A DNA stretch of 64,000 nt from Thiovibrio frasassiensis. Its GTDB lineage: Bacteria; Desulfobacterota; Desulfobulbia; Desulfobulbales; Desulfurivibrionaceae. The notes beneath the pieces were generated by a model that saw only the letters and a list, made by a program, of their open reading frames with translations, had not been told where the DNA came from and did not search any database. A program made the position numbers and the translations under genes. Of the stretch, positions 1 to 64,000 are shown one piece after another; the stretch's first letter is position 1, and every line of letters begins with the position of its first letter. The stretch spans positions 1,517,530 to 1,581,529 of the forward strand of contig NZ_JAPHEH010000001.1 in NCBI RefSeq assembly GCF_029607905.1, written 5' to 3'.

Positions 1-1
1 A

Positions 2-397
2 GGCGGCTGGCTTGAATTTGATAAGACCATTGCCACCCCTGATATGATGGGAACCGTGGGCAAGATCGGCAAGATCCTCGGACCCCGCAATTTGATGCCC
101 AATGCCAAGCTTGGCACGGTCACTTTCGATGTCGGCCGGGTCGTCAAGGAAATCAAGTCCGGCAAGGTTGATTTCAAGGTTGATAAGGCCGGGGTTCTCC
201 ACTGTATGGTTGGGAAGTCCTCCTTTGGTACCGAAAAATTGCAGGAAAATATTTTGGCCTTTGTTGACAAGGTTATTCAGCTCAAGCCCTCTTCCAGTAA
301 GGGCGTTTATTTGAAGGCGATTTTCTTGTCCACCACCATGGGGCCTGGTTTGAGGCTTGATCCCATGGAGTTGCGGGTTCTTTGCAAGCACGCCTGA
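2..397 (+). CDS. rplA: 50S ribosomal protein L1 (5' end outside window)
   Basis: L1 binds 23S rRNA at the mobile L1 stalk and in many bacteria represses its own L11-L1 mRNA. The frame is open from base 2, so only the last 131 residues are visible against a family length near 230; the gene starts upstream, presumably behind rplK. The visible part carries the conserved loop [16 protein letters not shown] and the C-terminal [11 protein letters not shown] motif of L1. A strong hairpin terminator follows the stop codon before rplJ. Identification is secure; only the start is missing. Confidence 0.97.
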
Positions 398-410
398 TGC
401 ATGTTGTCCC

Positions 411-434
411 CGCTGGTTGCAACCAGCGTTTTTT
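411..434 (+). terminator. Rho-independent terminator or attenuator after rplA
   Basis: A perfect 18-base palindrome with arms CGCTGGTTG/CAACCAGCG (411-428) is followed directly by six T residues (429-434). This has the form of an intrinsic terminator. Its position between the L1 and L10 genes suggests it separates, or partly attenuates, the L11-L1 and L10-L12-rpoBC transcription units. Confidence 0.8.
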
Positions 435-463
435 ATATATTTTGTTTTAAGCAGTTAAGTCGT

Positions 464-625
464 CAAAGACCGTGGGTACCTAAAGGTTTAATCGGCGTTT
501 TGGTTCTCTGAGAGACTCAAAGCGCGGGCCTGCCGAGGCGGAATGTCATTGCTTTTCGCAGTGTCGTCACATGGGTTGTTTTCATTTTCTGGAAAGAGCC
601 TATTCGTCTGTACCGGTCGACCTCG
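464..625 (+). promoter_or_regulatory. L10 leader (autoregulatory RNA upstream of rplJ)
   Basis: The leader between the terminator and rplJ contains CCTGCCGAGG at about 529-538, the hallmark sequence of the ribosomal L10 leader motif bound by the L10-(L12)4 complex for translational feedback. The flanks GACCG (468-472) and CGGTC (614-618) can pair as a closing stem. The assignment rests on the conserved core and on position. The full secondary structure was not computed. Confidence 0.7.
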
Positions 626-676
626 ACTGCTTCTCGCTAACCCTAATATGTTGTTAGTTTAAAGGAGGTAGAGGAA

Positions 677-1204
677 TTGAATCGAGACGATAAGGTTGCG
701 GTAGTCGAGGAACTCAGCAGCAGATTGGCCCATGCCAAGTTTGCGGTTGTTTCCGATTATCGTGGTCTGACCGTGCCTGTCATCTCACAACTCCGCCGTG
801 ACCTCAAGCAGAGCAACGCCGAAATCCGTGTCGCAAAAAACACCTTGCTGCGCCGGGCTATCAAAGGTACGCCTTTTGAGCCCATGGATCAGTTCCTGGA
901 AGGAACAACGGCTGTTACTTTTGCGGATGGGGATCCGGTGGCACCGGCTAAAGTTTTGGTTGAGTTTATTAAGACGAACCCAAAGCTTGAGATCAAGGTG
1001 GCTGTTTTAGATGGCAAATTGCTTACGGCAGACGATCTCAAGGCATTGTCCACATTGCCTGGCAAGGACGAACTCCGCGCGCAACTGCTTGCAGTCATGC
1101 TCGCTGTTCCCACCAGTTTTGTACGGGTGCTCAGCGCTGTACCACAAAAGGCGTTGTATGCATTGCAGGCAATAAAAGACCAGAAAGGTCAGGGCGACAA
1201 CTAA
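677..1204 (+). CDS. rplJ: 50S ribosomal protein L10
   Basis: L10 anchors the L7/L12 dimers to the ribosomal stalk and, in complex with L12, represses translation of its own leader. The 175-residue product has the usual length and N-terminal RNA-binding domain (residues 1 to about 130), including the KNTLLRRA segment, followed by the C-terminal helix that binds L12. It starts at TTG 677, chosen because AAAGGAGG lies at 661-668 and the protein begins MNRDDK as expected. It is followed 28 bases later by rplL. Confidence 0.97.
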   Translation: MNRDDKVAVVEELSSRLAHAKFAVVSDYRGLTVPVISQLRRDLKQSNAEIRVAKNTLLRRAIKGTPFEPMDQFLEGTTAVTFADGDPVAPAKVLVEFIKTNPKLEIKVAVLDGKLLTADDLKALSTLPGKDELRAQLLAVMLAVPTSFVRVLSAVPQKALYALQAIKDQKGQGDN

Positions 1205-1232
1205 ACAAGAATAGTATTTGGAGGATATAGCA

Positions 1233-1613
1233 ATGGCAGTATCAAAGGAAGATGTAATTGATTTTATCTCTAACATGACCGTTCTCGAGCTTTCCGAGCT
1301 CATCAAGGAACTTGAAGATAAGTTTGGCGTTTCCGCTGCCGCTCCGGTAGCAATGATGGCTGGCCCCGCTGCCGGCGGTGAAGTTGCGGCTGCCGAAGAG
1401 AAAACCGAGTTTGACGTAATCCTCGTCACCGCTGGCGACAAAAAGATCGGCGTCATCAAAGAGGTTCGCGCCATCACCTCTCTTGGTCTCAAGGAAGCCA
1501 AGGATTTGGTCGAAGGCGCACCCAGCCCGATCAAGGAAGGCGTATCCAAAGATGAAGCTGCCGATATCAAAGCCAAGATTGAGGCTGCCGGTGGAACTGT
1601 AGAGATCAAGTAG
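1233..1613 (+). CDS. rplL: 50S ribosomal protein L7/L12
   Basis: L7/L12 forms the flexible stalk that recruits and activates the translational GTPases. The 126-residue product shows the N-terminal dimerisation helices (1-32), an Ala/Gly-rich hinge (about 33-54) and the compact C-terminal domain with [21 protein letters not shown] 1233 is preferred over an in-frame TTG at 1218 because GGAGG lies at 1220-1224. The gene is followed by a 258-base gap full of hairpins before rpoB. Confidence 0.97.
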
Positions 1614-1630
1614 TGTAAACTTCGTATGGC

Positions 1631-1664
1631 TTTCTTGCTGAGCTGCTCAGGTTTCAGCAAGAAA
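1631..1664 (+). promoter_or_regulatory. 11-bp hairpin downstream of rplL (processing or attenuation site)
   Basis: TTTCTTGCTGA (1631-1641) pairs perfectly with TCAGCAAGAAA (1654-1664) around a 12-base loop. No T-run follows, so it is not a classical terminator. In Escherichia coli the equivalent rplL-rpoB gap holds an RNase III processing site and an attenuator that lower rpoBC expression relative to the ribosomal proteins. A similar role here is inferred from position. Confidence 0.6.
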
Positions 1665-1676
1665 AAATAGCATATT

Positions 1677-1699
1677 CTGGGGCTGACCAAAAGCCCCAG
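1677..1699 (+). promoter_or_regulatory. 8-bp hairpin in the rplL-rpoB gap
   Basis: CTGGGGCT (1677-1684) pairs perfectly with AGCCCCAG (1692-1699) around a 7-base loop. It lies between two longer hairpins and forms part of a three-hairpin series ahead of rpoB. Its role is unknown. Confidence 0.5.
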
Positions 1700-1720
1700 G
1701 GATCAACAAGAGATGCAGCG

Positions 1721-1750
1721 ACGCTACGGGGGAAACCCCGTAGCGTTCTT
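1721..1750 (+). terminator. rplL-rpoB attenuator hairpin
   Basis: ACGCTACGGGG (1721-1731) pairs with CCCCGTAGCGT (1736-1746) around a GAAA loop, giving a very stable 11-bp GC-rich stem followed by the pyrimidine stretch TCTT. The short, interrupted T-run suggests partial termination (attenuation) of readthrough into rpoB. The gene order requires that some transcripts pass it. Confidence 0.6.
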
Positions 1751-1871
1751 GCGTTCTTATCAAAGGGAGAGATTTGGCCACCATGAATTATGGCACAAAG
1801 CACCTCCTGACGCTCCACACCGGGGAGCCCGTTCCCTTCCGCTACCGCTAAACAGATGAGGGTATTGCTGC

Positions 1872-4800
1872 ATGCAAACTATCAAACGAGTTCGGAAAAG
1901 TTTCGCTAAAACCAAGAGTATTGTTGAGATCCCACATCTCATCGAGATGCAGCGCCTGTCTTACGAAAAGTTTCTGCAAATGGCTACAGAGCCAGATCAG
2001 CGCTCGGACAGCGGTTTGCAGGGGATATTTAAGAGTGTATTCCCCATACAGGATTTCAATGGCACCTGTTCTCTTGAGTTTGTGCGCTATAACTTTGGAG
2101 ATCCGAAATATTCCGTGGATGAATGTATTCAGCGGGGTATGACCTACGAGGTTCCCGTTAAGATTACAGTGCGCCTTGTTTCCTATGATACCGATGCCGA
2201 AACCGGTGTGCAGAATATCCGTGATATTAAAGAGCAGGCGGTTTACCTGGGCAGCATGCCCTTGATGACCAAAACCGGGGTCTATGTTGTCAACGGGACC
2301 GAAAGGGTTATCGTCAGTCAGTTACAGCGTTCGCCCGGCCTTTTTTACAGCCATGACGGCGGAAAAACCCATTCCGGCGGCAAGCTTCTTTATTCGGCCA
2401 GAATTATCCCGGTGCGCGGCTCGTGGATTGATCTTGAGTTTGACGCCAAGGATATTCTCTACGTCCGTATCGACCGCCGTCGTAAGTTTCCGGTGAGCAC
2501 GCTGCTTAAGGCCCTTGGCTACAGTGGTGATGAGCTCTTGCGTTACTATTACGATACGGAAAAAATCTCCGTGAGCCGGAAAAAATTCAAGAAAGAATTC
2601 TCCCCCGATCTGATGGTTGGGCAGAAAGTAACCCATGATATCGTTGATCCGAAAACCGGGGAAATTATTGCCAAAGACGGCCGCAAGATCGGTAAAGCAC
2701 TGGCCAAGAAGATTTTCGAAGCTGGGGTCACCCATTTTGATATAGAGGCGGAGAGTCTGGTTGGCAAGTTTCTTGCCCGGGATATCGTTGATCCCAAGAG
2801 TGGCGAGATCATTTTCCCCTGCAATACCGAGTTGACCGAGACGATGCTTGAGGAGATTGTTGCGGCCAAGATTTCGGAATTTGAACTCCTCTTCATCGAC
2901 GGGATCAAGGTTTCCGACTCTTTCCGTAAAACCCTGGCTCTGGACAAGGTGAGTACCCCGGAAGAGGCGTTGCTTGAAATATACCGCAGACTGCGGCCCA
3001 GCAGCCCCCCAACCCACGAAATCGCCTCAGCATTTTTCGAGAATTTGTTTTTCAGCGCCGACACCTATGACCTTTCCGAGGTTGGCCGTTTTAAGATCAA
3101 TGCCCGGTTGGGGGTGAACACCGATATCGAGCACCGCACCCTGACCAAGGACGACATCATGTTGGCGGTAAGGTATCTGGTGCGTCTCAAAGACAGCCAG
3201 GGCCCCATTGACGACATTGATCACCTTGGCAATCGTCGCGTTCGTACGGTTGGCGAGCTGGTGGAAAACCAGTATCGCATGGGCCTTGTCCGGATGGAAC
3301 GCGCAATTCGCGAGCGGATGAGTATTCAGGAGGTTGAGGCCTTGATGCCCCATGACCTGATCAATCCCAAGCCGATTACCGCCGCGATCAAGGAATTCTT
3401 TGGCACCAGCCAGCTTTCCCAGTTCATGGATCAGACCAACCCCTTGTCCGAGGTAACCCATAAGCGTCGGTTGAGCGCGCTTGGACCGGGTGGTCTTTCC
3501 CGCGAGCGTGCGGGCTTTGAGGTCCGCGATGTCCATCCGACCCATTATGGCCGGATTTGCCCCGTAGAAACCCCCGAGGGTCCGAACATCGGCCTTATTG
3601 TTTCACTTGCCACCTATGCCCGGGTCAATGAATTCGGTTTTATTGAAACGCCATACCGGAATGTCAAGGGGCGTAAGGCAACGAAGGAAATTGCCTACAT
3701 GACAGCTCTGGATGAACAGGAGCATGTCATTGCCCAGGCAAAAACCGAGCTGGACGGAAAAGGCAAGATTATTCCGGATACGCTTATTGCTCGGCAGGAT
3801 GGCGAGGTTCTTTCCACCGAGGCTGATGCCGTAACCCAGATGGATGTTTCTCCGAACCAGTTGGTGAGTGTTGCCGCCTCTCTTATCCCCTTTTTGGAGA
3901 ACGATGATGCCAACCGAGCCTTGATGGGATCCAACATGCAGCGCCAGGGCGTTCCTCTTTTGCGCCCTAAGGCTCCTTTGGTCGGGACCGGCCTTGAATT
4001 AACGGTAGCCAAGGATTCCGGTGTTTGCTTGCTGGCCGGTGGTGATGGGGTTGTGGAAGAGGTCGATGCCAACCGGGTCGTTGTTCGCTACGATGAGCCA
4101 GGAACCGACGGCTTTACCACCGGCATCGGGATCTATCGTCTTGAGAAATACAAGAAATCAAACCAGAATACCTGTTTTACCCAGCGACCTCTGGTAAATC
4201 CCGGACTCCGAGTGAAAAAGGGAGACATCCTCGCCGACGGACCGGCCTGTGATCAGGGCGAATTGGCGTTGGGCAAGAACGTGACCATCGCGTTCATGCC
4301 GTGGCGGGGCTACAACTTTGAGGACTCCATCCTGATCAGCGAGAAGATGCTGAAAAAGGATACCTATACCTCGCTCCATATCGAGGTGTTCGAGACCGTT
4401 GCCCGTGATACTAAATTGGGCAAGGAAGAAATCACCCGCGATATCCCCAATGTCAGTGAGGAAGCGTTGCGCAATCTCGACGAGTCCGGGGTTATCCGGA
4501 TCGGGGCAGAGATCAAGTCCGGAGATATCCTGGTGGGCAAGGTAACCCCCAAGGGGGAAACCCAGCTTTCTCCGGAAGAAAAATTGTTGCGCGCCATCTT
4601 CGGCGAAAAGGCCGGGGATGTAAAAGACACCTCCCTCCGCGTACCTCCTGGGGCCGAAGGGGTGGTCATCGACGCCAAGGTATTTTCCCGCAAAGGCGTA
4701 GAGAAAGACGAACGCACCCTGGCCATTGATGAGTTTGAGATCAAGACCCTTGAGCGGGATATGGAAGACGAGGTCAACTGTCTGAAAAAGGGTGTCCGCA

Positions 4801-5972
4801 ACAGTCTGGCCGATCTTCTCGAAGGCAAGACCGCGACTGCGGCGATCAAGGATAAAAAAGGCGAGGCTCTGCTTGCCAAGGGCAAGAAGATCTCCCGCGA
4901 AGTGATTGAGCAGTTGTCTCTCTCTACCATTAAGCTGATCAGCTATGCGGAAAAAGACAAGTTCGAAGGCGAAGTGACGCTTCTATTCGAGCGGTATGAA
5001 AGCCAGGTCAAGCTCGTGAGAGACCGGTATGAGGCCAGGATTTCCAGACTTAAGAAGGGGGATGATCTGCCCCCCGGCGTTATTCGGATGGTTAAGGTCT
5101 ATGTCGCCACCAAGCGCAAGTTGTCCGTGGGCGATAAGATGGCCGGCCGCCATGGTAACAAGGGTGTTGTTTCCCGGATCATGCCCGAAGAGGATATGCC
5201 TTATTTTGCCGATGGTACCACGGTGGATATTGTTTTGAATCCCCTGGGTGTTCCGTCTCGTATGAACGTGGGGCAGTTGTTGGAGGTGCATCTTGGTCTG
5301 GCAGCCAAAAGACTTGGCCAGCAGATTCAAAATCTTGCCGATCTGCAACAGGTTGCCGCAGTGAAGGAAAAATTGAAGAAGGTGTATGCTGCAGAGGAAT
5401 ACACGAAGCTGACCGAAGGGTTGTCGGATGATGATCTGTTAGTCCTTGCCCGGCGCATGGGATCGGGTGTGCATATGGCTACCCCGGTATTTGACGGGGC
5501 CCATGAAAGTGAGATCCGGAGTCTCCTGGTTGAGGCCGGAATGGACGAGGTCGGCCAGGCTACCTTGTATGACGGGTTGACCGGGGAAAAATTTGACAAC
5601 CCGGTCACCGTTGGCACCATGTATATTCTGAAACTCCATCATTTGGTTGATGATAAAATCCATGCCCGTTCCACAGGGCCCTATTCGCTGGTTACCCAGC
5701 AGCCCCTCGGCGGCAAAGCGCAGTTCGGTGGACAGCGTCTTGGCGAAATGGAGGTCTGGGCCTTGGAAGCGTATGGCGCAGCATATACTTTGCAGGAATT
5801 TTTAACAGTCAAGTCTGACGATGTGGGCGGTAGAACAAGGACATACGAGCGAATCGTTAAGGGCAATAACTTTCTTGAGGCAGGCTTGCCGGAATCTTTC
5901 CATGTCTTGGTGAAAGAACTCCAGGGGTTGTGTCTTGATATGGAACTGCTTGACGAGAAACCGGAAGTTTAG
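1872..5972 (+). CDS. rpoB: DNA-directed RNA polymerase subunit beta
   Basis: Beta subunit of RNA polymerase, 1366 residues. The rifampicin pocket (about residues 509-545) reads [20 protein letters not shown], the drug-sensitive wild-type form, and the [12 protein letters not shown] segment near residue 1085 contacts the active site. Residues about 255-345 hold two related units, [12 protein letters not shown] and [12 protein letters not shown], matching the proteobacterial insertion in this region. ATG 1872 is the only sensible start, although its ribosome binding site is weak. The C-terminus binds beta-prime, encoded 60 bases downstream. Confidence 0.99.
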
Positions 5973-6032
5973 GTCCAGAGGATCTTGCCGTTCGAAGAGA
6001 TTTGATTATTCAACATAGATAAGGGTGCTGCC

Positions 6033-9000
6033 GTGGAAGAACTTTTCAGCTTTTTTTCCAATCCGAAAGGACCGTTAAAATTCAATGCCGTGCGAATCTC
6101 CTTGGCCTCGCCGGAAAAAATTCGCGACTGGTCTCATGGTGAGGTGAAAAAACCGGAGACCATTAATTATCGGACTTTTAAGCCGGAGCGCGAAGGACTG
6201 TTTTGCGCCAAGATCTTCGGGCCGGTCAAAGATTACGAATGCAATTGCGGCAAATACAAGCGCATGAAGCACCGCGGCGTGGTCTGTGAAAAGTGCGGGG
6301 TTGAGGTTATCCAGTCCAAGGTCCGGCGGGAAAGGTTGGGGCATATCGAGTTGGCCGCGCCTGTCGCCCATATTTGGTTTCTCAAGAGTTTGCCGAGTAA
6401 AATCGGCAATATCCTCGATATGACCCTGAAGGAGCTGGAAAAGGTACTCTATTTTGATTCCTATGTGATTACTGCCTCCGATGAGCCCTCTTTGCCAGTC
6501 AGCTCTCTGCTGACCGAAGAAGCCTATCGTCAGGCCAGGGAAGATTTTCCCGGTAAGTTTAGCGTTGGCATTGGCGCGGCGGCCATCCAGGAGATGATGC
6601 AGAAGCTCGAGCTAGAGCCCTTATCCAAGGTGCTGCGCCAGGAGATGCGGGAAACCGGTTCCGAGGCCAAGCGCAAAAAATTGGCCAAGCGGTTGAATGT
6701 GGTCGAGGCTTTTCATGAGTCCGGCAACAAGCCCGATTGGATGATCCTCGATGTTATCCCGGTGCTGCCTCCTGACTTGCGTCCCCTCGTGCCTCTGGAA
6801 GGCGGACGTTTTGCCACTTCTGATCTCAACGACCTGTATCGTCGGGTAATCAACCGGAATAACCGCCTGAAGCGGTTGCTGGAACTCGATGCCCCGGAGA
6901 TTATCATCCGTAATGAAAAGCGGATGCTGCAGGAGGCCGTGGACGTACTGTTTGATAATGGTCGGCGTGGTAAGGTGATCACCGGGCCCAACAAGCGGCC
7001 GCTGAAATCGCTTTCCGATATGCTCAAGGGCAAACAGGGACGGTTTCGTCAGAATCTCCTCGGCAAACGGGTGGATTATTCCGGTCGTACCGTCATCGTG
7101 GTTGGTCCGCATCTTCGGTTGCATCAGTGTGGCCTGCCGAAGAAGATGGCCTTGGAGCTCTTCAAGCCCTTTATCTACAACAAGCTGGAGATGCTTGGCT
7201 ATGTGACGACCATCAAAAGCGCGCGCAAGATGGTGGAGAAAGGGACCAAGGAGGTCTGGGACGTCCTCGACGATGTGGTCAAGGAATATCCCATCATGCT
7301 CAACCGGGCACCCACCCTGCATCGTCTCGGTATGCAGGCCTTTGAGCCGGTACTGATCGAGGGCAAGGCCATTCAGTTGCATCCCCTGGTCTGTGCTGCG
7401 TTCAACGCAGACTTTGACGGGGATCAGATGGCCGTGCATGTGCCTCTTACGGTTGAGGCGCAGGTGGAAGCCCGGGTTTTGATGATGTCCACCAATAATA
7501 TCCTTTCTCCGGCGCACGGTGAGCCGGTTATCATTCCTTCCCAGGATATCGTTCTCGGTCTCTACTATATGAGTCGCGATCGTCATTTCGCCGCGGGTGA
7601 AGGCAAGGTTTTCAGCTCTCCGGCCGAGGTTCGCATGGCCTATGATCATGGTGCCGTGCATCTGCAGGCCAAGATCAAGGTTCGGCGGCAGGGTGAATTG
7701 GTGGATACCACGGTGGGTCGTGTTCTCCTTGGGGAACTGCTTCCGGAAAATGTCCCTTTCAGCCACGTCAATCAGGTGATGGGGAAAAAACAGCTGGCCA
7801 AGCTCATTGATCATACCTATCGCTACGCCGGCACCAAGGCTACGGTTATTCTGGCCGATCGTCTCAAGGATATGGGGTATGAATTCTCTACCAGAGCATC
7901 CATCTCCATCTGCATCAACGACATGATGATTCCAGAGACCAAGGAGGTCCAGGTAGCAAAAGCCGAAAATTCGGTGATGGAGGTTGAGCAGCAATACCGG
8001 GACGGCTTGATCACCGATGGTGAGAAGTACAACAAGATCGTTGATATCTGGTCGCGCGCCACCGATGAAGTGGCCAATGATATGATGCAGGAAATGAGTG
8101 TCCAGTACCTGCGGGACAAGAGCAACAAGATGTTTGAGTCCCCCAGTTTCAACTCCATTTATATCATGGCCGATTCCGGTGCCCGCGGCAGCCGTGACCA
8201 GATCCGGCAGCTTGCAGGTATGCGTGGTTTGATGGCCAAGCCATCCGGTGCGATCATCGAGACCCCGATCAAGGCAAACTTCCGGGAAGGTCTGAACGTT
8301 CTGGAATATTTTATTTCCACCCACGGTGCGCGGAAAGGCTTGGCGGATACCGCGCTTAAAACGGCAAACTCCGGTTATCTGACCAGACGGTTGGTGGATG
8401 TGGCCCAGGATGCAACCATCATCGAGAAGGATTGTGAAACCCTGGACGGGATTTTGATGGAAGCCCTGCTCGAAGGCGGGGAGGTGATCCAGCGCGTGGG
8501 CGATCGTATCTTGGGGCGTGTCGCCCTGGAAGATGTGATCGATCCGTTTAACGGCGAGATTATTGTCGAGGCCAACGAAGAAATTACCGAAGACAAGGTC
8601 AAGCAAATCGAGCAGGCCGGTATTGACCGGGTGATGATCCGTTCCGTGCTTACCTGTCAGGCTCGGCGCGGTGTCTGCAGTTCGTGCTATGGGCGTGATC
8701 TTGGCCGCGGGCACATGGTCAACATGGGCGAGGCGGTCGGTATTATCGCCGCGCAATCCATCGGCGAGCCCGGCACCCAGCTCACCATGCGGACCTTCCA
8801 TATCGGTGGTACCGCAAGCAGGAGCGTGGAACAGGCCGAGGTCCGATGCCAGCACGGCGGGACCGTGCAGTTCCAGAACATGCATTATGTGCAGAACATT
8901 GCCGGGACCATGATTGTCATGAACCGGAATGCGGCTGTCTCCATCATTGGTGCCCAGGGTCGGGAACGGGAACGCTATCAGATCAACTATGGCGCGCAAA

Positions 9001-10094
9001 TCTTTGTCAAGGAGGGGTCGGACATTGAACCGGATACCCTGATTGCCAATTGGGACCCATATACCATCCCCATCGTCAGCGAGATCGGCGGCGTGGTCAA
9101 ATTTGGTGACATCCTCGAGGGTGTCACCATGCAGGAGCGTGTTGACCCGGTTACCGGGAAATCAAGCCATGTTATTGTTCCTTCCCGCTCAGGGCAGCAT
9201 AACCCCCGTATTACCCTGAAGGATGAAACCGGCAAAACGGCAAAGTTGCCCAAAACCGGTTCTCCCGCCCGATATTCCCTGCCGGTTGGTGCCTTGATTT
9301 CGGTTGGGGAAGATACCGTCATTGAGCCGGGAACCGTGCTGGGCAAGATTCCACGGGAAACCACGAAAACAAAGGATATCACCGGCGGTCTTCCCCGAAT
9401 TGCCGAACTCTTTGAGGTTCGTAAGCCCAAGGAGTATGCGGTCATTACCGAGATTGATGGGCAGGTAAGCCTTGGTAAGGATCTTAAGGGCAAGAAGCGG
9501 GTTATTATTACCCCGGAGGTGGGCGAGGCCAAGGAATATCTTATCCCCAAAGGCAAGCATGTCAGCGTGCACGAGGGCGATTATGTTAAGGCCGGTGAGG
9601 CCTTGATGGATGGCTCTCCAGATCCCAATGACATCCTCCGCGTTATGGGTGTCAAGGAGCTGGCCAAGTTCCTGGTGAACGAGATCCAGGAGGTGTATCG
9701 TCTCCAGGGTGTAAAGATCAACGACAAGCACATCGAGGTTATCGTTCGCCAGATGCTGCGTCGGGTTCAGATCACCGGGGTGGGTGATTCCACCTTTATG
9801 TTGGGCGAGCATGTCGAGTGGTGGCGGTTTAAGGAGGAGAATGAAAAGCTTCTCCAGGAAGATGGCCGGCCGGCAACGGCGGAACCGTTGCTCCTTGGCG
9901 TGACAAAAGCCTCCCTCAGCACCGACAGCTTCATTTCCGCGGCCTCTTTCCAGGAAACCACCAAGGTCTTGACCAATGCGGCCATGGCCGGAAAGATCGA
10001 TACTTTAAGGGGCCTGAAAGAGAACGTGATCATGGGACGATTGGTCCCTGCGGGAACAGGCTTTGCTGACTATACGGGTGGAGTGGACAAATAA
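6033..10094 (+). CDS. rpoC: DNA-directed RNA polymerase subunit beta'
   Basis: Catalytic subunit of RNA polymerase, 1353 residues. The N-terminal zinc ribbon is CNCGKYK...CEKCG (about residues 69-87). The Mg-binding loop NADFDGDQM lies near residue 460, the second zinc site [13 protein letters not shown] near 875, and the bridge/trigger region [20 protein letters not shown] near 905-925. The start is GTG 6033, in frame with the conserved N-terminus. The length is that of the compact beta-prime without large lineage insertions. A 124-base gap with a promoter candidate follows. Confidence 0.99.
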
Positions 10095-10106
10095 TATATA
10101 TTTGCC

Positions 10107-10135
10107 TTGACAAGCATTCGCCCTTCGAGTAAATA
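10107..10135 (+). promoter_or_regulatory. Candidate promoter of the str operon
   Basis: A perfect -35 box TTGACA (10107-10112) is followed after 17 bases by TAAATA (10130-10135), a weak -10 match. It lies in the rpoC-rpsL gap, where a separate str promoter is common. The weak -10 keeps confidence moderate. Confidence 0.45.
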
Positions 10136-10218
10136 TGCCGTTTTCCTATGCCGCGCAGTGGAGTTTGGCAAGAGGAAGATGCTACTAATTAATATCAGTA
10201 CTATGGGAGTCGATTTCA

Positions 10219-10590
10219 ATGCCAACCATTAATCAGCTGGTGCGGCACGGACGGAAAGTAAAGATCAGCAAAACCAATACGCCTGCGTTGAAGGGTTCTC
10301 CGCAGAAACGTGGTGTTTGCGTCCGTGTATATACCACTACCCCCAAGAAGCCAAACTCAGCCTTGAGAAAGGTTGCCAGGGTGCGGCTGACCAACGGGAT
10401 CGAGGTTACCTCGTATATCCCAGGTATTGGCCATAACCTTCAGGAGCATTCCGTTGTCCTGATTCGCGGTGGCAGGGTGAAGGATCTTCCCGGTGTCCGT
10501 TACCATATCATTCGTGGTACCTTGGATACCCTTGGTGTTGCTAACCGTAAGCAGGGTCGTTCCAAGTACGGAGCCAAGCGCCCGAAATAA
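10219..10590 (+). CDS. rpsL: 30S ribosomal protein S12
   Basis: S12 sits at the decoding centre of the small subunit. The 123-residue product has the invariant [17 protein letters not shown] region, whose lysine is the classic streptomycin-resistance position (here the sensitive Lys), and the [12 protein letters not shown] motif. ATG 10219 follows a GGGAG at about 10204-10208. It is the first gene of the str operon rpsL-rpsG-fusA-tuf. Confidence 0.98.
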
Positions 10591-10625
10591 GCGGTTTGCC
10601 TACTGTGTGAGAAGGAGTTTTAGAG

Positions 10626-11099
10626 ATGCCTAGAAAAAGACTTGTTGCAAGACGCCCGATCGAACCGGATCCGCGTTTTAATAGTGTGCTCGTTTCCAAG
10701 TTTGTTAACGGGCTGATGGAGTGTGGCAAGAAGAGTATAGCTCGGGGCATTTTTTACGGCGCCATGGATATGATCGAGAGCCGTATCACCGAGGCCGATC
10801 CGATCGTGGTCTTTGAAAAAGCCTTGGAGAAAGTGCGCCCCCGGCTTGAGGTGAAATCTCGGCGGGTGGGTGGTGCTACCTATCAGGTGCCGGTTGAGGT
10901 TCGTCCTGAAAGAAGAAATGCCCTGGCTATTCGCTGGTTGGTTGCCTTTGCTCAGAAAAGACCTGGGAAAACCATGGCTGATAAGCTGGCCGGAGAACTT
11001 GCTGATGCCTACAATAACCGTGGCGCGGCAGTGAAAAAACGCGAAGATACGCACCGTATGGCCGATGCCAACAAGGCATTTGCCCATTACCGCTGGTAA
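10626..11099 (+). CDS. rpsG: 30S ribosomal protein S7
   Basis: S7 nucleates assembly of the 3' domain of 16S rRNA and can repress the str operon mRNA. The 157-residue product contains [21 protein letters not shown] and the [18 protein letters not shown] helix typical of S7. ATG 10626 has AAGGAG upstream (10612-10617). It lies 35 bases after rpsL and 124 bases before the preferred fusA start. Confidence 0.98.
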
Positions 11100-11223
11100 T
11101 TATTGGGCTCTTGGTTTTCCTTGGTTGACAAAACCGCGGGGAGGGGGTATTAACACCAATCCTTGTCGGGCGGGTTGGTTTTTCCAGCCTGTAAAATAAG
11201 TGTCCAGGGGAAGGCAAGTGGTT

Positions 11224-13302
11224 GTGAAAGATTCGCTGCGGTACCTGCGCAATATAGGCATTATGGCCCATATTGATGCCGGGAAGACAACAACGACAGA
11301 GCGCATTCTCTATTATACGGGGCGTTCTCACCGGATGGGCGAGGTTCATGATGGCAATGCTGTCATGGACTGGATGGAGCAGGAGCAGGAACGCGGTATT
11401 ACCATTACCTCCGCGGCCACAACCTGTCAGTGGAAAGACCACACCATCAATATAATTGATACACCGGGGCATGTTGATTTCACTGTTGAAGTGGAACGGT
11501 GCCTTAGGGTTTTGGACGGCGCCATCGCAATTTTTTGTGCGGTGGGAGGGGTTGAGCCCCAGTCTGAAACAGTTTGGCGTCAGGCGGATCATTATAAGAT
11601 CCCCCGGATTGCCTACATAAATAAGATGGACCGGCTCGGGGCTAATTTTTACCGCTGCGTCGAGATGCTTGAAGAGAGGCTGGGAGCAAATCCTTTACCT
11701 CTGCAGCTTCCGGTTGGAAAGGAAGAGACATTTAGGGGTATCATTGATCTCGTCGAAGAGAAAATGATGCGCTTTGATGAAGATACAAAGGGATCCAGGG
11801 TTGAGTACGAGCCTGTCCCCGAAGAGTTCAAACAAGAGTCTACGGCCGCAAGAATGGCCCTTATCGAGAAGTTGGCCGACTTCGATGATTGGGTCATGGA
11901 AAAATTTCTGAATGAGCAACCTGTATCGGTTGATGATATCAACCGGGCAATCAGGACTGCAACTCTGAATCTTGATGTCGTGCCCGTTTTGTGTGGGAGC
12001 TCCTTTAAGAATAAAGGGGTTCAGCCATTGCTGGACGCAGTAATTGCATATCTGCCTTCGCCTGTCGATGTTCCGTCGGTACAGGGGGTTAATGCAGATG
12101 GTGTGATGGAAACGAGAAGGGCCAGTGAAGATGAGAATCTTTCCGCCCTTGTTTTTAAGCTGACGTCCGATCCTTTTGTGGATATTTTGGCGTATGTGCG
12201 TGTCTATTCCGGCGTTATGAAGGTCGGGGATAGGGTGTACAACCCAGGAAAGAAAAAAAAGGAAAAGATCGGCCGAATTGTCAAGATGCATGCCAATAAG
12301 CGGGAAGAGGTTGGCGAGCTGAAGGCAGGGGAAATCGGGGCTGTGGTTGGGCTACGTTTTTCCATCACTGGGGATTCGCTTTGTGAGTCGGGAGATACAT
12401 TTACTCTCGACACCATGGATTTTCCCGAGCCGGTTATAAGTGTTGCGATCGAGCCCAAAGGCAAGGCCGACGAAGAAAAGTTGAAGGAGAGCCTGGCAAA
12501 GATTGCCTTGGAAGATCCCTCCTTTTCTGTGACCATCGATCCTGATTCCGGTCAGACGCTTATTTCAGGGATGGGTGAGCTTCATCTTGAAATTATTGTC
12601 GACCGACTTATTCGAGAGTTTAAGGTCGGAGCAAATATTGGTAAGCCGCAGGTTGCGTATAAAGAAAGCGTAACCAGCCTAGGGAAGGCAGAAGGGAAGT
12701 TCGAGCATCCGACGACTGCTGGCAAAAGTCAGTATGGCCATGTTTGGTTGCAGATAGAACCCCTTGAACGCGGTGAAGGTTTTCAATTCGAAAGTTGTAT
12801 TGCCGATGATGTTATTCCTCCGGCAATTGTTCCGGCCATCGAAAGAGCAGTGCACGATAGCCTCGATGCCGGGACCTTGATCGGCTTTCCGATAGTTGAT
12901 TTGAAAGTTAGTTTGGTTGACGGCTCTTATCGCGATGATGATTCAACCGAACAGGCCTTTGGGGTTGCCGCAGCCATGGCATTTCGGAAGGCCGTTTCGG
13001 AAGCCTCTCCGGTTTTGCTGGAGCCTGTTATGGATGTAGAGATAACTCTGCCTGAGTCGTATCTCGGGGAGGTCATTTCCGACCTGACGGCCAAGCGGGC
13101 AAAGATTCTTGGGATGGAGAACCGGATTGGCGGCCTTCAGGCGGTTAAAGCCCAGGTGCCTCTGGCTGAGATGTTTGGTTATTCAACGGTGTTACGTTCC
13201 GCCACTCAGGGGCGAGCAAATTTTACCATGCAATTTGCCGCATATGACAGGGTGCCGGATCATATGAGTGCAAAGATAATTAAGCGGATTCGAGGTCTTT
13301 AA
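11224..13302 (+). CDS. fusA: Translation elongation factor G
   Basis: EF-G is the GTPase that drives translocation. The product shows the P-loop [10 protein letters not shown], the switch region [19 protein letters not shown] and [10 protein letters not shown], followed by domains II-V. GTG 11224 is preferred because GGGGAAGG (11207-11214) lies 9 bases upstream and the protein then starts 8 residues before [11 protein letters not shown], close to the family norm. In-frame GTG codons at 11200 and 11218 are alternatives and would add 8 or 2 residues. Length is about 692 residues, normal for the family. Confidence 0.97.
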
Positions 13303-13338
13303 CTCGAACGAGACGCAAGCAAATAAAGAGGAAAGGAC

Positions 13339-14529
13339 ATGGCAAAAGAGAAATTTGAACGCAAGAAACCGCATGTAAATATTGGCACGATCGGCCACAT
13401 CGATCATGGCAAGACCACTTTGACCGCGGCCATCACCCGAGTTCTGTCACTTAAGGGTTTCGCCAAGGCGACCGCTTTTGATCAGATCGATAAGGCTCCG
13501 GAAGAGAAAGAGCGTGGTATTACTATTGCGACCGCCCATGTAGAATACGAGTCCAACCTGCGTCATTATGCCCATGTGGACTGCCCCGGTCATGCTGACT
13601 ACATTAAGAACATGATCACCGGTGCGGCGCAGATGGACGGCGCTATCCTGGTTGTTGCTGCAACGGACGGCCCCATGCCCCAGACCCGTGAGCACATCCT
13701 GCTTGCTCGTCAGGTTGGTGTTCCCTCCATGGTCGTCTTCATGAACAAGTGCGACATGGTTGACGATCCAGAACTCATTGAGTTGGTTGACATGGAGCTG
13801 CGTGAGCTTCTTACCAAGTACGGTTTTCCCGGCGACGACACCCCGATCATCCAGGGCAGTGCCTTGAAGGCCCTTGAGAATCCGGAAGACGAGGCTGCAT
13901 CCAAGTGCATCTGGGACCTGATGGACGCATGCGACAGCTTTATTCCCGAGCCTGCCCGTGCCCTTGATAAGCCCTTTCTGATGCCGGTGGAAGATGTTTT
14001 CTCCATCTCCGGTCGTGGTACCGTTGCCACCGGTCGTATTGAACGCGGCAAGGTAAAGGTCGGGGAAGAGATCGAGGTTGTTGGTATCCGCGATACGGCC
14101 AAGACCACGGTTACCGGGGTCGAGATGTTCCGTAAGCTTCTCGATGAGGGTATGGCCGGCGATAACGTTGGCGTCCTGCTGCGCGGCTTGAAGCGTGAGG
14201 ATATCGAGCGCGGCCAGGTCCTGGCCAAACCGGGTTCCATCACCCCGCATACGAAATTCATGGCTGAAGCCTATATCCTTTCCAAGGATGAAGGTGGTCG
14301 TCATACCCCGTTTTTTAACGGATATCGTCCTCAGTTTTACTTCCGGACCACGGACGTGACCGGAGTTGTCAAGCTGCAAGAGGGCGTTGAGATGGTAATG
14401 CCTGGTGACAACGTGACCATTGAAGGCACCTTGATTACCCCGATCGCCATGGAAGATGGGTTGCGCTTCGCGATTCGTGAAGGCGGCCGTACCGTGGGCG
14501 CCGGTGTTATCAATAAAATTATCGAATAA
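13339..14529 (+). CDS. tuf: Translation elongation factor Tu
   Basis: EF-Tu delivers aminoacyl-tRNA to the ribosome. The 396-residue product carries [17 protein letters not shown] and NKCD GTPase motifs and domains II and III ([21 protein letters not shown]). The start has a GAGGAAAGG ribosome binding site. The stop is only 12 bases before rpsJ, so the str and S10 operons appear physically joined. Confidence 0.99.
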
Positions 14530-14541
14530 GGTGGAGTGAGC

Positions 14542-14853
14542 ATGATTCAGACACAGAAAATACGCATCAGGCTTAAGGGTTACGACCATAAGCTTATCGA
14601 TCAATCCACTTCAGAGATTGTTGATACGGCAAAGCGTACTGGTGCAACTGTAGCTGGCCCGATCCCTCTGCCAACCACCATTAACAAGTTTTGTGTGTTG
14701 CGTTCTCCGCATGTGGACAAGAAGTCCCGTGAGCAGTTTGAGATGCGTACCCACAGACGGTTGCTGGACATACTTGAGCCAACGCAGCAGACCATTGATG
14801 CGCTTATGAAGCTCGAGCTTTCCGCCGGGGTTGATGTGGAAATCAAGCTTTAA
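14542..14853 (+). CDS. rpsJ: 30S ribosomal protein S10
   Basis: S10 is a 30S head protein and is also the NusE transcription antitermination factor. The 103-residue product has [16 protein letters not shown] and the [17 protein letters not shown] segment. ATG 14542 is chosen over an in-frame GTG at 14536 because GTGGAG (14531-14536) is the likely ribosome binding site and the protein then starts [12 protein letters not shown] as in the family. Confidence 0.98.
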
Positions 14854-14921
14854 GATTATGAAACGGTTGTGCCGGTTAACGGTACAGTTGATGTCAGAGA
14901 AGAAAAAGACAGGTAGGAACA

Positions 14922-15551
14922 ATGCCTAAAAAATTAGGATTACTGGGTAAGAAGATTGGTATGACCCGTATCTATTCCGAAGATGGCTCTGCCGTCGCGG
15001 TAACGGTCATTGAAACTGGACCCTGCGTGGTGCTTCAGAAAAAATCCGTTGCCGATGAAGGGTATGATGCCATTCAGGTTGGTTTTGGCTCCAAGAAAGA
15101 ATCCCGCTTGAATAAGCCGGACGCTGGACATGTCAAAACTGCGGGAAAAGGCGGCTTTTATCACATCAAAGAGTTTCGGGTTGCGGATGCCAGCCAGTTT
15201 GAAGTGGGTCAGGAAATAGTAGTCTCGGATCTCTTTAAGGTCGGCGACATCATTGATGTGAGCGGTGCTGTCAAGGGTCGTGGTTTTCAGGGTGTTATAA
15301 AAAGACATGGCTTTAAAGGCGGCCCGGGTGGTCATGGCTCCATGTTTCATCGTGCTCCGGGTTCCATTGGCTGCAGTGCATGGCCGAGCCGGGTTATCAA
15401 AGGCAAGAAGATGCCTGGGCATATGGGCACCAATTTGATCACCAAGAAAAATGTGACCATTATGGATATCCGGCCTGAGCAAAATGTGCTTGTCGTCAAA
15501 GGCGGCGTGCCTGGTGCAAAACAGGGTTTGTTGCATATTTATACAAAATAA
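14922..15551 (+). CDS. rplC: 50S ribosomal protein L3
   Basis: L3 is an early assembly protein near the peptidyl transferase centre. The 209-residue product begins LGLLGKKIGMTRIYSEDG and contains the methylation-site loop region GGPGGHGSMFHRAPGSIG and the MPGHMG motif. It is the second gene of the S10 operon. Confidence 0.98.
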   Translation: MPKKLGLLGKKIGMTRIYSEDGSAVAVTVIETGPCVVLQKKSVADEGYDAIQVGFGSKKESRLNKPDAGHVKTAGKGGFYHIKEFRVADASQFEVGQEIVVSDLFKVGDIIDVSGAVKGRGFQGVIKRHGFKGGPGGHGSMFHRAPGSIGCSAWPSRVIKGKKMPGHMGTNLITKKNVTIMDIRPEQNVLVVKGGVPGAKQGLLHIYTK

Positions 15552-15593
15552 TGAGTCTTAGTTGCCTTAAGATTTATTTTGGGGGTGCCGGAA

Positions 15594-16217
15594 ATGGCAG
15601 TTACTGAAATATTCAATGTAGATAATGTGAAAGTGGGTGATCTTGAGTTGAACGACAATCTCTTTGCCGTTCCTGTCAACCCCCATATTATTCATGAAAT
15701 TGTGAGAATGCAGCGTGCGGCTCGCCGGGCTGGTACCGCCTGCACAAAAACCAGGACCGAGGTCCGCGGCGGTGGCAAGAAGCCTTGGAAGCAGAAAGGA
15801 ACTGGCCGGGCTCGTGCCGGCACTCGGACCTCTCCTCTCTGGCGTGGTGGTGGTGTTGTTTTTGGACCCAAGCCCCGTGATTATTCCTTCAAGTTGCCCA
15901 AGAAGGTGAAAAAGCTCGGTCTGCGTATGGCCTTGAGTTCACGCTTTGAGGATAAGCTTGTCCTGGTGCTTGATAATTTTAAAATTGAAGAAATCAAGAC
16001 CAAGAAGTTCATCGGGGTTATGAATACCCTGAAGATCGAGAATGCATTGATCGTGATTCCTGAGCGCGATGACCATCTTGAGCGTTCGTCTCGCAATGTC
16101 CAGGGATTTAAGGTTATTCCGACGGCAGGGCTGAATGTCTATGATATTTTGCTCCATAAGCATATTATCTTACTGCAGCCTTGTATTGGCCAGCTGGAAG
16201 AGAGGTTATTGTCATGA
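15594..16217 (+). CDS. rplD: 50S ribosomal protein L4
   Basis: L4 lines the exit tunnel and in some bacteria represses the S10 operon. The 207-residue product has the extended-loop signature [22 protein letters not shown] 15594 is preferred over an in-frame TTG at 15579. The stop overlaps the rplW start by four bases (ATGA), so the two are translationally coupled. Confidence 0.97.
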
Positions 16218-16504
16218 AAGATATGTTCAGCATTATCAAGAAACCTTGCTTGACAGAAAAGGCTCTTGGCTTGCAGGAGATCAACAATCAGGTTGTTGTT
16301 AAGGTTGATCCCCGAGCCAATAAAATTGAGATCAAGGATGCTGTTGAGAAACTCTTCAGTGTCAAGGTTCTCAAGGTGCGGACTGCAAATATGCACGGCA
16401 AGATGAAACGTGTGGGCAAGAGTTTCGGGCAGCAGTCTGACTGGAAGAAGGCCATTGTTACTCTTGCCGAAGGGAATAAGATCGATTTCCTTGAGAAGAT
16501 TTAA
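16214..16504 (+). CDS. rplW: 50S ribosomal protein L23
   Basis: L23 lies at the tunnel exit and docks signal recognition particle and trigger factor. The 96-residue product contains KPCLTEKA at the N-terminus and the VKVLKVRTANMHGKMKRVG segment. ATG 16214 overlaps the rplD stop, and an upstream extension of the frame inside rplD is not conserved sequence. Confidence 0.97.
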   Translation: MKDMFSIIKKPCLTEKALGLQEINNQVVVKVDPRANKIEIKDAVEKLFSVKVLKVRTANMHGKMKRVGKSFGQQSDWKKAIVTLAEGNKIDFLEKI

Positions 16505-16571
16505 GGGAAGTCTCGTCGGTAAGAGTTATAATTTTTGTTACGAATACGTTTAAATATTATCGGGGTTTGAA

Positions 16572-17393
16572 ATGGCATTAAAGACCTATAAACCTACATC
16601 ACCGGGCAGAAGATCACTTGTTACAGTTGTCAATCCCGAGTTGTCAAAGGATAAACCGCAGAAATCGTTGATTCGTCCTCTTAGTAAAACCGGGGGGCGG
16701 AATAACAATGGTCGCATTACATCCAGGCATATTGGTGGGGGTCATAAGCGTAAATATCGTTTGATCGATTTCAAGCGGGACAAAGTGGATATCCCTGCAA
16801 AGGTTGCAGCCATTGAATACGATCCGAATCGTTCGGCTAATTTGGCTCTGCTGAACTATGTCGATGGTGAAAAGTGTTATATCCTTTCTCCGCTTGGCAT
16901 CAAGATTGGTGATACGGTTGTTGCTGGTGAGGCTGTTGATATCAAGCCTGGTAATTGTTTGCCCATGGGCAACATGCCTTTGGGCAGCATTATCCACAAC
17001 CTTGAGATGAAAATCGGCAAGGGTGCGCAGCTTGTGAGAAGCGCTGGTGTCTCCGCGCAGCTTATGGCTAAAGAGGGTGAGTATGTCACGGTAAAATTAC
17101 CCTCCGGCGAGGTCCGCAAATTTCATCGTAAATGCCGGGCCTGTATCGGCCAGGTTGGAAATAACGAGCATGAAAGCCAGAAGCTTGGCAAAGCTGGCCG
17201 CAGTCGCTGGAAAGGAAACCGGCCCAAGGTTCGTGGTGTTGCCATGAACCCGATTGATCATCCAATGGGTGGTGGTGAGGGTAAAAGCTCCGGCGGTCGC
17301 CATCCTTGTACCCCGTGGGGTGTTCCCACCAAGGGCTATAAAACACGTGGCAAGAAGTCATCCGACAAATTTATTGTTAAGAAAAGATCATAA
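16572..17393 (+). CDS. rplB: 50S ribosomal protein L2
   Basis: L2 is essential for subunit association and peptidyl transferase activity. The 273-residue product has [13 protein letters not shown] at the start, [18 protein letters not shown], and the highly conserved [18 protein letters not shown] loop near residue 220 with the functionally critical histidine. It is followed 15 bases later by rpsS. Confidence 0.98.
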
Positions 17394-17408
17394 TTAGGGG
17401 GTATACAA

Positions 17409-17684
17409 GTGGGACGTTCAGTTAAAAAAGGTCCATTTGTAGATGACCATTTGATGTCAAAGGTCATGAAGGCCAAAGACGAGGGCTCCAGAAAGGTTAT
17501 TCAGACCTGGTCCCGTCGTTCTGATGTAATTCCGGACATGGTTGGACTTACCTTTGCTGTGCATAATGGCAAAAAGTTCATCCCGGTTTTCGTGACCGAA
17601 AATATGGTAGGGCACAAGCTCGGGGAATTTTCTCCGACCCGTACCTATCATGGTCACGCAGCGGACAGGAAGAAAAAGAAATAA
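17409..17684 (+). CDS. rpsS: 30S ribosomal protein S19
   Basis: S19 is a 30S head protein that contacts S13 and the A site. The 91-residue product reads [14 protein letters not shown] at the start and has [19 protein letters not shown] and [11 protein letters not shown]. The start codon is GTG 17409, which fits the conserved N-terminus. Confidence 0.97.
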
Positions 17685-17733
17685 AAGCTGCTAAGCCGGA
17701 CACGGTCTTCAGGTAAAGAAAGGAGTTCATTCG

Positions 17734-18066
17734 ATGGAAGCAAAAGCGCTTGCTCGTTATATAAGGATTTCGCCGCAAAAAGCCAGACTGGTTGCTGATT
17801 TGGTGCGCGGAAAAAGTGTAGATCACGCCATAAACGCACTACGGTTCTTGCCGAAAAAAGGCGCCCGTTTGCTGAAAAAGGTTATTGAATCTGCGGTTGC
17901 CAATGCCAGTCAGAATGAGAGTATCGATGTCGATACCTTGTATGTAAAGTCTATCTTTATAGATGGCGGTCCCATGCTGAAGAGAATTATGCCGCGGGCT
18001 CAAGGTCGGGCAAACAGAATTCTTAAAAGAACGAGCCATATCACTGTTGTTTTGGACGAGCAATAA
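17734..18066 (+). CDS. rplV: 50S ribosomal protein L22
   Basis: L22 lines the exit tunnel; its beta-hairpin is the site of macrolide-related changes. The 110-residue product has [17 protein letters not shown] and the C-terminal [18 protein letters not shown] hairpin. AAAGGAG lies at the normal distance from ATG 17734. Confidence 0.97.
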
Positions 18067-18135
18067 CTGAATACGGAAGCACGAAGGTATTCGTTTGTAC
18101 TTTGATTTGCATTTCAATGAGAATGGAGGAAGGTT

Positions 18136-18783
18136 TTGGGCCAGAAAGTTAATCCGATAGGTTTACGACTGAATATTATACGTACCTGGGACTCCATCTG
18201 GTACGCCGACAGGGATTATGCCAAAAAATTTCTAGAGGATCAGAGCCTGAGGAAGTTCCTCAAAAAGCGGCTCTATCATGCTGGCATTTCCAAAATTCAG
18301 ATAGCCCGAACCGGCGATAAACTCCGGATTAAGCTGCATACTGCCAGGCCTGGCATTGTTATTGGCAAAAAAGGGACAGAGATCGAAGTCCTGAAGGCTG
18401 AAATTGATAAGTTGACCGGCAAGGAGTGCGTGCTTGATATTCAGGAAGTACGTCGTCCTGAGGCGGATGCGCAACTGGTGGCCGAAAATATCGCTTTGCA
18501 ACTTGAAAGACGTGTTGCCTTCCGTCGCGCCATGAAGAAGTCAGTAAATATGGCCTTGAAGTTCGGCGCCAAAGGTGTTAAGATCGCGTGTTCAGGCCGG
18601 TTGGGCGGGGCAGAGATTGCTCGTCAGGAGTGGGTGCGTGAGGGGCGTGTTCCTTTGCATACTCTTCGTGCTGATGTGGATTATGGTATTGCAGAGGCGA
18701 ATACTACCTATGGCAAAATCGGCGTAAAGGTCTGGATCTTCAAAGGTGAAGTTCTGAGCGCTGCCGACAAGATTGCCGAATAA
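18136..18783 (+). CDS. rpsC: 30S ribosomal protein S3
   Basis: S3 forms part of the mRNA entry channel. The 215-residue product begins [19 protein letters not shown] and has the KH-domain motif [13 protein letters not shown] and the C-terminal [20 protein letters not shown]. The start is TTG 18136 with GGAGGA at 18125-18130; no better start keeps the conserved N-terminus. Confidence 0.97.
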
Positions 18784-18837
18784 CTCGTCGTCGAGTAAAA
18801 CGGCTTTAAATAAGTCAGTCACAGATAGGATATACAG

Positions 18838-19254
18838 ATGTTAAGTCCAAAAAAAGTAAAACATAGAAAGATGTTTAAGGGCCGCCTGACTGGTGCAGCA
18901 TACCGCGGGTCTGGATTCTCTTTCGGTGAATATGCCCTTAAGGCTGTCGGCTGTGGCAAGATGACCGCCCAGCAGATTGAGGCGGCTCGTATTGCAATCA
19001 ACAGAAAGATTAAAAGAACCGGCCAGCTCTGGATCCGTGTTTTCCCGGATAAGCCTATTACCAAGAAGCCGGCGGAAACTCGGATGGGTAAAGGTAAGGG
19101 GAATCCAGAGTATTGGGTTGCCCAGGTAAAGCCGGGGCGTATTCTCTACGAATTGGCCGGGGTTGATGATGATTTGGCCCGTGAGGCTTTGCAATTGGCC
19201 GCCAATAAGCTGCCATTCCCGACTAAAGTGATTTATGTGGGGGACACGTTATGA
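18838..19254 (+). CDS. rplP: 50S ribosomal protein L16
   Basis: L16 binds near the A-site tRNA elbow. The 138-residue product starts [19 protein letters not shown] and includes [20 protein letters not shown] and [19 protein letters not shown]. The stop overlaps the rpmC start by four bases. Confidence 0.98.
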
Positions 19255-19439
19255 AAATGAAGGATATACGCGAGCTTGGGAAAGATGAGCTTGTTGCCAA
19301 GGTACGGGATTTGTCTGAAGAGCATTTCAAATTGAAATTTCAGCATGGCATCCGTCCTTTGGAAAATACGGCAAAATTGCGGCAATTGCGCAAAGAGATT
19401 GCCCGGATGCAAACCGCTCTTACTGCGCATACTGCCTAA
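19251..19439 (+). CDS. rpmC: 50S ribosomal protein L29
   Basis: L29 is a small two-helix protein at the tunnel exit. The 62-residue product starts [14 protein letters not shown] and contains [20 protein letters not shown], the conserved helical hairpin. It overlaps rplP by four bases (ATGA), indicating coupling. Confidence 0.96.
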
Positions 19440-19521
19440 AGTAACTGCTGGTTTCTGACCAAGATACTCGCTTTTCCGAGCGCTTGCGTCAATCGATAAC
19501 GATATTTTGTAGGATACTTTC

Positions 19522-19782
19522 ATGGTTGATGAAAAATCGAATAAGAAGACAAGGGTTGGTTTTGTTGTCAGCACCAAGATGGACAAGAGTGCTATCGTGC
19601 AGACCGAGCGCCTTGTTCCCCATAAACTCTATGGGAAGTTCATGCGTCAGCATAATAAATGCATGGTCCATGACCCGGAAAACAGCTGCAGCGTCGGCGA
19701 TAGGGTTTTAATTGAAGAGTGCCGTCCGCTGAGCAAGAATAAACGGTGGCGGATTATGGAAGTCATCGAGAAAGCCGTTTAA
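19522..19782 (+). CDS. rpsQ: 30S ribosomal protein S17
   Basis: S17 is a primary 16S rRNA binder with an OB fold. The 86-residue product has [42 protein letters not shown] and [13 protein letters not shown]. It is preceded by an 82-base gap after rpmC. Confidence 0.97.
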
Positions 19783-19855
19783 TTGCGGTTTTTGATAACT
19801 AAGTCCCAGGCTGATTGTTTGGGTACTTCTAAAGTGTTTTGCGGTTGGTGAAGAG

Positions 19856-20224
19856 ATGATACAAACAGAAACCGTACTTAATGTTGCAGATAATTCAGGC
19901 GCCAAGAAGGTCCTTTGTATAAGAGTCTTGGGTGGAACTAGGCGTCGATATGCCTCTGTTGGTGACTTGATTGTTGTCACCGTTAAAGAGGCGATCCCGA
20001 ACGCAAAAGTAAAGAAGGGTGATGTTCTCCGGGCCGTTGTAGTCAGGACGGTCAAAGAGATTCGTCGCACGGATGATACGATCGTTCGTTTTGATGATAA
20101 TTCAGCCGTGTTGCTCGCAAATTCAGGGGAACCGATCGGCACCCGTATTTTTGGCCCGGTCGCTCGTGAGTTGCGGCCTAAGGGATATATGAAAATTATT
20201 TCACTTGCCCCTGAAGTTCTGTAA
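19856..20224 (+). CDS. rplN: 50S ribosomal protein L14
   Basis: L14 lies at the subunit interface. The 122-residue product begins [20 protein letters not shown] and has the conserved [19 protein letters not shown] and [17 protein letters not shown] segments. It is the usual full length. Confidence 0.98.
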
Positions 20225-20299
20225 TTACGGTTGAAACCAGAGCTTGATATTTAAAGAGAGTTCCCGTCTGCATTGTTGGACGGTTGAGAGGCTGAAGGC

Positions 20300-20632
20300 A
20301 TGAGAACAAAAACACATCTGAAAATCAATGATCAGGTTGAGGTGATCGCCGGCAAGGACAAAGGTCGTGTCGGCAAGGTCATCAAGGTTAATGCCACCGA
20401 TGGCAAAGCCATTGTTGAAAAGATCAACATGATAAAGCGGCACACGAAGCCCAGTCAAACGAACCAGCAAGGCGGAATCATTGAGAAGGAAGCGGCTCTT
20501 GATGCTTCTAATCTGATGGTGATTTGTCCGAAATGTTCTAAGACTTCACGTGTAGGCAAAAAAATACTGGAAGATGGATCCAAGGTTCGTGTTTGCAAGA
20601 AATGCAACGAATCTTTAGAGGCGAAAGCCTAA
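20300..20632 (+). CDS. rplX: 50S ribosomal protein L24 (zinc-ribbon type)
   Basis: L24 initiates 50S assembly. The 110-residue product has the KOW motif [16 protein letters not shown] near the N-terminus and, from about residue 76, a four-cysteine pattern CPKC...CKKC that can bind zinc. This cysteine-containing tail is common in bacterial L24. Confidence 0.97.
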
Positions 20633-20660
20633 TAGATCCTGATTTTTTTTGGAGGCAAGG

Positions 20661-21200
20661 ATGGCTGGGGTAAAAGAGATATATCAGGGTGAGTGTGTTC
20701 CGCAGCTCATGAAGGAATTCGGCTACCAGAACATTATGCGTGTGCCGAAGATCACTAAGATCGTGCTGAATATGGGCTTGGGTGAAGCTGTACAGAACCC
20801 CAAGATCATTGACACTGCGGTTCAGGAACTGACCTTGATTGCTGGACAGAAGGCTGTTGTTACCAAGGCGAAAAAATCTATTGCCGGCTTTAAGCTGCGT
20901 GCAGGAGTGCCCATTGGTTGCAGGGTGACACTCCGCGGTGATCGGATGTATGATTTTTTTGCCAAACTGGTCCATATTGCCTTGCCGCGAGTTCGGGATT
21001 TTCGAGGTTTATCCACGAAGGCTTTTGATGGACGTGGCAATTATGCCATGGGCATCAAGGAACATATTATTTTCCCTGAAATTGACTACGACAAAATTGA
21101 CAAGATCAAGGGACTCAATATTGCGATTACTACGACCGCCGAAACAGATGATGAGGGTCGGTTTCTTTTGAAAGCAATGGGAATGCCCTTCAGGAAATAG
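20661..21200 (+). CDS. rplE: 50S ribosomal protein L5
   Basis: L5 binds 5S rRNA. The 179-residue product has [39 protein letters not shown] and the C-terminal [18 protein letters not shown] 20661 is chosen over an in-frame TTG at 20649 because GGAGG lies at 20651-20655. Confidence 0.98.
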
Positions 21201-21221
21201 CACAGGGTAAGGAGGAAGAAG

Positions 21222-21407
21222 TTGGCTAAAAAGTCTTTGATAGCAAAGTGCAAGCGGACCCCGAAGTTTGCGGTACGGGCTTATAACCGTTGCGGTTTAT
21301 GTGGTAGATCAAAAGCCGTTTATCGGAAATTCGGTGTTTGTCGTATCTGTTTTCGTTCTTTGGCTAATCGTGGTGAAATCACCGGTGTTACCAAGTCAAG
21401 TTGGTAA
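21222..21407 (+). CDS. rpsN: 30S ribosomal protein S14, type Z (zinc-binding)
   Basis: S14 helps assemble the 30S head. At 61 residues this is the short zinc form with CGLCGR...CRICFR (two CxxC pairs) rather than the about 100-residue non-zinc form. The start is TTG 21222 with AAGGAGGAAG upstream. The zinc form may have a non-zinc counterpart elsewhere; none is in this window. Confidence 0.97.
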
Positions 21408-21477
21408 CAGTGTTGGTTGTGATCACCTTAGATATGTTAACTGTTTGTTTTAAAAATCATCATAGGGAGCAAGGACT

Positions 21478-21876
21478 ATGTCCATGACTGACCCCCTGGC
21501 TGATATGCTGACCAGGATAAGAAATGCCGGTATGGTCAAGTTCGAGACTGTTGAAATGCCGCTTTCGAAAGTGAAAACCGGCGTTGCAGCGATCCTGAAA
21601 AAGGAAGGCTTCATCAATGACTATCAGGTCCTTGATACCGACACCCAAGGTGTTTTGCGTATTGAGATGAGATACGACCAGAATAACGATCGTATTATCA
21701 CCAACCTGAAGCGTGTCAGTAAGCCTGGTCGCCGCGTTTACGTGAAGCATGACCAGATTCCCAAGGTAATGAGTGGCCTTGGTATCGCGATTATTTCGAC
21801 TTCCAAAGGTATATTTACGGATAAAGAAGCTCGGGCCATGAAAATTGGCGGAGAGCTGCTCTGTGAAGTTTGGTAA
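21478..21876 (+). CDS. rpsH: 30S ribosomal protein S8
   Basis: S8 binds 16S rRNA and in Escherichia coli represses the spc operon. The 132-residue product begins [18 protein letters not shown] and ends in [23 protein letters not shown] as usual. ATG 21478 is supported by GGAG at 21467-21470; the second ATG at 21484 is an alternative. Confidence 0.98.
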
Positions 21877-21930
21877 ATCGAAGTTGTAATTGCTAACTAT
21901 TGAGTATTTCGTAACAAGTGGAGAGTCGCC

Positions 21931-22473
21931 ATGTCTAGGATTGGCAATCAACCTATCCCTGTTCCTAAAGGGGTTAAGCTTGATATAAATGGATCGTTTG
22001 TTAAGGTCGTCGGGCCCAAAGGTACTCTGGAGCGGAATATCCGCCCTGAGATCGGTTTGCAGGCTGAAGGCGACACCTTTATTGTTGTTCGGAAGGATAA
22101 CAGTAAAAGAACCAGGGCCTTCTCTGGCCTCACCCGTACCTTGGTCAACAATATGATCGTTGGTGTGGAGAAGGGTTTCCAGAAAAAACTATCTATCGAG
22201 GGTGTTGGCTACCGGGCTGAGGTGAAAGGTTCATTCTTGAATCTGAGCGTTGGTTATTCAAACCCGGTTGAGTTTGCCCTGCCGAAAGGTGTTTCCGCTG
22301 AGGTCGACAAGGCAAACAATGTCACCTTGGATTGTATTGATAAAGAGTTGCTTGGTGAAACTGCCGCCAAAATACGCGCTGTGCGTCCTCCCGAGCCCTA
22401 TAAGGGGAAAGGGATTCGTTACGCAGATGAATATATAGCCCGTAAGGCTGGCAAGTCTGCTTCTAAGAAGTAG
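21931..22473 (+). CDS. rplF: 50S ribosomal protein L6
   Basis: L6 lies near the sarcin-ricin loop. The 180-residue product has two similar domains, with SRIGNQPIPVPKGV at the start and the C-terminal PPEPYKGKGIRYADEYIARK motif. GGAGAG lies upstream of ATG 21931. Confidence 0.98.
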   Translation: MSRIGNQPIPVPKGVKLDINGSFVKVVGPKGTLERNIRPEIGLQAEGDTFIVVRKDNSKRTRAFSGLTRTLVNNMIVGVEKGFQKKLSIEGVGYRAEVKGSFLNLSVGYSNPVEFALPKGVSAEVDKANNVTLDCIDKELLGETAAKIRAVRPPEPYKGKGIRYADEYIARKAGKSASKK

Positions 22474-22530
22474 AGATGACGCGTAAACTTTTCGCGGCTT
22501 GCAAGAGATAAATATTTATAAGGCAAAACA

Positions 22531-22896
22531 ATGGGTAAGATAAATCCGAAAGAGAGTGCTCGTGAAAAGCGGGTGAAACGGATCAGGAAAAACATTTCCG
22601 GAACTCCTGAGAGACCTCGTTTGCGTGTTTTTAAAAGCGCTAAACATATCTATTGTCAGATAATTGATGATGTTGCCGGAAACACCCTGGCGGCCATGTC
22701 CACTGTTGATAAAGGGATGATCGCCGCCGACATTAAGGGTAAGTCTGAAAAGGCGCGGCAGGTTGGCTTGAAAATAGCCGAACTTGCTAAAGGCAAAGGT
22801 ATTGAAAAGGTGGTTTTCGACCGAGGCGGTTATATCTATCATGGCCGGGTCAAGGCACTCTCCGAAGGTGCTCGTGAAGGCGGTCTTGATTTCTAA
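22531..22896 (+). CDS. rplR: 50S ribosomal protein L18
   Basis: L18 binds 5S rRNA with L5. The 121-residue product has the basic N-terminus, [20 protein letters not shown], and the C-terminal [20 protein letters not shown] motif. Gene order rplF-rplR-rpsE is standard. Confidence 0.98.
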
Positions 22897-22959
22897 TGTG
22901 TTGTCCGCGAAAAAATTTTTGTCCCTGTAAAAAATTCCAAAGCGATTTGGGGGTGAACC

Positions 22960-23469
22960 TTGGCTGATTTTAATAAGAACATAAGTGGCGATGACCAGTT
23001 TATTGAAAAGATCGTTCATATCAACAGGACTGCGAAAGTAGTCAAGGGTGGACGTCGTTTCAGTTTCAGCGCCATTGTTGTTGTTGGTGATGGAAAAGGA
23101 AAAGTTGGTTGCGGCCTTGGTAAAGCGAATCAGGTTCCCGATGCAATCAGGAAGGGTGTTGATCAGGCGCGTAAAGACATGAAGCGTGTTTCCATAACTG
23201 ACCTGAGCATTCCGCACGAGGTTTTTGGGAAATTTGGGGCTGGGAATGTAATGTTGAAGCCTGCCGTTGAAGGAACCGGTCTTATTGCCGGCGGTGCTGT
23301 TCGTGCCGTGCTTGAAGCCGCCGGGGTTCATAATATCCTGACCAAGTGTATCGGCTCACACAACCCTCATAATCTGGTGAAAGCGACCATGGACGGTTTG
23401 CGTAGGCTGCGCACCCCGCAGCAGATCGCTCTGAGTCGTGGCAAATCCGTTGAGGAAATTACTGCCTGA
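22960..23469 (+). CDS. rpsE: 30S ribosomal protein S5
   Basis: S5 acts in mRNA helicase activity and decoding fidelity. The 169-residue product has [40 protein letters not shown] and [20 protein letters not shown]. The start is TTG 22960 after TTTGGGGG, and the protein length fits. Confidence 0.97.
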
Positions 23470-23577
23470 ACAGTTTGTCCCCCGATTGCGGAGATGCTTG
23501 TCAGTCGGGGTCTGGTCCAGGTTTGAAATGTGTGCTGAAAACAGCATGACATCAATGAAGAGTGAATAGGTATTGAT

Positions 23578-23757
23578 ATGGCAAATCAGCTCAAAGTTAC
23601 CCTGAAGAAAAGCAAGATCGGGAGCACTGAAAAAATACGTGCTACGTTGATCGGCCTGGGGCTGACCAAGATAAATAAAACGGTTATTCGGCAGGACACC
23701 CCTGAAATTCGCGGGATGATAAAAAAAGTCGAACATCTGGTTGAGGTGGAGGATTAA
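23578..23757 (+). CDS. rpmD: 50S ribosomal protein L30
   Basis: L30 is a small large-subunit protein found in many but not all bacteria. The 59-residue frame from ATG 23578 to TAA 23757 translates to [15 protein letters not shown] at the start, then [14 protein letters not shown] and [12 protein letters not shown], all typical of L30. It fits exactly between rpsE and rplO. Confidence 0.95.
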
Positions 23758-23760
23758 TTT

Positions 23761-24201
23761 ATGTTGACGTTAAGCAATTTGTCGCCGCAGCCAGGTTCGA
23801 GAAAACCGAGAAAGAGAATTGGTCGTGGTCTTGGATCCGGCCATGGCAAGACCGCGACCCGTGGTCATAAGGGACATAAAGCCAGATCCGGTGGCGGCAT
23901 CAAGATAGGGTTTGAAGGCGGCCAGATGCCTCTTCAGCGCCGTTTGCCCAAGCGTGGCTTTACCAATATATTTAAGAAAGTATATGCCATAATTAACCTT
24001 CAGGATCTCGAGCGTTTTGCCCCGGATACCAGGGTTGACCGCGAGGCCTTGATCGCAGCCGGGCTGGTTTCCAAGAGTGATACTCTTGTGAAAATCCTCG
24101 GCAACGGCGAGTTGCAACATGCCCTTACTGTTTCTGTCGATAAGGTGAGTGGTTCTGCGCGTCAGAAGATCGAAGCAGTTGGCGGCAAGATTGAGGAATA
24201 A
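23761..24201 (+). CDS. rplO: 50S ribosomal protein L15
   Basis: L15 is a late assembly protein. The 146-residue product has the Gly/Arg/Lys-rich N-terminus [36 protein letters not shown], and a globular C-terminal half. It starts 3 bases after rpmD and ends 4 bases before secY. Confidence 0.98.
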
Positions 24202-24205
24202 CTAG

Positions 24206-25513
24206 ATGCGCGCTGGGGTCCAGAATGCTGCAAATATTCCGGAGTTAAGACGCCGGATTGTTTTCACACTTATTATGCTTGCCGTTTACAGAGCCGGGGT
24301 CCAGATCCCAACCCCGGGAATAAACGGTGAGGCGCTGAATCAATTTTTTCAAAAAAGTGCTGGCTCCCTTTTTGACATGTTTAATATGTTTTCCGGCGGT
24401 GCTTTGGAAAATTTTTCCATCTTTGCCCTGGGGATCATGCCATACATCAGTGCCTCGATCATATTTCAATTACTGACCGTGGTTATTCCCCAGCTTGAAG
24501 CCCTTTCTAAAGAGGGCGAGGCTGGTCGCCGCAAGATTACCCAGTACACCCGTTACGCCACGGTGGTCTTGAGTTTGGTGCAAGGCTTGTTTATAAGTAT
24601 TGGGCTGGAAAGCATGACCGCCCCTGGAACCGGGGAGATGGTCGTTATTGCCACTGGCTGGCATTTTCGTCTCATGACCATGTTGACCCTGACCTCAGGA
24701 ACCGCTTTTATCATGTGGCTGGGCGAACAGATGACCGAGCGCGGTATCGGTAACGGTATTTCGCTGATCATCTTTGCCGGAATCGTGGCAAGAATGCCAG
24801 CGGCCTTGGTGAACACGTTTAAGATGGCCAGTGCGGGTGAAATTGCCTACATTATGTTGCCGATTATCTTGGTCATGATTGGGGCAGTTATTGCTTTTGT
24901 TATATTTTTTGAAACGGCGCAGCGGCGAATTCCCATTCAGTATGCGAAACGGATGGTTGGTCGCCAGATGTACGGTGGACAGCAATCGCATCTTCCGCTG
25001 AAAATTAATATGTCCGGTGTTATTCCACCGATTTTTGCTTCTTCAATCATGATGTTTCCTGCCACCATCGGTCAGTTTATTCAGGTCGACTGGGTGCAGA
25101 AAATGAGCGCAGCCCTCAGTTGGGGGAGTTTGCCGCACACCGTGCTCTTTATTGGTTTTATTGTCTTTTTCTGCTTTTTTTATACAGCGGTAACCTTTAA
25201 CCCGGTTGACGTAGCGGAAAATTTGAAAAAGCATGGTGGGTTTGTGCCTGGGATCAGACCGGGAAAGAAAACCTCTGATTTTATCGACAAGATTGTGGTG
25301 CGGATTACAGTAATTGGCGCTTGTTATATCAGCGTTATCTGTGTACTGCCGACTATTTTGATCAATAAGCTTCATGTTCCATTTTATTTCGGCGGCACCG
25401 CACTGCTGATTGTTGTTGGCGTGGCAATTGATACAATTGCGCAGATCGAGTCCCATACGGTTATGCGCAACTATGATGGTTTTATGAAGTCAGGTGGCTT
25501 TAAGTCACGGTGA
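24206..25513 (+). CDS. secY: Preprotein translocase subunit SecY
   Basis: Channel-forming subunit of the Sec translocon in the inner membrane, 435 residues with about ten hydrophobic segments. Visible signatures are GIMPYISASIIFQL (second membrane segment), GNGISLIIFAGIVARMP, the cytoplasmic QRRIPIQYAKRMVGRQMYGG loop and PGIRPGKKTSDFID. It begins 4 bases after rplO and is followed by map. No adk gene lies between them. Confidence 0.98.
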   Translation: MRAGVQNAANIPELRRRIVFTLIMLAVYRAGVQIPTPGINGEALNQFFQKSAGSLFDMFNMFSGGALENFSIFALGIMPYISASIIFQLLTVVIPQLEALSKEGEAGRRKITQYTRYATVVLSLVQGLFISIGLESMTAPGTGEMVVIATGWHFRLMTMLTLTSGTAFIMWLGEQMTERGIGNGISLIIFAGIVARMPAALVNTFKMASAGEIAYIMLPIILVMIGAVIAFVIFFETAQRRIPIQYAKRMVGRQMYGGQQSHLPLKINMSGVIPPIFASSIMMFPATIGQFIQVDWVQKMSAALSWGSLPHTVLFIGFIVFFCFFYTAVTFNPVDVAENLKKHGGFVPGIRPGKKTSDFIDKIVVRITVIGACYISVICVLPTILINKLHVPFYFGGTALLIVVGVAIDTIAQIESHTVMRNYDGFMKSGGFKSR

Positions 25514-25534
25514 TAGCGTTTTTGTGGTAGGAAC

Positions 25535-26293
25535 ATGGCAATTATACTGAAGTCGCCTCGAGAAATAGAGCTTCTGCGGGAGGCGAATCAGATTGTTGCC
25601 AGGACCTTGGCCCTGCTTACCGAGAAGTTAGAGGTTGGTTGCAGCACTTTTTTTCTGGATACATTGGCAGAAAAATATTGTCGTGAATGCGGCGCCGAAC
25701 CTGCCTTTAAAGGATATCGAGGCTTTCCGGGCAGTCTGTGCGTTTCCATTAATGAACAGGTGGTGCACGGGATTCCATCCAAGAAGGTTATTGTCAAGGA
25801 TGGGGATATAGTCAGCATTGATTTTGGCGTTAAATATAAAGGATACTACGGCGATGCCGCGGTTAGCCTTCCCGTCGGAAAAGTAGCTTCCGAGCGTCTT
25901 ACTTTGCTTGAGGTAACGCGAGCTGCTCTGTACAAAGGAATTGCCCAGGCAATCCCAGGGAACCGAATAAACGATATATCGCAAGCCGTGCAGGAACATG
26001 TTGAAGAGCACGGGTTTTCCGTGGTTCGTCAGTTTGTCGGGCATGGCATCGGCAGCCAGCTCCATGAGGCTCCGGAAATACCCAATTATGCCCGGGCTGA
26101 ACGGACACCCAAGCTTTTGCCGGGCATGGTCCTTGCCATCGAGCCCATGGTGAATCTTGGCACGCATGCGGTTGATGTGTTGCGTGATGGTTGGACGGTG
26201 GTAACAAGGGACAGGAAAATTTCGGCGCATTTCGAGCATTCCATCGCTGTAACCGAGGGTGCGCCGCTGATTCTCAGTGAGCTGTCGGTATAG
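25535..26293 (+). CDS. map: Methionine aminopeptidase, type I
   Basis: Cytosolic metalloprotease that removes the N-terminal methionine of new proteins. The 252-residue product has the metal ligands in SIDFGVKYKGYYGDAAV (two Asp), GHGIGSQLHE (His), EPMVNLG (Glu) and EHSIAV (Glu). A short spacer (21 bases) from secY suggests co-transcription. Confidence 0.97.
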   Translation: MAIILKSPREIELLREANQIVARTLALLTEKLEVGCSTFFLDTLAEKYCRECGAEPAFKGYRGFPGSLCVSINEQVVHGIPSKKVIVKDGDIVSIDFGVKYKGYYGDAAVSLPVGKVASERLTLLEVTRAALYKGIAQAIPGNRINDISQAVQEHVEEHGFSVVRQFVGHGIGSQLHEAPEIPNYARAERTPKLLPGMVLAIEPMVNLGTHAVDVLRDGWTVVTRDRKISAHFEHSIAVTEGAPLILSELSV

Positions 26294-26411
26294 CTTTTTT
26301 TGTCTTTATGAAAAAAAATAAGGCAAAAATAAATAAATAAGGTAATATCCTCTGCTTTCTATCTGTCGGAATGTTGTCAGAGAGAAATGCTATGTGGGAA
26401 ATAAGGGGTTT

Positions 26412-26636
26412 ATGTCCAAGGAAGAAGCTATTCAGGTTGAAGGGACCATCGTTGAGCCATTGCCCAACGCGATGTTTCGGGTAGAGCTTGATAATGGTCA
26501 TCGGATATTAGCCCATATTTCCGGAAAGATGAGGATGCATTTTATTAAGATTCTCCCGGGAGATCGTGTCACTGTTGAGTTATCTCCTTATGATCTCACA
26601 CGGGGAAGAGTGACATTCAGGGCAAAGAAGAAGTAG
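26412..26636 (+). CDS. infA: Translation initiation factor IF-1
   Basis: IF-1 occupies the ribosomal A site during initiation. The 74-residue S1/OB-fold product begins [20 protein letters not shown] and has [23 protein letters not shown] 26412 is chosen because AAGGGG (26403-26408) lies just upstream; an in-frame ATG 18 bases earlier gives a non-conserved extension. The 118-base map-infA gap is AT-rich and may hold a promoter, but no clear -35/-10 pair is visible. Confidence 0.97.
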
Positions 26637-26670
26637 CGTTTTCTTTGCCGCATAACAAAAGGGTTGCGTA

Positions 26671-26784
26671 ATGAAAGTAAGATCTTCTGTGAAGAAAATT
26701 TGTAGTGACTGCCGGGTGTTCAAACGTAAAGGCGTCTTGCGTGTCTCATGTAAGATAAAAAAGCACAAACAGCGGCAGGGATGA
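26671..26784 (+). CDS. rpmJ: 50S ribosomal protein L36 (zinc type)
   Basis: The smallest 50S protein, 37 residues from ATG 26671 to TGA 26784: [20 protein letters not shown] and then a C-terminal half with Cys27 and His32. The CxxC...C-x4-H zinc pattern is complete, so this is the zinc-binding form. Position between infA and rpsM is standard. Confidence 0.96.
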
Positions 26785-26821
26785 TTTTTTCATATATTTT
26801 GACCAACAAGGGAGGCATGCC

Positions 26822-27190
26822 TTGGCACGTTTAGCTGGTGTTGATTTACCAAGAAATAAACATATGGTGATTGCTTTAACCTATATCCATGGGATTGGCA
26901 GAACTTCTGCTGGTAAAATTCTGGATATGGTTGGCTTGCCCCATACAACGAACAGTGATGATTTGTCTGAAAGTGATGTGACCAACATCAGAAAAATCAT
27001 GGATGATCAGTTTGTTGTTGAAGGCGATCGTCGTCGTGAAGTGGCCATGGATGTGAAGCGGCTGACAGATGCGGGATGCTATCGCGGTATCCGTCACCGT
27101 AAGGGCCTTCCATGTCGGGGGCAGCGCACCAAGACCAATGCCAGGACGAGGAAAGGGCCGAGGCGGTCAGCGATTAAAAGTAAAAAGTAG
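26822..27190 (+). CDS. rpsM: 30S ribosomal protein S13
   Basis: S13 forms inter-subunit bridges in the 30S head. The 122-residue product has [33 protein letters not shown] and the C-terminal [20 protein letters not shown]. The start is TTG 26822 with GGGAGG at 26811-26816. It opens the alpha operon part of the cluster. Confidence 0.97.
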
Positions 27191-27229
27191 AGATTAAATA
27201 ATCATTCTGGATTGTTTATAGGAGTCATA

Positions 27230-27622
27230 ATGGCTAGTCCGAAAGCGAGTCGTCCGAAGCGCAAGGAAAAGAAAAATGTACCCGAGGGAATATGTTTTAT
27301 TCACTCAACCTTTAACAATACCCTTGTGACGTTTGCGGACAGGCAGGGAAATGTTATTTCTTGGTCCAGTGCCGGTTGTTTGGGGTTTAAGGGCTCACGG
27401 AAAAGCACCCCTTTTGCTGCGCAGAACACAGTTGATGCCGCGGCGAAAAAAGCCCAGGAACATGGCATGCGTAAGGTTGAGGTTAGGGTTAATGGCCCTG
27501 GACCGGGACGTGAATCTGCCATTCGGGCTCTCCAGACAAATGGATTTGATGTGAGCGTTATCCGTGATGTGACCCCAGTGCCGCATAATGGCTGTAAGCC
27601 ACCCAAGAGACGAAGGGTGTAG
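27230..27622 (+). CDS. rpsK: 30S ribosomal protein S11
   Basis: S11 lies in the 30S platform. The 130-residue product has [39 protein letters not shown] and the C-terminal [20 protein letters not shown] 27230 is preferred over an in-frame upstream start at 27212 because GGAG lies at 27221-27224. Confidence 0.98.
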
Positions 27623-27692
27623 TAGAGCAGTTTGGGTTGCAGGGCGTTTGATAATTAAAGTATGATTTTGTGAGATTGAGTGGAGGTCCAAA

Positions 27693-28322
27693 TTGGCCAG
27701 ATATACAGGCGCGGAATGCCGGCAGTGTCGGCGTGAAAAACTCAAGTTGTTTTTGAAGGGCGACAGATGCTATTCAGACAAGTGTGCCTTTGAAAGGCGT
27801 TCTTTTGCTCCTGGTCAGCATGGACAGGCTCGGGTGCGCAAGGTTTCTGACTATGCCATTCAGCTGCGGGAAAAACAAAAGGTTCGTCGGATCTATGGCA
27901 TGTTGGAAGGTCAATTCCGGAAATATTTTGAGATTGCCGAGCGCATCAAGGGTGTTACCGGCGAAAATCTCCTGATGCTTCTGGAGAGTCGGCTCGATAA
28001 CGTGATCTACCGTCTTGGTTATGCAAATTCCAGGAATCAGGGTCGCCAATTGGTACGGCATGATCATATTGAGGTAAACGGCAGGAAAGTAAATATCCCT
28101 TCCTTCCGGGTTTCCATTAATGACGTCATTACCTTGAAAGAAAAAAGCCGCAAGGTTGCCGCCATCAATGAGAGCCTCGAAGCCGTTGTGCGTCGGGGTG
28201 TGCCAAGCTGGTTGGAGCTTGATAAAGATAACTACAAGGGAACTGTAAAGGCATTACCGAGCCGGCAGGAAATTACCATGCCGATTCAGGAGCAGTTGAT
28301 TGTAGAGCTTTACTCCAAATAA
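27693..28322 (+). CDS. rpsD: 30S ribosomal protein S4 (zinc-type N-terminus)
   Basis: S4 is a primary 16S rRNA binder and, in Escherichia coli, the repressor of the alpha operon. The 209-residue product has four N-terminal cysteines (CRQC...C...C within the first 32 residues), the zinc-binding form, and an S4 domain from about residue 98 ([20 protein letters not shown]). The start is TTG 27693 with GGAGG upstream. Confidence 0.97.
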
Positions 28323-28349
28323 TTAGCCAACCGTGGAGCAATAGAAACC

Positions 28350-29387
28350 ATGACACTTGCGTCTGATCCGTTTTACAGAAATTGGCATGAGCTTATCATT
28401 CCTGAAAGACTGGAAGTAGACCAGGACAGCCATACAAAAAGTTTCGGCAAATTCATCTGTCAGCCTTTGGAGCGGGGTTTTGCCACAACTATCGGTAATT
28501 CCCTGCGTAGGATTCTTTTGTCCTCAATTCAGGGTGCAGCAATTGTTTCGGTAAAAATTGATGGCGCTCTGCACGAGCTTTCTACCATCCCCGGGGTTAA
28601 AGAGGATGTCACCCAGATCATCCTGAACCTGAAAGAAGTGCGTCTGAAACTGAATACTCCTGGCTCGCAGATCGTTAGAATCGAAAAGAACAAACTTGGC
28701 ATTGTAACCGCAGGGGATATTACCTCCGGGGGCAAGGTTGAGGTGATGAATCCTGACAAGGAGATTTGCACCATCACCGGCGAGGGTGTTTTTAAGGCCG
28801 AGTTTGAGGTGAAATGGGGCAAGGGATACGTTCCCGCCGAGAAAAATAAGGCTGAAGAGCAGGTGATCGGGGTAATACCCATCGATGCTATTTTTACGCC
28901 GATTGTGAATGTGAAGTCTTTGGTTAGCCAGGCTCGTGTAGGCCAGCAGACCGATTATGACAAGCTGACCCTGGAAATCACCACCGACGGTAGCGTGAAA
29001 CCAGAAGACGCTTTGGCGTATGCCGCCAAAATCATGAAAGAACAGTTGCAGGTCTTTATCGCTTTTGATGAAGAATCTGTTGAGCCTGCCGTTGATGATG
29101 CCCGTGTAGACAATCGGTCACCTGTCAATGAGAATCTCTATCGCAGCGTAGAGGATCTGGAACTTTCAGTCCGTTCAGCGAATTGCCTGCGTAATGCTGA
29201 TATCCGTTATATCGGCGAACTGGTCCAAAAATCAGAGGCAGAGATGCTGAAGACCAAAAACTTTGGTCGTAAATCTCTTAATGAGATCAAGCAGTTGCTG
29301 TCAGAGATGGAGCTTTCGCTTGGTATGAAATTAGATGGCTGGGAGCCTCCTGTCGTGTCAGACAAGGTGTCTGACGAGCAGTTATAA
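28350..29387 (+). CDS. rpoA: DNA-directed RNA polymerase subunit alpha
   Basis: Alpha subunit, 345 residues. The N-terminal assembly domain has [20 protein letters not shown] and the C-terminal domain, which binds UP elements and activators, begins near residue 258 ([15 protein letters not shown]...) and contains [12 protein letters not shown]. Gene order rpsM-rpsK-rpsD-rpoA-rplQ is the classical alpha operon. Confidence 0.99.
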
Positions 29388-29406
29388 ATCCGGGAAGAGG
29401 GTAGTT

Positions 29407-29802
29407 ATGAGACATAGAAACGCAGGCAAAAGACTTGGCAGGACAACATCCCACCGCCAGGCCATGGTTCGCAATATGGTTACCTCTCTGTTAGAGCATG
29501 AGAGAATTGTAACCACCACCCCCAAGGCCAAGGAAGTTCGCAAGGTGGCTGATCAGATGATAACCTTGGCCAAGCGTGGTGACCTTCATGCCCGCCGGCA
29601 GGCGTTATCCTTCATTCAGGATAAAAAGGTTGTTGCCAAACTTTTTGACGTCCTCAAAGATGAGTACATGGATCGTAATGGCGGGTATACCAGGATTATC
29701 AGAACCGGCAATCGTCTTGGCGATGCGGCTGAGATGGCGATCCTCGAGTTGGTCAATTACAGTGAAGTGAAACCGGTAAAAGCGGAAAAAGTAGATAATT
29801 AA
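29407..29802 (+). CDS. rplQ: 50S ribosomal protein L17
   Basis: L17 lies near the tunnel exit. The 131-residue product begins [20 protein letters not shown] and has [23 protein letters not shown] 29407 has GGAAGAGGG upstream; a longer in-frame ORF running back into rpoA is rejected. The gene ends the ribosomal cluster and is followed by a strong terminator. Confidence 0.98.
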
Positions 29803-29827
29803 TTTTCTGCCTGTTTGTGAAAATTCA

Positions 29828-29866
29828 AAGCTGGCTTGAACGTTCTGTTCAAGCCAGCTTTTTTTT
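29828..29866 (+). terminator. Rho-independent terminator of the alpha operon
   Basis: AAGCTGGCTTGAAC (29828-29841) pairs perfectly with GTTCAAGCCAGCTT (29847-29860) around a five-base loop and is followed by a run of T to 29866. It ends the nearly 30-kb informational gene cluster. Confidence 0.93.
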
Positions 29867-30033
29867 GTGGAAAACTTTGGGGATACATCTCCGCTATTTC
29901 CCACAATCAGTTGCTCCTGCGCGGATTGTCTGGCCATGATGTCGCGTGGCCGAGGCAAAAAAACATACCATCGAGGAAGCCTGTCGGTTAGTATTATAAC
30001 TTTTGCAGAGTTTGTTTAAAAGGGCATCATGGC

Positions 30034-30843
30034 ATGCTGCGGGTAAATGAAAAAGATGTTTCCTTCCAAGCGGGAATGACTCTTGCCGACTTGGCAAGGG
30101 GGGCTTACGCTGACGCCGACATTTTGCTCGTGAACGGCTACCCGGCTACCTTGCAAACCGTGTTGTTCGATGGCGACCAATGTTGGCTGTGGCCGCGGGG
30201 CAAGGTGCCTTCCGCGGAAGAGATGCGCCATATCCTCTATGCTCGGCACAGCCCGGGCGTGCAGGCCCGCCTTCAGGAATGCGTGGTCGGGATCATGGGG
30301 TTGGGAGGCCTTGGTTCGGTGGTGGCCATTGCTTTGGCGCGCATGGGCATCGGCGCCCTTCTCCTTGCCGACTATGATGTGGTGGAGCCCACCAACCTCA
30401 ATCGGCAGCAGTATTTTGTTGATCAGATCGGGCAGAAGAAGACAGCGGCGCTGCGGGACATTCTGCAGCGGGTCAATCCCCATGTCGCTTTGAATGTCAT
30501 CGACCAACGGCTTGTTGAAGACGATATCCCCGTATTGTTTAAAAATGTGCACGCCCTGGTGGAGTGTTTCGATGATCCGGCCATGAAGGCTGCGGGATTG
30601 CGGGCCGCTCTGCAGCATCTCCCCGGGGTTTTTTATGTGTGTGCCTCCGGGCTTGCCGGCTATGGCGAAAACAATGCGATTCGGACCAGGCGGTTGTATC
30701 CGCGGGTATATCTGGTTGGCGATGAGATAAGCGCTGCGGCGCCGGGAGAGGGGCTTATGGCCGCCCGGGTTGGGATTGCCGCTCATCATCAGGCGAACCA
30801 GGTGGTCCGTCTTCTCTTGGGCGCGGAAAATGAGGCTGAGTAG
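30034..30843 (+). CDS. thiF: ThiF-family adenylyltransferase with ThiS-like N-terminal domain
   Basis: Predicted E1-like enzyme that adenylates the ThiS C-terminus for thiazole synthesis. Residues about 1-60 look like a ThiS/beta-grasp domain (LLVNGYPATL...DGDQ) without a terminal GG. The ThiF domain starts near residue 80 with the nucleotide loop GIMGLGGLGSVVAIALARMG, LLLADYDVVEPTNLNRQQYF and KKTAALRDIL. No CxxC zinc pairs are visible, as in the short ThiF branch of anaerobes. The gene abuts thiS (ATG directly after its TAG), so they are co-translated. Confidence 0.88.
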   Translation: MLRVNEKDVSFQAGMTLADLARGAYADADILLVNGYPATLQTVLFDGDQCWLWPRGKVPSAEEMRHILYARHSPGVQARLQECVVGIMGLGGLGSVVAIALARMGIGALLLADYDVVEPTNLNRQQYFVDQIGQKKTAALRDILQRVNPHVALNVIDQRLVEDDIPVLFKNVHALVECFDDPAMKAAGLRAALQHLPGVFYVCASGLAGYGENNAIRTRRLYPRVYLVGDEISAAAPGEGLMAARVGIAAHHQANQVVRLLLGAENEAE

Positions 30844-31044
30844 ATGAAGGTTCTCTGTAACGGCGAAGCTCTGGAAATTGCCCCCGGGTCCCGGGTGATT
30901 GATTGTCTGAATAAGCTCGGCCTGGACCCCCCTTCGGTGGTGGTTGAGTGTGACGGGAAGATTCTGACCCGGGAAGAATATGGGAGCCATGCATTGCAGG
31001 ATGGCTCTGTCCTAGAATTGATACGGTTTGTGGGGGGCGGTTGA
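30844..31044 (+). CDS. thiS: Sulfur carrier protein ThiS
   Basis: Small ubiquitin-like protein whose C-terminal thiocarboxylate gives sulfur to the thiazole ring. The 66-residue product has [20 protein letters not shown] and ends in VGGG, providing the C-terminal Gly-Gly needed for adenylation. It starts right after thiF and ends one base before the thiG ATG. Confidence 0.93.
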
Positions 31045-31045
31045 G

Positions 31046-31813
31046 ATGTTGACCATTGCAGGGAGAAAATTTCGCTCACGGCTCTTCGGTGGTACCGGTA
31101 AGTTTTCTTCTCCGGAGGTCATGAAGGCAGCGCTTGAAGCCTCGGGTTGTGAAATGGTCACTGTCGCTCTGCGTCGCATTGACCTCAATAATCCGGCTGA
31201 TGATATCATGCGCGTGCTGGACCGTGACCGCTACCTGTTTCTGCCCAACACCTCAGGGGCCCGGGATGCCAATGAGGCTATGCGCTTGGCCAGGCTGGCC
31301 CGGGCATCCGGCGGCGGGGAGTGGCTCAAGCTTGAGGTGACTCCCGACCCGAGAACCCTGCTGCCTGACCCTATCGAGACTTTGAAGGCCACGGAAATAT
31401 TGGTCAAGGAGGGGTTTAAGGTCCTGCCCTATATGAACGCCGATCCGATTCTGGCCCTGCGTCTTCAGGATGTGGGGGCGGTAGCGGTTATGCCCCTGGG
31501 TTCGCCCATCGGCACCAATCAGGGGGTACTGACCCGATTCCAGATTGAGATCATCATTTCGCAGGCGCAGGTGCCGGTTATTGTTGATGCTGGGCTCGGT
31601 GCCCCTTCGCACGTGGCCGAAGCCATGGAGATGGGGGCCGATGCGGTGCTGGTCAATACGGCTATTGCCGTGGCCGGAGATCCGGTGCGTATGGCCCGTG
31701 CCTTTGCCATGGCGGTGGAGGCGGGAAGAATCGCCTATGAATCAGGTCTTGGCGCGGTGAGCAAGGATGCTGCCCCCTCTTCGCCCGAGGACGGGCTGGG
31801 ATTTTTGCGCTAA
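31046..31813 (+). CDS. thiG: Thiazole synthase ThiG
   Basis: Forms the thiazole phosphate moiety of thiamine from deoxyxylulose phosphate, dehydroglycine and ThiS thiocarboxylate. The 255-residue TIM-barrel product has [12 protein letters not shown], the conserved lysine region near [31 protein letters not shown] and [23 protein letters not shown] 31046 starts one base after the thiS stop; an earlier in-frame start within thiS is rejected. Confidence 0.96.
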
Positions 31814-31816
31814 GCC

Positions 31817-32938
31817 ATGTTTACTATTCCCGAATTTCCTGCATTGCAGGAGGCGGTCAGTCGTGCCACCGAGGCAGAGATCGTGCAGGCTCTGCACTCC
31901 GAGCGTCCTGGGCTGGCAGGGCTGGCTGCCTTGCTGTCGCCTGCGGCGGAGCCGCATCTCGGTGCCATGGCCAAACGCTCCGGTGCCATCACCAGCCAGC
32001 GTTTTGGCCGGACTATCCAGGTCTATGCGCCGGTGTATCTCTCGAGTTTTTGTGCCAATCGTTGCGCCTATTGCGGGTTTTCTGCGGACAACATCATGGA
32101 AAGACGGGTCTTGACCTTTGCCGAGGCGGAAAGGGAGGCCATGATCCTGCACCAGCGAGGATTCAACCATCTTCTTCTTGTTTCCGGGGAGGCCCCGGCC
32201 AAGGTTGGCGTGGACTATCTCGAAGAAATTGCCTTGCGGCTGCGCGATCGCTTTGCCGCCTTGTCCATCGAGGTGCAGCCTCTGGCGACAGAAGAGTATG
32301 CTCGGCTTTTTCGCGCCGGGATCACCTCGGTGGCGGTGTATCAGGAAACCTATGACCGGGAGATGTATAAGCAGGTGCATTTGGGCGGGCCAAAGGCTGA
32401 TTTTGATTATCGGTTGGAAAGTCCGTCCAGGGTCGCGGCCGCCGGCATGCGGGAGGTGGGAATCGGCGCCTTGCTTGGTCTTTCCGACTGGCGGGCGGAA
32501 GGGCTTGCCCTGGGCCTCCATCTTGCCTGGTTGCGCAAGCAGTACTGGCGGACCGGACTCACCGTTTCTTTTCCGCGTATGCGTCCGGCCCAAGGGGAGT
32601 TTAAGCCGCTGCAGCCGGTGAGCGAAAGAAATCTCAGCCAGATGATCTTTGCCCTGCGGATGTTTGATCCGGATGTCGGCTTGTACCTCTCCACCAGGGA
32701 GGAGGCCCGATACCGCGACGGCATGATCGGTCTCGGCCCTACCCGCTATTCGGCGGGCTCGTGCACCGCGCCGGGCGGATACGGCCAGGAGGATGCGGGC
32801 GGGGAGCAGTTTGAGGTCGGGGATAGCCGGAGTCTTGCCGAGGTGAGCAGTGCTATCCAGAAGAAGGGGTTTGACCCGGTCCGCAAGGATTGGGATGCTG
32901 TTTTTCAAATACGAGGAGACGGGCAGCAGGCTGCCTGA
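31817..32938 (+). CDS. thiH: 2-iminoacetate synthase ThiH (radical SAM)
   Basis: Radical SAM tyrosine lyase that makes dehydroglycine for ThiG and releases p-cresol. The 373-residue product has the 4Fe-4S site CANRCAYC (CxxxCxxC) near residue 75, GFNHLLLVSGEAP and VYQETYDREMY. It begins 3 bases after thiG. Use of ThiH rather than the oxidase ThiO fits anaerobic life. Confidence 0.96.
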   Translation: MFTIPEFPALQEAVSRATEAEIVQALHSERPGLAGLAALLSPAAEPHLGAMAKRSGAITSQRFGRTIQVYAPVYLSSFCANRCAYCGFSADNIMERRVLTFAEAEREAMILHQRGFNHLLLVSGEAPAKVGVDYLEEIALRLRDRFAALSIEVQPLATEEYARLFRAGITSVAVYQETYDREMYKQVHLGGPKADFDYRLESPSRVAAAGMREVGIGALLGLSDWRAEGLALGLHLAWLRKQYWRTGLTVSFPRMRPAQGEFKPLQPVSERNLSQMIFALRMFDPDVGLYLSTREEARYRDGMIGLGPTRYSAGSCTAPGGYGQEDAGGEQFEVGDSRSLAEVSSAIQKKGFDPVRKDWDAVFQIRGDGQQAA

Positions 32939-32976
32939 ACGATAGGCGTAACCAAAAGGAAGGAGGGGTGAACCCA

Positions 32977-34266
32977 ATGGCAGATCTGAAAAAAATGTAC
33001 ACCACCATTCTTGGTGACCACTTTCCCATGGAGATGAAAATCACCTTTGGCGACCAGGAACTGGTCTACCGGAAGAAGACCTGGAAGATCGTGGCTGAGG
33101 ACGGCAGCGTTGATGAGCGGGGCGTGCGCTACGGCGAGAACCCTGATCAGGAGGCGGCTCTCTACGAATTGATCAATGGTAATTTGGTGCTGGGTGATTG
33201 TCGGTTCATTGAGCCGGGCAAGGGTCTGGTGAGCGGAATCAATGTTGAGGACATGCTCCAGGTGGGCAAGCATCCCGGCAAGATCAACCTTACCGACATC
33301 GACAACGGTTTGAACATTATCAAGTATCTCATGGACCGTCCGGCCGCGGTGATCCTTAAGCACAACAACCCTTGCGGTGCAGCCTGCGGGGATACCCTGG
33401 CCCGCGCCTACGATCGGGCCAATCGCGCCGACCGCATCGCCGCCTTTGGCGGCGCGGTTATTCTCAACCGGCCCTGCGACAAGGAAACCGCCGAGCTTTT
33501 GAGCAAGAACTATCTGGAAGTGGTTTGCGCTCCGGAATTTGAGGCGGGAAGTTTGCAGATTCTCGCGGCCCGGAAAAATTTACGGGTGGTGCGGATCAGT
33601 CGCATCGACCGGCTTGCCGAGTATGAAAAATACCGTTATGTCGATTTTAAGAGCCTGATCGATGGCGGTCTCATTGTTCAGCAGTCGGCGGTGAACTCCA
33701 TCCGTTCCGTGGCCGATCTGAAGCCGGCGGTGAGTATCTCAAAGGGCCAGGAGTACAAGGTGGAGCGCGAGCCCACCCAGCGGGAGATCGACGACATGCT
33801 TTTCGGCTGGGCCGTGGAGCATGGGGTTACCTCCAATTCGGTCATCTATGTGAAGGACGGCTGTACGGTGGGTATCGGTACCGGCGAACAAGACCGGGTC
33901 GGCGTGGCCGACATCGCGGTCTATAAGGCGTATACCAAGTATGCCGACATCCTCTGCTTCGACACCTTTGGCATCCCCTATGCGGATATGGTCTTGGAGA
34001 TCGAACAGGGCAAGCGGAAGAAAGCGGATCAGGAGAAGATCGACGGACAGACCAAGGCGGACAAGGCCGGGCTGCCCGGCTCGGTGATGATCTCCGATGC
34101 CTTCTTTCCGTACCGCGATGGCGCCGATGTCGGGATCCGCCAGGGGGTTTCCGCCATTCTTCAGGCGGGCGGCTCCATGCGTGATTTCGAGACGATCCAG
34201 GCCTGTAACGAGGCGAAACCACAGGTGGCCATGAAGTTCACGGGGCAGCGTTCCTTTAAGCATTAA
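32977..34266 (+). CDS. Stand-alone AICAR formyltransferase (PurH C-terminal domain type)
   Basis: Predicted phosphoribosylaminoimidazolecarboxamide formyltransferase of purine synthesis. The 429-residue product has the RYGENPDQEAALY, KHNNPCGAA and AFGGAVILNRP motifs of the PurH transformylase half, but lacks the N-terminal IMP cyclohydrolase (MGS-like) domain of bifunctional PurH. About 45 residues precede the domain. ATG 32977 follows AAGGAGGGG and avoids overlap with thiH. IMP cyclohydrolase must be encoded elsewhere. A bidirectional terminator follows. Confidence 0.9.
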   Translation: MADLKKMYTTILGDHFPMEMKITFGDQELVYRKKTWKIVAEDGSVDERGVRYGENPDQEAALYELINGNLVLGDCRFIEPGKGLVSGINVEDMLQVGKHPGKINLTDIDNGLNIIKYLMDRPAAVILKHNNPCGAACGDTLARAYDRANRADRIAAFGGAVILNRPCDKETAELLSKNYLEVVCAPEFEAGSLQILAARKNLRVVRISRIDRLAEYEKYRYVDFKSLIDGGLIVQQSAVNSIRSVADLKPAVSISKGQEYKVEREPTQREIDDMLFGWAVEHGVTSNSVIYVKDGCTVGIGTGEQDRVGVADIAVYKAYTKYADILCFDTFGIPYADMVLEIEQGKRKKADQEKIDGQTKADKAGLPGSVMISDAFFPYRDGADVGIRQGVSAILQAGGSMRDFETIQACNEAKPQVAMKFTGQRSFKH

Positions 34267-34284
34267 GCAAACAGCAGGACATAT

Positions 34285-34319
34285 AAAAAAAGCCCGACCT
34301 GAAAAGGCCGGGCTTTTTT
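34285..34319. terminator. Bidirectional terminator between convergent units
   Basis: AAAAAAGCCCG...CGGGCTTTTTT forms a GC-rich stem (one mismatched pair) with A-tract and T-tract on the two sides. It can end both the plus-strand thiamine/purine unit and the minus-strand efflux operon. Confidence 0.9.
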
Positions 34320-34335
34320 ATGTTGAGCGACTCAA

Positions 34336-35043
34336 CTACACATGGTTCCTCTTCTCGTCAACGATGCGGCCGTCACTGAAGGTAAAGATCCGGTCAAACC
34401 CTTCCACCATCCGCTGGTCGTGGGTGACCACCAGAATGGCGGAGTTGTTCTCCACCGCCAGTTTTTTCAGCAGACCCATGACGTTCTTGCCGTTTTCCGT
34501 GTCCAGGGCCGCCGTCGGTTCATCGGCCAGGATGACCCGGGGCTGGTTGGCCAGGGCGCGGGCGATGGCGGTGCGCTGCGACTCGCCGCCGGAGAGCAGG
34601 GAGGGATAATGGTTGAGGCGGTGGCCGAGCCCCAGACTTTCCAGAAGCTCAATGCTCCGTGTCCGTGCTGCCTTCGCGCCGACTCCGTTGTTCTCCAGAG
34701 CGATCATCACGTTTTCCACGGCGGTGAGAAAGGGAATCAGGTTGTGGGCCTGGAAGATGAATCCCAGTTTTTCCCGCCGGATTCGCTTGAGGTCGAGCCC
34801 GGCCGGCCAACCGTCCTTGGCGATCAGCTCTCCGTCCAGCACTACCTTGCCGCGGGTCGGCTCGGTGACCAGGCCGATGGTGGTGAGCAGCGTGGTCTTG
34901 CCGGAGCCGGACGGGCCGAGGATAGCCACCAGTTCTCCGGGCGCCACAGCGAAGGTGGCATCGGCCAAGGCCACGACCTCGGTATGGCCTTGGCCGTAAA
35001 TCTTGGTCAGGTTTTCAATCTGTACCGCATACATCTGCTTCAT
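34336..35043 (-). CDS. ABC transporter ATP-binding protein (LolD/MacB/DevA type)
   Basis: ATPase of a MacB/DevA-like export system. The 235-residue product has Walker A GPSGSGKTT near residue 42, Q-loop region GFIFQAHNLIPFLTA, signature LLSGGESQR, Walker B VILADEPTAALD and the switch histidine in VVTHDQRM. The start overlaps the permease stop by four bases (second Met three codons in is an alternative). It is the last gene of the tetR-tolC-adaptor-permease-ATPase operon. The substrate is unknown; hydrophobic compounds or lipids are plausible from the family. Confidence 0.92.
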   Translation of the reverse strand: MKQMYAVQIENLTKIYGQGHTEVVALADATFAVAPGELVAILGPSGSGKTTLLTTIGLVTEPTRGKVVLDGELIAKDGWPAGLDLKRIRREKLGFIFQAHNLIPFLTAVENVMIALENNGVGAKAARTRSIELLESLGLGHRLNHYPSLLSGGESQRTAIARALANQPRVILADEPTAALDTENGKNVMGLLKKLAVENNSAILVVTHDQRMVEGFDRIFTFSDGRIVDEKRNHV

Positions 35044-36242
35044 CCTCCCAAGGCTTCGGCCGGTTCGACCCGCAGGGCTTTGCGGATACCCACCAGGCTT
35101 GCGCCGATACAGATCAAAATCACGATGCCGAACAAAAGCTGCAGGTCGATGGGAACCAGATCCAAGCGGCGGGGAAACTTGTCGCGGGTAAGGGCAATCA
35201 GGGTGAAACCGATAACGTAAGCGATCACTCCCATGAGCAGCGATTGCTGGAGGATCAGCCCGACGATCACCCGGTTTCTGGTGCCGATCAGCTTGAGGGT
35301 CGCGATCACCCGCAATTTATCCAGGGTCATGGTGTAGATAATCAGCGAGATGATAACCCCGGAAATGACGAGGAGGATGGCCCGGAACAGGCCGAGCTGC
35401 ATCTTGGCTTTTTTGATCATGCCCTCGGTGAGAATGTGCTCCTGGTCTTTGCCGGTCAGGGGGCGGAAGTGGTTCCAGCGGCTGATCCTATCTTGCACCA
35501 GGGCCAGATCCGCGCCGGGTGCAAGGCGAGCCACCACGGTATTGACGATATGGGTCGAGCCGGCAATGCGCGCGATCTGCGGGGTGAGCTGGCTCGCCTG
35601 GTTCGGGGACAGTAGGGGCAACCGTTCGATCTGGCCGGAAAGCTTTTCCCGGGAGTTGCGAATGGCGTTGTTGTCATCCTTGAACTGGATCTTCTGGGCG
35701 TCGGGCAGGGTCACATAGGCTACGGGATCGCCGGCCGAGGAAACCATTTTGGCCGTATGGCCGACTATCGTATAGTCATCGCCCCCCAATCGCAATTTCT
35801 CCCCCAGGCCAATCTTCATGGCCCGGTCCACTACGATTTCGTAGTGTTTCTGCCGGATAGGCCTACCGGCGACGATGGAGGGGGGGCCGCCCATGCCTGC
35901 TAATTCGTACCCGACAAGGAAGAAGCGAAAGGGCTGGCCATGCCGTTCGCTTTGGATATTTTGAAAAGAGAGGGCAGAGGCCTGTCCCACCCCGGGAACC
36001 GCCCGAATCCGGTACTTGATCTCCTCGGGAATGCGGGAGGTGGCGGCAAAAGGGCCGCTGGTGTCCTGCTGCACGACCCAGATGTCTGCGGCCGTGGCGT
36101 TGAGGATGCCGGTGGCGTCGGTGAATAAGCCCCGGTAGATGCCGCTCATGCTCATCACTACTCCGAGCAGCAGGCCGAGGCCGAGGCAGGTCTGGATGAA
36201 GCGGCTTTTTTGATGCCGGATGTCGCGCAGTGCCAGATTCAT
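35040..36242 (-). CDS. ABC transporter permease, FtsX/DevC type
   Basis: Inner-membrane permease, 400 residues. It has one N-terminal membrane helix (about residues 18-38), a large periplasmic domain (about 40-280) and three C-terminal membrane helices, the FtsX/MacB topology. The start MNLALRDIRHQKSRFIQ resembles DevC proteins. The stop overlaps the ATPase start, and its first codon touches the end of the adaptor gene. With adaptor, TolC and ATPase it should form a trans-envelope efflux machine. Confidence 0.88.
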   Translation of the reverse strand: MNLALRDIRHQKSRFIQTCLGLGLLLGVVMSMSGIYRGLFTDATGILNATAADIWVVQQDTSGPFAATSRIPEEIKYRIRAVPGVGQASALSFQNIQSERHGQPFRFFLVGYELAGMGGPPSIVAGRPIRQKHYEIVVDRAMKIGLGEKLRLGGDDYTIVGHTAKMVSSAGDPVAYVTLPDAQKIQFKDDNNAIRNSREKLSGQIERLPLLSPNQASQLTPQIARIAGSTHIVNTVVARLAPGADLALVQDRISRWNHFRPLTGKDQEHILTEGMIKKAKMQLGLFRAILLVISGVIISLIIYTMTLDKLRVIATLKLIGTRNRVIVGLILQQSLLMGVIAYVIGFTLIALTRDKFPRRLDLVPIDLQLLFGIVILICIGASLVGIRKALRVEPAEALGG

Positions 36243-37285
36243 TAGCGTACCCGGACCTTCTGCCCTTCAGTGAGTAACGACATTTTTTCGGGAGGCGCTA
36301 GGGCGATGGCTTCGTTGCCGGTAAGTCCCGCAGTGATTTCGATCATCCCATGACTGTCTTCAATGCCGGTGGAGACTGCTCGAAAGAGGAGACGGTTGTT
36401 TTCCACCACCCAGACGCCGCGCTGTTTTCCCTTGTTTGCCAAGACGGTATTGGGGATGGACGGAGCGTCTTTTCTTGCCCCTGTCGTAATCAGCACCTCG
36501 GCCTGTTCTCCCAGGCGGAAATTTGCCACGGGTGGGGTGAAGGCCACATCCACTTCAAGTTCCTCGGTGACCCGGTCGCTTTCCCAGGCAAGTCGTGCCA
36601 CCTGACCGGGAAATTTTTCCCCGGGCGCGGAACGGAGGGTGATGGTTGCCGACTGTCCGGGCGTAAGGCCCTTGAGCTGCGATTCGTCCACATTCGCTTT
36701 TACCCAGACGGTTTCCGGGTTGGCCAGCAGCAAAATAGGCAACCCCGCAGTCACCGTGGCTCCGGGTTCAAGCTCCCGGCGGATGATAATGCCGTCTTCC
36801 GGCGCCACAATGGTGGCGTCATCCAAACGGGAGCGGCTGGCGACCACCGCCTCCTTGGCCAACAGGAATGCGGTTTCATACTGCTCCGCCTCCTGCAGCG
36901 AAACCAGTTCCTTGGACGCCAGGGCCTTGAACCGGGCGGCATTTTTTTTCGCCAGCGCCAAACTTGCCTTGGCCTGTCGATTCTGGGCCTGCAATTCGCT
37001 GAGGTCCAGTTTTGCCAAGACCTGTCCTTGCTTGACCATGTCTCCCTGGTCAACGCTGACCTCGGCAAGCCGCCCGGTTATCTTGCTGGCGATGTTGACC
37101 ACAACCTTGGCCTCCACCGTGCCGTTGCCATAGACCTGGGCGATGAGATCACGCTGTGTAACACGTACCGTTTGAATCTTGGTTGGGCCCAAAACCGTGA
37201 GCCGCAGAAGAAGACCACCGGTCAGGATAACGGCCAGGGCCAAAAGATATTTTTTTGGTATTTTCAGCATCGTCGGTGCCTGCAT
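36242..37285 (-). CDS. HlyD/DevB-family periplasmic adaptor (membrane fusion protein)
   Basis: Links the inner-membrane transporter to TolC. The 347-residue product has one N-terminal membrane anchor (about residues 10-28), a biotinyl-lipoyl-like region (GRLAEVSVDQGDMVKQGQ), an alpha-helical coiled-coil hairpin (about 95-150) and beta-barrel segments. The start at 37285 is chosen because GAGGAG precedes it and a longer frame would run into tolC. It is followed directly by the permease. Confidence 0.9.
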   Translation of the reverse strand: MQAPTMLKIPKKYLLALAVILTGGLLLRLTVLGPTKIQTVRVTQRDLIAQVYGNGTVEAKVVVNIASKITGRLAEVSVDQGDMVKQGQVLAKLDLSELQAQNRQAKASLALAKKNAARFKALASKELVSLQEAEQYETAFLLAKEAVVASRSRLDDATIVAPEDGIIIRRELEPGATVTAGLPILLLANPETVWVKANVDESQLKGLTPGQSATITLRSAPGEKFPGQVARLAWESDRVTEELEVDVAFTPPVANFRLGEQAEVLITTGARKDAPSIPNTVLANKGKQRGVWVVENNRLLFRAVSTGIEDSHGMIEITAGLTGNEAIALAPPEKMSLLTEGQKVRVR

Positions 37286-37307
37286 CCTTTTTCTCCTCAA
37301 TCCGGAG

Positions 37308-38570
37308 CTATTGTTTGCCCAGGGCACGGTCCAGCCGAGCCTCGGCAATTCTTTGGTCGTATCCCGACTGAATCTGGGCGGTTTCCGCATTCAGGGCCTG
37401 GGCTTGCGCATCAACGGCTTCGATCATTGTTCCCAACCCTTCCCTGTAGCGCTCCATGGCCAGCCGCTGGCTTTCCTGGGCTGCGATCATCTCCTTGCTG
37501 CTTGCGCCAAAGCGGGCCTGTGCTTCGGTAATTCCCAGCCAGGCGGATTCAACCTCTTTGGCGATCTGCAGCTGCAGATTTCTCTGTTGCGCCTCCACGC
37601 CACGGATGGCGGCATTGGCCTCATGCACCTGTTCCTTGGTGGCGAATCCGGAGAAAATGGGCAGGGTGAGGTTGACCCCCAGAGCCCAGACCTCCCCTTC
37701 CGGAAGCATGCTTTGTGCGGCCTCGCCATAGGTTGCCGTGCCGGAAAGAGTGGGAAGATAGCCGCTGCGGGCGGAGCGCAGAGATCCTGAGGCCGATTTT
37801 TTAAGGGAAGCGAGTCGTTTGAGTTCGCTCCTGTTGTGCAAGGCCTCCTCGCACAGGCTGGCAAGATCTTGCGGAGCGGGGGCAGGGTTGATTTCCGGCT
37901 CAGCAAGGGGGCGGTCTTCCAGCGAGGTCATCCCCATGGCGTTTGCAAGTTCCAGGCGGGCCAAATTGCGGTTGTTCTCGGCCCGGATCAGCAAACTTTT
38001 ACCCGCGTATAAGGATGCTTCGGTCCTGGCCACTTCGACCTTGGAGCGAATGCCGTGTCGGAAAAATTCTTCCGCCTGCCGGGATAATCCTTCTCGGGCA
38101 ACAACGGTTTTCCGGCTGGCTTCCACCTGTTTTTCTGCGGCCAGGGCGAGATACCAGGCGGCTTTGACCCGAAAGGCCACATCCTGGCGGCTGAGCGTCA
38201 CCCCTTCCGCGGCAGCGGCCGTGGCTCCGCGCGCCGCCGCAGTAGCGCCGGCAGTGCGGCCAAAATCATAGATGTTCTGTCTGACCACCACGGAGGTGGT
38301 GCTGACCTCGGTTTCCTTGATCCCGCCCAGAGCGGTTAAGAAGGTGTCACCCTTGTTCCAGTCGGCCGCGAGATTGATCTGTGGCCAGTAATTGGCCTTG
38401 GCCTGACCGAGTCTGGCCTCTGTGGCTGCGAGGTTGGAAGCCGCTTCTTCGATCTGGGGGTGATTTTTGTCCGCGATCGCTAATGCCGCCGCCAGGGTGA
38501 GCGGTTCTGTCGCATGGGCCTGAGCAGTGAGAATGATGGACAGGAGGAGAAAAACGAGGGTTTTTTTCAT
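37308..38570 (-). CDS. TolC-family outer membrane efflux protein
   Basis: Outer-membrane channel, 420 residues. It has a Sec signal peptide (residues 1-20, ending AHA) and the two-repeat TolC architecture with long amphipathic helices (for example KANYWPQINLAADW and SARSGYLPTLSGTATYG at equivalent points of each repeat). It overlaps the tetR stop by four bases and lies 22 bases before the adaptor gene, so it belongs to the same efflux operon. Confidence 0.93.
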   Translation of the reverse strand: MKKTLVFLLLSIILTAQAHATEPLTLAAALAIADKNHPQIEEAASNLAATEARLGQAKANYWPQINLAADWNKGDTFLTALGGIKETEVSTTSVVVRQNIYDFGRTAGATAAARGATAAAAEGVTLSRQDVAFRVKAAWYLALAAEKQVEASRKTVVAREGLSRQAEEFFRHGIRSKVEVARTEASLYAGKSLLIRAENNRNLARLELANAMGMTSLEDRPLAEPEINPAPAPQDLASLCEEALHNRSELKRLASLKKSASGSLRSARSGYLPTLSGTATYGEAAQSMLPEGEVWALGVNLTLPIFSGFATKEQVHEANAAIRGVEAQQRNLQLQIAKEVESAWLGITEAQARFGASSKEMIAAQESQRLAMERYREGLGTMIEAVDAQAQALNAETAQIQSGYDQRIAEARLDRALGKQ

Positions 38571-39199
38571 GTGGTTACCAGGGATATTTCCGGGGTGGCT
38601 GGGGAGGGCGGGACTTGAATGAGTCTCAAAAAATTATTCCACAGGCGTTCGGTCTCGGTATCCAGGCTGAAAGCGCCGCGGGTGATAGACCAGCGCAGGG
38701 CGGTGAACTGGATCATGCCAAGGAGAGTGATTGCTGTTTCCCGTGGCGCAATTGCGCAAAATTCACCGCTCTTGACTCCTGCGCCAATGAGATTGCTGAG
38801 GGTTTCGATATAAGCGGCCATCTTGCCCGCAATGGTTTGAGCAAGGTGCGGGTCTCCCAGATGGATCTCTTCGGAAAAAATGAATCGGGGCAATCCGGGG
38901 TTTGCGGCGATCAGGGCGGTGTGGGAACGGAAAATGACCTGGAGTTTTTCGAGGGCGGTTCCTTCTCCCGCCGCAATTCCCGCCGCCTTGCCCATTACCG
39001 CCTTGCTGATAAAATCTCCCAACGCCTGGAGAATTTCCTGTTTGCCCGTGAAGTGACGGTAGATGTTGGCGTCGCTCATCCCGGCCCGTCCGGCGATTTC
39101 GGTGATGGTGAGGCCATGCACCCCCTTTTCTCCAATAACCCCAAGCGCGGCCTGGATAATCTCTGCCCTGCGGATATGGGTGGTTTTTTTGGGCGGCAT
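38567..39199 (-). CDS. TetR/AcrR-family transcriptional regulator
   Basis: Predicted repressor of the efflux operon it heads. The 210-residue product has an N-terminal helix-turn-helix ITEIAGRAGMSDANIYRHFT (about residues 29-48) and a C-terminal ligand-binding domain. ATG at 39199 has AAGGAG just upstream; a longer frame would include the promoter and is rejected. It is translationally coupled to tolC (4-base overlap). A palindrome right behind the -10 box is the likely operator, which points to autoregulation. Confidence 0.92.
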   Translation of the reverse strand: MPPKKTTHIRRAEIIQAALGVIGEKGVHGLTITEIAGRAGMSDANIYRHFTGKQEILQALGDFISKAVMGKAAGIAAGEGTALEKLQVIFRSHTALIAANPGLPRFIFSEEIHLGDPHLAQTIAGKMAAYIETLSNLIGAGVKSGEFCAIAPRETAITLLGMIQFTALRWSITRGAFSLDTETERLWNNFLRLIQVPPSPATPEISLVTT

Positions 39200-39213
39200 C
39201 GAGGCTCCTTTAA

Positions 39214-39229
39214 GTGAATGCTTATTTAC
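39214..39229 (-). promoter_or_regulatory. Candidate TetR operator
   Basis: Imperfect inverted repeat GTGAAT-GCTT-ATTTAC (5 of 6 arm positions complementary), lying immediately downstream of the -10 box and upstream of the tetR ribosome binding site. A repressor bound here would block initiation, the usual autoregulatory layout of TetR operons. Confidence 0.55.
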
Positions 39230-39256
39230 ATTATAAAAGTGCAGGGTCCTTGTCAA
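39230..39256 (-). promoter_or_regulatory. Promoter of the tetR-tolC efflux operon
   Basis: On the minus strand, perfect TTGACA (39251-39256) and perfect TATAAT (39230-39235) are separated by 15 bases, slightly short of the optimal 17. The transcript would start close to the candidate operator and run into tetR. Confidence 0.75.
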
Positions 39257-39259
39257 GTG

Positions 39260-39583
39260 GTTTTCCGGGGACAGGAGTTGGATGCTCTTGCTGAGCAAGT
39301 TGTTGAAATTGGAGCGTTTGAGGCTTCTGGAGGTCAGGTGGGGTATGGTGCTACTTTGTTTTTCAGGCGGGATCGATTCGATGGTGGCCGACAGCGAGAA
39401 AGCGGTGTGGTTCTCTCTCGCTCCCAGCGGTAGACAAATCCAAGGCTGGGTCGGAGCAGCAGAGCCTGCTGCATGGAGAAGAACAAGGTGGGAATGAATT
39501 TTAACCGCAAAAAAAAATATGGTCTGGAAGTCCTTGGTGTGAGGCGATCTGCCGATCGGTTCGCTCTCCAGATCGCCCGGTGC
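39260..39583. other. Intergenic region with a possible motB terminator hairpin
   Basis: No gene is supported between the efflux promoter and motB; the few short open frames lack ribosome binding sites and recognisable products. GGCGATCT (39543-39550) and AGATCGCC (39570-39577) form a perfect 8-bp stem, with an inner CCGATCGG palindrome. It lies just past the motB stop on the minus strand, with a T-rich stretch about 25 bases further on, so it may help end motAB transcripts. Confidence 0.5.
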
Positions 39584-40474
39584 TCACTTCATCCGTGCGG
39601 GATGAACCTGAGGCGGGATTTGCGGGCTAATCTGGGCCGGAGTTTGCGTTTGTAAGGGAACCTGTGGCTGCGGCTGGGTTGCAGAAGGCGTGCTCTTTTT
39701 TTCCGGATAGAGGCGTAGGCTTATTCTTCGGTTGCGGGGATCAAAAGGGTTATCCTTGATGATCGGTTCCGTGGCGGCATAGCCCGAGACCCTCCGCAGG
39801 CGGCTTGAGGGGATGCCGTTTTTTTCCACCTCAACCCGGGCGGCGGAGGCCCTGGCCGTGGAAAGCTCCCAGTTGCCGAATTCCTTGTTTGCATAGCTCA
39901 CCGCATCGGTGTGGCCTTCGATTTCAATGCGGCTTGAGGTGCTCTTGATGTTGTCGCAGAGCACCTTGAGGATTTTTTGGCCGCTGGCGGTCAAGGCGGT
40001 GCTGCCCAGGGGGAACATGGGGTTTCCCTCCTTGTCCATAATGTCCACCTTGACCCCGCCTTCAAAAACCTCGATGTGCACCTGATCCTTGAGGTCGGCA
40101 AGCCGTTGCTCAATCTCCTGTTGCAGCTTGTTTTTGAACTGTTCCAGGCCGGCGGGGCTGGCTTCGCCTTCAGCCTCTCCGGTGGCGGCTGGGGCTTGGG
40201 TCACGGTGATCTGGGCTTCGGAGGCGACTTGCTCCTTGGCGATAATTTCTGCACCGCCGCCGGCACCACCCTCGGCAAAGAGGCTGTACTCTTGGAAATA
40301 ATGGGCAAGCTTCTCCTTTTGCGGTTTGGTGGTCATGTTCACCAGCCACATGAGGAGGAAAAAAGCCATCATTCCCGTCATGAAGTCGGCAAAGGCAACC
40401 TTCCAGCTACCGCCGTGAGCGCCGGCGCCCTGAACCTTTTTGACCTTCTTGATGATTATGTTTTTGTCTTCCAT
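39584..40474 (-). CDS. motB: Flagellar motor stator protein MotB
   Basis: Stator subunit that anchors MotA to peptidoglycan and carries the proton-binding Asp. The 296-residue product has one membrane helix near residues 27-47 (VAFADFMTGMMAFFLLMWLV, with the conserved Asp in FADFM), a Gly/Ala-rich linker, and a C-terminal OmpA-like domain (RIEIEGHTDAV near residue 190). A Pro/Gln-rich tail ends the protein. It overlaps the motA 3' end by 19 bases. Confidence 0.93.
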   Translation of the reverse strand: MEDKNIIIKKVKKVQGAGAHGGSWKVAFADFMTGMMAFFLLMWLVNMTTKPQKEKLAHYFQEYSLFAEGGAGGGAEIIAKEQVASEAQITVTQAPAATGEAEGEASPAGLEQFKNKLQQEIEQRLADLKDQVHIEVFEGGVKVDIMDKEGNPMFPLGSTALTASGQKILKVLCDNIKSTSSRIEIEGHTDAVSYANKEFGNWELSTARASAARVEVEKNGIPSSRLRRVSGYAATEPIIKDNPFDPRNRRISLRLYPEKKSTPSATQPQPQVPLQTQTPAQISPQIPPQVHPARMK

Positions 40475-41322
40475 TTCTTGATGGCCTCCTCAGTCTCGTT
40501 AAAGGAGGGACGATCGTCTCCTGGGATGGCGCGTCGGCCGGCCTCAACGGCGAACTGTACCATGAAGCTGGTGGAATACGCGGCGAGCAGGGAGGTTTTG
40601 ATCACCCGCAGATAAGCCTCGCGTTCATGGGCATGGTGTTCCAGCTTGCTGCCCATGGGTCCGACAAATCCGTAACAGGCGAGTACGCCAAAGAAGGTCC
40701 CGACCAGGGCAGCGCCGATATGGTGGCCGAGAATCTCGGCCGATTCGTTGATATATCCCATGGTGATAACAATACCTAAAACCGCAGCAACAATACCCAA
40801 GCCGGGGAGGGCGTCGCCTATTTTGGTTATGCTGTGGGCAGGGAGCATCCGTTCATGCTGGTTGGCCTCCAGATCGATCTCCATGAGATTGTCCAACTCG
40901 TAGGCCGGATAATTGGCGCTGAGCATGGTGCGCACTGTATCGCAGATGAAGTCCGCTGCCTCATGGTCCTTCATGATGGCGGGATATTTTTGAAACAGCG
41001 GGCTTTTATCACGGTCTTCTATGTCGGACTCGATGGCGACCAACCCTTCCTTTTTGATTTTGAAAAAGACGGCGTTCATCAGGAGCAACAGTTCAAGGTA
41101 ATGGGCCTTATTCACGTGGGAATCGGCAAAGATGCTGCCGAGATGTGCGACAATGACCTTCAATGATTTGGCCGGCGAGGAAATAACCAGGCCACCGATA
41201 GCGGCACCAAAGATGATGATTACCTCGGCCGGCTGGAACAGGATATGGAAGTTGCCCTTTCCCATGGCGTAGCCGGTGATAACCGACCCGAGAACAATTG
41301 CTATGCCGATGATTGTTAACAT
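40456..41322 (-). CDS. motA: Flagellar motor stator protein MotA
   Basis: Proton-channel subunit of the flagellar stator, 288 residues. It has four hydrophobic segments, the N-terminal pair (residues 2-20 and 30-50), a large cytoplasmic loop, and the C-terminal pair containing LGIVAAVLGIVITMG and HIGAALVGTFFGVLACYGF. The charged loop binds FliG in known MotA proteins. Overlap with motB shows coupled translation. Confidence 0.94.
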   Translation of the reverse strand: MLTIIGIAIVLGSVITGYAMGKGNFHILFQPAEVIIIFGAAIGGLVISSPAKSLKVIVAHLGSIFADSHVNKAHYLELLLLMNAVFFKIKKEGLVAIESDIEDRDKSPLFQKYPAIMKDHEAADFICDTVRTMLSANYPAYELDNLMEIDLEANQHERMLPAHSITKIGDALPGLGIVAAVLGIVITMGYINESAEILGHHIGAALVGTFFGVLACYGFVGPMGSKLEHHAHEREAYLRVIKTSLLAAYSTSFMVQFAVEAGRRAIPGDDRPSFNETEEAIKKWKTKT

Positions 41323-41406
41323 GTTGGTATACGTTTCCCTATGGAATGCGTGGTGTGTTGATGTCGTTTGCCCGGCGGAGAATATTTTCTATGAAAAACG
41401 AAAAGA

Positions 41407-42072
41407 TCATGGTTCCAGCCAGCGCTGACTCATAAGTTGTTCTTTTTGTTTCCTGAGGGCATAGGTGGCGATGGTGTCCTGGATGACCGGGCTTGTTGCG
41501 GCAAATTGGATAGCCACCTGATTGCCCCCCTCCGGAAGCGGGGTTGCCCGTGCTACCGAGCCGCCGACCACGACCCAGCAGGGTTGGTCCATGGAAAGCA
41601 GGATGTGCACCTCAACAAGATCTCCAGCCAAAAGCGGCTCATGGGAGGTAAGCTTGATTCCGCTGGCGCTTAGGCTTACCTCCCCAACCCGGGTTGCATC
41701 CTGCTGTCTGGCAATGAGATGGAAATCAAGGAGGCTGTCCAGCTTGGTGTTGATCTGGAGGAGCAGTTGGGTCATGGAGGGCTTGAGATCTTTTTCTTCA
41801 TTGTATCGTGGCAGTTTGTAGAAATCAAAGAGGAGATCGAGTTTAGCGTTGGCCTCAAGAAGCATCAGGGCAAAGGAGGGATCGATTTCAGAGGGGTGCG
41901 ACTTCAGCCCGCCTCCGAGCCTGCCGGATTCGGAAAGGGCCACGGGAATTATCCTGCCCACGGGCAGGACGCCGTTCTCGATTTTATGCACCGAGGTTGC
42001 CAGAAGATCATCGATCCGGAAGTTTTCTCGGCGATTTTCATCGTTGCTGTTTGTTGAACTGTCAGTTGGCAT
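41407..42072 (-). CDS. PilZ-like protein (possible c-di-GMP receptor)
   Basis: The 221-residue product has RENFR at residues 15-19, matching the RxxxR half of the PilZ c-di-GMP site, and SLSASGIKL at 133-141, close to the [D/N]xSxxG half but with Ser in place of Asp/Asn. About 110 residues, probably helical, separate the two, far more than in a plain PilZ domain. No signal peptide or membrane segment is seen. Its position 84 bases upstream of motAB suggests a role in tuning motility. The family call is moderate. Confidence 0.65.
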   Translation of the reverse strand: MPTDSSTNSNDENRRENFRIDDLLATSVHKIENGVLPVGRIIPVALSESGRLGGGLKSHPSEIDPSFALMLLEANAKLDLLFDFYKLPRYNEEKDLKPSMTQLLLQINTKLDSLLDFHLIARQQDATRVGEVSLSASGIKLTSHEPLLAGDLVEVHILLSMDQPCWVVVGGSVARATPLPEGGNQVAIQFAATSPVIQDTIATYALRKQKEQLMSQRWLEP

Positions 42073-42197
42073 GCATTCAATCCTCTATAAAATACTCAAC
42101 ATCATACCCGGTTGCGGTAAATTTGGAATTATTTTTTGCGTGGGCAATGATGGTTGTTTGCTGAGAGATGGCGGAACCATGGCGCAAAACGAACAGA

Positions 42198-43472
42198 CTA
42201 GTGCACAGAACAGGAGATGCAGGGATCGTAAGCCCGCACCAGCATCTCGGCCAGCAGCTCGATTTCCCGGTCTTTTTTTCCGGCTTTGGCATACTGGCTG
42301 GCCAGGGCCTCGATGTCGTGCAGAATGTTGGCGTGGTTTTGGCTGGTGGGGATAACGCAATCCGCCTTGATGACCTTGCCCAGGCTGTCAAATTTATAAT
42401 AATGATAGAGAATGCCCCGGGGGACCTCCACCGCGCCGACGCCTTCCCCTTTCTTCGCGTGCACCGGTTGGCGTGGTTCCTGCCAGGGGGTGCCCAGCAG
42501 GGTGTCGATCAGATGGACGGAATCAAGGACCACGTGCACGCATTCCACCAACTGGGCGACATTGCCCATATACGGATTGTGGTTCACCGGTTCAAGGCCC
42601 AAAGAAATCGAGATCTCCTGGGCTGCGGGATGGAGGAGCGGGAAGTTGTTGTTCAATCGGGCCAGAGCACCAACGGCCAAGGAGGGGCGGGACAATCTGC
42701 TCAGTTTGGAGGTGAAGCCTGTCTTGCAGTATTCGTTGGTCATGGCCCGGTACTGGTGTTCCTTTTTCAAGACGCCATCTGTGGAGACAAGCGCGCCGCC
42801 GATAAAGGGATAGTTCGTCTCGCCCTTGAGGGAGACGAATTCTGTTTCCCGGCTGAAATCAGGGATGGCAAAGGTCTTAAACAGCTCGGCCGAAGCGAGC
42901 AGATCGGAAACGGAGGACAGCAGCCGCTGGCGGATCGTTTCCAGCTCCGCTTTTTCCGGGAGCATGGTAAAGCCGCCCACCACAGTTCGGGTCGGGTGCA
43001 ATCGTCTGCCGCCGATAATGTCGCAGGCATCGTTGGCCAGCAATTTGAGGCGCAGGGCCTGCTGCACGACCTGCGGATGGGTCTTGGTCAGGGGAAGCAC
43101 GCTGCCGGTGCCGAGAAAATCGGGGGCGGCCAGAAAATAGAGATGCAGGATATGGCTCTGCAGGGTTTCCATGTGCTTGAGCAGGAGCCGCAGGGTCGTG
43201 GTTTGGGCCGAGGGGGTGATGCCAAAAGCATTTTCCACCGCCCGGATGCTGGCCAGGGTGTGGCCGATGGAACAGATCCCGCAGATCCGTCCGCAGATAT
43301 AGGGCGCGTTCTCCCAATGCTTGCCCACCAGCATGGCCTCGAAGAAACGCGGGGTCTCGACCACCTCCCATTGCGCCTTTTTGACCACCCCGTTCTTGAT
43401 GCTGATGCGGATGTTGCCGTGTCCCTCCACTCGGGTCAGGTGGTGGACATTGACCTCGCAGGAAAGCTTCAT
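42198..43472 (-). CDS. hydA: NiFe hydrogenase large subunit (sulfhydrogenase alpha, group 3b-like)
   Basis: Catalytic large subunit, 424 residues. The NiFe ligands are RICGICSIGH near residue 62 and DPCISCSVH at the very C-terminus; RVEGHG lies near the start. The gene stops (TAG) directly after the final His, so the C-terminal extension that maturation proteases normally remove is absent. The start overlaps the delta-subunit stop by four bases. Neighbour order beta-gamma-delta-alpha matches archaeal-type bifunctional sulfhydrogenases, which couple H2 to NAD(P)(H). Confidence 0.92.
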   Translation of the reverse strand: MKLSCEVNVHHLTRVEGHGNIRISIKNGVVKKAQWEVVETPRFFEAMLVGKHWENAPYICGRICGICSIGHTLASIRAVENAFGITPSAQTTTLRLLLKHMETLQSHILHLYFLAAPDFLGTGSVLPLTKTHPQVVQQALRLKLLANDACDIIGGRRLHPTRTVVGGFTMLPEKAELETIRQRLLSSVSDLLASAELFKTFAIPDFSRETEFVSLKGETNYPFIGGALVSTDGVLKKEHQYRAMTNEYCKTGFTSKLSRLSRPSLAVGALARLNNNFPLLHPAAQEISISLGLEPVNHNPYMGNVAQLVECVHVVLDSVHLIDTLLGTPWQEPRQPVHAKKGEGVGAVEVPRGILYHYYKFDSLGKVIKADCVIPTSQNHANILHDIEALASQYAKAGKKDREIELLAEMLVRAYDPCISCSVH

Positions 43473-44287
43473 GGTTTTTTCCTTTTGCTCGGGGTCTTTT
43501 TTCCCCGGGAACGTATTGTCTCAGTAAAAGAGGCAAAGCCCCCGAAACATTCCAAGCGGTCGAGCAGGGTCTCGCTGCTAAAACCATAGGTGCGCATAAT
43601 CTCTTCCAGCTGTGTGAGGTTGGCTGATTCCGCGGGGCCACGGCACCCCCAGCATCCCCTGCGGTTGCTGGTGCACCAAGCGTCGCAGCCTGCCCGGGTG
43701 ATCGGGCCGAGGCAGGGCTCCCCGAGCTCGAACAGGCAGATGTTTTCGTTGGCCTTGCATTCCATGCACACCGGGTATTCTGGATGGTGCACCGCCTTGC
43801 CCAGCACCAGATTGGTGACGATTCTTTCGACCTCCTCTTTCTTGATGGGGCAGCCGAAGATCTCGAGGTCCACCCGGACAAAATCTGCGAGGGGATGCAC
43901 CTCCATGCTCTCGATGGGAAAATCGCCGTAGACTTCCTTTTTTACCCATTCCAGATCGCGGAAGCGGTTTTTGAGCTGGTTCACCCCGCCGAAGCAGGCA
44001 CAGGAGCCGAGGGCGACCAGGATCTTGGCGTTCTTGCGGATCTCGCTGAGTCGGGCGATCTCATCCTTGCGGGTGACGCTGCCCTCGACAAAGGCGATGT
44101 CGTAAGTGTCGGCGCGCTCGCTCATGCCTTCGCGGAAATTGACGATCTCCACCAGATTGAGAAAATCAAGGAGGGTGGCTTCGTTGTTTAACAGCTGCAG
44201 TTGGCACCCCTCGCAGGAGGAGAGTTCGAAGAAACCGACCTTTGGCCGGGTAAGGGGGACGCCGAGGTAGGAGAGTTGTTCGCTCAT
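43469..44287 (-). CDS. hydD: NiFe hydrogenase small subunit (sulfhydrogenase delta)
   Basis: Electron-transferring small subunit, 272 residues. It has SSCEGCQLQLL near residue 24 and GSCACFGG near 95 for the proximal 4Fe-4S cluster, then a cysteine-rich region (CMECKANENICLF, CLGP, CDAWC, CWGC) for further clusters. No Tat signal is present, so the enzyme should be cytoplasmic. It starts one base after the gamma subunit stop and overlaps hydA. Confidence 0.92.
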   Translation of the reverse strand: MSEQLSYLGVPLTRPKVGFFELSSCEGCQLQLLNNEATLLDFLNLVEIVNFREGMSERADTYDIAFVEGSVTRKDEIARLSEIRKNAKILVALGSCACFGGVNQLKNRFRDLEWVKKEVYGDFPIESMEVHPLADFVRVDLEIFGCPIKKEEVERIVTNLVLGKAVHHPEYPVCMECKANENICLFELGEPCLGPITRAGCDAWCTSNRRGCWGCRGPAESANLTQLEEIMRTYGFSSETLLDRLECFGGFASFTETIRSRGKKTPSKRKKP

Positions 44288-44288
44288 C

Positions 44289-45191
44289 TCAGATCGCCTC
44301 CTTGAGGTTCATCACCGACCAGTAGTCAAAGACCGGACCGTCCAGGCAGGTGTAGGTCGAGCCGATGTTGCAGCGGCAGCATTTGCCCCGGCCGCAGTGC
44401 ATGCGGCGTTCCAGGGAAACGAACATCTTCTGCATGGGCAGTCCCGCTTCGGTGAGCATCTTGCAAACGAAATGGAACATCACCGGCGGCCCACAGACAA
44501 TGGCATAGGTGTTCTCCCGCAGGCTTGTGGCTTGACTGATCCGTTCCTGCAACAGCTCGGTGATCAGGCCGGTGCGCCCCTGCCAGCTTGTGTCCGCCCG
44601 ATCCACGGTGATGCCGAGGTTGATGTCGAAGCGGCGCCATTCCTCGTACTGGTAGGTGAAAAGCAGTTCCGCCGGGCTCTTGGCGCCGTACATGATGTCC
44701 ACTCGGCCGTATTTGCTTCGGTTTTCCAGCACAGACAAGAGGGGGGAGCGCAGGGGAACGATGCCCAATCCGCCGCCGATGAGTAAGATGTCTTGGCCTT
44801 GCATTTTTTCCAGGGGGAAAGAGGTGCCGAACGGTCCGCTTATCCCCACCCTGGCGCCCCGCTCCAGGCGGGCGAGAAAATTGGTGAGATTGCCCACCGC
44901 CCGGATGCATAGTTCAAGGTCGCCGCGCCGTACCGGGGAAGAGGAGATGGAGAAGGGCGCTTCGCCGATCCCCGGCAGCTCCAACATGACGAACTGGCCT
45001 GGGCGAAAGGAAAAACGGTTCCTTTGGCCGGGATCGATGATCTGGATCTGGTAGAGTTTTTCGTTCGTGGTGAGCTGGTAGATGTTGGTGATCTCGGCGG
45101 GTAGGGTGTACTCGAAGCTACTTGGGTCTTCCTTGCGGCGAGAGTCTGGGTTTTGGCCGAGAATGTCGATGAAATTGAGCTTGTTCTGCAT
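44289..45191 (-). CDS. hydG: Hydrogenase gamma subunit (FAD/NAD(P)-binding, 2Fe-2S)
   Basis: Diaphorase subunit, 300 residues. The FAD-binding part has APFSISSSP near residue 78, the NAD(P) part has IGGGLGIVPLRS near 138, and the C-terminal CGRGKCCRCNIGSTYTCLDG provides the four cysteines for a 2Fe-2S cluster, as in dihydroorotate dehydrogenase electron-transfer subunits. It should pass electrons between pyridine nucleotide and the hydrogenase. Spacing to the beta gene is three bases. Confidence 0.9.
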   Translation of the reverse strand: MQNKLNFIDILGQNPDSRRKEDPSSFEYTLPAEITNIYQLTTNEKLYQIQIIDPGQRNRFSFRPGQFVMLELPGIGEAPFSISSSPVRRGDLELCIRAVGNLTNFLARLERGARVGISGPFGTSFPLEKMQGQDILLIGGGLGIVPLRSPLLSVLENRSKYGRVDIMYGAKSPAELLFTYQYEEWRRFDINLGITVDRADTSWQGRTGLITELLQERISQATSLRENTYAIVCGPPVMFHFVCKMLTEAGLPMQKMFVSLERRMHCGRGKCCRCNIGSTYTCLDGPVFDYWSVMNLKEAI

Positions 45192-45194
45192 GGT

Positions 45195-46232
45195 TTACTC
45201 CCTGCCCCGGACGCTGGCGATAACCTCCGGAGGGGTGATGTCGGCAAGGCAGGCTGAACCGCAACGGCCGCAGCCAACGCAGAGTGATTCTTCAAAGGCC
45301 TCAACGAAGCCTCGGTGTTTATGGTAGTAGCGGTATTTCAGACGGCTGGCGCTGGTCGGGCGGAAGTTATGATTGCCGGCCACCTTGGCAAAGTCGATGA
45401 GGTTGCAGGAGTGCAGGGACCTTGTCTTGCCGGCGTGTTTCAGGTCCAGGTCCACATGCTCCTCAACCCCATAGCAGTAACAGGTGGGGCAGACATTGGC
45501 GCAGGTCCCGCAGGAAAGGCATTTTTTGCCCCAATCATCCCAGGCTGGGGATTCAAATTCGAGGTCGAGGATCTTGGTGAGATCCGAGGTTTCCACGCTG
45601 GCCGTGTAGTGCTTGTTTTTCTCGCTGGTTGCCTGCTTGTAGAGGCGGAGATCTTTGGCGCTGGGATCCTTGCAGTTGATCTGATTGAGCAGGTCAAAGG
45701 CCGTGGCGGAGAGGATCTCGGCAAAATAAGTGCCCCCCAGATCGGTGAGAAACAGGTCGAAGCCGTGGATGGCTGAGTCTGTTCCCATGGAGCGGCAGAA
45801 ACATTGGGGCTCCGGGGTGCAGTCCAGCCCGATGATGAAGAGATTTTTTCGTTTCCCCATATAGTATGGATTTGGGTAGGCGCTTTGCGCCAGCACCAGA
45901 TCCAGCTTGTTTAGCGCATTGATGTCGCAGGCATGCATGCCGAAGAAAACCAGGGAGCGGTAGACGTTGAGGTCGACATGCTTTTCCCAGCCGTCACGGG
46001 CTACGGCAAAGGTGGACAATGTTTCGTGGTAGGGGAGGACAAAGCGCTTGGGCGAATGCACCGTCTGGGTGTAGTCAAGGGCAAGGTCGTTGAAGTCGTA
46101 GACCACGTCGAAATCAAAGAGGGGCTTGCCGTTGCGGTCGTTTCCCTTGGCCACGGGACCGACGATGATGTTGACGGCCAGCAGCTCATAGAGGCGGGCG
46201 AGTTCCTGTTTTTTGAAAACCTTGAAAATCAT
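45195..46232 (-). CDS. hydB: Hydrogenase beta subunit (4Fe-4S dicluster)
   Basis: Iron-sulfur subunit, 345 residues. Two cluster motifs are seen near the C-terminus, CLSCGTCANVCPTC and CVGCGRCGSAC. The start at 46232 (MIFKVFKK) is preferred, with GAGGG upstream on the minus strand; a longer frame would include the promoter. It is the first gene of the four-gene hydrogenase operon. Confidence 0.9.
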   Translation of the reverse strand: MIFKVFKKQELARLYELLAVNIIVGPVAKGNDRNGKPLFDFDVVYDFNDLALDYTQTVHSPKRFVLPYHETLSTFAVARDGWEKHVDLNVYRSLVFFGMHACDINALNKLDLVLAQSAYPNPYYMGKRKNLFIIGLDCTPEPQCFCRSMGTDSAIHGFDLFLTDLGGTYFAEILSATAFDLLNQINCKDPSAKDLRLYKQATSEKNKHYTASVETSDLTKILDLEFESPAWDDWGKKCLSCGTCANVCPTCYCYGVEEHVDLDLKHAGKTRSLHSCNLIDFAKVAGNHNFRPTSASRLKYRYYHKHRGFVEAFEESLCVGCGRCGSACLADITPPEVIASVRGRE

Positions 46233-46285
46233 GACAGCCCTCTTCGGCGGAGTGGGGAGCAGTACGCCTTTCGTTAAAGAGAAAG

Positions 46286-46301
46286 TCCCATGTCTATGGG
46301 A
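46286..46301 (-). promoter_or_regulatory. Candidate operator of the hydrogenase operon
   Basis: Perfect inverted repeat TCCCAT-GTCT-ATGGGA beginning at the edge of the -10 box and spanning the expected transcription start of hydB. A regulator bound here would be positioned to repress. The regulator is unknown. Confidence 0.5.
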
Positions 46302-46327
46302 TATAACGATTGGCTTTAAGCTGTCAA
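46300..46327 (-). promoter_or_regulatory. Promoter of the hydrogenase operon
   Basis: Minus-strand TTGACA (46322-46327, perfect) and TATATC (46300-46305, 4 of 6) with a 16-base spacer, about 70 bases upstream of the hydB start. Confidence 0.65.
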
Positions 46328-46346
46328 GCAATTGTCCGCGGGGAAG

Positions 46347-47156
46347 TTATCTCGCCACCACAAACGCCTTGGAGAATCCGGAACCAGCCATGGTCTGCTC
46401 CATCTGTTTGGCCTGCGCCAGAGTGGTCCCGGCCTTGACCTGGACGCGGTAGAAGATCTGATCCCCTCGGTCGTAGCGGACGGTTTCTGCCTCTCTGCCG
46501 CCGCGGTTCATTGTGTCCTTCAAACGATCGGCATTCTTCTGGACGGTGAAGGCGCCGATCTGGACAAAGAAATCACCCTTTTGAAAATCTTCGTGGGGTA
46601 GGAAGCGGGTTGCCGTTTTGTTGTCGGCAAGCTGCACGGTTTCCGCCTCGCCCAAGGCGGTGATTCGGACCTTACCGGTTCCTTCCTTCATGATGCCGAG
46701 ATCCCTGGCCACATTGTAGGAGAGATCAATGATTCTGGTCCCCACGAAGGGGCCGCGGTCGTTGACCCGCACCGTGGTGGTGCGGCCGTTGTCGAGATTT
46801 TCCACCAGGAGCCGGGTGTTCATGGGCAGGGTTTTGTGGGCCGCTGTCCAGTCATACATATTGTAGGTCTCGCCGTTTGAGGTCTTGCGGCCGTGGAAAG
46901 GATTGCCGTACCAGGAGGCAATGCCGGTTTCGCTGTAGCCCTCGGCGGAAGGCAGCGGATAGTAGGTCTTGCCCTCAATCTGGTAGGGCCTTTGTGTTCC
47001 GGGGATGCGCCCTGATTTGGGTGTGGTCCTGGGGGGGGAAGCGCTCTTTGACGGCGGGGTGCTTTGGAGCACCGTGGTGCAGCCGGAAAAGGCAAAACCG
47101 CACAGGAGCAGGAGGGCAAAGGGGAAAACTCGCAAGGGAAATCTGGCGTAAATCAT
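46347..47156 (-). CDS. rlpA: RlpA-like septal ring lipoprotein with SPOR domain
   Basis: Probable outer-membrane lipoprotein, 269 residues, related to the RlpA lytic transglycosylase. It has a lipoprotein signal with FSGC lipobox (Cys near residue 26), a Pro/Ser-rich linker, the double-psi beta-barrel core (GIASWYGNPFHGRKTSNGE; VRVNDRGPFVGTRIIDLS) and a C-terminal SPOR domain (FFVQIGAFTVQKNADRLK) that binds denuded glycan at the septum. Its ATG overlaps the stop of the cytochrome gene, so the two are coupled. Confidence 0.92.
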   Translation of the reverse strand: MIYARFPLRVFPFALLLLCGFAFSGCTTVLQSTPPSKSASPPRTTPKSGRIPGTQRPYQIEGKTYYPLPSAEGYSETGIASWYGNPFHGRKTSNGETYNMYDWTAAHKTLPMNTRLLVENLDNGRTTTVRVNDRGPFVGTRIIDLSYNVARDLGIMKEGTGKVRITALGEAETVQLADNKTATRFLPHEDFQKGDFFVQIGAFTVQKNADRLKDTMNRGGREAETVRYDRGDQIFYRVQVKAGTTLAQAKQMEQTMAGSGFSKAFVVAR

Positions 47157-48664
47157 TGTTTCGTCTCAGGAGGGAGGTTGGGTCTGAGCCGTTCGTTGTA
47201 GAACGCCCCGGCCTTGCCAACGGTATGCGGGGTGTAGGGGAGATAGCGCCGGTGCGCCGGCTCCACCCCCAGATTGTCGAAGAGAACCTTTTTGTTTGCG
47301 TCAAGCATGGAGAGATGCAGATCCAGAATGGGCCGGAAGATGTGGAGCATGCCATCCGGCCCAACCCCGATCAGAGGATTTTCCCAGCGGCGCAGCTCAT
47401 AGCCCTTGAGCCACAGGCTTGGGCTTGGCGTGCCGGTGATCTTGTCCCGCAGGGAGGGTCCTTGCGGCGCAGGGTAGTCCAGCTGTTCCTCCACCTCGCG
47501 GCTGCCTTGCACAAGGAGCCTGGACCAGGCTGGATGTTCGGGATTATCGGTGCGGAGCAGATGGGTGGACTGATCGTTAAAGGTCCACTGGCTGTGGCAC
47601 ACGGTGCAATGCACCTTTTTTTCGTACTGCTTGTGGGCCGGATGCACAGGTTGGGGAACGATGAGTTTTTTGCCGCTCAGCCGGGTGAAAAGCACCAGCC
47701 GGCCCGCCTCAGCCTGCAGGTTGCTCAGGGGCAGGGGTAACCCTTTGCGCCAGCCGTGGCAGGAAAGACAGGTTACCGGTTTTTCTTTTTTCGCACCACC
47801 GCCGTGCTTGCCCATGAGTTCCGTGCCGGAGTGGCAATCGATGCAGGCCATCCCTTTCTGCTGGTGGATATCCGGGGCCAGCTGGTGGAACTCGACCCCG
47901 TAGGGCCGGGTTTCGCGGCCATCGGTGCGGTAGGGGGTGCGGTACTCCAGATTGAAGTCGTGCTCAAAGCGGCCATAATAGTCACTGCCCACGAAGTTGC
48001 CGTAATGGCAGTGCAGGCACTGGCTGTCCGGTGGCGATTTGACAAAGTTGTGGCTGGTCATTTTGCCATTGGCGAATGTCAGGTGGCAGGCGGCACAGCC
48101 AGTCCCGCGAACCGTTTCCGGATACCCATCGCCGGAACTGTACACATGGCAGCGCAGGCAGCGGCGGCGCAGCAGGTCGTCGGCCAGATCGAGCGGGGAG
48201 ATGATTGATTCGTGGAGCGGGATTTCCGTGAGGGAACCAAGGGGGGCTTGGGCGCCAAAGACGGTCCGTACACGGTTGACCTCTTTCTGCAAGGTGAAAT
48301 GAGCGGAGGCGGTTGTTGCGGCTACTTCTGCGGGGTGACACTTTCCGCAGCTTTGTTGCAGATGATCAGGGTGTGCGGGTCGGGGGATGAGGTCGGCATG
48401 GGCCAAATCCCGTTCGTTTGTTTGGTCATTGCCCTTGTGGCATTCGGGGCAGGCGAGGCTGTGCGCCCTATTGAGTTCCATGGGGTGGCAGCCTTGGCAG
48501 CCGATCGGGGGACCAGTAGTGTCCGCGGTTTTGGCGGCGGCGGCTGTCTCCTGGGCCTGGCGGTCTCCGCAGCCGTGAAGAAGCAGGACAATCAGGGCAC
48601 AGAGAACAACGGTCAATCCGCGGAATGAACGGCGCAAGAAAACGGTTAAAAACGGTGCGGTCAC
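47153..48664 (-). CDS. Nonahaem c-type cytochrome lipoprotein
   Basis: Predicted multihaem cytochrome with nine CxxCH haem sites (CQGCH, CPECH, CGKCH, CLRCH, CAACH, CLHCH, CIDCH, CLSCH, CTVCH) spread over about the first 360 residues, then a haem-free C-terminal part. GTG 48664 is favoured because the protein then starts with a compact lipoprotein signal (LCALIVLLLHGC). An in-frame ATG at 48751 would add 29 residues and an unusually long n-region. Role unknown; extracytoplasmic electron transfer is likely. It is coupled to rlpA by a four-base overlap. Confidence 0.85.
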   Translation of the reverse strand: MTAPFLTVFLRRSFRGLTVVLCALIVLLLHGCGDRQAQETAAAAKTADTTGPPIGCQGCHPMELNRAHSLACPECHKGNDQTNERDLAHADLIPRPAHPDHLQQSCGKCHPAEVAATTASAHFTLQKEVNRVRTVFGAQAPLGSLTEIPLHESIISPLDLADDLLRRRCLRCHVYSSGDGYPETVRGTGCAACHLTFANGKMTSHNFVKSPPDSQCLHCHYGNFVGSDYYGRFEHDFNLEYRTPYRTDGRETRPYGVEFHQLAPDIHQQKGMACIDCHSGTELMGKHGGGAKKEKPVTCLSCHGWRKGLPLPLSNLQAEAGRLVLFTRLSGKKLIVPQPVHPAHKQYEKKVHCTVCHSQWTFNDQSTHLLRTDNPEHPAWSRLLVQGSREVEEQLDYPAPQGPSLRDKITGTPSPSLWLKGYELRRWENPLIGVGPDGMLHIFRPILDLHLSMLDANKKVLFDNLGVEPAHRRYLPYTPHTVGKAGAFYNERLRPNLPPETKQ

Positions 48665-49105
48665 TCTTTCTGCATGTCCAAGAACAGGGAGGGGCCGAGT
48701 GTTGGAACAGCATCGTTCGCGGTGTATTATGTTGGATTGTATATTTTTCATTTTTTTGCTCTTCTGCGCCACTCTACCCGATTTACTGCCATTCAAAAAC
48801 CCCCATTGCACGCATAAAGGTGACAATATTGTAACCTTCGGCAAACACAGGGAAAAGGCGGGGCAAAAAAAGGCATTTTCCCTTGGACAAAAGAGGGCGG
48901 AATACTGTATTTTAATGGGAATGTAATGCGGTCCGGTTGTATAGGGCTGTCGTTTTTGTCCCCCCTGTTGTTTGTCGATTGCTTGGTGGAATCCCGGCGC
49001 AGGCCTCGCTTCCCCTGGGTTGCGTTGCGGCGATGGGTTGCGTTGCGCATGCTGAAAACCATCCACCGTGTTTTTTTTCCTCTTTTACGAGACCGGCGCC
49101 ATTTT
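48665..49105. other. Divergent regulatory region between cytochrome and pyrG
   Basis: About 440 bases without a supported gene, between the minus-strand cytochrome gene and plus-strand pyrG. It holds a 22-bp near-perfect palindrome (48817-48838) and a weak plus-strand promoter candidate, TGGACA (48884-48889) and TATTTT (48908-48913) with an 18-base spacer. The open frame running in from 48926 to pyrG has no conserved sequence and is taken as leader. Confidence 0.5.
48817..48838. promoter_or_regulatory. 22-bp palindrome, probable regulator binding site
   Basis: AAGGTGACAAT (48817-48827) faces ATTGTAACCTT (48828-48838); the two halves are complementary at all but one pair. The layout GGTGAC-N6-GTAACC resembles the half-site spacing of CRP/FNR-family regulators, though the sequence matches no motif I can name with certainty. 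Confidence 0.5.
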
Positions 49106-50761
49106 ATGAAAACTACCAATCAAACCCATCGGACCAAGTTCATTTTTATCACCGGAGGCGTTCTCTCTTCCCTGGGTAAAGGGCTGGCTGCCGCTTCCAT
49201 CGGCGCCCTCCTTGAGAGCCGGGGGTTGTCCATCACCTTTCAGAAGCTGGACCCGTACATCAACGTGGATCCCGGCACCATGAACCCGTTCCAGCACGGC
49301 GAGGTCTATGTCACCGATGACGGGGCGGAGACCGATCTGGATCTTGGTCATTACGAGCGGTACACCTCCGTGGTTTTGGGGCAGCGCAACAATTACACCT
49401 CGGGCCGTATCTATCATTCGGTAATCAGCAAGGAGCGGCGCGGCGAGTACCTGGGCGGCACCGTGCAGGTGATTCCGCATATCACCGACGAGATCAAGAC
49501 AGCCATCATGCAGTTTGAAGGTGAGGTGGATGTGGCCATCATCGAGATCGGCGGCACCATCGGCGATATCGAAGGGCTCCCCTTTCTGGAAGCGATCCGT
49601 CAGTTCCGCACCGACGTGGGTCGGGAAAACTCCCTGTACATCCACGTTACCTGGGTCCCCTATATCAAGACCGCGGGCGAGGTGAAGACCAAGCCCACCC
49701 AGCATAGCGTCAAGGAGCTGCGGGCCATCGGCATCCAGCCGGACATCCTGCTCTGCCGGACGGAGAGCCTGCTCAGCAATGAACTGAAGGCCAAGATCTC
49801 CCTGTTTTGTAATGTGGAGAAAGAGGCGGTGATCACGGCCCGCGATGTGGAGAATATCTATGAGGTGCCCCTCTGTTTTCACGACGAGGGACTCGACGAC
49901 ATCATCCTCAACAAGCTCAATATCTGGACCGGGGCGCCGCGTCTGGACGCCTGGCAGGAGCTGGTCGACAAGGTCAAGCATCCGAAGCGCGAGGTGGAGA
50001 TCGGCATCATCGGCAAATACGTTGATCTGACCGAGTCGTACAAGAGCCTGCACGAAGCCTTGGTACATGGGGCTGTGGCCAATGAGGCCAAGGTGCGCCT
50101 CCGTTATGTGAGCGCCGAGGAGATCGAAGAGAAGGGGGCCGAGGGTTTGCTGGCCGGATGCCACGGGGTGTTGGTGCCGGGCGGTTTCGGCAGTCGCGGG
50201 GTGGCGGGCAAGATTCAGGCCGTGACCTTTGCCCGGGAGAAAAAGATCCCTTATTTCGGCATCTGCCTTGGCATGCAGCTGGCGGTGATCGAGTTCGCCA
50301 GACATATCGCCAAGATGAAAGACGCCGACAGCACCGAATTCAATCAGCTCACCAAGCATCCGGTCATCTACTTCATCAAGGAGTGGTATGATTACCGCAC
50401 CGGCAAAATCCAGATCCGTGATGAATCCACGGCCTTGGGCGGCACTTTGCGGCTGGGCGCCTATCCCTGCAAAATGGTGCCTGGGACCTTTGCCCACACG
50501 GCCTATGGTACAGACGAGATCCAGGAACGGCATCGGCACCGCTACGAATTCAACAATGCCTTTAAGGACGAGTTGGTGAAAAACGGCCTCATCATCAGCG
50601 GCACCTCTCCGGACGAAAAGCTGGTGGAGATTGTTGAGCTGCCCGATCATCCGTGGTTTTTGGGCTGCCAGTTTCATCCGGAATTCAAGTCCGGCCCCAT
50701 GAAACCGCACCCTCTGTTTACGAATTTTATCAAGGCAGCCCTGGAGAACGCCGGACTCTAA
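49106..50761 (+). CDS. pyrG: CTP synthase
   Basis: Makes CTP from UTP, ATP and glutamine. The 551-residue product has the synthase domain ([20 protein letters not shown] at the start; [20 protein letters not shown]) and a C-terminal glutaminase domain with the nucleophile in GICLGMQ and the His-Glu pair in FHPEFKS. ATG 49106 matches the conserved N-terminus; the 60 residues open upstream are not conserved. Unusually for this gene, the ribosome binding site is weak. Confidence 0.97.
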
Positions 50762-50762
50762 G

Positions 50763-50868
50763 GTAACTGTCCAGTAGCGCCGCATCTGCGTTGTCATCAG
50801 CCTGCTTATGTGCAACAGCACACTTCGCAGGCTTCTTCCTAGCATCTGCGGCACTACTGAACAGTTAC
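50763..50868. repeat. 106-bp imperfect inverted repeat (REP/MITE-like element)
   Basis: The outer arms 50763-50784 and 50847-50868 are complementary at 20 of 22 positions (GTAACTGTCCAGTAG... against ...CTACTGAACAGTTAC). Nested inside are AGCCTGC (50799-50805) with GCAGGCT (50827-50833), and GTGC with GCAC at the tip. The element starts two bases after the pyrG stop. It could act as a terminator-like structure or be a mobile intergenic repeat. No second copy was noticed in this window. Confidence 0.7.
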
Positions 50869-50902
50869 AGTTTAGCGAATACATCCAAGAAGGAGAACGA
50901 AA

Positions 50903-51745
50903 GTGGAGTCAGTTCGTATCCCGGAATTTTTTGAGGTCGGTCCCAACCGGCCTTTTTTATTGATCGGCGGCCCGTGCGTTATCGAATCGGCGGCTCTCTG
51001 CCGCGAAGTTGCCGCCGGTCTTCAGGAGATCTGCGGGCGGCTCGGCATCTCCTACATGTTCAAGGCCTCGTTTGACAAGGCCAACCGGACCTCGCTGGAT
51101 GCCTTCCGTGGCCCCGGTCTGGATGAAGGGTTGCAGATCCTGGCCGATATCCGCCGGGATTTTGGCGTGCCGGTGGTTTCCGATGTGCATGAGGTGGCTC
51201 AGGTCGGGCCTGCGGCCGAGGTGTTGGACGTCTTGCAGATCCCGGCCTTTCTCTGTCGCCAGACCGATCTTCTGGTGGCCGCGGCCCAAAGCGGCAAGGT
51301 GGTGAGCCTTAAAAAAGGTCAGTTTGTCTCCCCCTGGGATATGCGGCATGCGGTGAACAAGATCAAGGCGGTGGCTAAAAATCGGCTGATGCTCATGGAG
51401 CGGGGCACCACTTTTGGTTACAATAATCTGGTTGTCGACATGCGCGCCCTGCCGGTGATGCGCTCTTTCGGTTGTCCTGTTATCTACGATGCCACCCACA
51501 GCGTCCAGCTGCCCGGTGGGGCAGGCTCCAGCTCCGGCGGGCAACGGGAGTTCATTCCCACCCTGGCTCGGGCTGCGGTGGCCGCCGGGATCGATGGTTT
51601 GTTCATGGAGATCCATCCCGATCCGGCCAAGGCGTTGTGCGATGGACCCAACTCCATGCCGCTTGCCGGGGTGGAGCCCCTGCTCGCCCATTTGCTCGAG
51701 ATCCATACCCTCATCCAGCGCCAAGTCGCGGAGGGGGAGGGATGA
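50903..51745 (+). CDS. kdsA: 3-deoxy-D-manno-octulosonate 8-phosphate synthase
   Basis: Condenses arabinose 5-phosphate and PEP to KDO 8-phosphate for lipopolysaccharide. The 280-residue TIM-barrel product has LIGGPCVIESAALC, KASFDKANRTS, LKKGQFVSPWDM, RGTTFGYNNLVVDMR and DATHSVQLPGG. The start is GTG 50903 with AGGAG upstream. The stop overlaps the kdsC start. Confidence 0.97.
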   Translation: MESVRIPEFFEVGPNRPFLLIGGPCVIESAALCREVAAGLQEICGRLGISYMFKASFDKANRTSLDAFRGPGLDEGLQILADIRRDFGVPVVSDVHEVAQVGPAAEVLDVLQIPAFLCRQTDLLVAAAQSGKVVSLKKGQFVSPWDMRHAVNKIKAVAKNRLMLMERGTTFGYNNLVVDMRALPVMRSFGCPVIYDATHSVQLPGGAGSSSGGQREFIPTLARAAVAAGIDGLFMEIHPDPAKALCDGPNSMPLAGVEPLLAHLLEIHTLIQRQVAEGEG

Positions 51746-52386
51746 CCGATTCCGGTTCCTGCTCAATTCCGGGCGGGCAGTATCCTTCCGACTGCGAGAT
51801 CACCGAGGGGCTGCGCCAGCGGGCCATGTCTCGGCAGGGCCAGGAAGAGCGTGGCTATGCCTGGCGGGCCTGTTTGCCCAAGGCCAAAGAGATCCAGCTC
51901 CTGCTCCTTGATGTGGACGGGGTGCTCACCGACGGCACCATTGTGTACGGCAATGGGGAGACAGAACTTAAGGGGTTCAACATCAAGGATGGGTTCGGCA
52001 TCACCCTTCTCCGGGAAGCCGGAGTGGAGGTGGGCATCATTACCGCCCGCCGATCCGAAGCGGTGGCGCGTCGAGCGCAGGATCTGAAGCTCGCCCATGT
52101 CTATCAAGGAGTGCGGAATAAGATCGAGGCATTTTCCGAGATTCTCGCCGCCCAGAATCTCACCCCCCAACAGATCGCTTATATGGGAGATGATTGGTTG
52201 GATCTCCCTCTGCTCAGCCGGGTGGGGCTTGCCGCCACCGTGGCGGACGCAGCGGTCGAGGTTCGGGAGATCGCCCATTATGTGACCAGGCAGGCAGGAG
52301 GGAGGGGGGCGGTGCGCGAAGTGTGTGAATTGATCATCGAGGCCAAGGGCATGCGGGCAGAGCTGTTTGCGAGGTATCTGCGATGA
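51742..52386 (+). CDS. kdsC: KDO 8-phosphate phosphatase KdsC
   Basis: HAD-family phosphatase giving free KDO. The 214-residue product has LLDVDGVLTDGTIVYGNGE (nucleophile and acid/base Asp), ITARRSEAVARRA and MGDDWLDLPLL. ATG 51742 is supported by GGGGGAGGG and overlaps the kdsA stop. This gives about 45 residues before the catalytic core, longer than usual; an internal ATG (residue 29) is an alternative start. Its stop overlaps lptC. Confidence 0.94.
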   Translation: MTDSGSCSIPGGQYPSDCEITEGLRQRAMSRQGQEERGYAWRACLPKAKEIQLLLLDVDGVLTDGTIVYGNGETELKGFNIKDGFGITLLREAGVEVGIITARRSEAVARRAQDLKLAHVYQGVRNKIEAFSEILAAQNLTPQQIAYMGDDWLDLPLLSRVGLAATVADAAVEVREIAHYVTRQAGGRGAVREVCELIIEAKGMRAELFARYLR

Positions 52387-52961
52387 TGACCGGCTATCGT
52401 AATCTCCTGTGGTTGCTGCCTGTCTCCCTCTTGTTGTTTTGGCCGGTGTGGGGCGGTACGCTTTCTCGGCTTCTGGCGCCGCGCGGCGGGTTGGAAGCGC
52501 CCGGCACCCTGGCCCCACCCCAGGCAGCCGGCAAGGATGATGCGGGGTTTATGATGGATAACGTCTTGTTTTCTCAGCTAAAAAACGGAAGCCGGGATTG
52601 GGAGATTCAGGCCAAACACCTGTATACCGGAAAAGATCAGGATAGAATGCAACTGGAAGCAGTGGAAGCGCAGGTTTTTAAAAACGATAAGCGCAAATTT
52701 GTTATCACCGGCAAGGAAGGCGAATACAACAGCAAGAAAAAAATCCTCATCCTGCGAAACCAGGTCAGGGTGCAGGCCGAGAATGGCTTTTTGGTGCAGT
52801 CCGACTCCCTCAGCTATGATGACCAAACCCGGAAGATCACGACCGCGGCGCCGGTGCAGATTACCGATAAAGGCATCGGTATCCAGGGCAAGGGGATTGA
52901 TTATGATATGCAGAAGGAATCCTACGATGTCCGTGGCCGGGTGAAGGTGGATATCCATTAG
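52383..52961 (+). CDS. lptC: LPS export protein LptC
   Basis: Bitopic inner-membrane protein that passes LPS from LptB2FG to LptA. The 192-residue product has one N-terminal membrane segment (about residues 9-28) and a periplasmic LptC/OstA-like domain from about residue 55 (FKNDKRKFVITGKEGEYNS; LSYDDQTRKITTAAPVQIT). It overlaps kdsC by four bases. lptA and lptB, the usual next genes, are not here; pyrF follows. Confidence 0.9.
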   Translation: MMTGYRNLLWLLPVSLLLFWPVWGGTLSRLLAPRGGLEAPGTLAPPQAAGKDDAGFMMDNVLFSQLKNGSRDWEIQAKHLYTGKDQDRMQLEAVEAQVFKNDKRKFVITGKEGEYNSKKKILILRNQVRVQAENGFLVQSDSLSYDDQTRKITTAAPVQITDKGIGIQGKGIDYDMQKESYDVRGRVKVDIH

Positions 52962-53022
52962 GCTGGCAGCCGCGAGCCCAAGGGGCTAGGCACAAGGCGA
53001 AAAAAAAGGAAAAAGGTAGCGC

Positions 53023-53730
53023 GTGAAAGATATCCCTTTGAAAGAACGGATCATCCTGGCTCTTGATGTGGAAACATCGGAGCAGGCCAAGGAACTGGTA
53101 AAAAAAACCGAATCCCACCTGGGCTTTTACAAGGTCGGGTTGCAGCTGTTCATGGCCGACTGGTTTCAGACCGTTGACTGGTTGGTGGACCGGGGTCATA
53201 AGGTGATGCTTGATCTCAAATTCTTCGATATCCCGGAAACCGTCAAGCTGGCCGTGGCCCAGCTGAGAAAACACGGGGTGAGTCTGGCCACCGTCCACGG
53301 CAATGATGCGATCATCCGGGCGGCGTTGGAGGAGAAAGGCGAGATTAAGCTGCTGGCTGTGACCGTGCTCACCAGTTTTGGCGAAGAAGACCTGCGGGCC
53401 ATGGGCATGACCCAGTCCATTGAGGATCTCGTCTATTTCCGGGCCAAACGGGCATTGGAACTTGGCTGTGACGGGGTGGTTTCCTCGGGGCTCGAAGCGG
53501 CTCGGCTGCGGGGGGGGCTCGGTGATCGACTGCTCCTGGTCACCCCCGGGATCCGACCGGGGGCCAATGTACTTGACTCCGGGGACGATCAGACCCGGAT
53601 CATGACCGCGGGCCGCGCCATCACAAGCGGTGCCGATCAGGTGGTTGTGGGGAGGCCCATCTCCAGGGCGGCGGATCCCATTGCGGTTATTGAAGCCATG
53701 CAGCAGGAGATCGCTCGAGTGTTTCAGTAA
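53023..53730 (+). CDS. pyrF: Orotidine 5'-phosphate decarboxylase
   Basis: Last step of UMP synthesis. The 235-residue product begins near ERIILALDVET, has the catalytic LDLKFFDIPETVK (Asp-Lys-Asp type tetrad; here the usual D-x-K-x-x-D arrangement is D-L-K-F-F-D), a TPG-type loop VTPGIRPGAN and ADQVVVGRPISRA. The start is GTG 53023 after AAGG. It lies 61 bases after lptC. Confidence 0.96.
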   Translation: MKDIPLKERIILALDVETSEQAKELVKKTESHLGFYKVGLQLFMADWFQTVDWLVDRGHKVMLDLKFFDIPETVKLAVAQLRKHGVSLATVHGNDAIIRAALEEKGEIKLLAVTVLTSFGEEDLRAMGMTQSIEDLVYFRAKRALELGCDGVVSSGLEAARLRGGLGDRLLLVTPGIRPGANVLDSGDDQTRIMTAGRAITSGADQVVVGRPISRAADPIAVIEAMQQEIARVFQ

Positions 53731-53880
53731 GTAAAACGCCTGCCATATTTTTGGTTCTCAAAATTTCCCCCTTCTCCGGTTTTTTGCGGAAAGAGTAACG
53801 GTTCTTTTTCGCGAGTGAAAAGAAATTTCCCCAGCCAAGCCCATCGGGACGAGCCTCCCGGACAATCTCACCCCTCTCCA

Positions 53881-53909
53881 TTTACTTTCAGAACCAGAAT
53901 ACCTATACT
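53881..53909 (+). promoter_or_regulatory. Candidate promoter of the selenothioredoxin cassette
   Basis: TTTACT (53881-53886, 4 of 6) and TATACT (53904-53909, 5 of 6) with the ideal 17-base spacer, about 45 bases upstream of the first small gene of the redox cassette. Confidence 0.55.
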
Positions 53910-53953
53910 AAAAAATAAGAACCCCCAATAACCGGTCAACAGGAGGAAAAGCC

Positions 53954-54202
53954 ATGCACACCAAAGAAGAACTGTGTGAGAAGATCAAGGCGGTTTTCCC
54001 GGAGATAGGCGCTTGCGGCATTGACCTTATGGTTGATTACGACGAATCGAATAAGGCCTGGGTTGTTGATCTCAAGAAGGACCAGCATGAGCTCAAAACT
54101 TTTTTGGAAGATTCCGAGGCGCAACAATGCATGGACGGCAAGCAATGTGTGTCGCTGGGGCTGCAGATCGGTCAACTCAGGAAGAATATAGAACAATTGT
54201 AG
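53954..54202 (+). CDS. Small protein of unknown function (82 aa, four Cys)
   Basis: I do not recognise this 82-residue product. It has a strong ribosome binding site (AGGAGG just before ATG 53954), mixed helix/strand character, and four cysteines at residues 8, 21, 59 and 65, the last two within QQCMDGKQCVSLG. No signal peptide or membrane segment is present. Its place behind a good promoter and 73 bases before the selenothioredoxin gene suggests a redox or selenium-linked role, which is only inference. Confidence 0.75.
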   Translation: MHTKEELCEKIKAVFPEIGACGIDLMVDYDESNKAWVVDLKKDQHELKTFLEDSEAQQCMDGKQCVSLGLQIGQLRKNIEQL

Positions 54203-54275
54203 CAGGGGCGACGGCCCTTGTCGCAGGCTGGTGTAACAAGGTGTTTATCCACTAATAACGCGAGGAGGGACAACC

Positions 54276-54845
54276 ATGACGGCAAAGGTCCAATGGCGAA
54301 CGGAAATGGACGATGCCCTGTGTCAGGGGCAAAAAGCAGGCAAACCGATTTTGCTCGATTTTTTCAACCCCAACTGAATTGGCTGTCAACAGATGGATAC
54401 AGTTACGTATCCCGAAAGCAAGGTTGTCCGTTTCATCGAAGAAAATTTTATCCCGCTCCGGCTTCTGTCGGATAGCAAGCCCTATTCGGCGAAGTTCAAT
54501 GTCAAGTGGACTCCCACCTTGATAATTCTGAGTCCGGAAGCTCAGGAACACCATCGAACCGTTGGGTTCTTTGGCTCCGAAGAGTTGATTCCTTCGCTCT
54601 TGCTGGGACTTGGCAAATATCATTATGAAAATGATCGATTTGACGAGGCGCTGATCCGTTTGGAGCAGCTGGTTGCCGGATATGGCATAAGCAGCAGTGC
54701 GCCGGAGGCTGTTTTTCTGATCGGTGTCTGCAGCTACAAACGGTCGCATGATCCCAAACCGTTGAAAGATGCCTATGAAAAGCTGAACGCCGCTTTTCCC
54801 GACAGCGAGTGGGCAAAACGCGCCTATCCTTATCGGCTTCTCTGA
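54276..54845 (+). CDS. Putative selenocysteine-containing thioredoxin-like protein (UxxC)
   Basis: Reading from ATG 54276 (GAGGAGGG upstream), the frame meets TGA at 54375-54377 as codon 34 and stays coding to TGA 54845, giving 189 residues. The context is LLDFFNPN-U-IGCQQMD, so the TGA sits at the first Cys of a thioredoxin CxxC motif (UIGC). The thioredoxin fold continues (RFIEENFIPLRL; VKWTPTLIILSP with the cis-Pro) to about residue 110, and a TPR-like helical tail follows. A hairpin fitting a bacterial SECIS lies just after the TGA. The alternative, a broken gene, is less likely given the motif position and intact downstream frame. Confidence 0.82.
54375..54412 (+). promoter_or_regulatory. 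In-frame TGA (Sec codon) with bacterial SECIS hairpin
   Basis: After TGA 54375-54377, GGATAC (54395-54400) pairs perfectly with GTATCC (54407-54412) around the loop AGTTAC. The loop begins 24 bases from the TGA, and its second base is G. A 16-37 base distance and a G among the first two loop bases are the known rules for bacterial SECIS elements read by SelB. Confidence 0.75.
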
Positions 54846-54949
54846 TTCACTGGCGTGACGGAAAGGCCGGGGCCGTGCGGCTCCCGGCTGATCCGTACCG
54901 CACGCTGTAAACGATTTCCTGCCACCGGGGGGATGCCCAGGAAAGACCT

Positions 54950-55840
54950 ATGGAAGAAAAAAGCTGCGATTGCATCATTATCGGGGCTGGGCCTGGCGGT
55001 TTGCAGGCAGCCATCCATCTTTCCCGCTATAACCGGAAGGTCATTCTCCTTGATCAGGGCGGCGGTCGGACCCGCCATGCCCTGCACATTGAAAATTATC
55101 TCGGCCTTGAAATCACCTCAGGCAAAGAACTCGTCGATACCGGCATCAAGCAGATCCAATCGTTCGGCGCTGAATTTCGGCGGGAGCATGTCGCCTCGGT
55201 GATGGCCGAAAATGGCTTTAGCGTGACCACGGAAAAAGGCCGGTATCAGGCACCCTATCTCATCGTTTCTTGCGGAGTTGTGGAGAATCTTCCCAAAATC
55301 AAAGGGATGAATAAATTTTTCAGCCGGGCCATTTTTACCTGTGTTGACTGCGACGGGTATCATACCACCGGCAAGAAACTCGTCATCCTCGGCGATTCTC
55401 TCGATGCCATGCGCCTTGCCTTTGCCATGCGGCAGATGTTTACCCCGGATATCACCCTCATTCTCCCGGCCGGACTCATGCCGGACGACCACGCCGAACT
55501 GCTGGCCGAAGACGGTATTGCCTTTCTTGCTGGTGTGCCCCAGGAGTTTCTTGGTGACACGGCGTTGACCGGAGTGAAGCTGGCGGACGGACAGGAGATT
55601 GTCTGCGAGGTGGTGATGCTCAGTTATGATTACACCTTAAACGACTCGTGTCTTGCCGGGCTTTCTCTTGAAAGGGATGGCAACGGAACCCAGATTTCAA
55701 CCTCCCCAGGCTGCGAAACGTCTGTTCAAAATCTCTTTGCCCTCGGCGCTCTCAAAGCAGGCAAGGCCCAGGCTATTATTGCCGCTGGTCAGGGTGCCAT
55801 GGTGGGTATTGAGATCAACCACCGGCTCCTGGGGCTGTGA
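54950..55840 (+). CDS. Thioredoxin reductase-like flavoprotein lacking NADPH motif
   Basis: The 296-residue product has the FAD loop IIIGAGPGGLQAA at the N-terminus, the redox-active CVDC in FTCVDCDGYHT (about residues 129-139) and a C-terminal FAD segment (QAIIAAGQGAMVGIEINHRL). The second Rossmann region reads VILGDSLDAMRLAFAM instead of the usual GGGDSA, and the arginine-rich HRR motif that binds the NADPH phosphate is missing. It may take electrons from ferredoxin or another donor, as flavin-type ferredoxin-dependent thioredoxin reductases do. It lies 104 bases after the selenothioredoxin. Confidence 0.85.
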   Translation: MEEKSCDCIIIGAGPGGLQAAIHLSRYNRKVILLDQGGGRTRHALHIENYLGLEITSGKELVDTGIKQIQSFGAEFRREHVASVMAENGFSVTTEKGRYQAPYLIVSCGVVENLPKIKGMNKFFSRAIFTCVDCDGYHTTGKKLVILGDSLDAMRLAFAMRQMFTPDITLILPAGLMPDDHAELLAEDGIAFLAGVPQEFLGDTALTGVKLADGQEIVCEVVMLSYDYTLNDSCLAGLSLERDGNGTQISTSPGCETSVQNLFALGALKAGKAQAIIAAGQGAMVGIEINHRLLGL

Positions 55841-55907
55841 ACAGATCTGCCGACGAAAGAAAAAATCGTGTTTTTTTGTTGTACGTTCTCGATAGATTTT
55901 CTGTTGT

Positions 55908-55934
55908 GCCACCCTCGTTGGGGGGCGGTTTTTT
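55908..55934 (+). terminator. Possible terminator after the flavoprotein gene
   Basis: GCCACCC (55908-55914) and GGGGGGC (55920-55926) pair with one mismatch around a five-base loop, followed by GG and six T (55929-55934). It would end the thioredoxin-reductase transcript, at least partly, before the next small gene. Confidence 0.6.
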
Positions 55935-55977
55935 CCCCGTCCATTGACCATGAACCATCCAAACAAGGAGGAGAATC

Positions 55978-56274
55978 ATGAAACGTCAGGTTGAAATGGA
56001 AGAAACCATGCTTCGTGCGCATCGGGATTTTTTGAAAAATCTCGGAAAGTCCCTCAATCTCGTGGCTCAAGACATCGACGAGGCCGGAGAGATGGCGCAT
56101 ATCTGCACCAAAGAGTGGTGCCTGGCCACTGAGGGAGTCCTCGACGAGCTGGCCAAAGTTGTCTTCGCGATTAGCGAACCGCGCTGGCTTTCCAAGGAGG
56201 ACTCCAAGAAGATCAGCGAACTGCGTCACCGTATCCATGAGCTGTATGCCAAGTACAAAGGAGTCAAAAAATAG
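55978..56274 (+). CDS. Small helical protein of unknown function (98 aa)
   Basis: I do not recognise this 98-residue product. It is charged and appears almost wholly alpha-helical, with two cysteines in HICTKEWCLAT (residues 42 and 47). It has no signal or membrane segment. AAGGAGGAG precedes ATG 55978, so it is well translated. It lies 17 bases upstream of the oxidoreductase alpha gene and is probably co-transcribed with it; a subunit or assembly role is possible but unproven. Confidence 0.75.
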   Translation: MKRQVEMEETMLRAHRDFLKNLGKSLNLVAQDIDEAGEMAHICTKEWCLATEGVLDELAKVVFAISEPRWLSKEDSKKISELRHRIHELYAKYKGVKK

Positions 56275-56291
56275 GGCAAGGAGCCACCATC

Positions 56292-57998
56292 ATGCCACCA
56301 GATATTCATCTTCTTATTGGCGGCGAAGCCGGTCAGGGCCTGGTGACTATCGGTCAGCTGCTCAGTAAGGCGCTGGTCCGGGCCGGTTATGAGGTTTTCG
56401 TCAGCCAGAGTTATCATTCCAGGATCCGCGGCGGCCACAATACCTTTTCCATCCGGCTGGGTGCGGGGCCTTTTTTTGCGCCCCGCGAGTCCATTGATAT
56501 CCTGGTGGCGCTCAATGCCGAAACCGTGGATATCCATCGCGGCCAGCTGAACGGCCAGGCGCTGCTTATTGCCGATGCAAGCTTCGCTCCTAACCTGCCG
56601 GGCACAATTTCAGTGCCTTTTGTTGAGCTTGGTCCGGAACATCTGTGGAATACAGCAGCTCTCGGTCTGCTTGGCAAGATACTGGAACTTCCTTTTGATG
56701 CGCTTTACCAAGCCGTGGAGGCTGCGCTCGGGAAAAAACATCCGGAAACCCTTGTCGAAAATAAGGGGGTTTTGGAAAAAAGCTGGGAGTGGGCTGCCGC
56801 CCATGTGTCGGGGCATGGATTTATTCTCACGGGCGGGGCTCTTGCTGCGGATCGTCTTTTGCTTAACGGCAACCAGGCCATTGCCTTGGGTGCTCTGGCT
56901 GGCGGGCTCAAGTTCTGCGCTTTTTATCCCATGACCCCGGCCACCTCCATTGTTCTTGAGCTGATTGTCCACGCCGAGACCATGGGCTGCGTGTTCGAGC
57001 AGGCGGAGGACGAGATCGGTGCCATCAATATGGCTATCGGTGCATCTTTTGCCGGAGCGCCTTCCATGGTAGCCACCTCGGGCGGTGGTTTTGCCCTGAT
57101 GGCCGAAGGCGTCAGCCTGGCGGCCATGACCGAAACGCCGGTGCTGATCGCGGTGGCCCAACGGCCAGGTCCAGCCACCGGGATGCCAACCCGCACCGAG
57201 CAAGGAGATCTGGAGTTCGTGCTGCATGCCGGTCATGGTGAATTTCCCCGGGCAATTTTTGCTCCGGGCAGCATTGAGTCTTGCTTCCATCTTACCCAAA
57301 AAGCATTAGCGGTGGCCGAGCGCTCCCAATCGCCGGTCTTTCTCCTGACCGATCAGTTTCTCGCCGACTCTGCCAGGCCTGTCGTACTTTTTGACACGGC
57401 GGCCAGCAGTCCGGTAGTGGCGGGAATCGAGCCAGGTGATATGCCGATTCCCTACCAGCGCTATCGTCTCACGGAAAATGGACTCTCTCCACGCCTTCTC
57501 CCGGGGCTGTCAACGCATCTGGTGGTGGCGGACAGTGATGAGCATGACGAAGACGGCCATATAAGCGAGGACCACGGGGTGCGCATCGCCATGATGGAGA
57601 AACGGCTTCGCAAAATAGAGCTTCTCAAGCAGGAAGTTGTTGCCCCCACGCTTGCAGGGGAAAAAGGAACGGATATTCTTTTTGTTAATTGGGGATCCAG
57701 CCAGGGGCCTGTCCTGGAAGCGGCCGCCAGTCTCCGCGGGCAGGGGAAGAGTGTCGCCAGCCTGCATTTTTCCCAAGTGTGGCCCCTGGTCCCGCCCCAG
57801 TTTCTCGACATCCTGCAGGCAGCCGGGGAAGTGGTCTGTGTAGAAGGCAACGCCACCGGCCAGTTCGCCCGGCTCATCCAACGGGAAGCAGGCTTTGTCA
57901 TGAACAGGCGAATAGCGCGTTATGACGGCCTGCCTTTTACTGCCCGCTATATTCTTGACAGTCTGGAAACCACTGTAAGCCTGGAGGCCGGAATATGA
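56292..57998 (+). CDS. korA: 2-oxoacid:ferredoxin oxidoreductase, fused gamma-alpha subunit
   Basis: Subunit of an enzyme that oxidises a 2-oxoacid (2-oxoglutarate is the best guess) to acyl-CoA while reducing ferredoxin. The 568-residue product fuses an N-terminal gamma domain (IGGEAGQGLVTIGQLLSKAL; about residues 1-180) to the alpha pyrimidine-binding domain (YPMTPATSIVLEL; EDEIGAINMAIGASFAGA; TSGGGFALM). It overlaps the beta gene by four bases. Substrate specificity cannot be read from the sequence alone. Confidence 0.9.
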   Translation: MPPDIHLLIGGEAGQGLVTIGQLLSKALVRAGYEVFVSQSYHSRIRGGHNTFSIRLGAGPFFAPRESIDILVALNAETVDIHRGQLNGQALLIADASFAPNLPGTISVPFVELGPEHLWNTAALGLLGKILELPFDALYQAVEAALGKKHPETLVENKGVLEKSWEWAAAHVSGHGFILTGGALAADRLLLNGNQAIALGALAGGLKFCAFYPMTPATSIVLELIVHAETMGCVFEQAEDEIGAINMAIGASFAGAPSMVATSGGGFALMAEGVSLAAMTETPVLIAVAQRPGPATGMPTRTEQGDLEFVLHAGHGEFPRAIFAPGSIESCFHLTQKALAVAERSQSPVFLLTDQFLADSARPVVLFDTAASSPVVAGIEPGDMPIPYQRYRLTENGLSPRLLPGLSTHLVVADSDEHDEDGHISEDHGVRIAMMEKRLRKIELLKQEVVAPTLAGEKGTDILFVNWGSSQGPVLEAAASLRGQGKSVASLHFSQVWPLVPPQFLDILQAAGEVVCVEGNATGQFARLIQREAGFVMNRRIARYDGLPFTARYILDSLETTVSLEAGI

Positions 57999-58846
57999 TA
58001 TCCGTTGAAGACTACGGCAAATATGAGACAGCCTGGTGCCCGGGCTGCGGCAATTTTGGCATTCTCAATTCCCTGAAAAAAGCCCTCGTTGCCTGCGGGC
58101 TCGCACCCCATCAGGTTTTGCTGGTCTCCGGCATTGGACAGGCGGCAAAGACTCCGCATTATCTCAAGGCAAATGTTTTTAACGGCCTGCATGGGCGCAG
58201 TCTGCCGGTGGCGATCGGGGCAAAGCTTGCTAATCCGGAGCTTACGGTAATTGCCGAAAGCGGCGATGGCTGCATGTACGGGGAGGGGGGCAATCATTTC
58301 CTGGCGGCATTGCGCCGGAATGTCGATCTTACCATCCTGGCGCATGACAACCGGGTGTACGGTCTCACCAAGGGGCAGGCCAGCCCCACTTCGGAGAAGG
58401 GTTTTGTGACCAAGGCCCAGCCCCATGGCGCTTTTGCTGCGACTTTCAATCCGGTGGCGGTGGCGGTTACCATGGGCGCCTCTTTCGTGGCGCGTGGCTA
58501 TGCCGGCTTGCCGGAGCATCTTGCCGGACTCATCGCGCAAGCCATCAATCATCGGGGCACGGCTCTGGTTGATATTCTGCAACCGTGCGTGTCGTTCAAC
58601 AAGGTCAACACCTACACATGGTACAAGGAACATTGTTATACGCTTGCTGAGGATTATGATCCTCGCAACCATGCACAGGCCATCGCCACCGCGTTGGAAT
58701 TCGGCGAGCGCATTCCCCTCGGCGTTATTTACAAAAAAGAAGAGGCCCTTTTTGAGGATCAATTTCCGGTTCTCCAGAACGGGCCGCTTGCCGGGCAGGA
58801 GGTTTCCCGAGAAGGGTTGCGGCAGATTATGCAGGGTTATCTTTAG
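57995..58846 (+). CDS. korB: 2-oxoacid:ferredoxin oxidoreductase, beta subunit
   Basis: Thiamine diphosphate-binding partner of the upstream subunit, 283 residues. It has WCPGCGN near residue 15 for the 4Fe-4S cluster, GDGCMYGEGGNHFLAALRRN with the metal/TPP ligands, and DNRVYGLTKGQASPTS. It has no fused ferredoxin domain. The TPP needed may link it to the thiamine genes at 30-33 kb. Confidence 0.92.
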   Translation: MISVEDYGKYETAWCPGCGNFGILNSLKKALVACGLAPHQVLLVSGIGQAAKTPHYLKANVFNGLHGRSLPVAIGAKLANPELTVIAESGDGCMYGEGGNHFLAALRRNVDLTILAHDNRVYGLTKGQASPTSEKGFVTKAQPHGAFAATFNPVAVAVTMGASFVARGYAGLPEHLAGLIAQAINHRGTALVDILQPCVSFNKVNTYTWYKEHCYTLAEDYDPRNHAQAIATALEFGERIPLGVIYKKEEALFEDQFPVLQNGPLAGQEVSREGLRQIMQGYL

Positions 58847-58928
58847 GGAAACCCCAGGATATAACGCCATTGCGAGGATAATTTTTTGGATAGGCGATAA
58901 ATGGTAGCGGGAGTGTTGGTGTGATGGG

Positions 58929-58943
58929 TATGATCAAAGATCA
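58929..58943. promoter_or_regulatory. Palindrome upstream of recQ
   Basis: Perfect arms ATGATC and GATCAT around AAA, 33 bases before the recQ ATG. It could be an operator or chance; no promoter boxes were recognised near it. Confidence 0.3.
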
Positions 58944-58975
58944 TTTAAAAATATGGAAGAGGATTTTTGAATCGC

Positions 58976-60790
58976 ATGAATGGCACCCCGCTGGAAAGCC
59001 TCAAGAAAATCTTCGGCTATACCACCTTTCGTCCTCCGCAACAGGAGATCATCGAGGGTCTCATCCGGGGTGAAGACGCCTTTGTCCTGATGCCCACCGG
59101 CGGCGGCAAATCTCTGTGTTATCAGATTCCGGCCCTGCACCGTCCGGGCGTGGGGATCGTGGTTTCTCCCCTGATTTCCCTGATGAAGGATCAGGTGGAT
59201 GCCCTTGTCGCCTGCGGGGTCCGGGCGGCTTTTTACAACTCTTCCCTGAAAAGCGAGGAGGCCCGTCAGGTTCTTGCCCTGCTGCACCGGGAGGAGCTGG
59301 ATCTGCTCTATGTCGCGCCGGAGCGTTTGATGAGCGAGGGGTTTGTCGAACGGCTGCGCGAGATCCCCATTGCCCTGTTCGCCATCGACGAAGCGCACTG
59401 TATCTCCCAGTGGGGGCATGACTTTCGCCCGGAATACGCCAAGCTTGGCCAACTGCGCCAGCTCTTTCCCAAGATCCCCCTGATCGCCCTCACCGCCACG
59501 GCCGAGCCCCATACCCGCAAGGACATTCTCGAGCGTCTGGGCTTAAGCCCTTCCCAGTGCTATGTCTCCGGTTTTGACCGGCCCAATATCCGCTACACCG
59601 TGTTGCAAAAATTGAAGCCCTTTGCCCAACTCAGCAATTTTTTGCAGGGGCGTCGGGAAGAGGCGGGAATCGTCTACTGTCTGAGCCGGAAACGGGTGGA
59701 GAAGGTGAGCGAGCAGCTGCGGGATGCCGGGTTTTCCGCAGCCTCGTACCACGCCGGCTTGCCGGCGGCGCAGCGGCAACGGGTGCAGGAGGATTTTCTC
59801 CGGGACGATGTTCGGATCATTGTGGCCACGGTGGCTTTCGGCATGGGCATCGACAAATCCAATATCCGCTATGTGGTGCATTACGATATCCCCAAGAACA
59901 TCGAAAGCTATTATCAGGAAACAGGCCGCGCCGGCCGGGACGGGTTGGCGGCGGAAGCGCTGCTCCTCTTCGGCTACGGCGACATCGTTTTGGCCCGGAG
60001 CCTGATCGAGAACAGCGATAACCCGGAACAGAAGCGGATTGAACTGCACAAGCTCAACACCATGGTGGGCTTTGCCGAGGCCTTGAGCTGTCGGCGGCAG
60101 GTGTTGCTCGGTTATTTCGGCGACCGTCTGGAGCAGGATTGTGGGAATTGCGATATCTGTCTCAACCCGCCGGAGCTTGTCGATGTGACCGAAGACGCCC
60201 GCAAGGCGCTCTCCTGTGTTTTTCGGGTGGATCAGCGTTTCGGGGTCGGGCATGTGATCGAGGTGTTGCGCGGCTCAAAAAAAGAGCGCCTCCTGCAGCT
60301 GGGGCATGACCACCTTTCCACCTACGGCATCGGCGCGGAGAAAAGTCAGGAGTACTGGGGCAGCGTCCTCAGGCATCTGGTGCAGCAGGGGTATCTGGAG
60401 CAGGACGTGTCCAATTACTCGGTGCTCAAGTTGAGTGAGTCGGCCCGGCCCGTGCTGCGCGGCGAGCAAACACTCAGGATGGCGAAACCCAGGGCGAAGA
60501 CGGTTGCCCTGCCCAAGGCGGTGCGGCGCAAGGTCGGCGATATTGAGTACAATCAGGAGCTTTTCGACTCGCTGCGCGCAGTGCGGAAAGGATTGGCCGA
60601 TGCGGCCGGGGTGCCGCCCTTTGTTATTTTCAGCGATGTTGCTCTGGCGGAGATGGCGGCCCATCTGCCCACCGATACCGAGGCTTTCTTGCAAATCCAC
60701 GGGGTCGGCGCCCATAAGCTCGAACGGTACGGGGCGGATTTTCTTGGCGAGATCCAGCGGTTTTGCAGGACAACGGCTGGGGAGGGGTGA
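58976..60790 (+). CDS. recQ: ATP-dependent DNA helicase RecQ
   Basis: 3'-5' helicase of recombination and fork repair, 604 residues. It has FRPPQQEIIEG, Walker A MPTGGGKSLC, the Walker B box AIDEAHCISQWGHDFRPEY, motif VI QETGRAGRDG, the RQC zinc site (CRRQ...CGNCDIC) and a C-terminal HRDC domain (about residues 525-600). ATG 58976 is preferred because GAGGA lies 12 bases upstream; an in-frame TTG at 58967 is too close to that site but cannot be excluded. Confidence 0.96.
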   Translation: MNGTPLESLKKIFGYTTFRPPQQEIIEGLIRGEDAFVLMPTGGGKSLCYQIPALHRPGVGIVVSPLISLMKDQVDALVACGVRAAFYNSSLKSEEARQVLALLHREELDLLYVAPERLMSEGFVERLREIPIALFAIDEAHCISQWGHDFRPEYAKLGQLRQLFPKIPLIALTATAEPHTRKDILERLGLSPSQCYVSGFDRPNIRYTVLQKLKPFAQLSNFLQGRREEAGIVYCLSRKRVEKVSEQLRDAGFSAASYHAGLPAAQRQRVQEDFLRDDVRIIVATVAFGMGIDKSNIRYVVHYDIPKNIESYYQETGRAGRDGLAAEALLLFGYGDIVLARSLIENSDNPEQKRIELHKLNTMVGFAEALSCRRQVLLGYFGDRLEQDCGNCDICLNPPELVDVTEDARKALSCVFRVDQRFGVGHVIEVLRGSKKERLLQLGHDHLSTYGIGAEKSQEYWGSVLRHLVQQGYLEQDVSNYSVLKLSESARPVLRGEQTLRMAKPRAKTVALPKAVRRKVGDIEYNQELFDSLRAVRKGLADAAGVPPFVIFSDVALAEMAAHLPTDTEAFLQIHGVGAHKLERYGADFLGEIQRFCRTTAGEG

Positions 60791-60797
60791 GGGATTT

Positions 60798-61280
60798 TCA
60801 GGTGCGGGGATATCCCGAGAGAAGATGCATGCCGATCTTCACCACCACCTTCTTGGTGAAAACAGGAGCTTCTCCGGTCATGAGCGAGGGCATATGCGCA
60901 TCGTGGGGAAACAGGGCCATGAAATCTCCGGGGAAGAGGTCCACCCGCAACAACCCCTGCCTGGGGTGTTTGTATAATTCCGCATCCAGGGATGCGTCAT
61001 AGGGCACAGCAATCTCCAGGGCATCGGCCGGGCTCCAGCCAATCCCCTCGTCTCCTGTAATCACCATTTGAATATCCAGATATTTCCGGTGCGCTTCAAT
61101 CTCGGCTGTTTCCGGAGAGCAGGTTTCATAGCGCATGACAATGGCGAAGAGGTCGTCGCCCTGCAAGGGGTATTTCTTTTCTTCCGCATCGGGTTTCAAG
61201 GAAAGGAGAAAATCGAAGGCCAATTGCCATGGGTTGCCAAAGGGGTACGAATTATAATTGGCTAAACGATCAACGATCAT
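60798..61280 (-). CDS. YhcH/YjgK/YiaL family protein (DUF386)
   Basis: Cupin-fold protein of 160 residues, the family of sugar-linked proteins near sialic acid and xylulose genes in enterobacteria. The metal-binding region reads EAHRKYLDIQ near residue 62, with FPHDAHMPSL near 123. Here no sugar genes are nearby; it lies 40 bases downstream of a DUF748 gene on the same strand and is convergent with recQ (7-base gap). Its substrate is unknown. Confidence 0.88.
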   Translation of the reverse strand: MIVDRLANYNSYPFGNPWQLAFDFLLSLKPDAEEKKYPLQGDDLFAIVMRYETCSPETAEIEAHRKYLDIQMVITGDEGIGWSPADALEIAVPYDASLDAELYKHPRQGLLRVDLFPGDFMALFPHDAHMPSLMTGEAPVFTKKVVVKIGMHLLSGYPRT

Positions 61281-61320
61281 GGGTGGGAAGTCCTGATATT
61301 TTTTTTGTAAAGCGCAACAT

Positions 61321-63999
61321 TCAGCGCAGGCTCAATTCCAGCTTGGCAGGGACAGCTCCGTCCTGTGCCTCGCTCTGTACAGATGGACCGGCGGTTATCC
61401 GGTCAGAGTTTTCTCCCGACCGCGCCGTAAGATCCTGGATAATCGCCAACCCCCGTTGTTCCGCCAGATTCTGCAGCTCCGGCTGGGGTAGGGGCGCTGT
61501 CTCCACCAAATAGTCAAACAGGTCCCGGTAGAAAGGGCAATCCCCGCTCCCCTTGCCGAACAAGGCCAGCGCCGGGTTGACCCGCTTGACCTTTTTGCCG
61601 GTACTCTCTTCATATTTGCTCTGAAAGACCGCCAACTCGTTGCCGGCAAGTTTTTCCAGGGCGCGCTGGGTTTTGGCGTTGTCATAGGCCAGCGGTCCCC
61701 GCTGTACCCCAAGTTTTTGCACCAGGGTTCGCCGCAGGTGCGAGGATTTCAGGGCCTTGCCGTCAAGGAGAGGGTCAAAGCCGCCATGGACGATGAGTTG
61801 GAGCTGATCCCGCTTGCCGAGAGCCTCGGCCACATCTTTAAGTTTTTCCTGCTCCGGTGGGGCCAGTTCTGCCCGGCCGGGTTCGAAGAGGATCGCATCC
61901 ATATTTTCGGATTTGGAGCCGAACAGGGAGCCCAAGGCGCGAAACGGGGAGGTCACAACCTTGCTGAGCAGATTGAACAGCGCCTGTCGGATGACCTGCC
62001 CGTAGGAGAATTCCGGATGATCGATATTGCCGCGGATGGGCACGGCGACATCGATCTTGCCCTCGCTGTCGGTGAGCAGGGCAATGGCCAGATCCAAGGG
62101 CAGATCCATGGCGCTTGGGCTTTCGACCCGGTCGCCCAGGGTGAAATCTTCCAGGACCACCGAGTTCTCGCCCAGCAGTTCGCTCTCCTTGATCTTGTAG
62201 CCCAGGTCGAGGTTGAGTTTGCCCGAGGCAATGGTTCGCCCGGCGAAGGTTACGCTGTATGGGGACAGGGGGGACATGGCGACATTGCGGAAGGTAACCG
62301 TGATGTCGGTGAATTGCTTGGGATTGGACGGGACCAGGGAGCCCTTGGCCTTGGCCTGGCCGAACTCGCCGACCCGCCCTGCGAACTTGAGTGAGGCGCT
62401 GCTGTCTGGCTTTGTGGAGAGGTCGGTGGCTGCGCCCTTAAACTGCTCAATTCGGGTAGCAAAGGGCAGGACTAGGCTGAGGTCGGCAAAATCAATCACC
62501 CCGTTTTTGAGACGGATCCGTTCCACCGCAACGGGAAAAGGGGACTTCTCTGTTTCTTCCGGTTCGGGTTCGGTTGTCTGTTTACGGACCTTGGCAAGAT
62601 TAACGGATTTGTCTTGGAAGATGGTGATTTTAGCCTCAGGCTTTTCAATTCGTATCTCTTTGATGGTAAGGCGGTCCGGGTTGAGGCCGAAGTCAATCCC
62701 GTTGGCGGCAAGTTCCTTCCAGGCCAGAAAGCGGGCGGTGGTATGCTCCTCGTTGAGCAGCAGTTTGCCAATCGTTGCCTCGCCCGCCAAGGTGAGCGCC
62801 GCAGGGGTTTCCGCCAGACCATAGAGCAGGTGCGTGTTTAGCGAGAGGTTGCCGGAAACCAGGGCCAAGGCTGCATGCTCTGTAATCAGGGAGGCAAGGG
62901 GCTTGAGGTTCATCTCGGTGATCCCGATTTGGCCTTCGAGTTGGCCGAGTTGTCCGCCTGCGCCTGCTTGAGATATGGTTCCGCTCAGGCGGGCCGAGCC
63001 GCCTTGGCGTATTCCTGCCTGAGCCTCGAAGGTTACCGGTTTGTCGGTGGGACTGCCAAAATCCTTCACTTGCGCCTTCAGGTCGGTCAGATCATAGGTC
63101 AGGGGCGGTTTGTTTTTCTGGTCAGCGTACCCAAGATGGAACCCGGAAACGTCGAGCTGGTTCAGAGCCAATTTCCAGGGACTTTTTTTGCCGGAACTGG
63201 CGTCTGGTGGTGTTTGTTTCGCGCCGCCCTCGGGGCGGGCCTTTCGCCCTGCGGATGTGCTGCGGCCGCCCGGATTTCGGATATAGGACATTCCTCCGCC
63301 GACAAAAGCAAGCCGTTTGATCGAGGCTTCCTGGCGGCCAAGATCGAGGCTGCCCCCGGTCACGGAGATGGCCAAGTCCGCTTCCAGGCTGATGGGGGCG
63401 GGGCGGTTTGCCTCGCTGTAGCGCAGGCTAAGGTCGGTGGCGGTAAAAGAATTGATGTCAATCCGCCAGGGAACCGTTTGCTCTTTGGCGGGGATGGCTT
63501 TGGTTGGCGGGGGAGTAGGTGCTCTCTTGGCAAGCCTCTGCCAGTTGCCGATTCCTGCCTTGTTGATTTGGGCCGAGAGCTGTCCACCCGAGAGGATGAT
63601 GGAAGGGAAAAGTATCTTGTGGGTGACAAAGTCGATCTCTCCCTCCGAGGCGGAGAGGTTTTTTAGCTGCAAGAGCGGCTGGGGCGCGCCTTTTTCGCGG
63701 AGCGAAATATCCTGGAGCGTCAGGCTGATGGGGTTCAGGCGCAAAGCGGCTGAACCATCCTTGGAGGAGAAATTATAGCTTGCGGTGAGTTGGGCCGTCC
63801 CGGTGGGTTTCTCCAGGTTCAACCGGTCCTGGAAAAAGTTCCAGGCCGTGGCGGAGCTGAATCCCTTGATCTCGATGGTGCCGGTGGCCGAGAGCGGCTG
63901 GAGCGCCATTTTGCCCTGCCAGTCAAGGGTGCCGCCGTCAGGCAAGGTTGCGGAAACAGCGTAGGTGCCGTGATGCGCGGGAATGGTGGAGATGTCGTT
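61321..63999 (-). CDS. DUF748/AsmA-like large envelope protein (5' end outside window)
   Basis: The frame is open to the window edge, giving 892 residues of the C-terminal part. It shows repeated beta-rich AsmA-type segments (for example LIKEIRIEKPEAKITIFQD-like and NGVIDFADLSL) and, near the end, DAILFEPGRAELAPPEQEKL with an OmpA-like tail, the DUF748 pattern. Family members with this form are thought to span the periplasm and move or organise lipids, which is inference here. It is probably co-transcribed with the downstream YhcH gene. Confidence 0.85.
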   Translation of the reverse strand, partial: NDISTIPAHHGTYAVSATLPDGGTLDWQGKMALQPLSATGTIEIKGFSSATAWNFFQDRLNLEKPTGTAQLTASYNFSSKDGSAALRLNPISLTLQDISLREKGAPQPLLQLKNLSASEGEIDFVTHKILFPSIILSGGQLSAQINKAGIGNWQRLAKRAPTPPPTKAIPAKEQTVPWRIDINSFTATDLSLRYSEANRPAPISLEADLAISVTGGSLDLGRQEASIKRLAFVGGGMSYIRNPGGRSTSAGRKARPEGGAKQTPPDASSGKKSPWKLALNQLDVSGFHLGYADQKNKPPLTYDLTDLKAQVKDFGSPTDKPVTFEAQAGIRQGGSARLSGTISQAGAGGQLGQLEGQIGITEMNLKPLASLITEHAALALVSGNLSLNTHLLYGLAETPAALTLAGEATIGKLLLNEEHTTARFLAWKELAANGIDFGLNPDRLTIKEIRIEKPEAKITIFQDKSVNLAKVRKQTTEPEPEETEKSPFPVAVERIRLKNGVIDFADLSLVLPFATRIEQFKGAATDLSTKPDSSASLKFAGRVGEFGQAKAKGSLVPSNPKQFTDITVTFRNVAMSPLSPYSVTFAGRTIASGKLNLDLGYKIKESELLGENSVVLEDFTLGDRVESPSAMDLPLDLAIALLTDSEGKIDVAVPIRGNIDHPEFSYGQVIRQALFNLLSKVVTSPFRALGSLFGSKSENMDAILFEPGRAELAPPEQEKLKDVAEALGKRDQLQLIVHGGFDPLLDGKALKSSHLRRTLVQKLGVQRGPLAYDNAKTQRALEKLAGNELAVFQSKYEESTGKKVKRVNPALALFGKGSGDCPFYRDLFDYLVETAPLPQPELQNLAEQRGLAIIQDLTARSGENSDRITAGPSVQSEAQDGAVPAKLELSLR

Positions 64000-64000
64000 G

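Follow-up and report, generated by a model that had tools for sequence, protein, structure and literature searches.

A probable UxxC thioredoxin-like selenoprotein with a TPR-like tail in Thiovibrio frasassiensis and related bacteria

The gene and its surroundings

The window, i.e. the whole stretch of 64,000 nucleotides analysed, is part of the 2.84 Mb genome (G000:C1:1517530-1581529) of Thiovibrio frasassiensis, a member of the Desulfobulbales and most likely a sulfur-cycle bacterium. It contains a gene, on the forward strand, whose reading frame is open from an ATG at 54276 to its terminal TGA except for one internal TGA codon. This in-frame TGA lies at the position of the first cysteine of a CxxC motif, as a sequence-only reading of the window had recognised; if it is translated as selenocysteine (Sec), the local sequence becomes NUIGC. 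A SECIS-like hairpin follows closely downstream, and a gene for a flavoprotein resembling thioredoxin reductase (TrxR) comes next on the same strand (Table 1). Standard gene calling would shorten the gene to 33 or 150 residues, and the active site would be lost.

Table 1. Features of the locus, in window coordinates
Feature	Position	Strand	Details
Shine-Dalgarno-like motif AGGAGG	54263..54268	+	7 nt 5' of ATG 54276
Probable selenoprotein gene	54276..54845	+	189 residues if TGA34 is Sec; terminal TGA 54843-54845
Thioredoxin-like domain (Thioredoxin_7 / Thioredoxin_2, DsbD-gamma-like)	54291..54590	+	residues 6-105; Pfam, AlphaFold model, fold comparison
UGA codon, predicted to be read as Sec	54375..54377	+	residue 34, motif U-I-G-C
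Cys37, second residue of UxxC	54384..54386	+	conserved at +3 of the Sec position in all 128 TGA-form proteins
SECIS-like hairpin	54395..54412	+	arms 54395-54400 and 54407-54412, loop 54401-54406 (AGUUAC)
Pro80 of T-P motif	54513..54515	+	invariant in the 44 sequences of alignment A1
Helical TPR-like tail	54591..54842	+	residues 106-189; model helices, TPR signals below cut-off
TrxR-like flavoprotein gene	54950..55840	+	TIGR01292 122.6 bits, below cut-off 343.45

Domain composition and predicted structure

When read across the TGA, the protein matches Thioredoxin_7 of Pfam with 38.4 bits (cut-off 27) over residues 6-87 and PF13098 with 37.5 bits (cut-off 27); the domains placed across the TGA are Thioredoxin_7, Thioredoxin_2 and DsbH-like ones. 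The classical thioredoxin family, PF00085, reaches 19.6 bits, below its cut-off of 23.5. The proposal that a thioredoxin fold extends to both sides of the TGA is thus borne out by the Thioredoxin_7 match. For the tail, Pfam gives sub-threshold TPR signals only in the protein itself, and a TPR_16 match of 45.9 bits, above the cut-off of 32.7, in its homologue L102, which has a cysteine in place of the putative Sec.

A structure was predicted with AlphaFold from alignment A1, which includes 44 of the order's 54 full-length loci and was also used for the phylum search; cysteine stood for Sec. The model (pLDDT 96.8, pTM 0.91) shows a thioredoxin fold and, behind it, successive helices, those of the tail spanning residues 101-118, 122-136, 142-157, 161-173, 178-182 and 184-188. 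Within the predicted thioredoxin fold, the first helix and the first strand are both encoded 5' of the TGA. Pro80 is, we presume, the cis-proline expected opposite the active site of a thioredoxin fold, and a TP dipeptide is present within residues 69-100 in all 128 TGA-form proteins. A helical repeat tail had been suspected from the sequence as well; both the model helices and the TPR_16 match in L102 agree with this.

In a Foldseek search, E. coli YbbN (3QOU) came first by E-value, with a poor overlay of the whole molecule (TM 0.41, rmsd 11.7). The best rows of VIA-align, with Z-scores of 13.7-15.9, are thioredoxin-fold domains that include DsbD-gamma and DsbH and cover mainly residues 1-120; DsbD-gamma chains score 13.8-14.3 and the best domain 15.9, and YbbN is absent among the 50 rows listed. 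No signal sequence was seen by eye, so the protein is probably cytosolic. Sequence profiles and the predicted structure together model the product as a thioredoxin domain resembling DsbD-gamma with a short TPR-like tail.

Homologues and the codon at residue 34

Of 193 genomes surveyed in the order, 103 have some match at 1e-3; the 57 strongest or family-like places were examined, the rest being weak matches. A near-full-length gene with TGA at the residue-34 position is present in 53 of the 193 genomes, and the other places among the 57 contain a TGA gene that is cut short (G005), a cysteine form with TGT (G185), a broken gene (G028) and a C-terminal fragment (G152). The broken copy (L067/L173) has its frame disrupted just past the TGA and has lost the tail, in a genome that keeps SelA. 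The phylum sample consisted of 395 genomes, of which 118 have a match at 1e-12; the 86 further loci examined carry TGA in 75 cases (70 genomes), TGC in nine, and GAG and GTG in one each.

Altogether there are 140 near-full-length homologues that read through this position, 128 with TGA, ten with a cysteine codon (L065, L102 and L103 among them), two with another sense codon and none with TAA or TAG. A search for homologues that have cysteine at residue 34, or that end before the TGA, had been suggested from the sequence alone; the former exist, and in place of the latter we find genes that read through. The TGA-form genes (128, including that of the window) encode 155-208 residues, and such a gene occurs in 123 sampled genomes besides T. 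frasassiensis. Between U and C their products have IG, LG, TG, GG, GA, VG, PG or GS, and never P as the last of the two residues. Metagenome-assembled genomes are the source of ten named relatives of the gene; most are labelled Deltaproteobacteria, and the names include Desulfurivibrio, Desulfobulbaceae and Desulfocapsa.

The TGA could be a true stop, in which case the visible protein would begin at ATG 54393, 15 nt past the TGA, and the upstream 33 codons would be a relic or encode a leader peptide. This alternative start had been noted beforehand, the mechanical list of open reading frames does give the corresponding ORF of 150 residues, and an ATG is present at the equivalent codon in 120 of the 128 TGA-form genes. 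However, a Shine-Dalgarno-like motif is found in the 20 nt 5' of the first start in 129 of the 140 family genes and precedes the in-frame ATG behind the TGA in only 5 of 120. Among the 13 closest loci, differences at codon positions 1, 2 and 3 amount to 0.107, 0.061 and 0.249 in the codons 5' of the TGA, and to 0.096, 0.075 and 0.317 in codons 47-189; by this measure the upstream codons are under purifying selection and evolve like those 3' of the TGA, and in the model they build part of the fold. A true stop would also be expected to drift between TGA, TAA and TAG, as is seen at the ends of these 140 genes (57 TGA, 51 TAA and 32 TAG), yet neither TAA nor TAG is found at residue 34, and the cysteine forms read straight through. 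We therefore give termination at this codon only a slight chance.

Another explanation is an error of sequencing or assembly at a cysteine codon, or a pseudogene that arose there recently; in its favour, one relative (G028) does have a gene disrupted just past the TGA. But 128 members of the family, drawn from many separately assembled genomes, have the same TGA, which makes a read error very unlikely and leaves this explanation a negligible probability.

The hairpin downstream of the UGA codon

The sequence-only reading had pointed to a 6-bp hairpin with a loop G at the correct distance from the UGA, and such a hairpin is indeed present. Its sequence, GGAUAC-AGUUAC-GUAUCC, forms six base pairs around a six-nucleotide loop, with G at loop position 2, then U; it starts 17 nt downstream of the UGA, and the distance from UGA to loop is 23 nt. 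Bacterial SECIS elements, as characterised in the part of PMC13188914 available to us, have a loop of 3-9 nt, a stem of 4-16 bp, a G in the first two loop positions, a spacing of 16-37 nt and a minimum free energy of at most -7.5. Hairpin 54395-54412 lies within all these limits as given there, within that for energy only when 46 nt are folded: nucleotides 54375-54420 fold into the named stem plus a few outer pairs at -8.5 kcal/mol, and the 18-nt hairpin by itself has only -6.4 kcal/mol. In a shuffle test on the same 46 nt, 40 of 200 shuffles fold as well; with z only -0.85, the single sequence does not prove the hairpin. Rfam has no match within 54200-54900.

Comparison of the homologues is more informative. 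Of the 128 near-full-length TGA genes, 114 have the exact six-pair pattern at the fixed place, and in each of these the second loop base is G; among 20,779 other windows of the genes, taken in the same codon register, 71 have the pattern (a background of 0.34%). Four of the 14 genes without the exact pattern (L118, L119, L145 and L147) have no hairpin of at least four pairs in the fixed 18 nt and contain a nearer hairpin instead, of -7.2 to -12.2 kcal/mol; the remaining ten have a shifted or bulged version, two with four pairs only. At least five pairs can form in the fixed 18 nt in 122 of the 128 Sec forms, versus two of the ten cysteine forms (L103 and L110), with mean energies of -7.1 and -1.2 kcal/mol, respectively. 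The stem is also kept through changes of the encoded residues, such as D to G, or D to E together with Y to F; in family f41 it is built with N-T-G-P-Y-S in place of D-A-V-T-Y-P.

Covariation, another check proposed at the outset, was assessed in the phylum set, alignment A3 (128 distinct sequences, from 129 rows that include the cut-short gene of G005, with one duplicate dropped), and in the order alone, alignment A2. In A3, 95.3% of the cells of the six-pair hairpin are paired. Double, i.e. compensatory, changes occur at four of the six pairs, which three of 500 shuffles reach, and in 33 cells, compared with 6.2 in the shuffles (sd 2.1; 0 of 500), although these shuffles ignore relatedness in both cases. 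When the partner strand is slid by +3, there are also four pairs and 23 double-change cells, so the count of double changes alone is not decisive; but only 21.9% of cells are then paired, and the covariation score is 0.047 versus 0.217 for the hairpin. Within the order, the hairpin is paired in 97.8% of cells and covariation is weak, with one pair and three cells changed on both sides; a slide of +2 scores 0.130, above the 0.121 of the hairpin. RNAalifold favoured another weak pairing on A2, which was set aside because the hairpin is paired nearly throughout both alignments and slid partners, over A2 and A3, in 17-63% of cells. As far as sequence comparison goes, the comparative evidence supports the hairpin where the single sequence does not, and the family provides strong comparative evidence for a SECIS element within coding sequence.

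Selenocysteine machinery and natural exchange of selenocysteine and cysteine

The genes selA, selB, selC and selD had been named as the ones to look for, and the genome of T. frasassiensis encodes SelA (545 bits), SelB (375 bits) and SelD (378 bits), all above their cut-offs, as well as tRNA-Sec (72.5 bits; gathering threshold 47). The SelD gene (L072, G000:C1:1039542-1040465) itself contains one in-frame TGA, so SelD is probably a selenoprotein too.

SelA was found in 115 of the 123 further genomes with a Sec form (53 of 53 plus 62 of 70). Seven of the eight others are less than 90% complete; the eighth, G150, is 95% complete and has no SelA, though SelB was found. SelB is uninformative within the order, where 165 of 193 genomes score above the cut-off. 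Among ten genomes with a non-TGA form (nine with a cysteine codon and G502 with a valine codon), six keep SelA. The other four (G469, G555, G382 and G464), all with a cysteine codon and at least 98% complete, have neither SelA nor an over-cut-off tRNA-Sec, and they are exactly the genomes without the latter among the 14 searched. The absence of SelA in 4 of 10 versus 8 of 123 genomes corresponds to a Fisher p of 0.006, a value that ignores relatedness, and a single genus, which lies apart from the Sec forms, accounts for three of the four. G541, from the same genus as G469, has a Sec form together with SelA and tRNA-Sec.

A tree was calculated by a quick method with a midpoint root, leaving out L066, L067 and L068 and trimming L041, L090, L112 and L118, as was done for the gene lengths too. 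It places the cysteine forms L065 (G185), L102 (G469) and L103 (G206) among Sec forms. Two long-branch joins were flagged, one of them that of L103 with L115, making the position of L103 less sure than those of L065 and L102. The nine rows of family f72 (L104-L112) stand apart, seven of them with and two without cysteine at residue 34; in this divergent branch the second cysteine of the motif is lost in most rows, and in the same two the first as well, so its function may have changed.

A conserved TGA in an open frame does not by itself name the residue inserted, and the codon could be read as another amino acid, tryptophan or a near-cognate one. Against this, the genome has the complete Sec machinery, a SECIS-like hairpin that covaries follows the codon, the three homologues placed among Sec forms have cysteine, not tryptophan, and the four genomes without SelA and tRNA-Sec carry a cysteine codon. 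TGA is, besides, the terminal stop in 57 of the 140 family genes. Insertion of another residue is consequently very unlikely. The central claim of the sequence-only reading, translation with Sec, gains support from the machinery, the homologues and the covariation of the hairpin, and on this comparative basis UGA34 is very probably translated as selenocysteine.

Neighbouring genes

A conserved operon partner was sought in two ways: seven neighbours from the window were compared with 143 loci by tblastn, and 721 ORFs lying around 127 loci were clustered, the flanks differing in length. A scan for promoters and terminators added nothing usable. Among the 14 closest loci (L012-L025, including that of the window), 12 have the TrxR-like gene 40-109 bp behind the selenoprotein gene, and by tblastn it was found in none of the other 129; a dedicated TrxR-like partner is thus unsupported for the family as a whole, and in this genus the protein is a possible redox partner. 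When aligned to the canonical TrxR of the genome, it keeps the CVDC motif and lacks the GxGxxA- and HRR-type motifs, which we take to be those for NADPH. Its gene is close to genes for a 2-oxoacid:acceptor oxidoreductase (56292-58846), which leads us to guess at ferredoxin-driven recycling; the protein is possibly a ferredoxin-linked reductase.

Response regulators, identified by eye, recur in 17 loci; they were not taken as partners, since they lie within 400 bp in only eight, on mixed strands. Two small genes flank the locus. That at 53954-54202 encodes an 82-residue cysteine-containing protein with no Pfam family above cut-off, which has homologues close to the selenoprotein gene, on either strand, in 23 of the 143 loci (including this one). 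The other, at 55978-56274, encodes a 98-residue protein with no Pfam or NCBIfam family above cut-off and recurs next to the selenoprotein gene in the majority of the closest loci.

Relation to known proteins

The gene had been called one of an unannotated type. This holds in so far as NCBIfam (June 2026) has no model above cut-off for the protein, but not for its class: in the part of the record seen, UxxC thioredoxin-fold selenoproteins of this domain class are documented since 2006 or earlier (PMC1794560). A scan of the 44 members of A1 gave the same or related NCBIfam families, cut-offs being shown for the first member only. The selenoprotein models TsoB, VPGUxxT Trx-like and Trx7/PDZ have a related thioredoxin-like domain in common with the protein, which remains far under their cut-offs (40 of 805, 28 of 275 and 19 of 300 bits, respectively); they differ in their other domain partners and Sec motifs.

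The nearest published description is that of a predicted UxxC selenoprotein called "thiol:disulfide interchange protein", assigned to PF13098 in the sections consulted of PMC9312934 and PMC13188914. It was reported, in the portion of PMC1794560 seen, from Syntrophus aciditrophicus, Geobacter metallireducens and G. uraniireducens (spelt G. uraniumreducens), and an excerpt of PMC2398784 names it Trx-like 2 (cd02953). That this published family (representative WP_011366075.1) and ours are the same has, we estimate, a little less than an even chance. Both have a PF13098-class domain, above cut-off in our protein, with Sec first in UxxC, and both come from Deltaproteobacteria, as far as these partly seen sources go (PMC9312934, PMC13188914, PMC1794560, PMC2398784); the likeness is one of description. 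No TPR tail is mentioned for the published protein in the passages seen, and neither "TPR" nor "tetratricopeptide" occurs in the main text of PMC9312934 or of PMC13188914. The same phylum also has short thioredoxins that, judged by their sequences, are of Sec type but have no TPR tail (L165-L168), with the motifs UPHC, or UAFC/UTYC and signal-like N-termini. The published protein may be our family, or it may be this tail-less type. Desulfotalea psychrophila is presumably a close relative. It is not listed as a carrier in the part of PMC1794560 seen, which also argues against identity of the two families.

A TPR-tailed Sec thioredoxin does not appear in the portions seen of PMC1088965, PMC12013277, PMC5029168 and PMC1242214, terms for one are absent from PMC8318568, and a literature search returned no paper that joins "UIGC" (as a word start) with "selenoprotein".

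In overall architecture, the protein resembles the chaperedoxins CnoX/YbbN (E. coli 3QOU), which also consist of an N-terminal thioredoxin fold and a C-terminal TPR-like domain. In contrast to these, its thioredoxin domain is DsbD-gamma-like rather than classical and scores below the cut-off of PF00085, a criterion of our own, and it has 189 instead of 282 residues. The active-site motif of CnoX/YbbN is SxxC or WC[G/X]PC according to the part of PMC6282202 seen, and the UxxC of our protein (NUIGC) corresponds to neither. The same source, as far as seen, describes CnoX as a thioredoxin-TPR protein that protects its clients, with CcCnoX as a form that is a reductase (PMC6282202). The C-terminal (gamma) domain of DsbD agrees in fold, profile similarity and position of the CxxC motif, but our protein stands alone, with no membrane domain and, by eye, no signal sequence, and has Sec and a TPR-like tail.

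Proposed mechanism and implications

SelB and tRNA-Sec would decode the UGA at 54375-54377 as Sec, guided by the hairpin 17 nt downstream for which there is comparative evidence. In thioredoxin-fold enzymes, the residue at the position of Sec34 attacks and that at the position of Cys37 resolves. The selenolate of Sec34 would thus attack a client disulfide, or an oxidised thiol, and Cys37, as the probable resolving cysteine, would then resolve the mixed selenylsulfide. A flavoprotein reductase would recycle the selenoprotein, in this genus maybe the TrxR-like protein encoded next to it (54950-55840). As TPR domains generally do, the tail probably contacts a client or partner, in an arrangement as in the CnoX/YbbN chaperedoxins. 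We give roughly an even chance to the protein being a reducing thiol-disulfide oxidoreductase with a partner-binding tail; the client, the direction of electron flow and the role of the tail are surmised.

The gene is real and widespread, but its product is a member or variant of a kind of selenoprotein that is already well known. A more far-reaching reading, which we put forward tentatively and regard as rather unlikely, is that the family is a distinct, undescribed subfamily of cytosolic UxxC thioredoxin-TPR proteins ("seleno-chaperedoxins"), widespread in this phylum and perhaps ancestrally with Sec there, that would tie the redox chemistry of selenium to the quality control of proteins in anaerobes and has undergone repeated changes from Sec to Cys, once with the Sec machinery absent. 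G541, with Sec, and G469, with Cys, form a natural same-genus pair on which the benefit of selenium could be tested. The fusion to a TPR-like tail also suggests a connection, accessible to experiment, of selenium-based redox reactions with protein quality control.
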